DNA of 41,922 nt from Parvibaculum sp. GTDB lineage: Bacteria; Pseudomonadota; Alphaproteobacteria; Parvibaculales; Parvibaculaceae. Shown here one piece after another: positions 1 through 41,922 of this stretch (its first letter is position 1; each line of letters starts with the position of its first letter). The notes under the pieces are model-generated. The model was given only the letters and a program-made list of their open reading frames with translations. It did not search any database and had not been told where the DNA came from. Position numbers and translations under genes: made by a program. Where the stretch lies: assembly GCF_002684405.1 (NCBI RefSeq), contig NZ_NYVD01000088.1, forward strand, positions 1-41,922. Direction: 5' to 3'.

Positions 1-78
1 CATGACGAAGAAATCGACACCACCTGACACCCCCTCCCCATCCCGCTATGCTGCCCCAAAACATAAAGGGAGAGCGCC

Positions 79-900
79 ATGAGCCAGCCAGCCGAACAAG
101 CGGCCACCGCCGAACCGATCCTGCTGCGCGAGGATGCGGGCGGGATCGCGACCCTGACGCTGAACCGCCCGAAACAGCGGAACAGCCTGTCGGGCGCGCT
201 GATGGAGGCGCTGACGGCGGAGCTTCACAAGGTCGCCGAAGACAGCACCGTGAGGGCCGTAATCCTGGCGGGGAACGGGCCGAGCTTCTGCGCCGGGCAC
301 GACCTCAAGGAACTCACCAATGCAAGGCAGGCCGAAGACCGGGGCCGCGCCTTCTTCGAAAAGACGATGAAGCAGTGCTCGACGCTGATGCAGGCGGTGA
401 TGCGCAGCCCCAAGCCGGTGATCGCACGCGTGCACGGCATCGCGACGGCCGCGGGCTGCCAGCTTGTTGCGAGCTGCGATCTCGCCGTGGCGGCGGAGGA
501 AGCGAAATTCGCCACGCCCGGCGTCAATATCGGGCTCTTCTGTTCGACGCCCATGGTCGCCCTGTCGCGCAATGTGACGCGCAAACATGCGATGGAAATG
601 CTGCTGACGGGCGAAATGATCCCCGCCGCGCGCGCCGCCGAAATGGGGCTCGTGAACAAGGTCGTGACGGCGGATGAACTCGACGCAGCGGTGCATCACT
701 TTGCCGACATCATTGCGTCGAAATCCGCCCTCACCGTCTCTATCGGCAAGGAGGCCTTTTACGACCAGCTCGAAATGGGCGTCGGCGAGGCTTACGACTA
801 TGCAAGCGAGGTGATGGTGCGCAATATGCTCGCCCGCGACGCGGAAGAAGGCATCGGCGCCTTCATCGAGAAACGCGAACCGAAATGGGAAGACCGATAG
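79..900 (+). CDS. enoyl-CoA hydratase/isomerase-family protein (ECHDC3-like, catalytic Glu absent)
   Basis: This 273-residue protein has a crotonase fold. The oxyanion-hole segment FCAGHDL lies at residues 70-76, and the second segment, [17 protein letters not shown], starts at 120. The two glutamates that classical enoyl-CoA hydratases use (in GGCE and QPE-type motifs) are Gln128 and Gly148 here. CoA-thioester binding is therefore likely, but simple hydration of enoyl-CoA is not assured. The sequence resembles the ECHDC3 subgroup. The start is set by GGGAG six bases upstream of ATG 79. The stop is followed after 2 bp by a CoA-binding protein, so the two genes are probably co-transcribed. The substrate is unknown. 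Confidence 0.85.
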
Positions 901-902
901 AC

Positions 903-1316
903 ATGGCAAGCGAGCCCGAGACCATCGAGAAAATCTTGCGCAGCGCGAAAGTGATTGCGCTGGTGGGTGCGAGCAACAAGCCCGAGCGCGACAGCAACAA
1001 GGTGATGGCCTTCCTTCAGTCGAAGGGCTATCGCGTGATCCCGGTGAACCCCGGCCTTGCCGGTCAGGAGATCAACGGCGAGACGGTCGCCGGGGCGCTG
1101 GCCGACATCGAAGAGCCCGTGGACATGGTGGATGTGTTCCGCAATTCCGACGCGGCGGGCGGCGTGACCGACGAGGCAATTGCCATCGGCGCCAAGGCGG
1201 TGTGGATGCAGCTCGGGGTCGTCAATGAAGACGCCGCGAAACGCGCCGAGGCCGCGGGCCTCGACGTGGTGATGGACCACTGCCCGAAGATAGAGATACC
1301 GAAACTGGGATTGTAG
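903..1316 (+). CDS. CoA-binding domain protein (YccU-like)
   Basis: A 137-residue single-domain Rossmann-fold protein of the CoA-binding family related to the N-terminus of succinyl-CoA synthetase alpha. [15 protein letters not shown] (about residues 17-31) is the nucleotide-binding glycine loop, followed by the family-typical VIPVNPG and a [10 protein letters not shown] segment. The start at 903 follows the upstream stop by 2 bp and has GGGAAGA in front of it. An in-frame ATG at 885 would overlap the upstream gene and add six residues. These proteins are common beside O-acetylhomoserine sulfhydrylase genes, as here. Their ligand is assumed to be CoA, but the cellular role is not established. 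Confidence 0.88.
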
Positions 1317-1400
1317 AAACGGAACGACAATCGCCGTCATGCCCCGCCCTCCTTGAACGTAAGGGTGGGCACGTCATGGCGCATCGAGAACAACAGCCTA

Positions 1401-1427
1401 TGGATCCCGGCTTCCGCCGGGATGACA
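1401..1427. repeat. REP-like dispersed repeat fragment (ATCCCGG / CCGGGAT hairpin)
   Basis: ATCCCGG (1404-1410) and CCGGGAT (1417-1423) form a perfect 7-bp inverted repeat with a 6-base loop, embedded in TGGATCCCGGCTTCCGCCGG followed by GATGACA. Read on the opposite strand in one frame it encodes the peptide VIPAEAGIH, a well-known signature of short extragenic repeats in GC-rich proteobacteria. It lies between the CoA-binding gene and metY, 24 bp before the metY start. It may simply be a parasitic repeat. With no T-tract it is not a terminator. Confidence 0.6.
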
Positions 1428-1450
1428 CCGAAAGAAGACAGGACAGAAAA

Positions 1451-2722
1451 ATGAGCGACCAGGCTTTCAACACGCTTGCCATTCACGCCGGAGCGCAGCC
1501 GGACCCGACCACGGGCGCGCGCGCGACGCCGATCTACCAGACGACTTCCTTCGCTTTCGACGATGCGGACCACGCCTCGCAGCTCTTCGGCCTGCAGGCC
1601 TTCGGCAACATCTATACGCGCATCACCAACCCGACGACGGCGGTGCTGGAAGAACGCGTCGCGGCGCTGGAAGGCGGCACGGCGGCGCTCGGCGTCTCAT
1701 CCGGCCACGCAGCGCAGCTTCTCGTCTTCCACACCATGCTGGAACCGGGCGATCATTTCGTGGCGGCCAAGCAGCTCTACGGCGGCTCCATCAACCAGTT
1801 CGGCCATGCCTTCAAGAAGTTCGGCTGGGAAGTCGATTGGGTGGACGTGTCCGACCCGGCGAATGTGAAGGCCGCCATCGGCAAGAAGACCAAGGCCGTC
1901 TTCATCGAAAGCCTGGCCAATCCCGGCGGCGTGGTGACGGACATCAAGGCGATTGCCGATATCGCGCATGAGGCGGGTATTCCGCTCGTCGTCGACAACA
2001 CGCTGGCCTCGCCCTATCTGTGCAACCCGCTGGCGCATGGCGCGGACATCGTCGTCCATTCCATGACGAAGTTCCTGGGCGGTCACGGCAATTCCATGGG
2101 CGGCGTCATCGTCGATGGCGGCGGCTTCGACTGGTCGAAGGACGGCAAGTACCCGACGCTCAGCGAGCCGTGCGAGAGCTATCACGGCATGAAGCTGCAT
2201 GAGACCTTCGGCAATATCGCCTTCGCCATCGCCTGCCGCGTGCTGGGCCTGCGCGACCTCGGCCCGGCCATCTCGCCCTTCAATTCCTTCATGATCCTGA
2301 CGGGCATCGAAACGCTGCCGCTGCGCATGCAGCGCCATTGCGACAATGCGCTGGAAGTGGCGACCTTCCTGAAAGACCATCCCAAGGTGAGCTGGGTGTC
2401 CTATGCGGGCCTGCCCGGCGACCCGCATCACGAGCTGATGAAGAAATACTCGCCCAAAGGCGCGGGCGCGGTCTTCACCTTCGGCGTAGAAGGCGGATAT
2501 GACGCGGGCGTGAAGCTGGTGAATTCGGTGAAGCTGCTGAGCCATCTCGCCAATGTGGGCGATACACGCAGCCTCATCATCCACCCGGCCTCCACGACGC
2601 ATCGTCAGCTCTCGGAAGAACAGCAAACCGCGGCGGGCGCAGGCCCCGACGTGGTGCGCCTCTCCGTCGGCATCGAGGATGCGAAAGACATCATCGCCGA
2701 TCTGGAACAGGCGCTGGCCTGA
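1451..2722 (+). CDS. metY: O-acetylhomoserine sulfhydrylase (aminocarboxypropyltransferase)
   Basis: A 423-residue PLP enzyme of the Cys/Met-metabolism family, and the length fits MetY. It makes homocysteine from O-acetylhomoserine and sulfide, or methanethiol to methionine, in the cytoplasm. The PLP lysine is K207 in VVHSMTKFLGGHGNSMGG. TPIYQTTSFAF and YTRITNPTT near the N-terminus and SVGIEDAKDIIADLEQAL at the end are typical. ATG 1451 has AGGA seven bases upstream and starts with the family-typical MSDQAFNTLAIHAG. The frame stays open upstream to 1376, but that stretch is repeat DNA. A strong terminator follows directly. O-succinylhomoserine as substrate cannot be excluded. Confidence 0.93.
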   Translation: MSDQAFNTLAIHAGAQPDPTTGARATPIYQTTSFAFDDADHASQLFGLQAFGNIYTRITNPTTAVLEERVAALEGGTAALGVSSGHAAQLLVFHTMLEPGDHFVAAKQLYGGSINQFGHAFKKFGWEVDWVDVSDPANVKAAIGKKTKAVFIESLANPGGVVTDIKAIADIAHEAGIPLVVDNTLASPYLCNPLAHGADIVVHSMTKFLGGHGNSMGGVIVDGGGFDWSKDGKYPTLSEPCESYHGMKLHETFGNIAFAIACRVLGLRDLGPAISPFNSFMILTGIETLPLRMQRHCDNALEVATFLKDHPKVSWVSYAGLPGDPHHELMKKYSPKGAGAVFTFGVEGGYDAGVKLVNSVKLLSHLANVGDTRSLIIHPASTTHRQLSEEQQTAAGAGPDVVRLSVGIEDAKDIIADLEQALA

Positions 2723-2746
2723 TCCAACGGGATCGAAGAACTAGAG

Positions 2747-2781
2747 AAGCCACCCCGGCAAAACCGGGGTGGCTTTTTTTT
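2747..2781 (+). terminator. Rho-independent terminator of metY
   Basis: AAGCCACCCCGG (2747-2758) and CCGGGGTGGCTT (2764-2775) form a perfect 12-bp stem around the loop CAAAA. The 3' arm runs into an eight-T tract (2774-2781). It sits 24 bp after the metY stop and ends 3 bp before the clpP stop on the other strand. On the minus strand the tail is only TTCTCTAG, so any effect there should be weaker. Confidence 0.93.
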
Positions 2782-2783
2782 AT

Positions 2784-3404
2784 TCAGTTCGCCTCAGGCG
2801 CCGCGCCCATCCCGCGCTCGGTAAGGATGCGGTCGATGAGCCCCCATTCGAGCGCCTGCTCCGCCGTCATGAAGCGGTCCCGGTCCATCGCCTGTTCGAA
2901 CTCCTCGTAAGAGCGTCCGCAATGCTCGGCGTAAGCCTTTGTGATGCGCTTCTTGGTGCGCAGAGTTTCTTCAGCATGAATGAGAATGTCGGACGCCTGC
3001 CCCTGAAAGCCGCCCGAAGGCTGATGGATCAGGATGCTGACATTGGGGAGCGCCGCGCGCTGGCCGGGTTCGCCCGCCATCAGCAGAAACGACCCCATCG
3101 AGCAGGCCGTCCCCATGCAGAGCGTATGCACGGGCGCCTTGATGTAGCGCATCGTGTCGTACATGGCGAAACCGCTGGTCACGACGCCACCGGGCGAATT
3201 GATATAGAGCTGGATCGGCTTCTTGGGATTTTCCGCTTCCAGAAACAACAGCTGCGCACAGACCAGAGCGGAGACGGTGTCGTTCACCTCGCCATTCAGG
3301 AAGATGATCCTCTCGCGCAGCAGGCGGGAATAAATGTCGAAAGAGCGTTCGCCGCGGCTCGACTGTTCGACGACCATAGGGACGAGTTGCATCGCTTCGC
3401 GCAT
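2784..3404 (-). CDS. clpP: ATP-dependent Clp protease proteolytic subunit
   Basis: A 206-residue serine peptidase of family S14. The catalytic triad is visible as Ser102 (GTACSMGSF), His127 (ILIHQPSGG) and Asp176 (DRDRFM). It forms the barrel chamber that works with ClpA/ClpX unfoldases in cytoplasmic protein turnover. The active-site context reads TACSM rather than the common QAASM. No clpX, lon or tig gene lies next to it here, unlike the usual tig-clpP-clpX order, so this may be a second, stand-alone ClpP paralog. The gene follows the SRPBCC gene by 45 bp on the same strand. A second in-frame ATG lies four codons in. Confidence 0.93.
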
Positions 3405-3449
3405 CGGCGAATTCCTTTCTTCTGAATGTGACGGTGAAAGCCCTGCGCG

Positions 3450-3800
3450 TCAGGCGGCGCGCATCATCACGGACTCGTTGTTGTTCGACGCGGGCGGCAG
3501 CAGCCGTGCATCGGCCAGCCCGTGAACGATCGTCAGGATCGTCCCGCCCCGTTCATCGGGCCGGAGCTGAAACGCGACGATGCTTTCAAGGTAAGGCGGT
3601 TCGTCATCGCGCATCCGGTAACGAATTTCCTCGCCCGTCTCCACCGATACCGGCTCGGCATCGGCCAGATCGCGGCCCGGCAGCCATTTCTTACGAAAGG
3701 CGGGGTCGCTCACCGCGCGCCAGACTTTCTCCGGCGGTGCATCGAGTTCATATTCCTGCACCAGTTCCCGCGGCCGTTCTTCGGTCTTCAGCTTGCTCAT
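3450..3800 (-). CDS. SRPBCC (AHSA1/START-like) domain protein
   Basis: A 116-residue protein of the Bet v1/AHSA1 class: VQEYELDAPPEKVWRAVSDP (about 14-33), then KKWLPG and a C-terminal helix. Such domains bind hydrophobic ligands. Small members next to ArsR regulators are very common, and their role is mostly unassigned. The start codon ATG 3800 overlaps the arsR stop by 4 bp (ATGA), so translation is coupled. The C-terminal tail looks shorter and more polar (SNNNESVMMRAA) than the usual amphipathic last helix, which may mark a shortened variant. An extended reading to 4115 in this frame only shadows arsR. Confidence 0.85.
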   Translation of the reverse strand: MSKLKTEERPRELVQEYELDAPPEKVWRAVSDPAFRKKWLPGRDLADAEPVSVETGEEIRYRMRDDEPPYLESIVAFQLRPDERGGTILTIVHGLADARLLPPASNNNESVMMRAA

Positions 3801-4111
3801 GGGTCCATATCCTTCAGCAGAGCCTTCAACGCATCGATCCGCGCCGGCCAATAGGCACGGTATTTCGCGAGCCATTCGGCGATAAGCGCCAGCCCGTCGG
3901 GATCGACCTCGTAATTCACGAAACGCCCCTGCCGCTGCTCGCGCACCAGCTTCGCATTGCGCAGCACGGCAAGATGCTGGGACATGGCCGGCTGGCTGAT
4001 CTCCATGCCCTCGCGCAAGGCGCTGGCATTCATCGTGCCGCTTGCGAGCTTTTCGAAGATCGCGCGGCGCGTCGGATCGGCCAGAGCCTTGAATATGTCG
4101 TTCTCGATCAT
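3797..4111 (-). CDS. ArsR-family transcriptional regulator
   Basis: A 104-residue winged-helix repressor: FKALADPTRRAIFEKLASG, then the recognition-helix region ISQPAMSQHLAVLRNAKLV, then the wing REQRQGRFVNYEV. No metal-binding CxC motif of the ArsR/SmtB metal sensors is present, so it belongs to the non-metal ArsR group usually paired with SRPBCC genes. It overlaps the downstream SRPBCC gene by 4 bp. A perfect 12-bp inverted repeat begins 2 bp before its start codon, which strongly suggests autoregulation. The inducer is unknown. Confidence 0.92.
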   Translation of the reverse strand: MIENDIFKALADPTRRAIFEKLASGTMNASALREGMEISQPAMSQHLAVLRNAKLVREQRQGRFVNYEVDPDGLALIAEWLAKYRAYWPARIDALKALLKDMDP

Positions 4112-4113
4112 GC

Positions 4114-4141
4114 AATCAGATAAGCACGCGCTTATCTGATT
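4114..4141. promoter_or_regulatory. Operator palindrome of the arsR-SRPBCC operon
   Basis: AATCAGATAAGC (4114-4125) and GCTTATCTGATT (4130-4141) are exact reverse complements separated by ACGC. The palindrome begins 2 bp upstream of the arsR ATG (4111), leaving no room for a Shine-Dalgarno sequence outside it. Either the mRNA is leaderless or the operator overlaps the initiation region. ArsR repressors bind 12-2-12-type inverted repeats, so this is the likely autoregulatory site. Binding itself is inferred. Confidence 0.8.
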
Positions 4142-4207
4142 CGCAATGCCGAAACATCCGAGATCCGCGTCGTGAGATAATCCCGGGATGACATCAAAGG
4201 GTGTAGA

Positions 4208-5323
4208 TCAGCCTGTCGCCACGCCCAGCCTTGCGGACGGCGTCAGCCGGTGGGCGTGCCAGACGGCGGCGGCGAGCACGATGACGGCGCCCGCCTGATG
4301 CGCCGCGCCCATGGGGATCGGCACCACCATGACCAGCGTGCCGATGCCGAGAACGACTTGCGCCAGCACGGCGGCCAGTAGGCAGTTGGCCGAGAGCCTT
4401 GCGTCCGCCACGCCGCTCGCGCGGACGCGCCACCAATGCCAGCCCGTCAGGATCACCAGCACATAGGCGAACATGCGGTGCTGATACTGCACGGTGAGTA
4501 GATTCTCGAAGAAGTTCGACCACCAGGGCTGAAGGTGGAAAAGCCCCTCCGGCGCGAAGAAGGCACCCTGAATGAGCGGCCATGTATTGTGGATGAAGCC
4601 CGCCCGCGTGCCCGCCACGAAAGCGCCCAGCACGATCTGCAGGAAGAACCCCGCGATCAGCCAGCGGGCGGCGGTGGAAAGCCCACTCCCCGCGTCCGGC
4701 GCATGGGACACCGCATCGCGGCTGCTGCGCCACAGGCTCAACCCCGTCCAGAAAATATAGGCGAAGAGAATGAGGGCGAGCGTCAGATGCGCCGCGAGCC
4801 GGTACTGGCTGACCTCCGTGCGGTGCACGAGGCCGCTCTTCACCATCCACCAGCCAAGCGCGCCCTGCAGGCCGCCCAGCACGAACAGAATGGCGAGCTT
4901 CGGCACCAATGCGCGCTCGACCTTCTTCGTGAAGGCAAACCAGAGGAACGGAATGAGGAAGGCAAAGCCGATGAGACGGCCGAGCAGCCTGTGCCCCCAT
5001 TCCCACCAATAGATCTGCTTGAACTCCGACAGCGACATCCCCTTGTTGAGCGCGGCATATTGGGGAATCTGCTTGTAGAGGTCGAACTCGCGCTGCCAGT
5101 CGGTCTGGCTCAGCGGCGGGAGCGCGCCCGTCACCGGCTTCCACTCGGTGATCGAAAGCCCCGACTCGGTAAGCCGGGTCAGCCCGCCGACAACCACCAT
5201 CACGAAGATGAGCGCGGCCACGCCGAAAAGCCAGATGGCGATCTGGCGATTGGCTTCGGGCTTATGGCCCAGGTGCGCCGAGGGATGAGATGAGGGGCCG
5301 GTTTCGATGCGCTGTGCGGTCAT
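4208..5323 (-). CDS. ctaA: Heme A synthase (COX15/CtaA)
   Basis: A 371-residue inner-membrane protein that oxidises the C8 methyl group of heme O to make heme A for aa3-type cytochrome oxidase. About eight membrane helices are visible. The family motifs with candidate heme-ligand histidines are EWGHRLLGR, QYRLAAHL, QYQHRMFAY and GAAHQAGA. The start of the first helix region, GGLTRLTESGLSITEW, is diagnostic. It is the alphaproteobacterial (type 2, COX15) form, longer than the Bacillus CtaA. The oxidase and heme O synthase genes are not in the window. Confidence 0.95.
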   Translation of the reverse strand: MTAQRIETGPSSHPSAHLGHKPEANRQIAIWLFGVAALIFVMVVVGGLTRLTESGLSITEWKPVTGALPPLSQTDWQREFDLYKQIPQYAALNKGMSLSEFKQIYWWEWGHRLLGRLIGFAFLIPFLWFAFTKKVERALVPKLAILFVLGGLQGALGWWMVKSGLVHRTEVSQYRLAAHLTLALILFAYIFWTGLSLWRSSRDAVSHAPDAGSGLSTAARWLIAGFFLQIVLGAFVAGTRAGFIHNTWPLIQGAFFAPEGLFHLQPWWSNFFENLLTVQYQHRMFAYVLVILTGWHWWRVRASGVADARLSANCLLAAVLAQVVLGIGTLVMVVPIPMGAAHQAGAVIVLAAAVWHAHRLTPSARLGVATG

Positions 5324-5402
5324 GAGGCTGATTTAGCGCGCCCGACGCGAAAAGCCCAGCCCGGGAAAGGCCGCGGCGCCGCTTTCGAAGCTGAATTTTT
5401 GG

Positions 5403-5509
5403 TCATGAAGGTGAGGCCGGAGAGCGCTCCGAGGAGGGCTTTGCTCTCCCCTTTTCATGATCGGGGCTTTGCCCCGGGCCTGAGAATGTCCTATCAGGTG
5501 GCATTCTCA
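5403..5509 (+). promoter_or_regulatory. Structured leader upstream of the DUF2842 gene
   Basis: Three consecutive hairpins can be drawn: GGAGGGC (5433-5439)/GCTCTCC (5443-5449) with loop TTT and one G-U pair; GGGGC (5463-5467)/GCCCC (5471-5475), again with loop TTT; and TGAGAATG (5481-5488)/CATTCTCA (5502-5509). TCATGAA (5403-5409) and TTCATGA (5454-5460) are also complementary and could enclose the first. The third hairpin ends three bases before the GGAG ribosome-binding site. No known riboswitch class was recognised. It could be a cis-regulatory RNA or a decayed repeat. Confidence 0.45.
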
Positions 5510-5521
5510 ATGGAGACGGAC

Positions 5522-5740
5522 ATGCGCCTCAATATCCGCACCAGGAAGCTGATCGGCACCATCGTGCTTCTGGTCTTCCTGACGCTCTACGCTTTTCTGG
5601 TGATGACCATTGCGGTCAGCCACCTGCCGGATAACGGCTTCCTCCAGTTCATCTACTACCTGACGGCAGGCGTGATCTGGGCGTTCCCGATGAAATATCT
5701 GATTATCTGGATGGTCCGGCCCGACCCCGAAGAGGAATAG
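5522..5740 (+). CDS. DUF2842 family small membrane protein
   Basis: A 72-residue protein with two membrane helices: GTIVLLVFLTLYAFLVMTIA (about 12-31) and FLQFIYYLTAGVIWAFPM (about 40-57), ending KYLIIWMVRPDPEEE. This matches the alphaproteobacterial DUF2842 family, whose function is unknown. The start at ATG 5522 is favoured by GGAG six bases upstream. Upstream in-frame ATGs (5510 and earlier) would place the folded leader inside the coding region. It ends 12 bp before the stop of a convergent 26-codon ORF. Confidence 0.85.
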   Translation: MRLNIRTRKLIGTIVLLVFLTLYAFLVMTIAVSHLPDNGFLQFIYYLTAGVIWAFPMKYLIIWMVRPDPEEE

Positions 5741-5752
5741 GCCGAAATCCGA

Positions 5753-5833
5753 TCACATCAGCCGGCCGGTCTTCAGATAGTTGAAGAACAGGATCGCTAC
5801 GAAAAACAGGGCGATGGGGATGATGTTGGCCAT
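5753..5833 (-). CDS. 26-residue single-span membrane micro-protein (unrecognised)
   Basis: This short ORF encodes MANIIPIALFFVAILFFNYL followed by KTGRLM: one continuous hydrophobic helix (about residues 4-20) with a short basic C-terminal tail (K, R). The ribosome-binding site is excellent: GGAG seven bases before the ATG (GGAGTTTTTCG then ATG). The gene converges on DUF2842 with a 12-bp gap. The size and layout match the small helper subunits found in respiratory and transport complexes, but I cannot assign it to a family. The function is unknown. Coding status rests on the RBS and the helix-like composition. Confidence 0.6.
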   Translation of the reverse strand: MANIIPIALFFVAILFFNYLKTGRLM

Positions 5834-5930
5834 CGAAAAACTCCGGCAGATAAAAGCTGAACGGGGCACCCGTCTCGTCGGTCGAGGGTGAGCGCCGATT
5901 GGGCCGCAATGTGCCCCAGCTTCGCGCAAA

Positions 5931-5967
5931 AGAAAAGGGCCGCCCGTCGATTAGACGAGCGGCCCTT
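5931..5967 (-). terminator. Rho-independent terminator after tRNA-Pro
   Basis: AAGGGCCGC (5935-5943) pairs with GCGGCCCTT (5959-5967), extended by CGTC/GACG inside with one bulged base on each side. On the minus strand the stem is followed by TTTTCTTTT, typical of an intrinsic terminator. It lies 13 bp beyond the 3' end of the tRNA and probably ends the merR/tRNA transcription unit. Confidence 0.85.
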
Positions 5968-5980
5968 AGTCTTCACAAAT

Positions 5981-6057
5981 TGGTCGGAGCGGCGGGATTC
6001 GAACCCACGACCCCTTGTCCCCCAGACAAGTGCGCTACCGGGCTGCGCTACGCTCCG
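5981..6057 (-). tRNA. tRNA-Pro (anticodon GGG)
   Basis: The 77-nt cloverleaf on the minus strand has acceptor stem CGGAGCG/CGCTCCG, discriminator A and an encoded CCA. The anticodon arm is CTTGT, loop CTGGGGG, ACAAG, giving anticodon GGG for CCC/CCU proline codons. The T-loop GGTTCGAATC is standard. It lies 71 bp downstream of merR and is followed by a terminator. No integrase or attachment-site duplication is visible beside it. Confidence 0.97.
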
Positions 6058-6128
6058 TCGGCTGTGAAGGCGCGGACTATAGACGCGCCCTTTCGGCTCG
6101 GCAACCGCAGAAAACGGTGCATCCGACC

Positions 6129-6662
6129 TTAATTTTCGTCTTCTTCCTCTTCCCAGAGAGTCTCGTCGATCTCTTCCTTCAAGGTGACGAGATCGTCGAG
6201 AATACGCGAGAGCCGCTGGCGCCCTGCGGCGTCGATGGAAGCGCCGCCCGCCTGGACGTCTTCCTCCGCGCCCTCATGGTCTGAACGCTGTACCGCTTCG
6301 CGGGCAAGCTCGGCGACCGAGGCATCGGCGGTGCCCCGGCCGGTCTCGGAAACGAACTTCGCGCCCTGCTCGCGAAAGACCTTCTGTACACCCTTGATGG
6401 TATAGCCGTCATTGTAGAGAAGCGCGCGCACGCCGCGCAGAAGGTCCACATCTTCGGGACGGTAATAGCGCCGCCCGCCGCCGCGCTTCAGCGGGCGGAT
6501 ATGGCTGAACTTGCTTTCCCAGAAGCGCAGCACATGCTGCGGCACGTCGAGATCGGCCGCGACTTCGCTGATTGTGCGAAAAGCTTCAGGAGACTTTTGT
6601 GCTGTAGAATGAGGCACTTGCCGACCGTCCTCAATCCGGTTTCCGACCACAGATCTTACCAT
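6129..6662 (-). CDS. MerR-family transcriptional regulator (ihfA-linked)
   Basis: A 177-residue protein with an N-terminal MerR winged helix: [20 protein letters not shown] (about 28-47), then [25 protein letters not shown] and a short dimer helix. The acidic C-terminus ([11 protein letters not shown]) has no cysteine effector site. Proteins of this kind directly downstream of ihfA are conserved in proteobacteria, but the target is not established. The 41-bp gap to ihfA suggests one operon. The start is uncertain: an in-frame GTG 15 codons downstream (residue 16) is preceded by GAGGACGG and may be the true start, because ATG 6662 has no clear ribosome-binding site. Confidence 0.85.
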
Positions 6663-6703
6663 ATTCTACGCGAACCCGACGGGAGCGCCGGTACTTGAGA
6701 GCT

Positions 6704-7021
6704 TCAGTCCGCCGCAGCGGCCTTGCTGCTCAACGCATCGTTGATGCGTTCCTTCAAGACATGGCTTGGACGGAAGACGAGAACGCGCCGCGGTTTGATC
6801 GGCACTTCCTCGCCCGTCTTCGGGTTACGGCCCATCCGGCCGCCCTTTTGCCGGACGGAGAACGAACCGAAGGACGACAGCTTCACCGTGTCGCCGCCGG
6901 CAAGACAATCCGAAATTTCCTGCAATACCCGTTCGACCAGATCGGCCGACTCGTTCCGCGACAAGCCGACTTCCTGATAAACCGCTTCGCTCAGATGAGC
7001 GCGCGTGATCGTATCCCCCAT
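6704..7021 (-). CDS. ihfA: Integration host factor subunit alpha
   Basis: A 105-residue HU/IHF-family DNA-bending protein. The family signature [20 protein letters not shown] (about 51-70) includes the beta-arm proline region, followed by the C-terminal [14 protein letters not shown]. The alpha subunit is indicated by [20 protein letters not shown] and by its position between fabH and merR. The partner IhfB lies elsewhere. GAGGTG precedes the ATG at good spacing. It helps shape nucleoid structure and promoter architecture. Confidence 0.94.
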
Positions 7022-7148
7022 CGCCGCACCTCTGCAATTTCGTCACTAAGCGTAGGGCTAGCCCAGAAACCCGTCAATATCAATGAATTGGCAGCTTTTT
7101 CTAATCGGCCGTTTCATAGATTACCGCAATATGTCCTGCGCGTCGGGC

Positions 7149-8126
7149 TCAATAGCGCAGCAAGAGCGATCCCCAGGTAAACCCGCCGCCCATCGCTTCG
7201 AGCAGAACGAGATCGCCCTTCTTGATTCGGCCATCCTTGAGCGCCGCGTCGAAAGCGAGCGGCACGGAGGCCGCCGAGGTGTTGCCGTGATCGGCCACCG
7301 TCATCACCACCTTTTCAGGCGGCAGGCCGATCCGCTTGGCGGTGCTGTCCAGAATGCGCTTGTTGGCCTGATGCGGCACGAACCAGTCGATGTCGTCCAC
7401 ACCAAGGCCGGTCGCCTCGAGCGACTCGCTGATGGCCTCGGCGATATTCACCACCGCGTGCCGGAACACCTCGCGGCCTTCCATGCGGACATGGCCGACC
7501 GTGCCGGTGGAGGACGGGCCACCATCGACATAGAGCTTGTCCTTCAGGCGGCCGTCGGAATGCAGATGCGCGGTGAGAATGCCCCGGTCCGCATTCGTCC
7601 CGTCGCCCTCGCCCGCCTGGACGACCATGGCGCCGGCCCCGTCGCCGAACAGCACGCAGGTCGTGCGGTCCGTCCAGTCCAGCAGCCGGGAAAAGGTCTC
7701 CGCGCCGATGACCAGCGCCGTCTTCGACTGGCCGGCCCGGATGAAGGTATCGGCAATGGTGAGCGCGTAAACGAAACCGGAGCAGACCGCCTGAATATCG
7801 AAGGCCGCGCCATGACCGAGGCCGAGCCCCGACTGCACGGTGGTCGCCGTCGCCGGGAAGGTATTGTCCGGCGTCGTCGTCGCCATGATGATCGTGTCGA
7901 TCTCCTGCACGTCGATGCCCGCATCGGCGATCGCCGCCCGCGCCGCATGCAGCGCTAGGTCGGAGGTGAGTTCCCCCTCCGCCGCGATGTGCCGGCTCTT
8001 GATGCCGGTCCGCTCGGTGATCCAGTCGTCCGTGGTTTCTACAACCTTGGAGAGATCTTCATTCGTCATGATCCGTTCCGGCAGATAGCTGCCGGTGCCG
8101 GTCACGATACTTCTTACTGATGTCAC
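7149..8126 (-). CDS. fabH: Beta-ketoacyl-ACP synthase III
   Basis: A 325-residue thiolase-fold condensing enzyme that starts fatty-acid synthesis by joining acetyl-CoA to malonyl-ACP. The catalytic triad is Cys115 (QAVCSGF), His252 (VPHQANKRI) and Asn282 (DHGNTSAAS). The start codon is GTG 8126, which overlaps the plsX stop in GTGA, so the two genes are translationally coupled. The order plsX-fabH-ihfA is the classic alphaproteobacterial arrangement. About 127 bp separate it from ihfA. Confidence 0.96.
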
Positions 8127-9211
8127 GGCAGAGCTGCCTCGGATTCTTGAGTGTCCTGTTTGCCGCCATTGCGGCCGCTCGCGAGTTGTTCCAACCCGTC
8201 CAAATGACCGAGATCGGTCACGATCTTGTTGAGAAGGTCCGCCGACGCCACATCGACGGCCACGTCGATGGCCGCGGCAAACCCCAGCGCATCCGTGCCG
8301 CCATGGCTCTTCACCACCAGCCCGTTCAGGCCGAGAAAGAGACCGCCATTATTGGCGCGCGGATCGAGCCGCGTGGACAGCGCCTTGAAGGCGCCTTGCG
8401 CAAAGAAATATCCGATCTTCGCCATCAGCGACCGGGAGATGGCCGCACGCAGATATTCGGAAATCTGCCGCGCCGTACCCTCGGCGGTCTTCAGCGCGAT
8501 ATTGCCGGTAAACCCGTCGGTGACCACGACATCGACCGTGCCCTTGCCGAGATCGTCGCCCTCGACGAAGCCCTTGAAGACGATGGGAAGGTCGCTCTCG
8601 CGCAGCATCTGCGCGGCGGCTTTCACCTGCTCGGTGCCCTTCACTTCCTCCTCGCCGATATTGAGGAGGCCGACGGTCGGCTTGTCGACATTGAAGATGA
8701 CGCGGGCATAGGCCTCGCCCATCGCCGCGAACTGCACGAGCTGCTTTGCATCCGGCCCGATGGTGGCGCCGACATCCAGCACCACGCTTTCGCCGCGCGT
8801 GGTCGGCCAGAGCGCGGAGATGGCCGGCCGCTCCACATGAGCGAGCGTCTTCAGGATGAACATGGACATGGCCATGAGCGCGCCGGTATTGCCGGCGGAA
8901 ACAACGGCCTGCGCCTGCCCTTCCTTCACCGCGTCGATGGCCTGCCACATGCTGGAGACCTTGCGGCCGCGCCGGAGCGCCTGGCTCGGCTTGTCGTCCA
9001 TGGAAATGGAAACGTCGCAGTGATGGATCTCGCTGACCGAGGCGACGCGCGGAAACCGCTCCATCACCGCCTTCAGCTTTTCCTCGTCGCCATAGACGAG
9101 GAAGCGCACATCGGGATGTCGGACCGACGCGATGTCGATGCCGCCGATCACGGTCTCGGGGCCGTGATCGCCACCCATCCCGTCCACGGATATCGTTAGT
9201 CCTCGCGTCAC
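8123..9211 (-). CDS. plsX: Phosphate acyltransferase PlsX
   Basis: A 362-residue enzyme that converts acyl-ACP to acyl-phosphate for phosphatidic acid synthesis, peripheral at the membrane. Typical motifs are [16 protein letters not shown] at the start, [28 protein letters not shown] and [14 protein letters not shown]. The tail after about residue 340 is polar and low complexity. It overlaps fabH by 4 bp. The 176-bp gap to the upstream DUF177 gene contains no rpmF, which in many bacteria sits here. Confidence 0.96.
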
Positions 9212-9387
9212 TCCAGCCCCTCCTGAAACGGCTCAATACCCCGGCTTCGCGACAAATCGGGGTTTAACAGGCGAATCGACCCGGGAAGGGTCCCGCGGAT
9301 CAGACTCGCGCGCCCGAACATACAGCCATCATACCCCGATACAATACCCATCAAACAAGGCCGTCTTGTCTCGACCGGGGTATGCGA

Positions 9388-10008
9388 TTAGTCGTTTTTC
9401 TTGAGTTTTTCCAATATTGCAAAGGGGTTTTCACGCTCTTCCCCAGCGTCCGCCTCTTCCTGCGGGGCCGCCTCGGCAGGCTCTTCGAGCGCCGCGCCGG
9501 GCTTGCGCGGATAAGGCTCCATGGCCAGCGAGAGCTGCTCGGCCACCGCTTCGCCATAGTCCACCCGGCCACCGGCCAGAAACGGCTCCGGCGGCTCCAC
9601 CGCTTCCGGATCGATGAGAATCTCCTTCTCATCGGCTCCTGAAAAGCGCGCATCCCGCTCGATCTGGTCGTCGGGCAGGAAATGCAGGGTGAATTCCTCC
9701 GAAATCTCCTCGCTCATCGGCTCCAGCGTCACGACGCATTCGCGCATGAGATCGGCTTCATAGCTGCAATCGAGGGTCAGCCCCGTCTTGCGCCACGGCC
9801 GCAGCTTCGCCACGCCGGAAAGCCGCGAAATGCCTGGAATTCCGAAGCGGCGGGCCAGCGCCGCGCATTCGGCCTCATCGGCCTCGAAAGGAATGGCCGT
9901 GCCCTTGGGCGGCACGTCATTGGCCGACACGAGGCGGCGGAATTCCGGCTTGCTGTCCTTGTTATTCGCTGGGTCGCTCAAAAGCTGCTCCTCAGGCCGA
10001 AATGTCAT
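9388..10008 (-). CDS. DUF177 (YceD-like) protein
   Basis: A 206-residue cytoplasmic protein of the DUF177/YceD family, linked in other bacteria to 23S rRNA and ribosome biogenesis. Visible features are FGIPGISRLSGVAKLRP (about 61-77), LTLDCSYEADLMRECVVTLE with two cysteines, and ISEEFTLHFLP, then FLAGGRVDYGEAVAEQLSL. The tail is acidic and ends FAILEKLKKND. ATG 10008 is chosen as the first ATG after the frame opens. It lies 17 bp inside the end of the upstream chaperone gene, so translation is coupled. The Shine-Dalgarno sequence is weak. Confidence 0.85.
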   Translation of the reverse strand: MTFRPEEQLLSDPANNKDSKPEFRRLVSANDVPPKGTAIPFEADEAECAALARRFGIPGISRLSGVAKLRPWRKTGLTLDCSYEADLMRECVVTLEPMSEEISEEFTLHFLPDDQIERDARFSGADEKEILIDPEAVEPPEPFLAGGRVDYGEAVAEQLSLAMEPYPRKPGAALEEPAEAAPQEEADAGEERENPFAILEKLKKND

Positions 10009-10597
10009 GGGCTTCGGGCGATCCGATGCCCTGAGCGGCGCGCGTGGCGGCGAGATCTTCCGCAACCGGCGGCTCGGGAAACCGGATTTCGCCGGCAATC
10101 AGCGCCTTTTCGGGCTGCGCCCTCAGCGCCGAGGCCGCCCGGCCCACATAGGCCGCGATCAGCGTGAGCTGAGCCCTGTCCACGGCCGCATCGCCGTAGA
10201 TATTGCGCCGAATCGCCTCCTGCAAGGTCTCGGAACCGCCCGCCAAGCCCGCCTCATAGGCCGAAATCCGCCCATAAAAGGAGGAAGCGAGCTTCTTGAC
10301 CTTCTTGCCGACGCTGAGATCGCCGACGCCCATTTCGCGCATGGTCTGGTCCAGATCGTCGAAAAACACGTCGAAAAAGCGCTGCCCGAGGGCCTTGGCC
10401 TCGTCTCCGCCCTGTTTCAGCCGGTGCATCGCCAGAAAGGCGTGAAGCGCAACCATCTCGAAACGGCTTTCCACGGTATCGGGAACGCCCGCATGACGAT
10501 AGAATTCCGCCCGGCGCGCCTGATCGCTTACCGCCCGGTAAAGCCGGAAGGCCGCGTCATCGTTTTGGGGACGGCGAAACAATTTGTTCCATATCAT
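9992..10597 (-). CDS. Ubiquinol-cytochrome c chaperone (CBP3-like)
   Basis: A 201-residue homologue of mitochondrial CBP3/UQCC1, an assembly factor for cytochrome b of the bc1 complex. Family features are FRLYRAVSDQARRAEFYRHA near the N-terminus, FEMVALHAFLAMHRL, and FFDVFFDDLDQTMREMGVGD followed by VGKKVKKLASSFYGR. It is soluble and lacks a signal peptide. It is the first gene of the minus-strand run towards plsX/fabH, divergent from the BamE gene with about 120 bp between them, and overlaps DUF177 by 17 bp. Confidence 0.9.
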   Translation of the reverse strand: MIWNKLFRRPQNDDAAFRLYRAVSDQARRAEFYRHAGVPDTVESRFEMVALHAFLAMHRLKQGGDEAKALGQRFFDVFFDDLDQTMREMGVGDLSVGKKVKKLASSFYGRISAYEAGLAGGSETLQEAIRRNIYGDAAVDRAQLTLIAAYVGRAASALRAQPEKALIAGEIRFPEPPVAEDLAATRAAQGIGSPEAHDISA

Positions 10598-10719
10598 TCG
10601 GTAATCTCCTGCCCGACCCGTCGGGAGCTGAAAGCGCGGCCTGACATGCCGATTGAATTTAGTTGCCGACAGGGGTAGGTCAACGCATGAAGAAGATGTG
10701 TCGAGGAGGCAGTCACGCC

Positions 10720-11205
10720 ATGAAGTCCGCTCACCCGCGCCGTAAGCTCAAGGCCGTCCTGGCCGCATCCCTGATCGCGACCAGCGCCACGCTGACGGTC
10801 GCCTGCGCACCCGTCGTGGAAGAGCGCGGTTACATCTTCGACGCGAAAGACCTGAAGCAGGTACATCCCGGCGACAGCCGCGAGCAGATAAGACAGCTCC
10901 TCGGGACGCCCTCGACCGTTTCCACCGTCCGCGGCGAAGCCTGGTATTACATTTCCAGCAAGTTCGAAACCTACGCCTTTTACGCGCCCGAAGAGGTCGA
11001 CCGCAAGGTCGCTGCCATCTATTTCGACAAATCCGGCGTGGTGGACGATGTCGCCTATTACGGGCTGGAAGACGGCCGGGTGATCAATTTCGTCGACCGC
11101 AAGACGCCCACCCGCGGCAAGGAGATGACGGTTCTCGAACAGCTCTTCTCCAATATCGGCCGCTACAACAATGCGGGTGCGAGCAAGCCGCAGCCGGGCA
11201 ACTGA
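10720..11205 (+). CDS. bamE: BamE/SmpA-family outer-membrane assembly lipoprotein
   Basis: A 161-residue precursor. A basic n-region (KSAHPRRKLK) and a hydrophobic segment end at ATLTVAC, a lipobox with a non-standard Thr at -3, giving a lipidated Cys at about residue 29. The mature part shows the SmpA/OmlA signature: DLKQVHPGDSREQIRQLLGT, then WYYISSKFETYAFY and the beta strand KVAAIYFDKSG. BamE supports beta-barrel insertion by the Bam complex. ATG 10720 has GAGGAGG about ten bases upstream. An in-frame ATG 11 codons earlier is less likely. It converges with the acyltransferase gene with a 3-bp gap. Confidence 0.9.
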   Translation: MKSAHPRRKLKAVLAASLIATSATLTVACAPVVEERGYIFDAKDLKQVHPGDSREQIRQLLGTPSTVSTVRGEAWYYISSKFETYAFYAPEEVDRKVAAIYFDKSGVVDDVAYYGLEDGRVINFVDRKTPTRGKEMTVLEQLFSNIGRYNNAGASKPQPGN

Positions 11206-11208
11206 TCC

Positions 11209-12342
11209 TCAGGCGAACCTCAACCTGACATAGCCGACGCCTGACCGCAGGCGCCGGCGCAGGATGTCTTTCAGCACGTTCGTCCAGGGCGTGATCAGGA
11301 AGGTGACGCCGATGACGCAGACGAAGACGGCGAGCTTCTGCCAGGTGGAGTGCACGTCGTAGAGCCCGAGCGCGGCGACGCAGACGAAAATCGGAAAGTG
11401 GAACAGGTAGATCGGGAAAGTCGCATCGCCGACCTTGCGGGCGATCGCCTTCAACCGGTCCGGCACCGCGATCCGCTCGCCGTAAAGGTCCAGCGCCCAG
11501 AACACCCAGGCGAAAACCGCAAGCGCGGCAATGGACGGCAGAACCAGCGACACCGATACGCGCGCCGGGTCCACATGCAGCATGCCGAAGAAGACGTCGA
11601 TCACCTGCCGGATCGTTTCGGCAAAGCCATTGAGGTCGACGGCGGCAAGCCCCATCACCGCGACGGCGCCCCCTGCGACGAAGAGGCGAATGCCCGTCCC
11701 CGTCTTCCTCTCCTTGCGGCTGTAGACGTCGTAAAGCGCCGCCCCGCCGATCCAGACGACCGCCATGAAGAGGATGTTGGGGCCGAGCAGCAGCGCGGTC
11801 AGGCCGAGCAACATGTAACGGCGGGAGAGATAAAGGCCGTACATCAGATAAAAGGCGGCTTCGTAGCCGAGCGACCAGAAAGGCGAATTGGACAGCGGAT
11901 AGATGCTGTAGCCCCAGAGCTGGGTAAGGAAGCCGACATTGGCGAAAATCCGGAAAATCGGATGGTCCGCCTCCCCACCCCAATTGCTCATATAGAAATC
12001 CGGCGCGGCATAGCGCGAAACCGCGTCGAGACAGATCGTGGCGACGAGCGCCGGCAAGGCGACCGACCAGAGCCGCGACAGGCGGTCGACATAATAGCGG
12101 CCCTCATCGAAGGATTTTCCGTCCGGATAGATCATCCGGATGGTGTAGCCGCTCAGAACGAAGAAGCCCCCGACCGCGGCGACGCCGAAGATCGTCAGAT
12201 CGGGCCAGTCCGGCTGGAAATAGCTCTGGGTCCAGTGCGCGCCGGCGACCGCAAGAGCGAGAAAGACCCGCGATACATCGAGCAGCACGGATATGGAATC
12301 GGGAACAATTCGCGTGCCCGCCGCCTGGCCTTGCCCCGTCAT
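11209..12342 (-). CDS. Acyltransferase-3 family membrane protein
   Basis: A 377-residue multi-span membrane protein of the OafA/NodX acyltransferase-3 family, about ten helices. Visible motifs are LDVSRVFLALAVAGAHW (first helix, with the conserved R), VGGFFVLSGYTIRM, YYVDRLSRLWSVALPAL and SPFWSLGYEAAFYLMYG. Members O-acylate sugars or lipids at the cell surface. No glycosyltransferase genes are nearby, so the substrate is unknown. In the first conserved region the usual H-D/H motif is reduced to AGAHWTQ. ATG 12342 with GGGAG upstream is preferred over longer readings to 12465. Confidence 0.85.
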   Translation of the reverse strand: MTGQGQAAGTRIVPDSISVLLDVSRVFLALAVAGAHWTQSYFQPDWPDLTIFGVAAVGGFFVLSGYTIRMIYPDGKSFDEGRYYVDRLSRLWSVALPALVATICLDAVSRYAAPDFYMSNWGGEADHPIFRIFANVGFLTQLWGYSIYPLSNSPFWSLGYEAAFYLMYGLYLSRRYMLLGLTALLLGPNILFMAVVWIGGAALYDVYSRKERKTGTGIRLFVAGGAVAVMGLAAVDLNGFAETIRQVIDVFFGMLHVDPARVSVSLVLPSIAALAVFAWVFWALDLYGERIAVPDRLKAIARKVGDATFPIYLFHFPIFVCVAALGLYDVHSTWQKLAVFVCVIGVTFLITPWTNVLKDILRRRLRSGVGYVRLRFA

Positions 12343-12533
12343 CCCTGCACTCCCATCCCGAATTGACACATGACCGCGTCCCGATCGGACATTTGTTAGA
12401 AACGCGGACGGCCCAAGCAGCGTTTTCCGCCGTTTTTCCGTCCGGTTTCCCTGTTCGACAATCACGCTTCAAGTCGCGGGCCATCCCGCGGGAGGCGCAG
12501 TCGAGCCGGGGCGAAAACAACCCGGGCAAAACA

Positions 12534-12563
12534 AAAGGCCCCGGCGTTTCCGCCGGGGCCTTT
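12534..12563 (-). terminator. Rho-independent terminator of hppA (possibly bidirectional)
   Basis: AAAGGCCCCGGCG (12534-12546) and CGCCGGGGCCTTT (12551-12563) form a perfect 13-bp stem with a 4-base loop. On the minus strand the stem is followed by TTTTGTTTTG, just 24 bp after the hppA stop. On the plus strand it is followed by TTTCTCTTTCTTTTT, so it could also stop plus-strand transcription. Confidence 0.93.
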
Positions 12564-12586
12564 CTCTTTCTTTTTGGTCCCCGCGC

Positions 12587-14698
12587 TTAGTGCGCGAGGA
12601 TCGCCAGCAGCAGCAGCGCCACGATGTTCGTGATCTTGATCATCGGGTTCACCGCCGGGCCGGCCGTATCCTTGTAGGGATCGCCGACCGTATCGCCGGT
12701 CACGGCCGCCTTATGGGCTTCAGAGCCCTTGCCGCCGTAATTGCCGTCTTCGATGTACTTCTTGGCGTTGTCCCACGCGCCGCCGCCGGCGGTCATGGAA
12801 AGCGCCACGAAGAGGCCGGTGATGATGACGCCGAGCAGCATCGCACCAACCGACGAGAAGGCGGCCGACTTGCCCGCGATCCAGTTGATCAGGAAGTAGA
12901 GCGCGATAGGCGACAGCACCGGCAGGAGCGACGGCACGATCATTTCCTTGATCGCCGCCTTGGTAAGCATATCCACCGCGCGGGCATAATCAGGCTTCGA
13001 CGTGCCCTTCATGATGCCCGGATCCGCCTTGAACTGACGGCGCACTTCCTCAACGATCGAGCCGGCAGCGCGGCCGACCGCCATCATGCCCATCGAGCCG
13101 AACAGGAAGGGCAACAAACCGCCGACGAAAAGCCCGACAACCACATAGGGATTGGAGAGCGAAAAGTCCGGCACAACCCCCTCGAAATACGGGAACTTAT
13201 CCGCATTGGCCGAGAAGAAGGTCAGGTCCTGCGTATAGGCCGCGAAGAGCACCAGCGCACCGAGACCGGCGGACCCGATGGCATAGCCCTTGGTCACCGC
13301 CTTGGTGGTGTTGCCGACCGCGTCGAGCGCGTCCGTCGTCTTGCGGACGTCCTCGGGCAGTTCCGCCATTTCCGCGATGCCGCCCGCATTGTCCGTCACC
13401 GGACCGAAAGCGTCGAGCGCGACCACCATGCCCGCAAGCGCCAGCATGGTCGTCACCGCGATGGCGATACCGAACAGACCCGCAAGGTTGAAGGAAACCA
13501 GAATGCCGACAACGATGATGATCGCCGGCAGCGCCGTAGCCTCCATCGAGACCGCGAGGCCCTGGATGACGTTCGTGCCGTGACCCGTTACCGAGGCGGC
13601 GGCAATGCTCTTCACCGGACGAAAGTTCACGCCGGTGTAGTACTCCGTCACCCAGATGATGAGACCCGTCACCGCCAGACCGACAATGCCGCAGACATAA
13701 AGCGTCATGCCGGTAAAGTTGAAGACATCGAAGGAATAGGCCGTATTGAGTCCGACCACCCAGTCGGTGACGAAATAGAGCGCAATCAGCGACAACACCG
13801 CCGAGGCGATGAAGCCCTTGTAGAGCGCGCCCATGATGTTCTGGCTCTTGCCGAGGCGTACGAAGAACGTACCGATGATGGAGGTGACGATGCAGGCACC
13901 GCCAATAGCGAGCGGATAGGTCATCATCGCCGTTTCGGCGGCACCGTTGAAGAAGATCGAGGCCAGCACCATGGTCGCTACCACGGTCACGGCATAGGTC
14001 TCGAAAAGGTCCGCCGCCATGCCCGCGCAGTCGCCGACATTGTCGCCGACATTATCGGCGATGGTGGCCGGGTTACGGGGATCGTCTTCCGGGATACCGG
14101 CTTCCACCTTGCCGACGAGATCGCCGCCGACATCCGCACCCTTGGTGAAGATACCGCCGCCGAGACGGGCGAAGATGGAGATGAGCGAGGCGCCGAAGCC
14201 GAGCGCCACCATGGCATCGATCACTTCACGATCGCCGGGGTTCAATCCAAAACCGAAAGTGAGCACTGTGAAATAGACCGACACGGCCAGCAGCGCGAGA
14301 CCGGCAACGAGCATGCCCGTCACCGCACCGGAGCGGAAAGCGATCGAAAGGCCGGCTGCAAGGCTCGTCGCGGACGCCTGCGTCGTGCGCACATTGGCAC
14401 GCACCGACACCAGCATGCCGATATAGCCCGCAAGACCCGACAGCGTGGCGCCGACAAGGAAACCGATGCCGACACGAATGCCGAGAAGATAGGAAACGAT
14501 GATGAAGATGACGGCGCCCACGATGGCAATCGTCGTGTACTGACGATTGAGATAGGCGGCAGCGCCTTCCTGGATCGCACTCGCAATTTCTTGCATGCGC
14601 TCATTGCCCGCGTCCGCTGCCAGCACGGAGCGTATCGCCCACATGCCATAGAGGATCGCGAGCACGCCGCAAGCAATGATAGCCCACATTGTGCTCAT
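12587..14698 (-). CDS. hppA: K+-independent proton-translocating pyrophosphatase
   Basis: A 703-residue membrane-bound pyrophosphatase with about 16 helices that couples PPi hydrolysis to H+ pumping. The catalytic loop is [19 protein letters not shown] (189-207), followed by [20 protein letters not shown] (216-235). A second acidic set, [16 protein letters not shown], starts at 429, and [15 protein letters not shown] lies near the C-terminus. Lys466 in [11 protein letters not shown] marks the K+-independent subfamily; K+-dependent enzymes have Ala there. AAGGA precedes ATG 14698. It is monocistronic with its own terminator, behind a 222-bp gap after thiL that should hold its promoter. Confidence 0.97.
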
Positions 14699-14920
14699 TC
14701 TCTCTGTCCTTAATTTTTATGAAGGTCAGGTCGGTCGTTACGCACGCAACAAACACAAGACGAGAGAAATTCCCCAAATCCTCCCTGAGAATCCCCTCTA
14801 CCTCCCCGGCCATACTCTTAAGCGGGAAAAACGATGCCAAATGCTCAAGATGAAAGCAACCGGACCGATGCACTCATTTTATAAAGGGGTCCGCAAGCGC
14901 CCGCAGGGCCATGAAGACGC

Positions 14921-15943
14921 TCAGAAATGGCGGAAACCCGCATGGGGAACGGCGATGGGCTCGCCCTCCGCATCGACGAGCCGAACCAGCGTTTCGGGCG
15001 TACGATTCGCCCGTTCCTCAAGGTGACCGATAAGAGCGACCGGCACCCCTGCCCCAGCGGCAGCTTCAAGAAACGCCTCTTCCGCTTCGGCGGACACGGC
15101 AAGGAGCAGTTCGTAATCGTCGCCGCCGGTGAGAAGCGAGGCGAATGTGACATCGCTCTCGGCCAGAAGCATGGCCGCCGCCGCGGGCGAAAGAGGAACG
15201 TCCGCCGCCCGGATGGTGGCGGCAAGGCCGGAGGCTTCGCACATATGCGTCAGATCCGATACGAGCCCGTCCGACACATCGAGCGCGGCATAAACGATGC
15301 CGGAAAGCGCGGGCCCGAGCGTCACGCGCGGTTGCGGCAGGCGGTACCGGTCGGCCAGAAAGGCGCGGTCCGCATCCGAACCTGAATGCAGCTGCTCCCG
15401 CAACACGGCAAGGCCGAGCGACGCATCGCCGATGGTGCCGGTCACATAGACCCTATCGCCCGCCTGCGCCCCGCCGCGCGGCAGCATGGCGCCCTCTTCC
15501 ACCTCGCCGATGGCGGTGAGCGAGAGCGTCAGCGGACCCGGCGTCGATACGGTGTCGCCGCCCCAGAGCGAGATACCGAACGCGGCCTGATCCTCGGCAA
15601 GTCCGGCCGCAAAGCCTTCCAGCCACGACATGGAACATGTCTCGGGAAGCGCCGTGACGAGCAGATAGCCGCGCGGGCGCGCACCCTTGGCGGCAAGATC
15701 GGAGAGGTTCACGCGAAGAAGTTTCCGGGCAATCGTGTCGGGCGGATCTGAAGGGAGGAAATGGACGCCCTCCACCATCGCATCGACGGTCAGGACCGTC
15801 TCCTTGCCCGGAGCAGCCCGGTAAAGCGCGGCATCGTCCGTGAGACCGAAAGCACCGGCGGCCTCGCGCGCAAGCGGCGCGAACAGCTCGGCGATCAGCT
15901 CGAACTCGCCGGGGCGGGGCCTGTCTGCCTTCCCGCCCGCCAT
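14921..15943 (-). CDS. thiL: Thiamine-monophosphate kinase
   Basis: A 340-residue ATP-dependent kinase that makes thiamine pyrophosphate from thiamine monophosphate. Motifs are FGLTDDAALYR (metal site), LTVDAMVEGVHFLPSD, VNLSDLAAKGARPRGYLL, GGDTVSTPG and ALDVSDGLVSDL. It follows nusB by 2 bp and is the last gene of the glyA/rib/nusB run, an order common in proteobacteria. It ends GEPIAVPHAGFRHF, the usual family ending. Confidence 0.95.
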   Translation of the reverse strand: MAGGKADRPRPGEFELIAELFAPLAREAAGAFGLTDDAALYRAAPGKETVLTVDAMVEGVHFLPSDPPDTIARKLLRVNLSDLAAKGARPRGYLLVTALPETCSMSWLEGFAAGLAEDQAAFGISLWGGDTVSTPGPLTLSLTAIGEVEEGAMLPRGGAQAGDRVYVTGTIGDASLGLAVLREQLHSGSDADRAFLADRYRLPQPRVTLGPALSGIVYAALDVSDGLVSDLTHMCEASGLAATIRAADVPLSPAAAAMLLAESDVTFASLLTGGDDYELLLAVSAEAEEAFLEAAAGAGVPVALIGHLEERANRTPETLVRLVDAEGEPIAVPHAGFRHF

Positions 15944-15945
15944 GC

Positions 15946-16458
15946 TCAGGCCTTCCTGCCGCCCGCGCCCTTCCCTGCGTCGGGAGAGCGGATTTCCTTC
16001 GCCATCCGGTCGAGCACGGCATTCACGACGCCCGGCTCGTCGCCTTCGAAAAAGGCGTGAGCGATATCGACATATTCGTTGATGACGACCTTCACCGGCA
16101 CGTCCTTGCAGCGGCGCAGCTCATAGGCGCCCGCGCGCAGGATGGCCCGAAGCGTGGAATCGACGCGCGCCAGCGCCCAGCCCCGGGCAAGCGAATGGTT
16201 CACATGGGTGTCGATGTCGCGCTGCTCACGCAGCACGCCGCGCACGAGATCCTCGAAATGAGCGGCATCGCCCGCCACGATCTCCTCGTCCTCGATGTTC
16301 TCGCCCAGACGGAAGGTCTTGAACTCGGCAATGACCTCCTCCATCGGCGTTCCCGCCACATCCATCTGGTAAAGGGCCTGCACGGCCCCCAGCCGCGCGG
16401 CGCTGCGGGCGCGCGGATCGGTTTTCCGGTTATCGGCGTGTTCGGCGTTACTCGTCAC
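15946..16458 (-). CDS. nusB: Transcription antitermination factor NusB
   Basis: A 170-residue all-helical RNA-binding protein that, with NusE (S10), binds boxA in rRNA leaders. RSAARLGAVQALYQMDVAG (about 18-36) and the C-terminal VVINEYVDIAHAFFEGDEPGF-type segment (FEGDEPGVVNAVLDR here) are diagnostic. It lies between ribH (38-bp gap) and thiL (2-bp gap), the conserved rib-nusB-thiL arrangement. Confidence 0.95.
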   Translation of the reverse strand: MTSNAEHADNRKTDPRARSAARLGAVQALYQMDVAGTPMEEVIAEFKTFRLGENIEDEEIVAGDAAHFEDLVRGVLREQRDIDTHVNHSLARGWALARVDSTLRAILRAGAYELRRCKDVPVKVVINEYVDIAHAFFEGDEPGVVNAVLDRMAKEIRSPDAGKGAGGRKA

Positions 16459-16496
16459 TTGGCGCTGTCGCTTTCAAAGAACGGTCAGAACGGGGC

Positions 16497-16955
16497 TCAG
16501 GCCCCGAGCTGTTTTTTCAGGTCGATCATGTCGAGGCAAGCCTTTGCCGCGCCGCCGCCCTTGTTCTTGGCGGAAACGTTGGCGCGGGCCCATGCCTGCT
16601 CCTCGTTTTCCACTGTCTGGATGCCGTTGCCAAGAGCCAAGGCGCGATCGACGGTCAAATTCATGAGCGCGCGGGCGGATTCATTGGAAACGATCTCGTA
16701 ATGCGTCGTTTCACCGCGGATCACGCAGCCCAGAACGACATAGCCGTCAAACCGGGCCGAGGGGCCGCCATGGGTCATGCCTTCCAGCGCGAATTTGACC
16801 GCCGCGGGCGTTTCCAGCACGCCCGGCACGCTCACGCGCTGATAGGTGGCGCCGCGCGCCTCGATTTCGGCAATGGCGCCACGGGCCAGCTCGTCGGCCA
16901 GATCCTCGTAGAAACGCGCCTCGACAATGAGGATATGGGGGTTGTTGTCGCTCAT
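16497..16955 (-). CDS. ribH: 6,7-dimethyl-8-ribityllumazine synthase
   Basis: A 152-residue enzyme that condenses 5-amino-6-ribitylamino-uracil with 3,4-dihydroxybutanone phosphate, the penultimate step of riboflavin synthesis. It assembles into oligomers. VIRGETTHYEIVSNESA (78-94) contains catalytic His85, and VPGVLETPAAVK is the substrate loop. The start ATG overlaps the ribBA stop by 4 bp, so the two are translationally coupled. Confidence 0.96.
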   Translation of the reverse strand: MSDNNPHILIVEARFYEDLADELARGAIAEIEARGATYQRVSVPGVLETPAAVKFALEGMTHGGPSARFDGYVVLGCVIRGETTHYEIVSNESARALMNLTVDRALALGNGIQTVENEEQAWARANVSAKNKGGGAAKACLDMIDLKKQLGA

Positions 16956-18103
16956 TCCGCCTTTTCCTTGACCGATTTCGCCTTCGCGCCACCCGCCGAG
17001 ACGGAACGCTGGCCGGTGATCCGGAGCCCGTAGCCTTCAAGGCCCACCAGGCTGCGATCCGTATCGGAGAGAAGCTCCATTTCGTGAATGCCGAGATCGA
17101 GCAGGATCTGCGCGCCGACGCCATATTCGCGCAGGCGGCGCGGCATGCCCTGATCTTCGCTCTCCCCCTCACCCTTGTGGAGCAGCCGGTCGGAGATGAC
17201 GGTGGAGGTCGTGTCGCGGATGAGCACGACCACGCCGCGCCCCTCCTCGCCGATGATCCGCATACTGTCTTTCAGCACCGACGACCGCGGGCCCGACGCG
17301 CCCAGCACGTCGTCGAAAATATTGACGGCGTGAACGCGCACCAGCACGGGCTCCGGCGTAGAGATATCGCCCTTCACCAGCGCGATATGCTCGGCATATT
17401 CGACCGTGTTCTGATAGACCATCATCTTGAAGTCGCCGCCGAACTCGCTCGTCAGCTCGCTCTCGATGGCGCGGCGGATGAAATTGTCGTAGCGGCGGCG
17501 ATAAGCGATGAGATCGGCGATGGTCGCGATCTTGAGGCCGTGAAGCTGCGCGAAATTCACCAGATCCGGCAAACGTGCCATGGTGCCGTCATCATTCATG
17601 ATTTCGCAGATGACGCCGCCGGGATAAAGACCGGCAAGCCTTGCGATATCGACGGCGGCTTCGGTATGGCCCGCGCGCACCAGCACACCGCCGTCCTTTG
17701 CGACGAGCGGAAACACATGGCCGGGCGACACGATGTCCTGCGCGCTCTTGGTCGGGTCGATGGCGACCGACACGGTATGCGCGCGGTCATGCGCGGAGAT
17801 ACCGGTGGAGATGCCCTCGCGCGCCTCGATGGAGACGGTAAAGGCGGTCTGATGGCGCGACTGGTTGTGGCTCGACATGAGCTGCAGGTTCAGCTCCTTG
17901 GCCCGGTCCGCATTCAGCGACAGGCAGATGAGCCCGCGGCCGTATTTCGCCATGAAGTTGACCGCTTCCGGCGTGCACATTTGCGCCGGGATGACGAGAT
18001 CGCCCTCATTCTCGCGATCCTCCGCATCGACCAGCACGAACATCTTGCCGTTGCGCGCGTCTTCGATGACTTCTTCTATGGGCGACAGAAATTCCTTGTA
18101 CAC
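16952..18103 (-). CDS. ribB: 3,4-dihydroxy-2-butanone-4-phosphate synthase fused to a degenerate GTP cyclohydrolase II domain
   Basis: A 383-residue two-domain protein. Residues 1-205 form an intact RibB with VDAEDRENEGDLV (25-37), SSHNQSRHQTAFTVSI and RAGHTEAAVDIARLAG, making the four-carbon unit of the xylene ring. Residues 210-370 resemble RibA, but the three zinc cysteines of active GTP cyclohydrolase II (ECLTGD and CDC in E. coli) are replaced: the stretch reads VRVHAVNIFDD then GPRSS, with Asn261, Pro272 and Ser274 at the cysteine positions. GTP cyclohydrolase II activity is therefore not expected, and a separate ribA should exist elsewhere. Inactive RibA halves are known from rhizobial RibBA proteins. 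It overlaps ribH by 4 bp and follows ribE by 6 bp. Confidence 0.93.
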   Translation of the reverse strand: MYKEFLSPIEEVIEDARNGKMFVLVDAEDRENEGDLVIPAQMCTPEAVNFMAKYGRGLICLSLNADRAKELNLQLMSSHNQSRHQTAFTVSIEAREGISTGISAHDRAHTVSVAIDPTKSAQDIVSPGHVFPLVAKDGGVLVRAGHTEAAVDIARLAGLYPGGVICEIMNDDGTMARLPDLVNFAQLHGLKIATIADLIAYRRRYDNFIRRAIESELTSEFGGDFKMMVYQNTVEYAEHIALVKGDISTPEPVLVRVHAVNIFDDVLGASGPRSSVLKDSMRIIGEEGRGVVVLIRDTTSTVISDRLLHKGEGESEDQGMPRRLREYGVGAQILLDLGIHEMELLSDTDRSLVGLEGYGLRITGQRSVSAGGAKAKSVKEKAE

Positions 18104-18109
18104 GGGGCC

Positions 18110-18724
18110 TTAGTCCTTCTCAGCCAGGCGCGCGACATAGCGGGCCAGCATATCAATTTCAAGATTAATCGCATCGCCCTCGCGGGCGCCGCCCCAGGTG
18201 GTGACGTCCTGGGTATGTGGAATGATGTTCACGCCGAAATGGCAGCTGCCGTCGGGCCGGTCCTCGACCTCGTTCACGGTGAGCGAAGTACCGTTGATGG
18301 TGATGGAACCTTTGGAGGCGATGTAGCGGGCGAGACTTGCGGGGGCCTCGAAGGTGAAACGCTTCGAGTCGCCATCGGGCCGGATGGACACGATACGCCC
18401 CACCCCGTCCACATGGCCCGAGACGACATGACCGCCCAGCTCGTCGCCGGCCTTGAGTGCGCGTTCCAGATTGATCCGCGTACCCTCTTTCCAGCCGCCC
18501 AGCACGGTGCAGTCGAGCGTCTCGGCGGAGGCATCGACGGCAAACCATTTGCCGATTTCATCGTCGCCCTTGTCCACCACGGTGAGGCAGCAGCCCGAAC
18601 AGGCGATGGAGGCGCCCATATCGATGCCCGCTGGATCGTAATGGGTGGCGATGACGAAACGCGTGTCGCCACGCTTCTCGATGGCGCGCACGGTGCCTAT
18701 GTCCGTCACGATACCGGTGAACAT
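18110..18724 (-). CDS. ribE: Riboflavin synthase alpha chain
   Basis: A 204-residue enzyme that dismutates two lumazine molecules to riboflavin. It has the expected two homologous beta-barrels. The first starts MFTGIVTDIGTV and contains GASIACSGCCLTVV. The second contains GGHVVSGHVDGVG and GSITINGTSLTVNEV. It sits 6 bp after ribD and 6 bp before ribBA in the rib operon. Some annotators call this gene ribC. Confidence 0.96.
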   Translation of the reverse strand: MFTGIVTDIGTVRAIEKRGDTRFVIATHYDPAGIDMGASIACSGCCLTVVDKGDDEIGKWFAVDASAETLDCTVLGGWKEGTRINLERALKAGDELGGHVVSGHVDGVGRIVSIRPDGDSKRFTFEAPASLARYIASKGSITINGTSLTVNEVEDRPDGSCHFGVNIIPHTQDVTTWGGAREGDAINLEIDMLARYVARLAEKD

Positions 18725-18730
18725 GATCGA

Positions 18731-19849
18731 TCAGCTCCGATAGACGTAGCTCGACAGCGTGTCCGCGCCGAGCTGCATACTGTGAGTGTGAAGAAAACCC
18801 GGCGCATCGCCGACACGCCCGATACCGAGCGAGGCGATGGCGGGATAGCCGTCGCCGCCCAGCAGTGTCGGCGCGCGGAACCATTCGAGCCGGTCCACCA
18901 GACGCGCCTGAACGAGCGAAGAGGCAAGTCGCGCCCCACCCTCGACCAGCACGCGGGTCAATCCGCGTTCGGCAAGCAGTTCCATTGCCACGCGCATATC
19001 CATGGCGCCGGTCTTGTCGGGCGCGACATCGACAAGCTCCACGCCGCATCCCTCAAACGCCTTGCGACGCTCCGTATCGCCGCCCGGATGGGTAAGGATG
19101 ACGAGCGGTACATCCTTCGCCGTGCTGACGAGCCTGGAGGTGAGCGGCAGGCGCAACCGCCCGTCCGCGACGATGCGCATGGGATGACGGTCGGACATGC
19201 CCGGCAGGCGGCAGGTAAGTTCGGGATCGTCGACGATGGCGGTGGCGCTGCCGACCATGATGGCGTCATGCGTGGCGCGCAGCAGATGGCCGCGCGCACG
19301 CGCCGCCTCGCCCGTGATCCACTGGCTGTGGCCGCTATGGGTCGCGGTGCGCCCGTCCAGCGTGCTGGCGATCTTGAGCGTCACCAGCGGGCGGTTGTCG
19401 CTGATCCTGAGGAAAAAACCTTCATTGAGCAGATGCGCCTCGAGCGCGCAGACATTGTCCTCGACCTCGATGCCCGCCTTCTCCAGAAGCGCGAACCCCC
19501 GTCCGCCCACACGCGGATCGGGATCGGTAATAGCGACGACAACGCGGGAAATACCCGCCTCGATCAGCGCCTGGGCGCAGGGCGGCGTTTGTCCGTGATG
19601 AGCGCAGGGTTCGAGCGATACATAGGCCGTCGCGCCACGGGCCGCTTCGCCCGCGCGGGAAAGCGCCTCCGTCTCCGCATGGGGACGGCCGCCGGGTTGC
19701 GTCCAGCCGCGCCCGACGATGCGCGGACCGTCTTCTTCCTCACGGACGATAATGCAGCCGACAGCCGGGTTCGGCGCCACGCGGCCGAGCCCGCGCGCCG
19801 CCAGCGCCAGCGCCATTTTCATGAAATCCGCGTCGTAGGGCCGGACCAT
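18731..19849 (-). CDS. ribD: Bifunctional riboflavin biosynthesis deaminase/reductase
   Basis: A 372-residue protein with two domains. The deaminase (1-145) has the zinc motif HAETEAL (57-63) and PCAHHGQTPPC. The NADPH reductase (150-365) has LKIASTLDGRTA, GSATAIVDDPELTCR and VLVEGGARL. It converts the pyrimidine product of GTP cyclohydrolase II to the ribitylamino-uracil phosphate. It is the first rib gene of the operon, 51 bp after nrdR. No FMN riboswitch fits in the short gaps of this cluster. Confidence 0.96.
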   Translation of the reverse strand: MVRPYDADFMKMALALAARGLGRVAPNPAVGCIIVREEEDGPRIVGRGWTQPGGRPHAETEALSRAGEAARGATAYVSLEPCAHHGQTPPCAQALIEAGISRVVVAITDPDPRVGGRGFALLEKAGIEVEDNVCALEAHLLNEGFFLRISDNRPLVTLKIASTLDGRTATHSGHSQWITGEAARARGHLLRATHDAIMVGSATAIVDDPELTCRLPGMSDRHPMRIVADGRLRLPLTSRLVSTAKDVPLVILTHPGGDTERRKAFEGCGVELVDVAPDKTGAMDMRVAMELLAERGLTRVLVEGGARLASSLVQARLVDRLEWFRAPTLLGGDGYPAIASLGIGRVGDAPGFLHTHSMQLGADTLSSYVYRS

Positions 19850-19900
19850 GCTCTTCTCCTGCGGGCTCTTCAGACAAGACCGGGCCCGGCAGTGAGAACG

Positions 19901-20380
19901 CTAGTCCCGATCTTCGTCCACGTCCGATTCCGGGCCGCTCAACTCGCCCAGAAACTCTTCGAAATCCTTGACTTCGCGGAAGTTTCTGTAAACCGAGGCG
20001 AAGCGTACATAGGCCACGGCATCGAGTGAGCTGAGGCCTTCCATCACGAGCGTTCCGACCATTTTGGAAGGAATCTCGCTCTCGCCCATGCTCTCAAGCC
20101 GCCGGACGATGCCCGACACCATACGCTCGATGCGTTCCTGCTCAACCGGGCGTTTGCGCACGGCAATTTGCACGGAACGCATAAGCTTGTCCCGATCGAA
20201 GGGCACGCGGCGGCCATTGCTCTTCACAATGGTCAGTTCGCGAAGCTGGACCCGTTCAAAGGTCGTGAACCGCCCGCCACAGGCCGGGCAGAAGCGGCGG
20301 CGCCGGATCGCCGTGTTGTCCTCGGTGGGACGCGAGTCCTTCACCTGGGTGTCTTCGTTTCCGCAATATGGACAACGCAT
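19901..20380 (-). CDS. nrdR: Transcriptional repressor NrdR
   Basis: A 159-residue regulator of ribonucleotide reductase genes. A zinc ribbon at the N-terminus ([18 protein letters not shown], then [14 protein letters not shown]) is followed by an ATP-cone domain ([20 protein letters not shown], 54-73). It binds NrdR boxes when loaded with (d)ATP. The start MRCPYCG at 20380 is universal in the family; a longer reading to 20404 is unlikely. glyA-nrdR-ribD is the usual proteobacterial order. Confidence 0.96.
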
Positions 20381-20451
20381 GCGATGCCGCCCCCGCCTTT
20401 CCATCGGCCGTCAGACCGATATGTGCCCCTCAGAAAAAGATCGGTCCAAGT

Positions 20452-21768
20452 CTACTTCGGACCGCCATAAATCGGAAACCGCTTGCACAGCTCCAGAACG
20501 TCCGCGCCGACCTTTTGTTCGACATCGGCGTTCTTTTCAGCGCCATTGGCGGCAAGACCGTTCAGCACGTCGACGATCATGCGGCCGACTTCCTGGAACT
20601 CCGTCACGCCGAAACCGCGCGTCGTGCCCGCGGGCGTCCCCAGACGCACACCGGAAGTAACGGTCGGCTTTTCCGGATCGAAGGGAATGCCGTTCTTGTT
20701 GCAGGTGATGCGCGCTTCCTCGAGCGCCTTCTCCGCAATATTGCCGGTCAGCGATTTCGGACGCAGATCGACCAGCACCACATGCGTATCGGATCCGCCA
20801 GAAACGATGTCGAGACCGCCATCGACCAGCGTCGCCGCCAGGGCGCGCGCATTGTCGACCACGTTCTGCGCATAGACCTTGAAGTCGGGACGCAGCGCTT
20901 CGCCGAACGCAACCGCCTTGCCCGCGATCACATGCATGAGCGGCCCGCCCTGAATGCCGGGGAAGATCGCCGAATTGATCTTCTTGCCGAGATCCGGGTT
21001 GTTGGACAGGATCATGCCGCCGCGCGGACCGCGCAGCGTCTTATGCGTCGTGGTGGTGACGACATCGGCATGCGGCAGCGGGCTGGGATGCGCGCCACCG
21101 GCCACGAGACCGGCGAAATGCGCCATGTCGACCATGAAATAGGCACCGACCTTGTCGGCGATCTCACGGAACGCCTTGAAGTCGATCTGACGCGGATAGG
21201 CCGAGCCGCCCGCGATGATCAGCTTGGGCTTGTGTTCCATGGCGAGGCTCTCGACCTCGTCCATGTCGATGCGGTGGTCCTGCTGGCGCACGCCATACTG
21301 GACCGCATTGAACCATTTGCCCGACTGGTTGGGCGCTGCGCCATGCGTCAGGTGACCGCCGGCGGCAAGGCTCATACCCAGGATCGTATCGCCGGGCTGC
21401 AGCAGCGCCTGGAAGACGCCCTGGTTGGCCTGCGAGCCGGAATTGGGCTGCACGTTCACATAGGCGCAGTCGAACAGACGCTTGGCGCGCTCAATCGCCA
21501 GGTTCTCGGCAATATCGACGAACTCGCAACCGCCGTAATAGCGCCGGCCCGGATAGCCTTCCGCATATTTGTTCGTCAGCACCGACCCCTGCGCGTCGAG
21601 CACGGCACGGGACACGATGTTCTCGGAAGCAATGAGCTCGATCTGCGTTTGCTGGCGCCCAAGCTCCTGCTCGATCGCCTTCATGATTTCGGGATCGCTC
21701 TCCGCGAGGCTCGCGGAAAAGAAACCGGCGGACTGACCAGCGCCGGTCGCAGCTTTGCTTAGAGACAT
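20452..21768 (-). CDS. glyA: Serine hydroxymethyltransferase
   Basis: A 438-residue PLP enzyme that interconverts serine and glycine with tetrahydrofolate, the main one-carbon source. The PLP lysine is K243 in [44 protein letters not shown] and [12 protein letters not shown] are all present. AAGGT precedes the ATG. It begins the long minus-strand run to thiL and has an unusually long upstream region of about 600 bp shared with mucR. Confidence 0.97.
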
Positions 21769-22384
21769 AAAACTACCTTTTTCAGTTCATATTGGCCGCT
21801 GGCGCGTCACGCGCCCTGCGGGGACCGGCCGTTCGAACCTCACGCCGCGGAGCCCTTTGACGCATTCATCAAAGCGCAGGAATTCCAGCGCTCGCGCATT
21901 GGGTTTGCCGCTTATCTGTCGCCCACGGTTCGGGCGGACCGAGGGGGGACCAGCCGGTGCGCGCGTCATACCATATATGGCTGTTTGAGAGCAATTGACC
22001 ACCATGTGACAAGCGCCGGGACACGAATGCAGGCCGCGGATGTCTCACTGGGAGACATGTGTTTTTATCGAAAACAGATTCCGCATGAATATATCCGCGC
22101 CAACGCGCCGCGAAAATGCGGAGTGCCGACTACCTTTCATGGAGCAATAGTCGTTTCATTAAATAGCCCCCACTAATATTTACAGATTTCATGTTTTCCT
22201 GCCCCAACTGCTTAAGCGACACCAGGATGCCAGTAACTCACACCACATTTGTTGATGTTTTCGTAAGCAGAAGCGGGTTAATTGCTTGCAGCGCTCTGTT
22301 GTATCGCGCTAGAAGATGATCGTTATTGACGCTGAGGGATTCTCAGCGAGCCGATCTTACGAAAATTAAAGGTAAATTCTCAGG
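21769..22384. other. 616-bp non-coding region between divergent glyA and mucR
   Basis: No convincing gene is present. On the glyA side (GC-rich) are GGCGCGT (21801-21807)/ACGCGCC (21809-21815) and CTTTGA (21855-21860)/TCAAAG (21869-21874), which could form hairpins in a glyA leader, and a palindrome CCATATATGG (21971-21980). In the middle, ATGTCTC (22040-22046)/GAGACAT (22052-22058) is followed shortly by TTTTT, resembling a plus-strand terminator. The mucR side is much richer in A+T and contains a hairpin CGCTGAG (22330-22336)/CTCAGCG (22342-22348). A possible mucR promoter is TTGCAG, 17 bp, CTAGAA, about 80 bp upstream of the gene. No known riboswitch was recognised. Confidence 0.5.
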
Positions 22385-22831
22385 ATGGACCAGAACACTA
22401 CCGGCGACGAAGTCCAGAGCAGCGACTATCTTGGCCTCGCTGTGGAGATCGTTTCTGCCTATGTAAGTAATAATGCGATGTCTTCGGCCGACCTGCCGGC
22501 AATGATCCGTACGGTTCACACGACCCTGGTCGATCTCGGCAAGGGAACGGATTCAAGCGAACCCGACCTGACGCCCGCCGTACCGGTGAAGAAGTCGGTG
22601 ACGCCCGATTACATCATCTGCCTCGAAGACGGCAAGAAACTGAAAATGCTGAAGCGCTACCTGCGCTCGCAATACGGCATGACGCCGGAAGAGTATCGTG
22701 CGCGCTGGGGCCTGCCGCATGACTATCCGATGGTCGCGCCGAACTACGCCGCGCAGCGCTCCAAGCTTGCCAAGCAGATCGGGCTCGGCCGTGCAGGCAC
22801 CGCCCCTGCCCGCGGTCGCCGCAAGAAGTAA
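22385..22831 (+). CDS. MucR/Ros-family transcriptional regulator lacking most zinc ligands
   Basis: A 148-residue MucR/Ros regulator. In Ros the zinc finger uses Cys79, Cys82, His92 and His97. Here the same positions read Cys79, Asp82, Tyr92 and Tyr97 (ICLEDGKKLKMLKRYLRSQY), so only one ligand remains and zinc binding is unlikely. The DNA-binding tail GMTPEEYRARWGLPHDYPMV and APNYAAQRS are fully conserved, and the C-terminus is basic (RGRRKK). Zinc-free members of the family that still bind DNA are known. MucR-type proteins regulate cell-cycle, surface and virulence genes and bind AT-rich DNA. The AT-rich upstream region suggests autoregulation. Confidence 0.9.
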   Translation: MDQNTTGDEVQSSDYLGLAVEIVSAYVSNNAMSSADLPAMIRTVHTTLVDLGKGTDSSEPDLTPAVPVKKSVTPDYIICLEDGKKLKMLKRYLRSQYGMTPEEYRARWGLPHDYPMVAPNYAAQRSKLAKQIGLGRAGTAPARGRRKK

Positions 22832-22842
22832 GCTCCGATCGG

Positions 22843-23151
22843 TCAGACGATGATGCCGCCCCCCGATCCTTCTTCAGGATTTCGGGGGGTTGGTTTTTCC
22901 GGCGTCCGCTCTTCGCCTTCCTCGATCCGCTTGAGACGATAGAGAAGCTTGCCCCGCGCCACGCGCTCCAGCTCGCGCTGCGGCGCCGTCGTCGGCCCGA
23001 CCACCGACACCTCGACACCTGTCGCCACATCGACGGCCGTCACCTTGACGCTGCCGCCCAGCGGTGTGAATTCGAAAATGATTTCCCCGCCGGCGCCCGC
23101 CGGCATCCCGGGGCGGCTCGCGCCGCCCTTTTCGGGATCGTCAGGCGGCAC
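22843..23151 (-). CDS. Small alphaproteobacterial conserved protein (probably DUF6898)
   Basis: A 102-residue protein. The core [20 protein letters not shown] (about 21-40) continues with [20 protein letters not shown] and a helix [21 protein letters not shown] recognise this as the short protein family commonly found next to hemA in alphaproteobacteria, probably DUF6898. The function is unknown. The start overlaps the hemA stop by 11 bp, suggesting coupled translation. The C-terminus is proline/glutamate-rich. It converges with mucR with an 11-bp gap. Confidence 0.75.
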
Positions 23152-24352
23152 GCCTGATGTTCCGGCGCGTCCACACCTTGTCGAGTGCGGAAACGAGTTC
23201 GCGCATCATCTCGTCGGTATGCACCGGCAAGGGCGTGAAGCGCAGCCGCTCCGTGCCGCGCGGCACGGTGGGATAGTTGATCGGCTGCACATAGATGTCG
23301 AAATCCATCAGCAGCTCGTCGGAAACGGCCTTGCAGACGACAGGGTCGCCCACCATCAGCGGCACGATATGGCTTTCGCACATCATCACCGGCAGACCGG
23401 CCTCCGCCATCATGGAACGCAGCGTATGCGCCCGCTCCTGATGAAGTTCGCGCTCCGCATTGCTGCTCTTCAGATGACGCACCGAAGCCAGCACGCCCGC
23501 CGCCAGCACCGGCGCGAGCGAGGTGGAGAAAATGAAGCCCGGCGCATAGGAGCGCACGACATCGACCAACGTGGAAGACGCCGCGATATAGCCGCCCATC
23601 ACGCCGAAGCCCTTGGCCAGCGTACCTTCGATGATGTCGACCTTGTCGAGCACATCGTCGCGTTCCGCGATGCCGCCGCCGCGCGGCCCGTAAAGGCCGA
23701 CCGCATGCACCTCGTCCAGATAGGTCAGCGCATTGTAGCGATGCGCCAGATCGCAGATCTCGCCGATGGGCGCGATATCGCCATCCATCGAATAGACGCT
23801 TTCGAAAGCGACGATCTTGGGCTGGTCGGGGTCGATCTCGCGCAGCAGCTCTTCCAGATGCTGAAGATCGTTATGGCGCCAGACGCGCTTGGGCCCGCCG
23901 CCGCGGCGAATGCCTTCGATCATCGAGGCGTGGTTCATCTCGTCGGAGATCATCACGCAGTCGCCGAGAATACGCGCCAGCGTGGACAGCGTCGCATCGT
24001 TCGCGGCATAGCCCGAGGTGAAGAGCAGCGCCGATTCCTTCTGGTGAAGATCGGCAAGCTCATGCTCCAGCTCGACATGGTAATGCGTGGTACCGGAAAT
24101 GTTGCGCGTACCGCCGGAGCCCGCGCCGACCTCGTCTACCGCCTGTTTCATGGCCGCGACCACCTTGGGGTGCTGGCCCATGCTCAGATAGTCGTTGGAG
24201 CACCAGACGGTGATCTGTTTCGTGCCTTCGGGCGTGTGATAGGTCGCACGCGGAAAATTGCCGCGATGACGCACGATGTCGGTGAAGACTCGGTATCGCC
24301 CTTCGTCCTTCACCGCCTGAAGCGCGTCCGTCAGTTTCTTGTCGTAATCCAT
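23141..24352 (-). CDS. hemA: 5-aminolevulinate synthase
   Basis: A 403-residue PLP enzyme that condenses glycine and succinyl-CoA to 5-aminolevulinate, the C4 (Shemin) entry to heme synthesis typical of alphaproteobacteria. The PLP lysine is K247 in [50 protein letters not shown] and [17 protein letters not shown] are diagnostic. ATG 24352, with AGGATAGGGG upstream, gives the family-typical MDYDKKL start; the frame is open to 24412. The downstream small gene overlaps its stop. GlyA, which supplies glycine, is about 2 kb away but divergent. Confidence 0.96.
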
Positions 24353-24544
24353 CGCCCCTATCCTGCCTTTCCCCGGCCCATGCCGGGAGCCTCTCTTCGA
24401 GAAGGCACGCAACTCTCACGCGACGCCGGTCCAATGCGATACCGGTCAATGCCGCCCCGTCAACGGGTGATCCGCAAATTAACCCTTTGAAAATAAGGGG
24501 CCACACGCGAATTGTCGCATTATTTTCTTAGCATCGATGGGAGA

Positions 24545-25327
24545 TCAGGACGAGCCCCAAAGCCCTCGCTCCTGCAGAACCGATTTCAGGATTTTCGGCT
24601 CATCGGTCATCAGCCCGTCCACCCCGATGTCGATCAGACGGCGCATTTCGTCCGGATCGTCGATGGTCCAGACATGAACCTGCATCCCCAGCTCATGGGC
24701 GCGCTTGACGAGCTGCCGGTCGGCGATGGGGATGCCGTGCTGGCTGACGGGCAATTGGGCGCATCCGGCCTCAAACCCGCCCCAGAGGACGCCCAGCGGA
24801 CCGCTCCAGCTCGAAAAACGCAGGCGCGCCGTCCCCAGCGGACCGGTACCGGTACACAGATCCGGCCCCAGCGCCTCGCGGATGGCGGCGGTTCGCTTGT
24901 CTGAAAAGGAATTCACACAGACGCGCTCGATGGCGCCCTGCTCGCGCAGAACGCGGATCAGCGGCTCCACCGCATTGTTGAGCTTCGGGTCGATATTGAT
25001 CCTGAGATCGGGCCAGGCGGTGAGCATGTCGGCAAAGAGCGGGATCGGCTCCTCGCCCGCGACCCGCGCCAGCTTCACCTCGTCATAATCCATCTCGCGG
25101 ATGAGGCCCGAGCGGTCCGTCACCCGGTCGAGCCGGTCGTCGTGAAAGGCAAGCAGCACACCGTCCCGCGTCGCATGAACATCGGTTTCGATATAGCGAT
25201 AGCCGAGATCCACCGCACCCTGAAAGGCGGGCATGGTGTTTTCCGGCCAGGCGCTCGCGCCGCCGCGATGCGCGAAAGCAAGAAGGCCGTCGAATTCGAG
25301 ATAGGGAAATCGGGAGGGGCGTGTCAC
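24545..25327 (-). CDS. Glycerophosphodiester phosphodiesterase
   Basis: A 260-residue TIM-barrel GDPD. The catalytic and metal residues are visible: His20-Arg21 (AHRGGASAWPENT), Glu29, Glu47 and Asp49 (YIETDVHATRDG) and His62 (FHDDRLDRVT). The C-terminal VWTIDDPDEMRRLIDIGVDG is typical. There is no signal peptide, so it is probably a cytoplasmic enzyme releasing glycerol-3-phosphate from glycerophosphodiesters. The start codon is GTG 25327, with AGGA ten bases upstream. A dispersed repeat lies between it and the L,D-transpeptidase gene upstream. Confidence 0.92.
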   Translation of the reverse strand: MTRPSRFPYLEFDGLLAFAHRGGASAWPENTMPAFQGAVDLGYRYIETDVHATRDGVLLAFHDDRLDRVTDRSGLIREMDYDEVKLARVAGEEPIPLFADMLTAWPDLRINIDPKLNNAVEPLIRVLREQGAIERVCVNSFSDKRTAAIREALGPDLCTGTGPLGTARLRFSSWSGPLGVLWGGFEAGCAQLPVSQHGIPIADRQLVKRAHELGMQVHVWTIDDPDEMRRLIDIGVDGLMTDEPKILKSVLQERGLWGSS

Positions 25328-25364
25328 CTGAATTTCGTCCTTTCCTCAGGACTCTTCCTGTTCC

Positions 25365-25458
25365 CGTCATTGCGAGGAGGCGCAGCCGACGAAGCAATCC
25401 AGCGCCGAGCCAACCGCTTCTGGATTGCCGCGCGCCCTGAAGGGCGCTCGCAATGACG
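25365..25458. repeat. Dispersed three-stem palindromic repeat
   Basis: CGTCATTGCGAG (25365-25376) and CTCGCAATGACG (25447-25458) are exact 12-bp terminal inverted repeats. Inside are GCAATCCAG (25394-25402)/CTGGATTGC (25420-25428) and GCGCCCT (25432-25438)/AGGGCGC (25441-25447). The 94-bp unit can fold as a closed multi-branch structure. The terminal sequence CGTCATTGCGAG is a familiar edge of short extragenic repeats in proteobacterial genomes. Only one copy is in this window. Confidence 0.75.
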
Positions 25459-25497
25459 ATCCCTTTGAAATCGATGACAACCGCATCAGATCGCCGC

Positions 25498-26829
25498 TCA
25501 GTACTGCGCGTTCGCAGTGCTGTAGAGGCTGTCGCGATTATAAATGTCCGGGCGGAAATTGACCATGCCGTCGCCATCCACCCAGGCGGTGATGTATTTC
25601 AGGTGGATCGGCACAGCCTGTTTCAGGCTGACGGCCTGGAGATAGCCCTTGGCAATGGTGGCGTCGATGCGCCCCCGGTTCCAGCCGTCCTTGCCTTCGA
25701 GAAGCCATGAGGCGAGCGTGCGCACTTCCTTCACACGCACACATCCGGAAGAGAAGCTGCGCGAGCTGAGCTGAAAGAGATAGCGCGTCGGCGTGTCGTG
25801 CAGATAGACCGCATGCTGATTGGGGAAGTCGATCTTCACCCGTCCCAGCGCATTCCACTTGCCCGGATCCTGCCGCAGGTAATAGCGGTTGAAGGTGTCC
25901 GCCGACCAGTTGACCGAATAGGGATTGATCTCGCGCGCGGTCGCGCCCCACCCCGCCATCAGCTTGAAGCCGGCGCGCTTCAGATAGCCCGGATCGGCCT
26001 TGATCTTGGAGAGCTTGTCCTTGACTGCGATGGATTTCGGCACGAACCAGTAGGGGTTCAGAATGACCGAGCTGATGGCGCTCGACAGTTCCGGCGTCTG
26101 CCGGTCCCGCTTGCCGACGACGACACGCTGGCGGAACTCGACGCGGTTATCGGCAACCGCCTCCACTTCCTGCGCGGCGATGTTCACGAAGACATAGCGT
26201 TTGCTGCCCGCCACCTTGGCGACCATCTCCACGAGCCGGGAGCGGTTCTGGCGAAGCTGGGCAATACGCCGCGATACCGGCACATTCATCATTTCAAGCG
26301 TGCGCGGACCGACCACCCCGTCGGGCTTCAACCCGTTGCGGCGCTGAAAGCGCTTCACCGCGGCATCGACCTGCGGCGTGAAAAGAAAGGGATCGGCCTT
26401 GGAGGCCGTCATGTCGCCGCCCGCCACCAGCCGCTCGCGCAGCAGCGCGACGCGCCGATCGGTGACGCCGAGTTCGAGCTTCTCGCCCTGCGGGATGCGG
26501 GGCCAGCCGCCCCAGCTCTTGATTTTCTCGTAAAGCGCAATCGCGCGGTCCATGCGCTGGACGGCGTTGCTGCCAAGCGTCGGCGCCACGCTCTGGGCGA
26601 CCGGCACCTCGTCGATCTCGTCGGCCGCCGCCGCGGCGCTGCCGGGCGCATCCGCCGTGGACATCCCCGCATCGTCCACCGCCGGGGCATCCCAGGGATC
26701 GACCCAGGCATCGGCAGAGCCGTCGAGCCCTTGCGCCCGCGCGCCCACCGAAACGGCGGCGACGAAACAAAGCGCGAAGAGCGCCGTCGTAACGGCCCTG
26801 AACGGCATATATGAGAAAAAACGAACCAC
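25498..26829 (-). CDS. Murein L,D-transpeptidase (YcbB-like, peptidoglycan-binding domain plus YkuD)
   Basis: A 443-residue precursor. The signal peptide is about residues 8-32 (AVTTALFALCFVAAVSVGARAQ). It is followed by a low-complexity Ala/Asp-rich linker (35-85), a peptidoglycan-binding domain 1 (about 148-182, FTPQVDAAVKRFQRRNGLKP then DGVVGPRTLEMMN) and a YkuD catalytic domain (about 210-375) with His344 (VYLHDTPT) and Cys363 (SSGCVRV). It would form 3-3 cross-links or anchor proteins to peptidoglycan in the periplasm. The ldtR regulator lies 189 bp upstream on the same strand, a pairing known from Liberibacter and rhizobia. ATG 26808 (MPFRAV) is an alternative start. Confidence 0.93.
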   Translation of the reverse strand: MVRFFSYMPFRAVTTALFALCFVAAVSVGARAQGLDGSADAWVDPWDAPAVDDAGMSTADAPGSAAAAADEIDEVPVAQSVAPTLGSNAVQRMDRAIALYEKIKSWGGWPRIPQGEKLELGVTDRRVALLRERLVAGGDMTASKADPFLFTPQVDAAVKRFQRRNGLKPDGVVGPRTLEMMNVPVSRRIAQLRQNRSRLVEMVAKVAGSKRYVFVNIAAQEVEAVADNRVEFRQRVVVGKRDRQTPELSSAISSVILNPYWFVPKSIAVKDKLSKIKADPGYLKRAGFKLMAGWGATAREINPYSVNWSADTFNRYYLRQDPGKWNALGRVKIDFPNQHAVYLHDTPTRYLFQLSSRSFSSGCVRVKEVRTLASWLLEGKDGWNRGRIDATIAKGYLQAVSLKQAVPIHLKYITAWVDGDGMVNFRPDIYNRDSLYSTANAQY

Positions 26830-27018
26830 CGACCTGCTCTTTCCAGCCCCGCGCGCTTAAAGGCGCGCCCCCGGCATGTTTACCATTTTGGGACAGGGAG
26901 CGCGATTATTCATAACCCGCCGCGCCCGACATGGCCGAAAAAGGCACCAGGTGTTGCAGATGGGTGCATCGGGGGGCGACACATGTCCTCCCCATGCAAC
27001 CCTCATGCAAGCGGCACC

Positions 27019-27546
27019 TCAGAGGCGATAGCGGATCTGGTCGGTCCAGAAGCGTTCAAGCTTGAAAAGCGTCTGGTTGAGCTGACGCAGCTCTTCCACC
27101 GAGACGTCGCCCACTTCGGCGATCTGGCCGCAATGCTTGTCGTAAAGCTGGTCGATCACCGCGCAAATCTCGCGGCCCTTGTCCGTCAGGCGCACACGCA
27201 CCGAACGGCGGTCCACATTGGAGCGCTGGTGATTGATATAGCCCGTCTCCACAAGCTTCTTCAGGTTGTAGGAGACATTGGAGCCCAGATAATGGCCGCG
27301 CGTCTTCAATTCGCCCGCCGTCATTTCCGAATCGCCGATGTTGAAGAGCAGCAACGCCTGGACGGAGTTGATTTCGGAGCAATCCTGGCGCTCCAGCTCA
27401 TCCTTGATCACATCGAGGAGGCGGCGGTGCAGACGCTCGACATAGGTCAGAGCTTCCAGATAGGTCGTTTTCGACGCTTCGTCATTCTGATTGGCGTCTT
27501 CACCGTCGCGGATAACCGGGTTCGGCTTCATTTGTGTGGCACCCAT
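27019..27546 (-). CDS. ldtR: LdtR-type MarR-family regulator
   Basis: A 175-residue MarR protein: dimer helices YLEALTYVERLHRRLLDVIK, then the winged helix MTAGELKTRGHYLGSNVSYN with LKKLVETGYINHQRSNVDRR and the wing VRVRLTDKG. This closely fits LdtR, which controls an L,D-transpeptidase in Liberibacter and Sinorhizobium, and an L,D-transpeptidase gene follows. A six-base hairpin and two 18-bp direct repeats lie immediately upstream and are candidate operators. ATG 27531 (MKPNP) is an alternative start. Confidence 0.88.
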   Translation of the reverse strand: MGATQMKPNPVIRDGEDANQNDEASKTTYLEALTYVERLHRRLLDVIKDELERQDCSEINSVQALLLFNIGDSEMTAGELKTRGHYLGSNVSYNLKKLVETGYINHQRSNVDRRSVRVRLTDKGREICAVIDQLYDKHCGQIAEVGDVSVEELRQLNQTLFKLERFWTDQIRYRL

Positions 27547-27557
27547 GAATTCGGCCT

Positions 27558-27598
27558 AAGCAAGCTGTTACACATGGCCCAAGCTAGCTGTTACACAT
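27558..27598. promoter_or_regulatory. Tandem 18-bp direct repeats upstream of ldtR
   Basis: On the minus strand the unit ATGTGTAACAGCTWGCTT occurs twice (27581-27598 and 27558-27575), with one mismatch and a 23-bp period, about two helix turns. It ends 11 bp before the ldtR start. A perfect hairpin CGGGTC/GACCCG follows at 27600-27615. The position suggests an autoregulatory operator array or promoter element; binding by LdtR is inferred. Confidence 0.55.
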
Positions 27599-27698
27599 CC
27601 GGGTCTTCTGACCCGACTCGCCGAAAAACATAGCTGCGCGGTACTAATGATGGCTTAAAGCCTGTTCATTTCCGTGCGAATTTGAGCCAATTGCAGGC

Positions 27699-28595
27699 TT
27701 ATTTACCCAATTTTCCCTGAATGAGCCGGATGATCCCCGAAAAATCGAGGGAGTCCGCGCCTGCCGCCTCCATCAGCGTATAGAGCTGCTCCGCCGCGCC
27801 GCCGAGCGGGGTCGCCGCCCTGACGCCCGTCGCGGCCTCCTGCGCAAGGCGGAGATCCTTGAGCATCATGCCGGCGGAAAAGCCCGGCTGGTAATTGCGG
27901 TTGGAGGGCGCCGCCGGCACCGGCCCCGGCACGGGGCAATAGGAGGTCATGGACCAGCACTGGCCCGAGGCGGTGGAGGAAATGTCGAAGAGCGTCTGCG
28001 CATCGAGACCCAGCTTCTCGCCGAGATTGAAGGCTTCGCAAACGCCGATCATGGAAATGCCAAGGATCATGTTGTTGCAGACCTTGGCGACCTGACCGTT
28101 CCCCGCCTGCCCCGCATGGAAGATATTCTTGCCCATGACGTCGAGCACGGGCTTTGCCTTCTCGAAGGCCAATGCCTCGCCGCCGACCATGAAGGTGAGC
28201 GTGCCGGCCTCCGCGCCGCCGACGCCGCCCGACACCGGCGCATCGACCATCAGCATGCCCGCCTCTTCTGCCGCGGCAATCACCTCGCGTGCCGAGGGCA
28301 CGTCGATGGTGGAGCTGTCGATGAAGAGCGTGCCTTTCCCGGCGGCGGCAAGCAGGCCGTCTTCGCCCAGATAGACCGATTTCACATGCGCGCCCGCGGG
28401 CAGCATGGTGACGACGAACTCCGAGCCCTTCACCACATCGGCAGCGGTCGACGCCGCGCTTGCGCCCGCCTCGACAAGCTTTGCGACAGCATCCTTCGAC
28501 AGGTCGAAGACGGTGAGCTTGTGTCCCGCCTTGACGAGGTTGAGCGCCATGGGGCCGCCCATATTGCCGAGACCGATAAATCCGATTGCCGCCAT
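27699..28595 (-). CDS. mmsB: 3-hydroxyisobutyrate dehydrogenase
   Basis: A 298-residue NAD-dependent beta-hydroxyacid dehydrogenase that oxidises 3-hydroxyisobutyrate to methylmalonate semialdehyde in valine catabolism. GFIGLGNMGGPMALNLVKAG (4-23) is the NAD-binding motif, VDAPVSGGVGGAEAGTL (117-133) binds substrate, and Lys171 (NGQVAKVCNNM) is catalytic. It is the last gene of the operon acyl-CoA dehydrogenase, hydroxyisobutyryl-CoA hydrolase, mmsB, which supports the specific substrate over the related tartronate-semialdehyde enzymes. Confidence 0.93.
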   Translation of the reverse strand: MAAIGFIGLGNMGGPMALNLVKAGHKLTVFDLSKDAVAKLVEAGASAASTAADVVKGSEFVVTMLPAGAHVKSVYLGEDGLLAAAGKGTLFIDSSTIDVPSAREVIAAAEEAGMLMVDAPVSGGVGGAEAGTLTFMVGGEALAFEKAKPVLDVMGKNIFHAGQAGNGQVAKVCNNMILGISMIGVCEAFNLGEKLGLDAQTLFDISSTASGQCWSMTSYCPVPGPVPAAPSNRNYQPGFSAGMMLKDLRLAQEAATGVRAATPLGGAAEQLYTLMEAAGADSLDFSGIIRLIQGKLGK

Positions 28596-28644
28596 TGTCG
28601 TCTCCTCCTGCCTGAACTTTTAGGGGCCCTTGTTGCGCCGGGCC

Positions 28645-29691
28645 TTAGAGCAACGCTTCCTTGCCGTCGCCCGAGAAATAAGTGTCGATTTCATCGGGCG
28701 TCACATCGGCAAGCGTCGCCGGTTTCCATTGCGGCGCGCCGTCCTTGTCGAGAATGGTCGCGCGCACGCCTTCGTAAAAATCATGCCCCGCAAAGAAGGA
28801 CTGGGTAAGACGATATTCCAGCGCCATGGCCGCCTCGAAATCGAGATCGCGCCCTTCGCGGATCTGGCGGCAGGCGACCAGCGTGCTGAGCGGCGATTTG
28901 CCTTCGATGGTGTCTGCGGTTTTCACGGCCCATTCATCGCCTGCGTTTCGCAAGGACGCGACGATTTCCGTTACCGACGGCGCGACGAAATGCCGGTCGA
29001 TAGCCTCATGCAAATCGGCGAGCGGCGCGGTTTCCGTATCCACTTCGACTTCCTGAAGCGCCTCGCGCAAATTCGTGCCGCCGCACAGCCGGTCTTTCAG
29101 CGTCTCCAGCGAGGCGGACGGCACATAGGTGTCCGCAATGCCCGCATAGATCGCATCTGCCGCCTTGAGGCGCGCGCCGGTCAGCCCGAGATAAAGGCCG
29201 GTTTCGCCCGGGCAGCGCGGCAGGAAATAGGTGCCGCCGACATCCGGGAAAAGGCCGATGCCCGTCTCCGGCATGGCGAAGGTGAGACGCTCGGTCGCGA
29301 TCCGCATCGATCCGTGAACGGACAGACCGACGCCGCCGCCCATATTCACGCCGTCCATCAGCGCGACATAAGGCTTCGGGAAACGCTTGATGGCGATATT
29401 GAGGAGATATTCCTCTTTCCAGAAGTCGAGCGCCGTGCGGTCCTTCGCGCGGCCCCAGTCATGCAGCGCGCGAATATCGCCGCCCGCGCAAAAGCCCTTC
29501 TCGCCCGCGCCCTCGATGATGACGAGCTGGATGCTGTCATCCTTTGCCCATGCATCGAGCTGGGGATGAATGAGCCGCACCATGCCGAGCGTCAGCGCAT
29601 TGAGCGCCTTGGGACGGTTCAGCGTGATGATGCCCGCCACGCCGCGCTTTTCGAACAGGACTTCTTCGCTCTTGGGTGCTTCATCGGACAT
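28645..29691 (-). CDS. 3-hydroxyisobutyryl-CoA hydrolase
   Basis: A 348-residue crotonase-superfamily hydrolase (HIBCH type). GFCAGGDIRALHDWG (66-80) and VNMGGGVGLSVHGSMRIATE (115-134) form the oxyanion hole. Glu142 and Asp150 in MPETGIGLFPDVGGTYFLPR are the hydrolase-specific catalytic residues. It frees 3-hydroxyisobutyrate from CoA in valine breakdown. It lies 14 bp after the acyl-CoA dehydrogenase gene and 49 bp before mmsB. Confidence 0.94.
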   Translation of the reverse strand: MSDEAPKSEEVLFEKRGVAGIITLNRPKALNALTLGMVRLIHPQLDAWAKDDSIQLVIIEGAGEKGFCAGGDIRALHDWGRAKDRTALDFWKEEYLLNIAIKRFPKPYVALMDGVNMGGGVGLSVHGSMRIATERLTFAMPETGIGLFPDVGGTYFLPRCPGETGLYLGLTGARLKAADAIYAGIADTYVPSASLETLKDRLCGGTNLREALQEVEVDTETAPLADLHEAIDRHFVAPSVTEIVASLRNAGDEWAVKTADTIEGKSPLSTLVACRQIREGRDLDFEAAMALEYRLTQSFFAGHDFYEGVRATILDKDGAPQWKPATLADVTPDEIDTYFSGDGKEALL

Positions 29692-29693
29692 GA

Positions 29694-32030
<2,337 letters not shown>

Positions 32031-32033
32031 CGC

Positions 32034-32498
32034 CTAGAAACCGTCAAAGCCTGCCAGTATGAGCGAGGCTTCGCCGTGAAGCGCGGATAGACCGCCCGCG
32101 CTTTCCAGCATCTCCGCCAACTGGTCGACCGCATGGGCGCGGTCGTCCCAGCTCGCCTTGTCGTCGAGCCGGGAAAACATCAGTTCGTAACGCCCGGGAA
32201 AATCGCGCGCGAAATCGAGATAGGCGCGCTTCTTTCGCGCCGCACCGCCGACCGCGTCCACATCTTCAAGCAGCATGTCGAGGCTTTCCACCGCGACCGC
32301 GCCGAGCAAGGCATCCAGATTGTTGAAATGACGGTAAGGCGCAGCCTCAGAAACGCCCGCCCGCCGCGCCGCTTCGCGAAGGGTCAGCGCATCGCGGCCG
32401 CGAATGTCCAGAAGCGTCGCCGCCGCATCCATCAGCGCCTGTCTGAGGTCGCCATGATGATAGGCGGTCTTCTGACCGCGCATCCGGGCCCGAGCCAT
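32034..32498 (-). CDS. TetR-family transcriptional regulator (short)
   Basis: A 154-residue protein. The N-terminal helix-turn-helix is complete: HHGDLRQALMDAAATLLDIR, LTLREAARRAGVSEAAPYRH and FNNLDALLGAV. The ligand domain is only about 90 residues and ends in ALHGEASLILAGFDGF, shorter than the usual 120-140, so it may be a compact or C-terminally shortened member. GGGGGA seven bases before ATG 32498 fixes the start. A 21-bp inverted repeat lies just upstream. It converges with hemB (3-bp gap) and is downstream of ornithine decarboxylase. The target is unknown. Confidence 0.85.
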   Translation of the reverse strand: MARARMRGQKTAYHHGDLRQALMDAAATLLDIRGRDALTLREAARRAGVSEAAPYRHFNNLDALLGAVAVESLDMLLEDVDAVGGAARKKRAYLDFARDFPGRYELMFSRLDDKASWDDRAHAVDQLAEMLESAGGLSALHGEASLILAGFDGF

Positions 32499-32528
32499 CT
32501 GCGTTCCCCCTTTGTGCCCAACAACCCA

Positions 32529-32549
32529 AATGTTATCGATGTTAACATT
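32529..32549. promoter_or_regulatory. Candidate TetR operator
   Basis: AATGTTA (32529-32535) and TAACATT (32543-32549) are exact inverted repeats with a 7-base spacer. A nested perfect palindrome ATGTTAACAT lies at 32539-32548. The site is 30 bp upstream of the tetR start codon, in an AT-rich patch between two GC-rich genes, as expected for autoregulation. Confidence 0.6.
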
Positions 32550-32601
32550 GAAAGTAAACCTCAACGGGAGAACGCTCCGTGAACGGAACATGACATAATC
32601 G

Positions 32602-33783
32602 TTAAAACTCGAAATCGCTATGGGTGCCGTCGATGCGGACGATCGTATCGGTGACGAAACCATTGAAGCCGGTCTGCATACCGATGGAATAGGCTCCCAT
32701 CAGACCGAACTCGATCCAGTCGCCTTCCTGAATATTGTCCGGCAAATGGAAAGGCAGCTTCAGCACATCGAGGCTGTCGCAGGTCGGTCCGAAAATCCGG
32801 AACGGCTGGAGATGACCGGCAAGCGGCTCTCCGCCCCCGCCTTTCTTGCGGCGGATGGCACGGACCGGCGGATCGAGATCGCCGTCTCGGATTTCAGACA
32901 GACAGCCGTAAATGCCGTCATTGATATAAAGATCGTTGCCCTTGCGCAGATGAACCTGCGTCAGCACCGAGCAGCCATTGGCGACCAGCGCACGGCCCGG
33001 CTCGCCCATCAGCGGCACGGTGATCCCGAGCCGGTCTTTCGTCTCCCTGACGACATCGAAATAGTCCTGCAGCGGCGGCACGTCCATCTTGTAGCGCGCC
33101 GGGAAGCCGCCACCCACATCGAGATATTCGAGCGGCACGCCCGCTTTCCCGGCGACATCCATGGCAAGCTCCATGGCGATGCGGAACGCATCCGGATCCA
33201 GACACTGGCTGCCGACATGGAAGGCCAGCGCGGTACGGCAGCCGCGCCGGTTGGCCTCCTTCAGCAGCGCCACCCCGTCATCCGGCGGCGCGCCGAATTT
33301 CGCGGAAAGATTATAGACCGCCCTGCCCTTGGGCGTGGAAAGACGGACCTCGATGGTGACGTCGGTGCCCGCATACTGGATCACCTTGTCGAGCTCATGC
33401 ATGTCGTCTACGACGAAATCCTTGAGCCCGTAGACATCGACTGCGCTGTCCAGCGCGCCGCGCCCCTTTACCGGATGGTTGAAATAGCAATGCGCATCCG
33501 GGAACTGCTCCGTCACCCTGGCGATTTCGAAGATGGACGCCGTGTCGAAATGATCGATCCCGCCTTCCGACAAGGCGCGCAGCACATAATGATGCGGGTT
33601 GCACTTCACCGCATAGAGAACCGTGCCGGGGAACCCCTCGACAAAGGTCCGCGCCCGCTCGCGCAGGATATCGGGAAACACACAGAACACCGGATAGGAC
33701 GGGTTCAGCCGGTCGATCACATCGTCGACGGATGCAAACCGCGTTTCGCGCGATTGCCTGCTGCGGACCTGCTGTTCGCTCAT
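32602..33783 (-). CDS. Ornithine/lysine decarboxylase, fold III (alanine-racemase-like)
   Basis: A 393-residue PLP enzyme. The PLP lysine is Lys60 (VLYAVKCNPHHYVLRAL), the active-site cysteine motif is FGPTCDSLDVL, and GGGFPARY and GEPGRALVANG bind the phosphate. It makes putrescine from ornithine, possibly cadaverine from lysine. The family is the eukaryote-like ODC common in alphaproteobacteria. The upstream gene ends 38 bp before it, too close for the speF-type RNA leader sometimes found upstream of such genes. Confidence 0.92.
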   Translation of the reverse strand: MSEQQVRSRQSRETRFASVDDVIDRLNPSYPVFCVFPDILRERARTFVEGFPGTVLYAVKCNPHHYVLRALSEGGIDHFDTASIFEIARVTEQFPDAHCYFNHPVKGRGALDSAVDVYGLKDFVVDDMHELDKVIQYAGTDVTIEVRLSTPKGRAVYNLSAKFGAPPDDGVALLKEANRRGCRTALAFHVGSQCLDPDAFRIAMELAMDVAGKAGVPLEYLDVGGGFPARYKMDVPPLQDYFDVVRETKDRLGITVPLMGEPGRALVANGCSVLTQVHLRKGNDLYINDGIYGCLSEIRDGDLDPPVRAIRRKKGGGGEPLAGHLQPFRIFGPTCDSLDVLKLPFHLPDNIQEGDWIEFGLMGAYSIGMQTGFNGFVTDTIVRIDGTHSDFEF

Positions 33784-33821
33784 CGCCGTCTCCTGTTCTG
33801 CCTGTTATTAGGCAATTGACC

Positions 33822-34706
33822 TCAGTTCTTCTTGTTGAAGCTTTCAAGCCGCGCGATGAGGCTCGACGTATCCCAGCGATTGCCGCCCATGCTCTGCACT
33901 TCGCCGTAAAACTGATCGACAAGCGCCGTCACCGGCAGGCTCGACCCGTTGCGGCGCGCCTCCGCAAGACAAATGCCCAGATCCTTGCGCATCCAGTCCA
34001 CGGCAAAGCCGTGATTGAACTCACCCTCTATCATGGTCTTGTAACGGTTCTCCATCTGCCAGCTCTGCGCCGCGCCCTTGGAGATGACCTCGATGACGGC
34101 TTCGGGATCGAGCCCCGCCGCCTTGGCGAAATGAATGCCTTCCGAAAGCCCTTCCACGAGACCCGCAATGCAGATCTGGTTGACCATCTTGGTGAGTTGG
34201 CCCGCGCCGGAACCGCCCAGCAGCTTCACGGAGCGCGCAAAGCAGTCGATGACGGGTTCGGCTTTCGCAAACGCGGCCTCGTCGCCGCCGCACATAACGG
34301 TGAGGACGCCGTTCTCCGCCCCCGCCTGCCCGCCGGAAATCGGCGCATCGATGAACGCGATGCCCCGCTCGGCTCCGGCGGCGTAAAGCTCGCGCGCGAC
34401 CTCGGCAGACGCCGTGGTGTGATCGACAAAAACCGTCCCGCTTTCCATGCCGTGATAGGCGCCGTCCGGCCCGGTCACGACCTCGCGCAGATCGTCGTCA
34501 TTGCCGACACAGGCAAACACGATCTCCGCGCCCGCCACGGCCTGCTTCGGCGTCGGCGCGGAGGCGCCGCCATATTCGGCGACCCATTTTTCGGCCTTGG
34601 CGGCGGTGCGGTTATAGACGGTGACCTCGTGGCCGGCCTTCTTGAGATGACCCGCCATGGGATAGCCCATGACACCGAGACCCAGAAACGCCACCTTCAT
34701 CGCCAT
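33822..34706 (-). CDS. NAD(P)-dependent beta-hydroxyacid dehydrogenase
   Basis: A 294-residue relative of 3-hydroxyisobutyrate and tartronate-semialdehyde reductases: VAFLGLGVMGYPMAGHLKKAG (NAD motif, starting at residue 5), IDAPISGGQAGAENG (119-133) and catalytic Lys173 (GQLTKMVNQ). Unlike mmsB it is not in a valine operon, so the substrate is open; 2-hydroxy-3-oxopropionate, succinic semialdehyde or glyoxylate are possible. It is 38 bp upstream of ornithine decarboxylase on the same strand and could be co-transcribed with it. Confidence 0.88.
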   Translation of the reverse strand: MAMKVAFLGLGVMGYPMAGHLKKAGHEVTVYNRTAAKAEKWVAEYGGASAPTPKQAVAGAEIVFACVGNDDDLREVVTGPDGAYHGMESGTVFVDHTTASAEVARELYAAGAERGIAFIDAPISGGQAGAENGVLTVMCGGDEAAFAKAEPVIDCFARSVKLLGGSGAGQLTKMVNQICIAGLVEGLSEGIHFAKAAGLDPEAVIEVISKGAAQSWQMENRYKTMIEGEFNHGFAVDWMRKDLGICLAEARRNGSSLPVTALVDQFYGEVQSMGGNRWDTSSLIARLESFNKKN

Positions 34707-34789
34707 ATCGTCACTCCATCTTCGATCCGCAAAGGAGTGGCATATGTATCAGGCGAAATCCGGGCCGTCCAAAAGGCGCGTGGCGCGCC

Positions 34790-35650
34790 TCAGCGGGACG
34801 TCATGATGATGCGGCCCTGGCCGGCGAGATCGCCGCTGCGGCAGATGAGCGAGGAGCGTGCCGAACAGGGCGCGTAATAGAGGCGCAGAAGGTCGCCATC
34901 CAGCGTCATGTCGAAGCAGTCCTCGGCGCCGTACTGGATCTCCGACGAGCTGAAGCAGAAGCGGTTATCCTCGATCCACCATTTGCCCGACCCTGATTTG
35001 TGCTTCTCGCTGGAATATTCCTTCAGATAATTCGTGGCGAGATACTGGGTCAGATCCACTTCCATGCTGCCGTCGGCATCGAGCTCCAGCGTCATGTTGA
35101 TGAGCTTGTTGGAGCCCTGCCGCTCGATACGGCCCATTTCGAGCTTCAGCGTCTTGCCCATCATCTGCGAGCGAATCTGACCGCCGGTCAGCGCATTGCC
35201 CTTGCGGTTGAGGATGGTCTTCTTTGCATCGCCCCCGGCACCGCCGCCTTTGCCGCCCTCGACGCCATTGCCCGCGGAGGCCTGCGGCTCTTCCTGCGGT
35301 TGAGGCACGGGTTCGGGTTTCCGCTCCGGCTTGGGCAAGGGTTTGTCCGCCTTGCGCACCGCCTGTTCCGGCTTCGGCTTGGGCGGTTCCGGTTTCTTCA
35401 CTTCCGGTTTCGGCTGCGGCTTCGCCGCCGCCTTGCGCGGACGCGGCGCGGCATAGCGGTCGTTCATCGAGCCCGCGGCAAGCTGGAAGGTCACGGAATC
35501 GCCGCCGCCCGGACCGGGCCCGCCGAAAATGCCGCCCGCCATGGTCAGCCAGAAGAAGAGCGCCAGATGCAGCAGCACCGCCGCGACCAGAAATCCGCGC
35601 AGGCGCGGCTGCGGCACGGCGGTCGCATTTTCGTCCCACGCCACGCTCAT
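34790..35650 (-). CDS. TonB-like envelope protein with a non-TonB C-terminal domain
   Basis: A 286-residue protein. A single N-terminal helix (about 19-40, FLVAAVLLHLALFFWLTMAG) is followed by a long proline/lysine linker (about 70-120, PKPEVKKPEPPKPKPEQ and similar), the hallmark of TonB/TolA-type energy transducers. The C-terminus (about 165-286) is not a TonB domain: it has LDADGSMEVDLTQ, GKWWIEDNRFCF and DCFDMTLDGDLLRLYYAP with four cysteines, a pattern reminiscent of small extracytoplasmic lipocalin-like domains. It overlaps the upstream exbD by 4 bp, so it belongs to the Ton-like operon. The partner in the envelope is unknown. Confidence 0.8.
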   Translation of the reverse strand: MSVAWDENATAVPQPRLRGFLVAAVLLHLALFFWLTMAGGIFGGPGPGGGDSVTFQLAAGSMNDRYAAPRPRKAAAKPQPKPEVKKPEPPKPKPEQAVRKADKPLPKPERKPEPVPQPQEEPQASAGNGVEGGKGGGAGGDAKKTILNRKGNALTGGQIRSQMMGKTLKLEMGRIERQGSNKLINMTLELDADGSMEVDLTQYLATNYLKEYSSEKHKSGSGKWWIEDNRFCFSSSEIQYGAEDCFDMTLDGDLLRLYYAPCSARSSLICRSGDLAGQGRIIMTSR

Positions 35651-36063
35651 GAGCCGCGCTCCGTCAGCAACGTCACCTGCTGCACGCCGGCGCCGCGCAA
35701 TCCTTCCATCAGCGTCAGCACGCTTTCAGCGGGCGCGGCCTGGTCGGCCTTGATGGACACGCGCGACTTGTCCTTGTCCTTCATGAAGTCCTTCAGCATG
35801 AAGCCCGCGAGCGACGGCTCCATCACCTGCTCGCCGACCCAGACGAAACCGTCCGCCTCCACGTATAGCGTGACCTTCTGCGGCGGGGCCGGATCGTCAA
35901 TCGTCCCGCTCGGCAGGTTCACGCCCACTTCGCTGGTCTCGCCCAGCGTGCCCGCCAGCAGAAAGAAGATCAGCAGCAGGAACACGACATTGATGAGCGG
36001 GATCGTCGTCTCGAACTCCCGCCGCGGCGCGGGCGCGCCATCCTGTTCGTCGAATTCGATCAT
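35647..36063 (-). CDS. ExbD/TolR-family protein with Asn in place of the proton-channel Asp
   Basis: A 138-residue ExbD/TolR protein with one transmembrane helix (TIPLINVVFLLLIFFLLAGT, about 20-39) and a periplasmic domain. Active ExbD and TolR carry an essential Asp in this helix (PLIDVVF). Here it is Asn25, and the codon is AAT on the coding strand. Everything else in the helix is conserved. It probably pairs with the downstream-coupled partner rather than acting alone. It overlaps exbD2 upstream (ATGA) and the TonB-like gene downstream (ATGA). Confidence 0.9.
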   Translation of the reverse strand: MIEFDEQDGAPAPRREFETTIPLINVVFLLLIFFLLAGTLGETSEVGVNLPSGTIDDPAPPQKVTLYVEADGFVWVGEQVMEPSLAGFMLKDFMKDKDKSRVSIKADQAAPAESVLTLMEGLRGAGVQQVTLLTERGS

Positions 36064-36476
36064 TTGCCCAGACGCTCCACCCTTGCCGTACCGACATTCG
36101 TCGCGCCCGCCTCACGCGCCGCTTCCACCGCGCGGACCAGTTGCTGCGTGCGCGAATCCCTTTCCGCCAGAATGGTCACCGTCATGTCGGTCCTCTCGCC
36201 GATCCTGGCGCGGACCGCGTCTGCCAGCCCAGCCGACGAAACCGGATCGCCGTCCACGCGCAGCGACCCGTCCCCCATCAGCCAGATCTCGACCACACGC
36301 GCATCCTCCGGCAGCTCCTTCTGGTCCGCCGCCGGGGTCACCACGGACAGCGCCTGCGTCTGCAGGAAGCTCGTGGTGAGCATGAAGAAGATCAGCAACT
36401 GAAAGACGACGTCGATCAGCGGCGTGAGGCTCATCATCCGCCGCCGCTTGACCGGTACGTCGAAGGCATCTGCCAT
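36060..36476 (-). CDS. ExbD/TolR-family proton-channel protein (canonical Asp)
   Basis: A 138-residue ExbD/TolR protein. The transmembrane helix SLTPLIDVVFQLLIFFMLTT (16-35) carries the proton-binding Asp22. The periplasmic part ends VGTARVERLGK. It is preceded by exbB (25-bp gap) and overlaps the second exbD by 4 bp. With ExbB it would form the proton-driven motor of the Ton-like complex. Confidence 0.92.
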   Translation of the reverse strand: MADAFDVPVKRRRMMSLTPLIDVVFQLLIFFMLTTSFLQTQALSVVTPAADQKELPEDARVVEIWLMGDGSLRVDGDPVSSAGLADAVRARIGERTDMTVTILAERDSRTQQLVRAVEAAREAGATNVGTARVERLGK

Positions 36477-36501
36477 GGCGCTTGCTCCGGCTATGTCCCG
36501 C

Positions 36502-37296
36502 TCAGTCCGCCGCCTTGGCGGGCCGGCTCATGGGACGGGCATGAAGCGCGGCGAGAATCCGGGCCGACGCATCGCGCATCGAAAGCCGGACCTGATCCAC
36601 ACGGCCCTCGAAGAGGTTGAGCGCCGTGATCGCCGGAAGCGCCACGATGAGGCCGACAGCGGTGGTCAGAAGCGCCTGCCAGATGCCGCCCGACAGCAAT
36701 GCCGGATCGACCTTGGAGCCGGATTCCTCAAGCTGCTGGAACGCCTCGATCATGCCGATCACCGTGCCCAGCAGGCCGAGCAAGGGCGAGATATTGCCGA
36801 TCACTTCAAGCCAGCGGAAATGACGCTGCAAGGCGCCCAGTTCGACGGCCCCGACACGGGAAACCTCCGCCGCGACATCCTCGTCGCGCAGGTCGCCACG
36901 CGCCTTGGCGCGAACGCCGGCCGCCATGGCCCGCGACAGCGGGGTCTTGTATTTGGAGAGGATCGCGAGAGCCCCTTCCGGGTCGCCCGCCTCGACCTTG
37001 TCCACGGCCGGATCGACGAAATTGCGCCGCTTCAGATCCGAGCGCCAGAACTGCCAGAGCTTCAGCAGAATGACCGCGGCTGAAATAACCGACAGCACGA
37101 TAAGGATGACGACGATGACGCCGCCCTTGTCCACCAGAGACGACAGGCTGTACCAGGGATCTGCGCCCCCTGCGGCAAGCGCATTGGCCGCACCGTGAAT
37201 GGTCCCCGCCGCCTGATCGGCCCCCGTGGCCGCAGCATCCGCACCACTATTGGCAGCCACCGTCGCGTCGGCAGCCGTCTGAGCAGCATCCGGCAT
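36502..37296 (-). CDS. ExbB/TolQ/MotA-family proton channel protein
   Basis: A 264-residue inner-membrane protein. The N-terminus (1-48) is an Ala/Gly-rich extension (AAQTAADATVAANSGADAAA) of unclear role. The first helix is VIVVILIVLSVISAAVILLK, and the conserved pair of C-terminal helices begins WLEVIGNISPLLGLLGTVIG (about 162) and ALLTTAVGLIVALPAITALN (about 211). It forms the pentameric core around ExbD dimers. It is the first gene of the operon exbB-exbD-exbD-TonB-like, divergent from marR. Confidence 0.92.
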   Translation of the reverse strand: MPDAAQTAADATVAANSGADAAATGADQAAGTIHGAANALAAGGADPWYSLSSLVDKGGVIVVILIVLSVISAAVILLKLWQFWRSDLKRRNFVDPAVDKVEAGDPEGALAILSKYKTPLSRAMAAGVRAKARGDLRDEDVAAEVSRVGAVELGALQRHFRWLEVIGNISPLLGLLGTVIGMIEAFQQLEESGSKVDPALLSGGIWQALLTTAVGLIVALPAITALNLFEGRVDQVRLSMRDASARILAALHARPMSRPAKAAD

Positions 37297-37410
37297 CTGT
37301 ACTCCTCCCTCATCCCTCCGGTCCCATCCCCCCGGCAGATTCTATGATGAACCCGCCATTTTGTCATTTCGGTGACCGGCTTTTAGTAATTAATCTTTAC
37401 GAAATCATCG

Positions 37411-37427
37411 TTGACCGCTCCGGTCAA
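37411..37427. promoter_or_regulatory. Candidate MarR operator between exbB and marR
   Basis: TTGACC (37411-37416) and GGTCAA (37422-37427) are exact inverted repeats with the spacer GCTCC, 17 bp in all, a size usual for MarR sites. It lies in the 235-bp region between the divergent exbB operon and marR. A weaker inverted repeat CGGTC/GACCG follows near 37470-37490. TTGACC could also serve as a -35 element. Confidence 0.4.
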
Positions 37428-37531
37428 GCGCCACATTGTGGTTATGCGTCAAAATAAATTTACGCGCGATCGGTCTGCCTCCGGACCGCCGGTTACGCCA
37501 TATTCGAAGAATGAAATAAGAGGGTAACCCA

Positions 37532-38092
37532 ATGGCAGAAACCAAAGGGGACCGCGTAAAAACGGCGGTACCGGACGACACTGCCGATGAAATGTCCTCC
37601 ACCTATTTCGCCCAATTGCTGACCGCCGTGGGCGAGGAACTGGCAACGCGCTACGACGACGCAACCGGCCTGAACCGGAACCAGAACCGCATCCTGATCG
37701 CGCTCGTGGAGGAAGACGGCCTGACGCAGACCGAACTCGCAAACCTGCTCGCCATGCACAAAGTGTCGGTGGGCCTTCACATTGCGGAACTGGAAGCGAT
37801 GAACCTCGTCACGCGCGAGGCGCATCCGACCGACGGCCGGGCCAAATGCATTCGCGTCACGCCTTTTCTGCGTATGCAAGCCCCCCGCGCACGCGGCGCT
37901 TTCGACGACATCCACCGGATCGCAACCGAAGGCATCGCACCGGAAGACTATACGATCATGCTGAATTGCCTCGCCCGCATGCATGCCAATCTGGCCAAAG
38001 GGGACGACGAAAACGAAAGCCCCGCCACCATCATCGACAAAAGCGCCCTGGCGACCCTATCCCCGGCAAACCGCAAGCATCGTAGCGCGTAG
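37532..38092 (+). CDS. MarR-family transcriptional regulator
   Basis: A 186-residue MarR protein: helix FAQLLTAVGEELATRYDDAT, then the winged helix NQNRILIALVEEDGLTQTEL and ANLLAMHKVSVGLHIAELEA, wing REAHPTDGRAKCIRVT. The C-terminus is polar and probably disordered (PATIIDKSALATLSPANRKH). GAGGGT precedes the ATG. It is divergent from the Ton-like operon with an inverted repeat between them, which suggests but does not prove that it regulates that operon. The effector is unknown. Confidence 0.88.
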   Translation: MAETKGDRVKTAVPDDTADEMSSTYFAQLLTAVGEELATRYDDATGLNRNQNRILIALVEEDGLTQTELANLLAMHKVSVGLHIAELEAMNLVTREAHPTDGRAKCIRVTPFLRMQAPRARGAFDDIHRIATEGIAPEDYTIMLNCLARMHANLAKGDDENESPATIIDKSALATLSPANRKHRSA

Positions 38093-38152
38093 TAAAACGC
38101 ACTCGCTTTACCGCCACGGGCATCATAATCCCGGTCAGGTCACCCCATAGTC

Positions 38153-38390
38153 ATGTTCAAAGAAACCTTCACGCGCAAAGAGCTCGTCGACGCCCTTTTC
38201 AAGGGCGCGAGGGAAGCCGCCATCTTCGCGGATACGGACCCGTCGCATCGTCAGTGTGAATCCGTCCACCCTCGAGATGTTCGGATATGACGAGGACGAA
38301 CTCCTCGGCCAACCGACATCCATTCTCTATGCCGACAAGCTGCGACGCGACCTGGCAGGAGGAAAGCCGGAAAACCGCATCCGGGCATGA
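38153..38390 (+). pseudogene. PAS-domain gene remnant with a +1 frameshift
   Basis: Starting at ATG 38153 the first frame reads TFTRKELVDALFKGAREAAI then FADTD, and changes frame at the CCC around 38239-38241. The second frame continues RRIVSVNPSTLEMFGYDEDE then LLGQPTSILYADKL and stops at 38388. Together this is a PAS domain (the N-P-S-T/FGYDEDELLGQ core is unmistakable). Removing one C restores a single 78-codon frame. No kinase or GGDEF domain follows before the stop, so it is also truncated. A sequencing error at the CCC is possible. Confidence 0.75.
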
Positions 38391-38399
38391 TCCGCGCGA

Positions 38400-38912
38400 T
38401 CAGTCCTCGACCGAAAGCGCCCGGTAGGAGCCGCGGTGATAGACGAGCGGGTCGCCCTCCACGGCCCGATCGAAATGCAGCACACGGCCGACGAAAATGA
38501 TGTGATCGCCCGCATCGTGTTTCGCATCGACCTCGCACTCGAAATGCGCCAGCGCCTGAACGAGGCGCGGACAACCGTTCACCCCGCCGATCGTCTCGAC
38601 GCCTTCAAGGCTGTGGTCTCCGGGCTTGGCCAGCTTGTTGGACACTTCCATATGCGCGTCGCGCAGCACATTGACCGTGAATGCCTTGCTCTTCTGGAAG
38701 ATCTCCAGCGTGTCGGAATTCTTGTCCAGGCACCACAGGACGAGCGGCGGGTCGAGCGAGACCGACGAAAAGGAATTGATGGTGAGGCCGATAGGCTCTC
38801 CATCGGTGGCCGTGGTCACCACCGCCACGCCGGTGGCGAAACATCCCAGCGCATCGCGGAATTTACGCTGATCCAGTACCGAACCTTCGGTCGCGCTCAT
38901 GGGAAAATCCAT
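38400..38912 (-). CDS. Flavin reductase-like protein (FMN-binding split barrel)
   Basis: A 170-residue flavin reductase of the HpaC/DIM6 type: RKFRDALGCFATGVAVVTTA (15-34), then PIGLTINSFSSVSLDPPLVL and a C-terminal GRVLHFDRAVEGDPLVYHRG. It reduces free FMN/FAD with NAD(P)H, commonly for a two-component monooxygenase, which is not in the window. ATG 38912 (GGAG ten bases upstream) or 38900 are the likely starts; the open frame to 39041 is not supported by homology. It is convergent with the PAS remnant. Confidence 0.9.
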   Translation of the reverse strand: MDFPMSATEGSVLDQRKFRDALGCFATGVAVVTTATDGEPIGLTINSFSSVSLDPPLVLWCLDKNSDTLEIFQKSKAFTVNVLRDAHMEVSNKLAKPGDHSLEGVETIGGVNGCPRLVQALAHFECEVDAKHDAGDHIIFVGRVLHFDRAVEGDPLVYHRGSYRALSVED

Positions 38913-39051
38913 CTCCGATATACTCCAGTCGCGGCCAGCTTGCGCACAAGGCGGCAGAAAACTGCCGGATATTCGGTTGTAGAAATGCCCTGAGAGGGGC
39001 GCAACCAACCATCGGCGCAAATCACCAATGCGTCGATGCAAAGCATTTTGG

Positions 39052-39072
39052 TTAAACCGCCTGTTAACAGGC
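39052..39072. promoter_or_regulatory. Palindrome and CtrA-like element upstream of motA
   Basis: GCCTGTTAACAGGC (39059-39072) is a perfect 14-bp palindrome. Together with the preceding TTAA (39052-39055) it gives TTAA, 8 bp, TTAAC, one base longer than the CtrA consensus TTAA-N7-TTAAC. It lies 79 bp before the motA start. Regulation by CtrA would fit motility genes in this group, but the spacing is off by one. Confidence 0.35.
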
Positions 39073-39150
39073 CCTCCCCCAATATGTGGACGTGTGGCGC
39101 CGGATCGCAGAAAGCGACCGGGGGAAAAATATCAAGGAAGCATTTGGGCA

Positions 39151-40011
39151 ATGCGACTGATAGTCGGGCTTTTGGTAGTTATTGTTAGCGTCTTTGGCGG
39201 TTATGCCGCGATGGGCGCCCACCTCGAAGTGCTGTTTCAGCCCTTCGAATTCGTCATCATTCTGGGTGCCGCGATCGGCGCTTTCGTGATTGGCAATCCG
39301 GGATCCGTGCTGAAATCCATGGGCTCGACCTTTGCCACGCTCGGACGCGGCTCGCGCTACACCAAGGACGCCTATCTGGAGCTCCTCGGTCTTCAGTACA
39401 CGCTCTTCAAGCTCGCCAAGAGCAAGGGCAATCTGGCGCTGGAAGCCCATGTGGAAAACCCCGGCGACTCCTCGATTTTCGCTCAGTTTCCCGGTTTCGC
39501 AAACGACCATCACGCCGTCGAGTTCATGTGCGACTACCTGCGCATGATTACGCTGGGCACGGAAAATGCCTACGAACTCGAAGCGCTGATGGACGAGGAA
39601 CTGGAAACCCACCATCAGGAACAGGAACGCATGGTCAATGCGCTCCAGGCGCTCGCCGACGGCACGCCCGCGCTGGGCATCGTCGCCGCGGTGCTGGGCG
39701 TCATCAAGACCATGGGCTCCATCGACCAGCCGCCGGAAGTGCTGGGCCACCTGATCGGCGGCGCGCTTGTCGGCACCTTCTTCGGCGTGTTCTGCGCCTA
39801 TGGCTTCTTCGCCCCGATGGCGCAGTCCTTGCGCAACATCTACGAGGCGGAGGGCAAATATTATCTCTCCATGAAGGCGGGCCTTCTGGCGCATATGGCC
39901 GGCTACGCCCCCGCCGTCTCGATCGAATTCGCGCGCAAGGCGCTGATGTCCGATGTCCGTCCGACCTTTGCCGAGGTGGAAGCCTCCACCGCCACCCTTC
40001 AGGCAGCGTAA
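39151..40011 (+). CDS. motA: Flagellar motor stator protein MotA
   Basis: A 286-residue stator subunit with four helices: LIVGLLVVIVSVFGGYAAMG (3-22), a second helix from about 33, and a C-terminal pair including GTPALGIVAAVLGVIKTMGS and LGHLIGGALVGTFFGVFCAY. The cytoplasmic loop (about 60-165) contains acidic and basic residues that contact the rotor. With MotB it forms the H+ channel that turns the flagellum. The start ATG 39151 gives the family-typical MRLIVGLLVV; the open frame extends to 39028 without homology. motB follows after 21 bp. Confidence 0.96.
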   Translation: MRLIVGLLVVIVSVFGGYAAMGAHLEVLFQPFEFVIILGAAIGAFVIGNPGSVLKSMGSTFATLGRGSRYTKDAYLELLGLQYTLFKLAKSKGNLALEAHVENPGDSSIFAQFPGFANDHHAVEFMCDYLRMITLGTENAYELEALMDEELETHHQEQERMVNALQALADGTPALGIVAAVLGVIKTMGSIDQPPEVLGHLIGGALVGTFFGVFCAYGFFAPMAQSLRNIYEAEGKYYLSMKAGLLAHMAGYAPAVSIEFARKALMSDVRPTFAEVEASTATLQAA

Positions 40012-40032
40012 AACCCGAAAGGCGGACCCGAC

Positions 40033-40983
40033 ATGGCCGGCAACGAACAATCCATCATCATCAAGAAGGTCAAGAAGCAGGCGCATGCCCATCATGGCGG
40101 CGCCTGGAAGATCGCTTATGCCGACTTCGTGACCGCGATGATGGCCTTCTTCCTGCTGATGTGGCTGATCTCCATGACCACACCGGAGCAGAAGCAGGGT
40201 CTTGCCGACTATTTCGCCCCGCCCAATGTCAGCCGGTCCACCTCCGGGTCCGGCGGTGTGATGGGCGGCACCGCCTTCGATTCGAACGGCGCCCGCATGC
40301 CCGGCTCCAAGCCGCAGGTCATGATGACCAAATCGACGCCGGCCGCGCCCAAAAGTCCCGACACGGACGATTTGCGCGCCGCCTCCGCCGGTCAGGGCAC
40401 GAAGAACGGCGAAGAGAGCGCCCATTCCAGCGCGCAGGCCCAGCAGGCCAGTCTGAACCAGCAGAAGGTGCTGAACGCGCGTGAGGAACGCAGTTTCCAG
40501 AGCGCCGCCGAAAGCATCCGGCAGGCCATGCGCGAAAACCCCGACCTCGCCGAACTGTCGCGCAACGTCATCATCGACGAGACGCCGGAAGGCCTGCGCA
40601 TCCAGATCGTCGATCAGGACGGGCGCTCCATGTTCCCGCCTGGCTATGCCGAACCCTATGAGCGCACGCGCATGCTGCTAAAGACCGTCGCCAAGACGCT
40701 TCTGCGCCTGCCCAACCGGATCAGCATTTCCGGCCACACCGACGCGACGCCCTATCCCGGCAACAAGGGCTATTCGAACTGGGAGCTGACCGCCGACCGG
40801 GCCAACGCGGCGCGCCGCATTCTCGCCGCGGCGGGTGTCCCGCAGGACCGCATCTATCAGGTCGTCGGCAAGGCCGATTCCGAGCCGCTTTTCCCGGAAG
40901 ATCCCTATCTGCCCGGCAATCGCCGCCTGTCGCTCGTGCTGCTGCGCGAGGCGCCCGTCGCCCCGCCCGGCTTCAGGCCGTAG
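40033..40983 (+). CDS. motB: Flagellar motor stator protein MotB
   Basis: A 316-residue stator subunit. The transmembrane helix WKIAYADFVTAMMAFFLLMW (25-44) carries the proton-conducting Asp31, and the KKVKK stretch before it is typical. A Ser/Gln-rich linker (about 65-150) leads to an OmpA-like peptidoglycan-binding domain (about 175-305) with ISISGHTDATPYPGNKGYSN and NWELTADRANAARRIL. It anchors the motor to the cell wall. It is co-transcribed with motA. No other flagellar genes are in the window. Confidence 0.96.
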   Translation: MAGNEQSIIIKKVKKQAHAHHGGAWKIAYADFVTAMMAFFLLMWLISMTTPEQKQGLADYFAPPNVSRSTSGSGGVMGGTAFDSNGARMPGSKPQVMMTKSTPAAPKSPDTDDLRAASAGQGTKNGEESAHSSAQAQQASLNQQKVLNAREERSFQSAAESIRQAMRENPDLAELSRNVIIDETPEGLRIQIVDQDGRSMFPPGYAEPYERTRMLLKTVAKTLLRLPNRISISGHTDATPYPGNKGYSNWELTADRANAARRILAAAGVPQDRIYQVVGKADSEPLFPEDPYLPGNRRLSLVLLREAPVAPPGFRP

Positions 40984-41055
40984 GGCCTCAATCCTTGAAT
41001 GGGCTGTAGACGCACCCTATCTCACACAGGCCGATCACAGGTCTCGGGATGAGGG

Positions 41056-41547
41056 ATGAATTTCGATAACGATGTTGCCAATGCCGCGCCGGTCTTCGAC
41101 GGTGAGGAAACCGCCTGGCCCGCCGGAAGTTTCGACGGCGTGGTTTTCCGCCGCCTCGTGGCGCTTTTCGCCGATCTTCTGATTCTCATCGTGCTGGTCA
41201 GCGCCTGCTACATCCTGCTGGCGATCTTCGGCATTCTGACGCTGGGGATCGCATGGCTGGCCTTCGGCCTCGTGCCGATCGTTCCCTTCCTCTATTTCGG
41301 CTATTATCTCGGCGGCCCGACCTCCGCGACGCCCGGCATGTCCTGGCAGGGAATCGAGGTCAGGACATGGAACGGACGCCGTCCCGGTTTCATACAAGGC
41401 GCGCTCCATGCCCTTGTCGCCTATGGGATTTTTGCGATCAGCAGCCTGGTGTTCTTCCTGACCCTGCTGATGCCCTTCTTCAACTCGCGCAAACGTTTCC
41501 TGCACGACTATCTGTGCGGAACAGTGGTTGTACGCCGCCAAATCTGA
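41056..41547 (+). CDS. RDD-family membrane protein
   Basis: A 163-residue protein with three or four helices. The RDD signature region is VFRRLVALFADLLILIVLVS (30-49), in which the conserved R and D are seen as RRL..FAD, followed by ILTLGIAWLAFGLVPIVPFL, TPGMSWQGIEVRTWNGRRPG and RKRFLHDYLCGT near the end. RDD proteins are proposed transporters or membrane modulators of mostly unknown role. ATG 41056 has GATGAGGG directly in front. Confidence 0.88.
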   Translation: MNFDNDVANAAPVFDGEETAWPAGSFDGVVFRRLVALFADLLILIVLVSACYILLAIFGILTLGIAWLAFGLVPIVPFLYFGYYLGGPTSATPGMSWQGIEVRTWNGRRPGFIQGALHALVAYGIFAISSLVFFLTLLMPFFNSRKRFLHDYLCGTVVVRRQI

Positions 41548-41664
41548 TAACGATTCACCTGTCGCCCCGGCGATACCACCATCCGGTCATCGGGCGGTAA
41601 GCGGTGCCCGTTCTCCTTCCGGCGGACAGGAGGGCGGCTTGATCCCTCTCACAGATTTGCGCGC

Positions 41665-41922
41665 ATGGAAGCTCTGACTCCCTTTGTCTGGCAAATGTGG
41701 GTTGTCTACGGTCTGATCGCCGGAGCGGTCGTGCTTTTCAGCATCGACAGGCTTCCGCTCGAAACATCGTCTCTGGCCGTCCTCGTCCTGTCGCTGATCT
41801 TCTTCTACTTCTTTCCCGTCACCGGAGAAGGCGGCGAAAACCTGCTTGGCGCGGGCGAGCTGCTGGCCGGGTTCGCCAATCCCGCCCTGATTGCCGTGCT
41901 CGCCCTGCTGGTGGTCGGCCAC
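41665..41922 (+). CDS. SLC13/DASS-type transporter, N-terminal part (runs off the window)
   Basis: The frame is open from ATG 41665 to the window end (86 codons). It encodes two hydrophobic segments around VYGLIAGAVVLFSIDRLPLE and SLAVLVLSLIFFYFFPVTGE, then ELLAGFANPALIAVLALLVV. The GFANPA motif is characteristic of the SLC13/TrkA-C sodium:anion transporter family. The rest is outside the window, so substrate and exact subfamily cannot be said. The ribosome-binding site is weak, so the start is uncertain. Confidence 0.75.
   Translation, partial: MEALTPFVWQMWVVYGLIAGAVVLFSIDRLPLETSSLAVLVLSLIFFYFFPVTGEGGENLLGAGELLAGFANPALIAVLALLVVGH

Follow-up and report, generated by a model that had tools for sequence, protein, structure and literature searches.

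We found that the four-gene operon at 34790..37296 of the window, the whole 41,922-nucleotide stretch of Parvibaculum sp. DNA analysed here, probably encodes a Ton-type 5:2 proton motor with a central Asp-ExbD/Asn-ExbD heterodimer and a transducer tipped by a predicted barrel. We give this reading a probability of about 0.6. Comparison with relatives showed the two ExbD forms to be an old, tightly paired module with a fixed order, and we infer that only one Asp may work within one motor.

All four genes lie on the minus strand. The first is an exbB-like gene (36502..37296, 264 aa) encoding the ExbB pentamer subunit of the motor, which matched Pfam PF01618 (MotA_ExbB) with an E-value of 2e-29. 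It is followed by two exbD-like genes of 138 aa each, both matching PF02472: Asp-ExbD (36060..36476, E 1.6e-22), with Asp22 in its transmembrane helix, and Asn-ExbD (35647..36063, E 8.7e-20), in which Asn25 replaces the Asp. The last gene (34790..35650, 286 aa) encodes a TonB-like transducer with a membrane anchor, a Pro/Lys-rich linker and a different C-terminal domain. The layout claimed in the original prediction, with 25 bp between exbB and the Asp-ExbD gene and 4-bp overlaps at the next two junctions, was exact, and its numbering of Asp22 (PLIDVVF) and Asn25 (PLINVVF) was correct, both residues aligning with E. coli ExbD Asp25. Measured against G012, the closest relative, dN/dS was about 0.08 for exbB, 0.17 for Asp-ExbD, 0.07 for Asn-ExbD and 0.10 for the last domain, indicating that none of the four genes appears decayed. 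The operon is flanked by MarR-, flavin reductase-, HIBADH- and PLP decarboxylase-like genes, and TolB and Pal, which in a Tol-Pal system are encoded with the motor, were not found at the operon. Genes for MotAB, flavin reductase, MarR, HIBADH-like protein and decarboxylase recurred round the locus in relatives. They did so even where the motor genes were absent, so hints of function from these neighbours were rejected and the recurrence was read as plain synteny. The motA and motB genes, a second 5:2 motor near the operon (39028-40983), recur in many relatives and likewise look like plain synteny.

Ton systems have an ExbD with a transmembrane Asp, and the first ExbD of the operon has one; the second has Asn. 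Among 257 ExbD profile matches, duplicates included, this site held Asp in 153, Asn in 101 and Ser in 2, and one fragment fell short of it. In alignment A4, which contains sequences down to 18% identity with that of the window, Asn was found in 43 of 44 rows beside invariant Pro, Leu and Phe. After removal of duplicates, 87 distinct non-Asp ExbDs were obtained, including that of the window, and 86 of them had Asn. Asn25 is therefore not unique to this operon. A second objection named in the original prediction, that the Asn forms are pseudogenes, also fell away: the Asn relatives examined are open ExbD frames, and the window gene is under purifying selection. The single Ser form (PLISVVF, in G350, loci L118 / L135) stands in the place of the second ExbD, so the position may require neutral polarity and not Asn as such.

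The two forms keep constant company. An Asp-ExbD gene lay directly upstream on the same strand for 86 of the 87 distinct non-Asp ExbDs; the sole exception (L157) starts at a contig end and is preceded by a piece of ExbD. In the order sample, Asp-ExbD preceded Asn-ExbD at every one of the 32 loci, that of the window among them, where motor genes stand next to the last gene, a regularity beyond chance. In one draft genome (L143, G162:C202) the two forms occupy one open frame, probably through a frameshift. The Asn-ExbD profile matched 100 of the 385 genomes of the class sample (Alphaproteobacteria, judged by named relatives) at E <= 1e-12. Part of these matches was examined at the locus level, namely 30 loci from the profile search and 40 further regions. 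At least 50 of the 385 genomes, counting those of the window's order, carry an Asn or Ser form, and 19 of the 40 further regions held Asp forms only. The best 30 loci of the phylum sample (398 genomes) comprised 17 with the pair and 13 with Asp forms only, and at three of them (G674, G555 and G540) the pair occurred outside the class. Because resemblance to the Asn form governed the choice of all these loci, they show its company and not its frequency.

We then placed the ExbD forms on a quick tree (222 rows, 130 columns), in which many forks were open and long branches were flagged. The 87 Asn/Ser rows required 2 label changes, compared with a mean of 68.9 after shuffling, and the paired Asp rows required 4, compared with 68.3. 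The branch uniting the 87 Asn/Ser rows with one Asp row had a support of 87, below the 95 mark. That Asp row (from G148) is perhaps a reversal. Asp-Asp tandems also occur, a point against the proposed motor, and the row is the second member of one of them (L175), placed by the tree among the Asn forms.

The partner subunit was also compared. In the window ExbB, the pore residues Thr148 and Thr181 (E. coli numbering) are conserved and Glu176 is replaced by Gln. All 63 distinct ExbBs encoded upstream of an Asp-Asn pair have both threonines; the two residues were conserved in every other group as well, and thus they are no marker of a mixed motor. Residue 176 was rejected as such a marker, since it varies in all groups, with Glu in 29 of the 63 ExbBs upstream of the pair.

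The two ExbDs differed further in their periplasmic residues. At the position of E. coli Asp107, for which we know of no assigned role, Asp was found in 84 of 87 Asn/Ser forms. Asp forms lacking a non-Asp partner (27 single and 22 from Asp-Asp pairs) had it in 38 of 49 cases, and paired Asp forms in only 5 of 86; within the window's type, the paired Asp forms had Glu in all 34 cases, a mild change. In E. coli ExbD, the replacement of Leu132 by Gln is reported to abolish D-box binding (PMC10907165). The Asn/Ser forms had Leu, Ile or Val here in all 85 cases having a residue. In the window's type, the residue of the paired Asp forms was Thr (30 of 34) or Met (4 of 34). Elsewhere, 36 of 52 paired Asp forms had Leu at this position and not one had Thr. 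A single D-box strand is reported to be gripped by two ExbD chains, each in a different way (PMC10907165), which makes two specialised chains plausible. The sequences are therefore suggestive of a division of labour in which the Asn form retains the usual periplasmic residues and the Asp form retains the proton site. This pattern is strongest for the window's type, and it is suggestive only, because Glu107 is a mild change there and 36 of the 52 paired Asp forms elsewhere still have Leu at position 132.

In the proposed mechanism, each ExbB pentamer would hold one Asp-ExbD and one Asn-ExbD. One site would bind and release a proton, and the other would stay neutral, its Asn imitating a protonated Asp, as the replacement of Asp by Asn is described to do in MotB (PMC9389320). 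Published models have the dimer turning 36 degrees per proton (PMC12215075); a review describes the two TolR Asp residues as exchanging protonation over 36-degree steps (PMC12905483), and some models include a proton swap between the two Asp residues (PMC12905483, PMC9389320). With one Asp-ExbD and one Asn-ExbD per pentamer, an exchange between two Asp residues would be impossible, so that either about one proton would be used per 72 degrees and not per 36 degrees, or rocking would replace full rotation. Proton handling would fall to the Asp form. The Asn form, whose periplasmic residues are the more usual, would grip the transducer, which in turn would move the barrel across the periplasm, where it might pull on a partner or load or unload a partner or a hydrophobic ligand.

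It is possible that the Asp and Asn forms assemble as separate homodimers. Along this line, Asn-ExbD would be a proton-dead homodimer of its own, or would regulate the Asp motor by tuning or blocking it, and would not be half of the rotor. We regard this as unlikely, although both ExbDs have a full ExbD domain and E. coli ExbD D25N is reported to be inactive (PMC11658791), which means that an Asn protomer could act as a brake. The fixed-order pairing of 86 of 87 and the opposite residue losses of the two forms suit an obligate partner better, which is not proof.

The original prediction had tied the mixed pair to an effector that does not dock on TonB boxes. Comparison strengthened the pair itself and loosened this tie, as in other families the pair mostly precedes a normal TonB. 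A TonB_C domain was detected in 19 of the 21 genes picked downstream of Asn-ExbD (loci L137-L157), and the two misses (L155 and L157) may reflect a wrong choice of ORF. Contig C42 of the window's own genome carries Asp-ExbD, Asn-ExbD and a TonB_C protein side by side, along with an ORF judged ExbB-like by eye. These two observations indicate that the mixed pair is part of a Ton module of ordinary appearance. The Asp/Asn pair is thus more general than had been supposed and is not bound to the odd tip; the window operon is a relative of this module with another tip. The same genome carries tolQRA-like genes on contig C145 (by eye). Further ExbD matches were two partial ones on C67 (L006, L007) and one on C8 (L008) below the family cut-off. 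The claim that no receptor gene lies nearby held at the scale of the contig: no TonB-dependent receptor match was found on the window's contig, and all eight receptor matches of the genome lie on other contigs.

The real oddity of the window operon would then be the replacement of the TonB tip by a predicted barrel. The front part of the transducer is TonB-like. Its membrane anchor (about residues 20-38, 35537..35593 on the minus strand, extent by eye) contains His28. Of 45 proteins that a script selected from 46 loci, 44 had an anchor His. The one miss (L091) was a wrong ORF taken by the script, and L113 yielded no protein. The Ser that precedes the His in an SHLS-type motif was absent from the window and its nearest relative, which have Ala-x3-His; many others have Ser-x3-His, and the Ala of the window counts against the proposed reading. 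A D-box-like strand, SVTFQLAA (residues 52-59, 35474..35497 on the minus strand), was recognised by eye, and its VTFQLAA, again by eye, fits the first six of seven positions of the reported D-box pattern (PMC10907165) and departs at the last. Sub-cut-off NCBIfam matches covered the anchor and linker only (TolA, 2.8e-05, residues 20-122; TonB, 0.00046, residues 45-124). A PARP match to the full transducer (0.00082) was rejected as a low-complexity stray on the linker.

The C-terminal domain (residues 150-286, 34793..35203 on the minus strand) contains Cys 232, 245, 262 and 270. As the original prediction had claimed, it is no TonB C-terminus: no TonB_C (PF03544) match appeared in Pfam up to E = 10, nor up to E 1 in 37 homologous tip domains. 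Named Pfam domains in these 37 members were rejected as strays (DUF3116 at 0.0018 in 3 of 37, nos_propeller at 0.0066 in 2, and another at 0.1), and an NCBIfam scan of the tip gave strays only, from 0.023. Calmodulins matched among PDB sequences with the single-domain query (E from 0.12) were not credible; the tip profile A1 found no match in PDB sequences up to E 10, and nine more distant proteins gave no match below E 0.33. Structure prediction yielded an eight-stranded barrel with a high structural score, as in the lipocalin/ToxS-like fold, so the model places such a barrel where TonB_C would stand. Structural alignment, with fold matches drawn from pdb_via, gave 13% identity with ToxS and 6% with VtrC, and other natural barrels scored between these two (TP0435, 8.8; several lipocalin-like proteins, 7.2-7.8). 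A barrel fold in common says nothing on function. This bears on the reading of the protein as a ligand sensor, whose barrel would take up a hydrophobic molecule and thereby gate the motor or signal the envelope state. We consider a sensor doubtful, as the four-gene operon encodes no transcription factor or signalling domain and the fold is shared with other natural barrels. Less probable still is an ordinary Ton paralogue, whose tip would grip a specific outer-membrane protein on an E. coli-like motor with Asn as a tolerated neutral change: the anchor, linker and motor genes are TonB-like and force transducers with a swapped (vWA) tip have been described (PMC12204202), but the conservation of Asn in A4 down to 18% identity is not neutral drift, and the contig has no receptor match.

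The last domain was found in 39 of the 40 genomes of the order sample, whose named relatives are Parvibaculum, Rhodobiaceae, Tepidicaulis and similar. The barrel locus was examined in 38 of these 39, G020 being left out for its partial match, and Asp-ExbD followed by Asn-ExbD stood beside the barrel gene in 32 of the 38. In the other six (G001, G002, G014, G029, G035 and G036), exbB and exbD were not found in the 7.3-7.4 kb examined around the barrel gene. With the Asn-ExbD profile, G014, G035 and G029 gave no match and G001, G002 and G036 gave Asp forms only; the genomes of G001 and G029 are incomplete. The barrel protein is thus not always dependent on the motor, and perhaps it outlives the motor by using TolQR. 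As we read them, G035 (L044) and G036 (L041) keep the window's gene order minus only the three motor genes, with the barrel gene left alone. In the class sample, related tips occurred in 19 of 385 genomes at E <= 0.001, five of them in the window's own family. Four strong tips outside the family (G164, G267, G350 and G384) all adjoined a paired motor; at all seven weaker, more distant loci (L119-L125), neither exbB nor exbD turned up in the larger stretches examined. The remaining three genomes were G054, G109 and G221. The more distant TonB-like proteins with related Cys-rich tips are those of L106-L111 and L113. In L049 (G030:C36, 2572-3258, minus strand), a second copy of the barrel domain follows the operon directly; it has an N-terminal hydrophobic segment and no Pro-rich linker, and is possibly a free periplasmic version.

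Models differ on how MotAB, ExbBD and TolQR convert proton flow to motion. A natural motor with one acid, should the heterodimer exist, would separate the models that need Asp alternation from those that do not. Two different protomers would also mark both halves of the rotor, which a homodimeric motor cannot do, and a barrel-tipped transducer would be a further class of motor-linked envelope protein. More broadly and more tentatively, many alphaproteobacteria may have an obligate Asp/Asn heterodimer rotor that uses half as many protons per turn or rocks, and in which one protomer binds protons and the other holds the transducer; Parvibaculum and its relatives would add a new class of barrel-tipped transducer, perhaps a tethered carrier that the motor drives to move hydrophobic molecules across the periplasm. 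In a literature search outside which most subscription papers lie, the Asp/Asn ExbD pair was absent from the titles and abstract openings among the matches listed. The accessible portions of eight articles (PMC8599685, PMC10907165, PMC12204202, PMC9389320, PMC3169522, PMC12215075, PMC12905483 and PMC11658791) did not mention it, and a term search of PMC10771500 returned nothing on D107, R105, K108, L132, asymmetry or a heterodimer.

Finally, the operon was compared with known systems. ToxS and VtrC play, to our knowledge, no part in a proton motor; the likeness of their periplasmic domains to the window tip is in fold only, and no membership is claimed. Like the window protein, the vWA transducers are described as motor-linked and anchored in the inner membrane, and their tip is of neither the TonB nor the TolA kind; they differ in that the tip is a vWA domain, and the available text mentions no Asp/Asn pair (PMC12204202). 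The Myxococcus AglRQS gliding motor also combines one MotA/TolQ-like protein with two ExbD/TolR-like proteins (PMC3169522), but the conserved Asp is described in both AglQ and AglS (PMC9389320). In the exbD1-exbD2 operon of Sphingobium SYK-6, exbB is likewise followed by two exbD genes, whereas tonB comes first and Asp25 is reported in both ExbDs (PMC8599685). With ExbB-ExbD-TonB, the window shares the motor subunits, the pore threonines, the anchor His, the linker and, judged by eye, a candidate D-box-like strand, and its gene order is that of the TonB_C operon of its own genome (G000:C42). The differences are that the window has two unlike ExbDs, one of them without the proton-binding Asp, and that a four-Cys domain replaces TonB_C. 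The kind of machine is thus already known, and the half-charged rotor and the predicted barrel tip would be variants of it.
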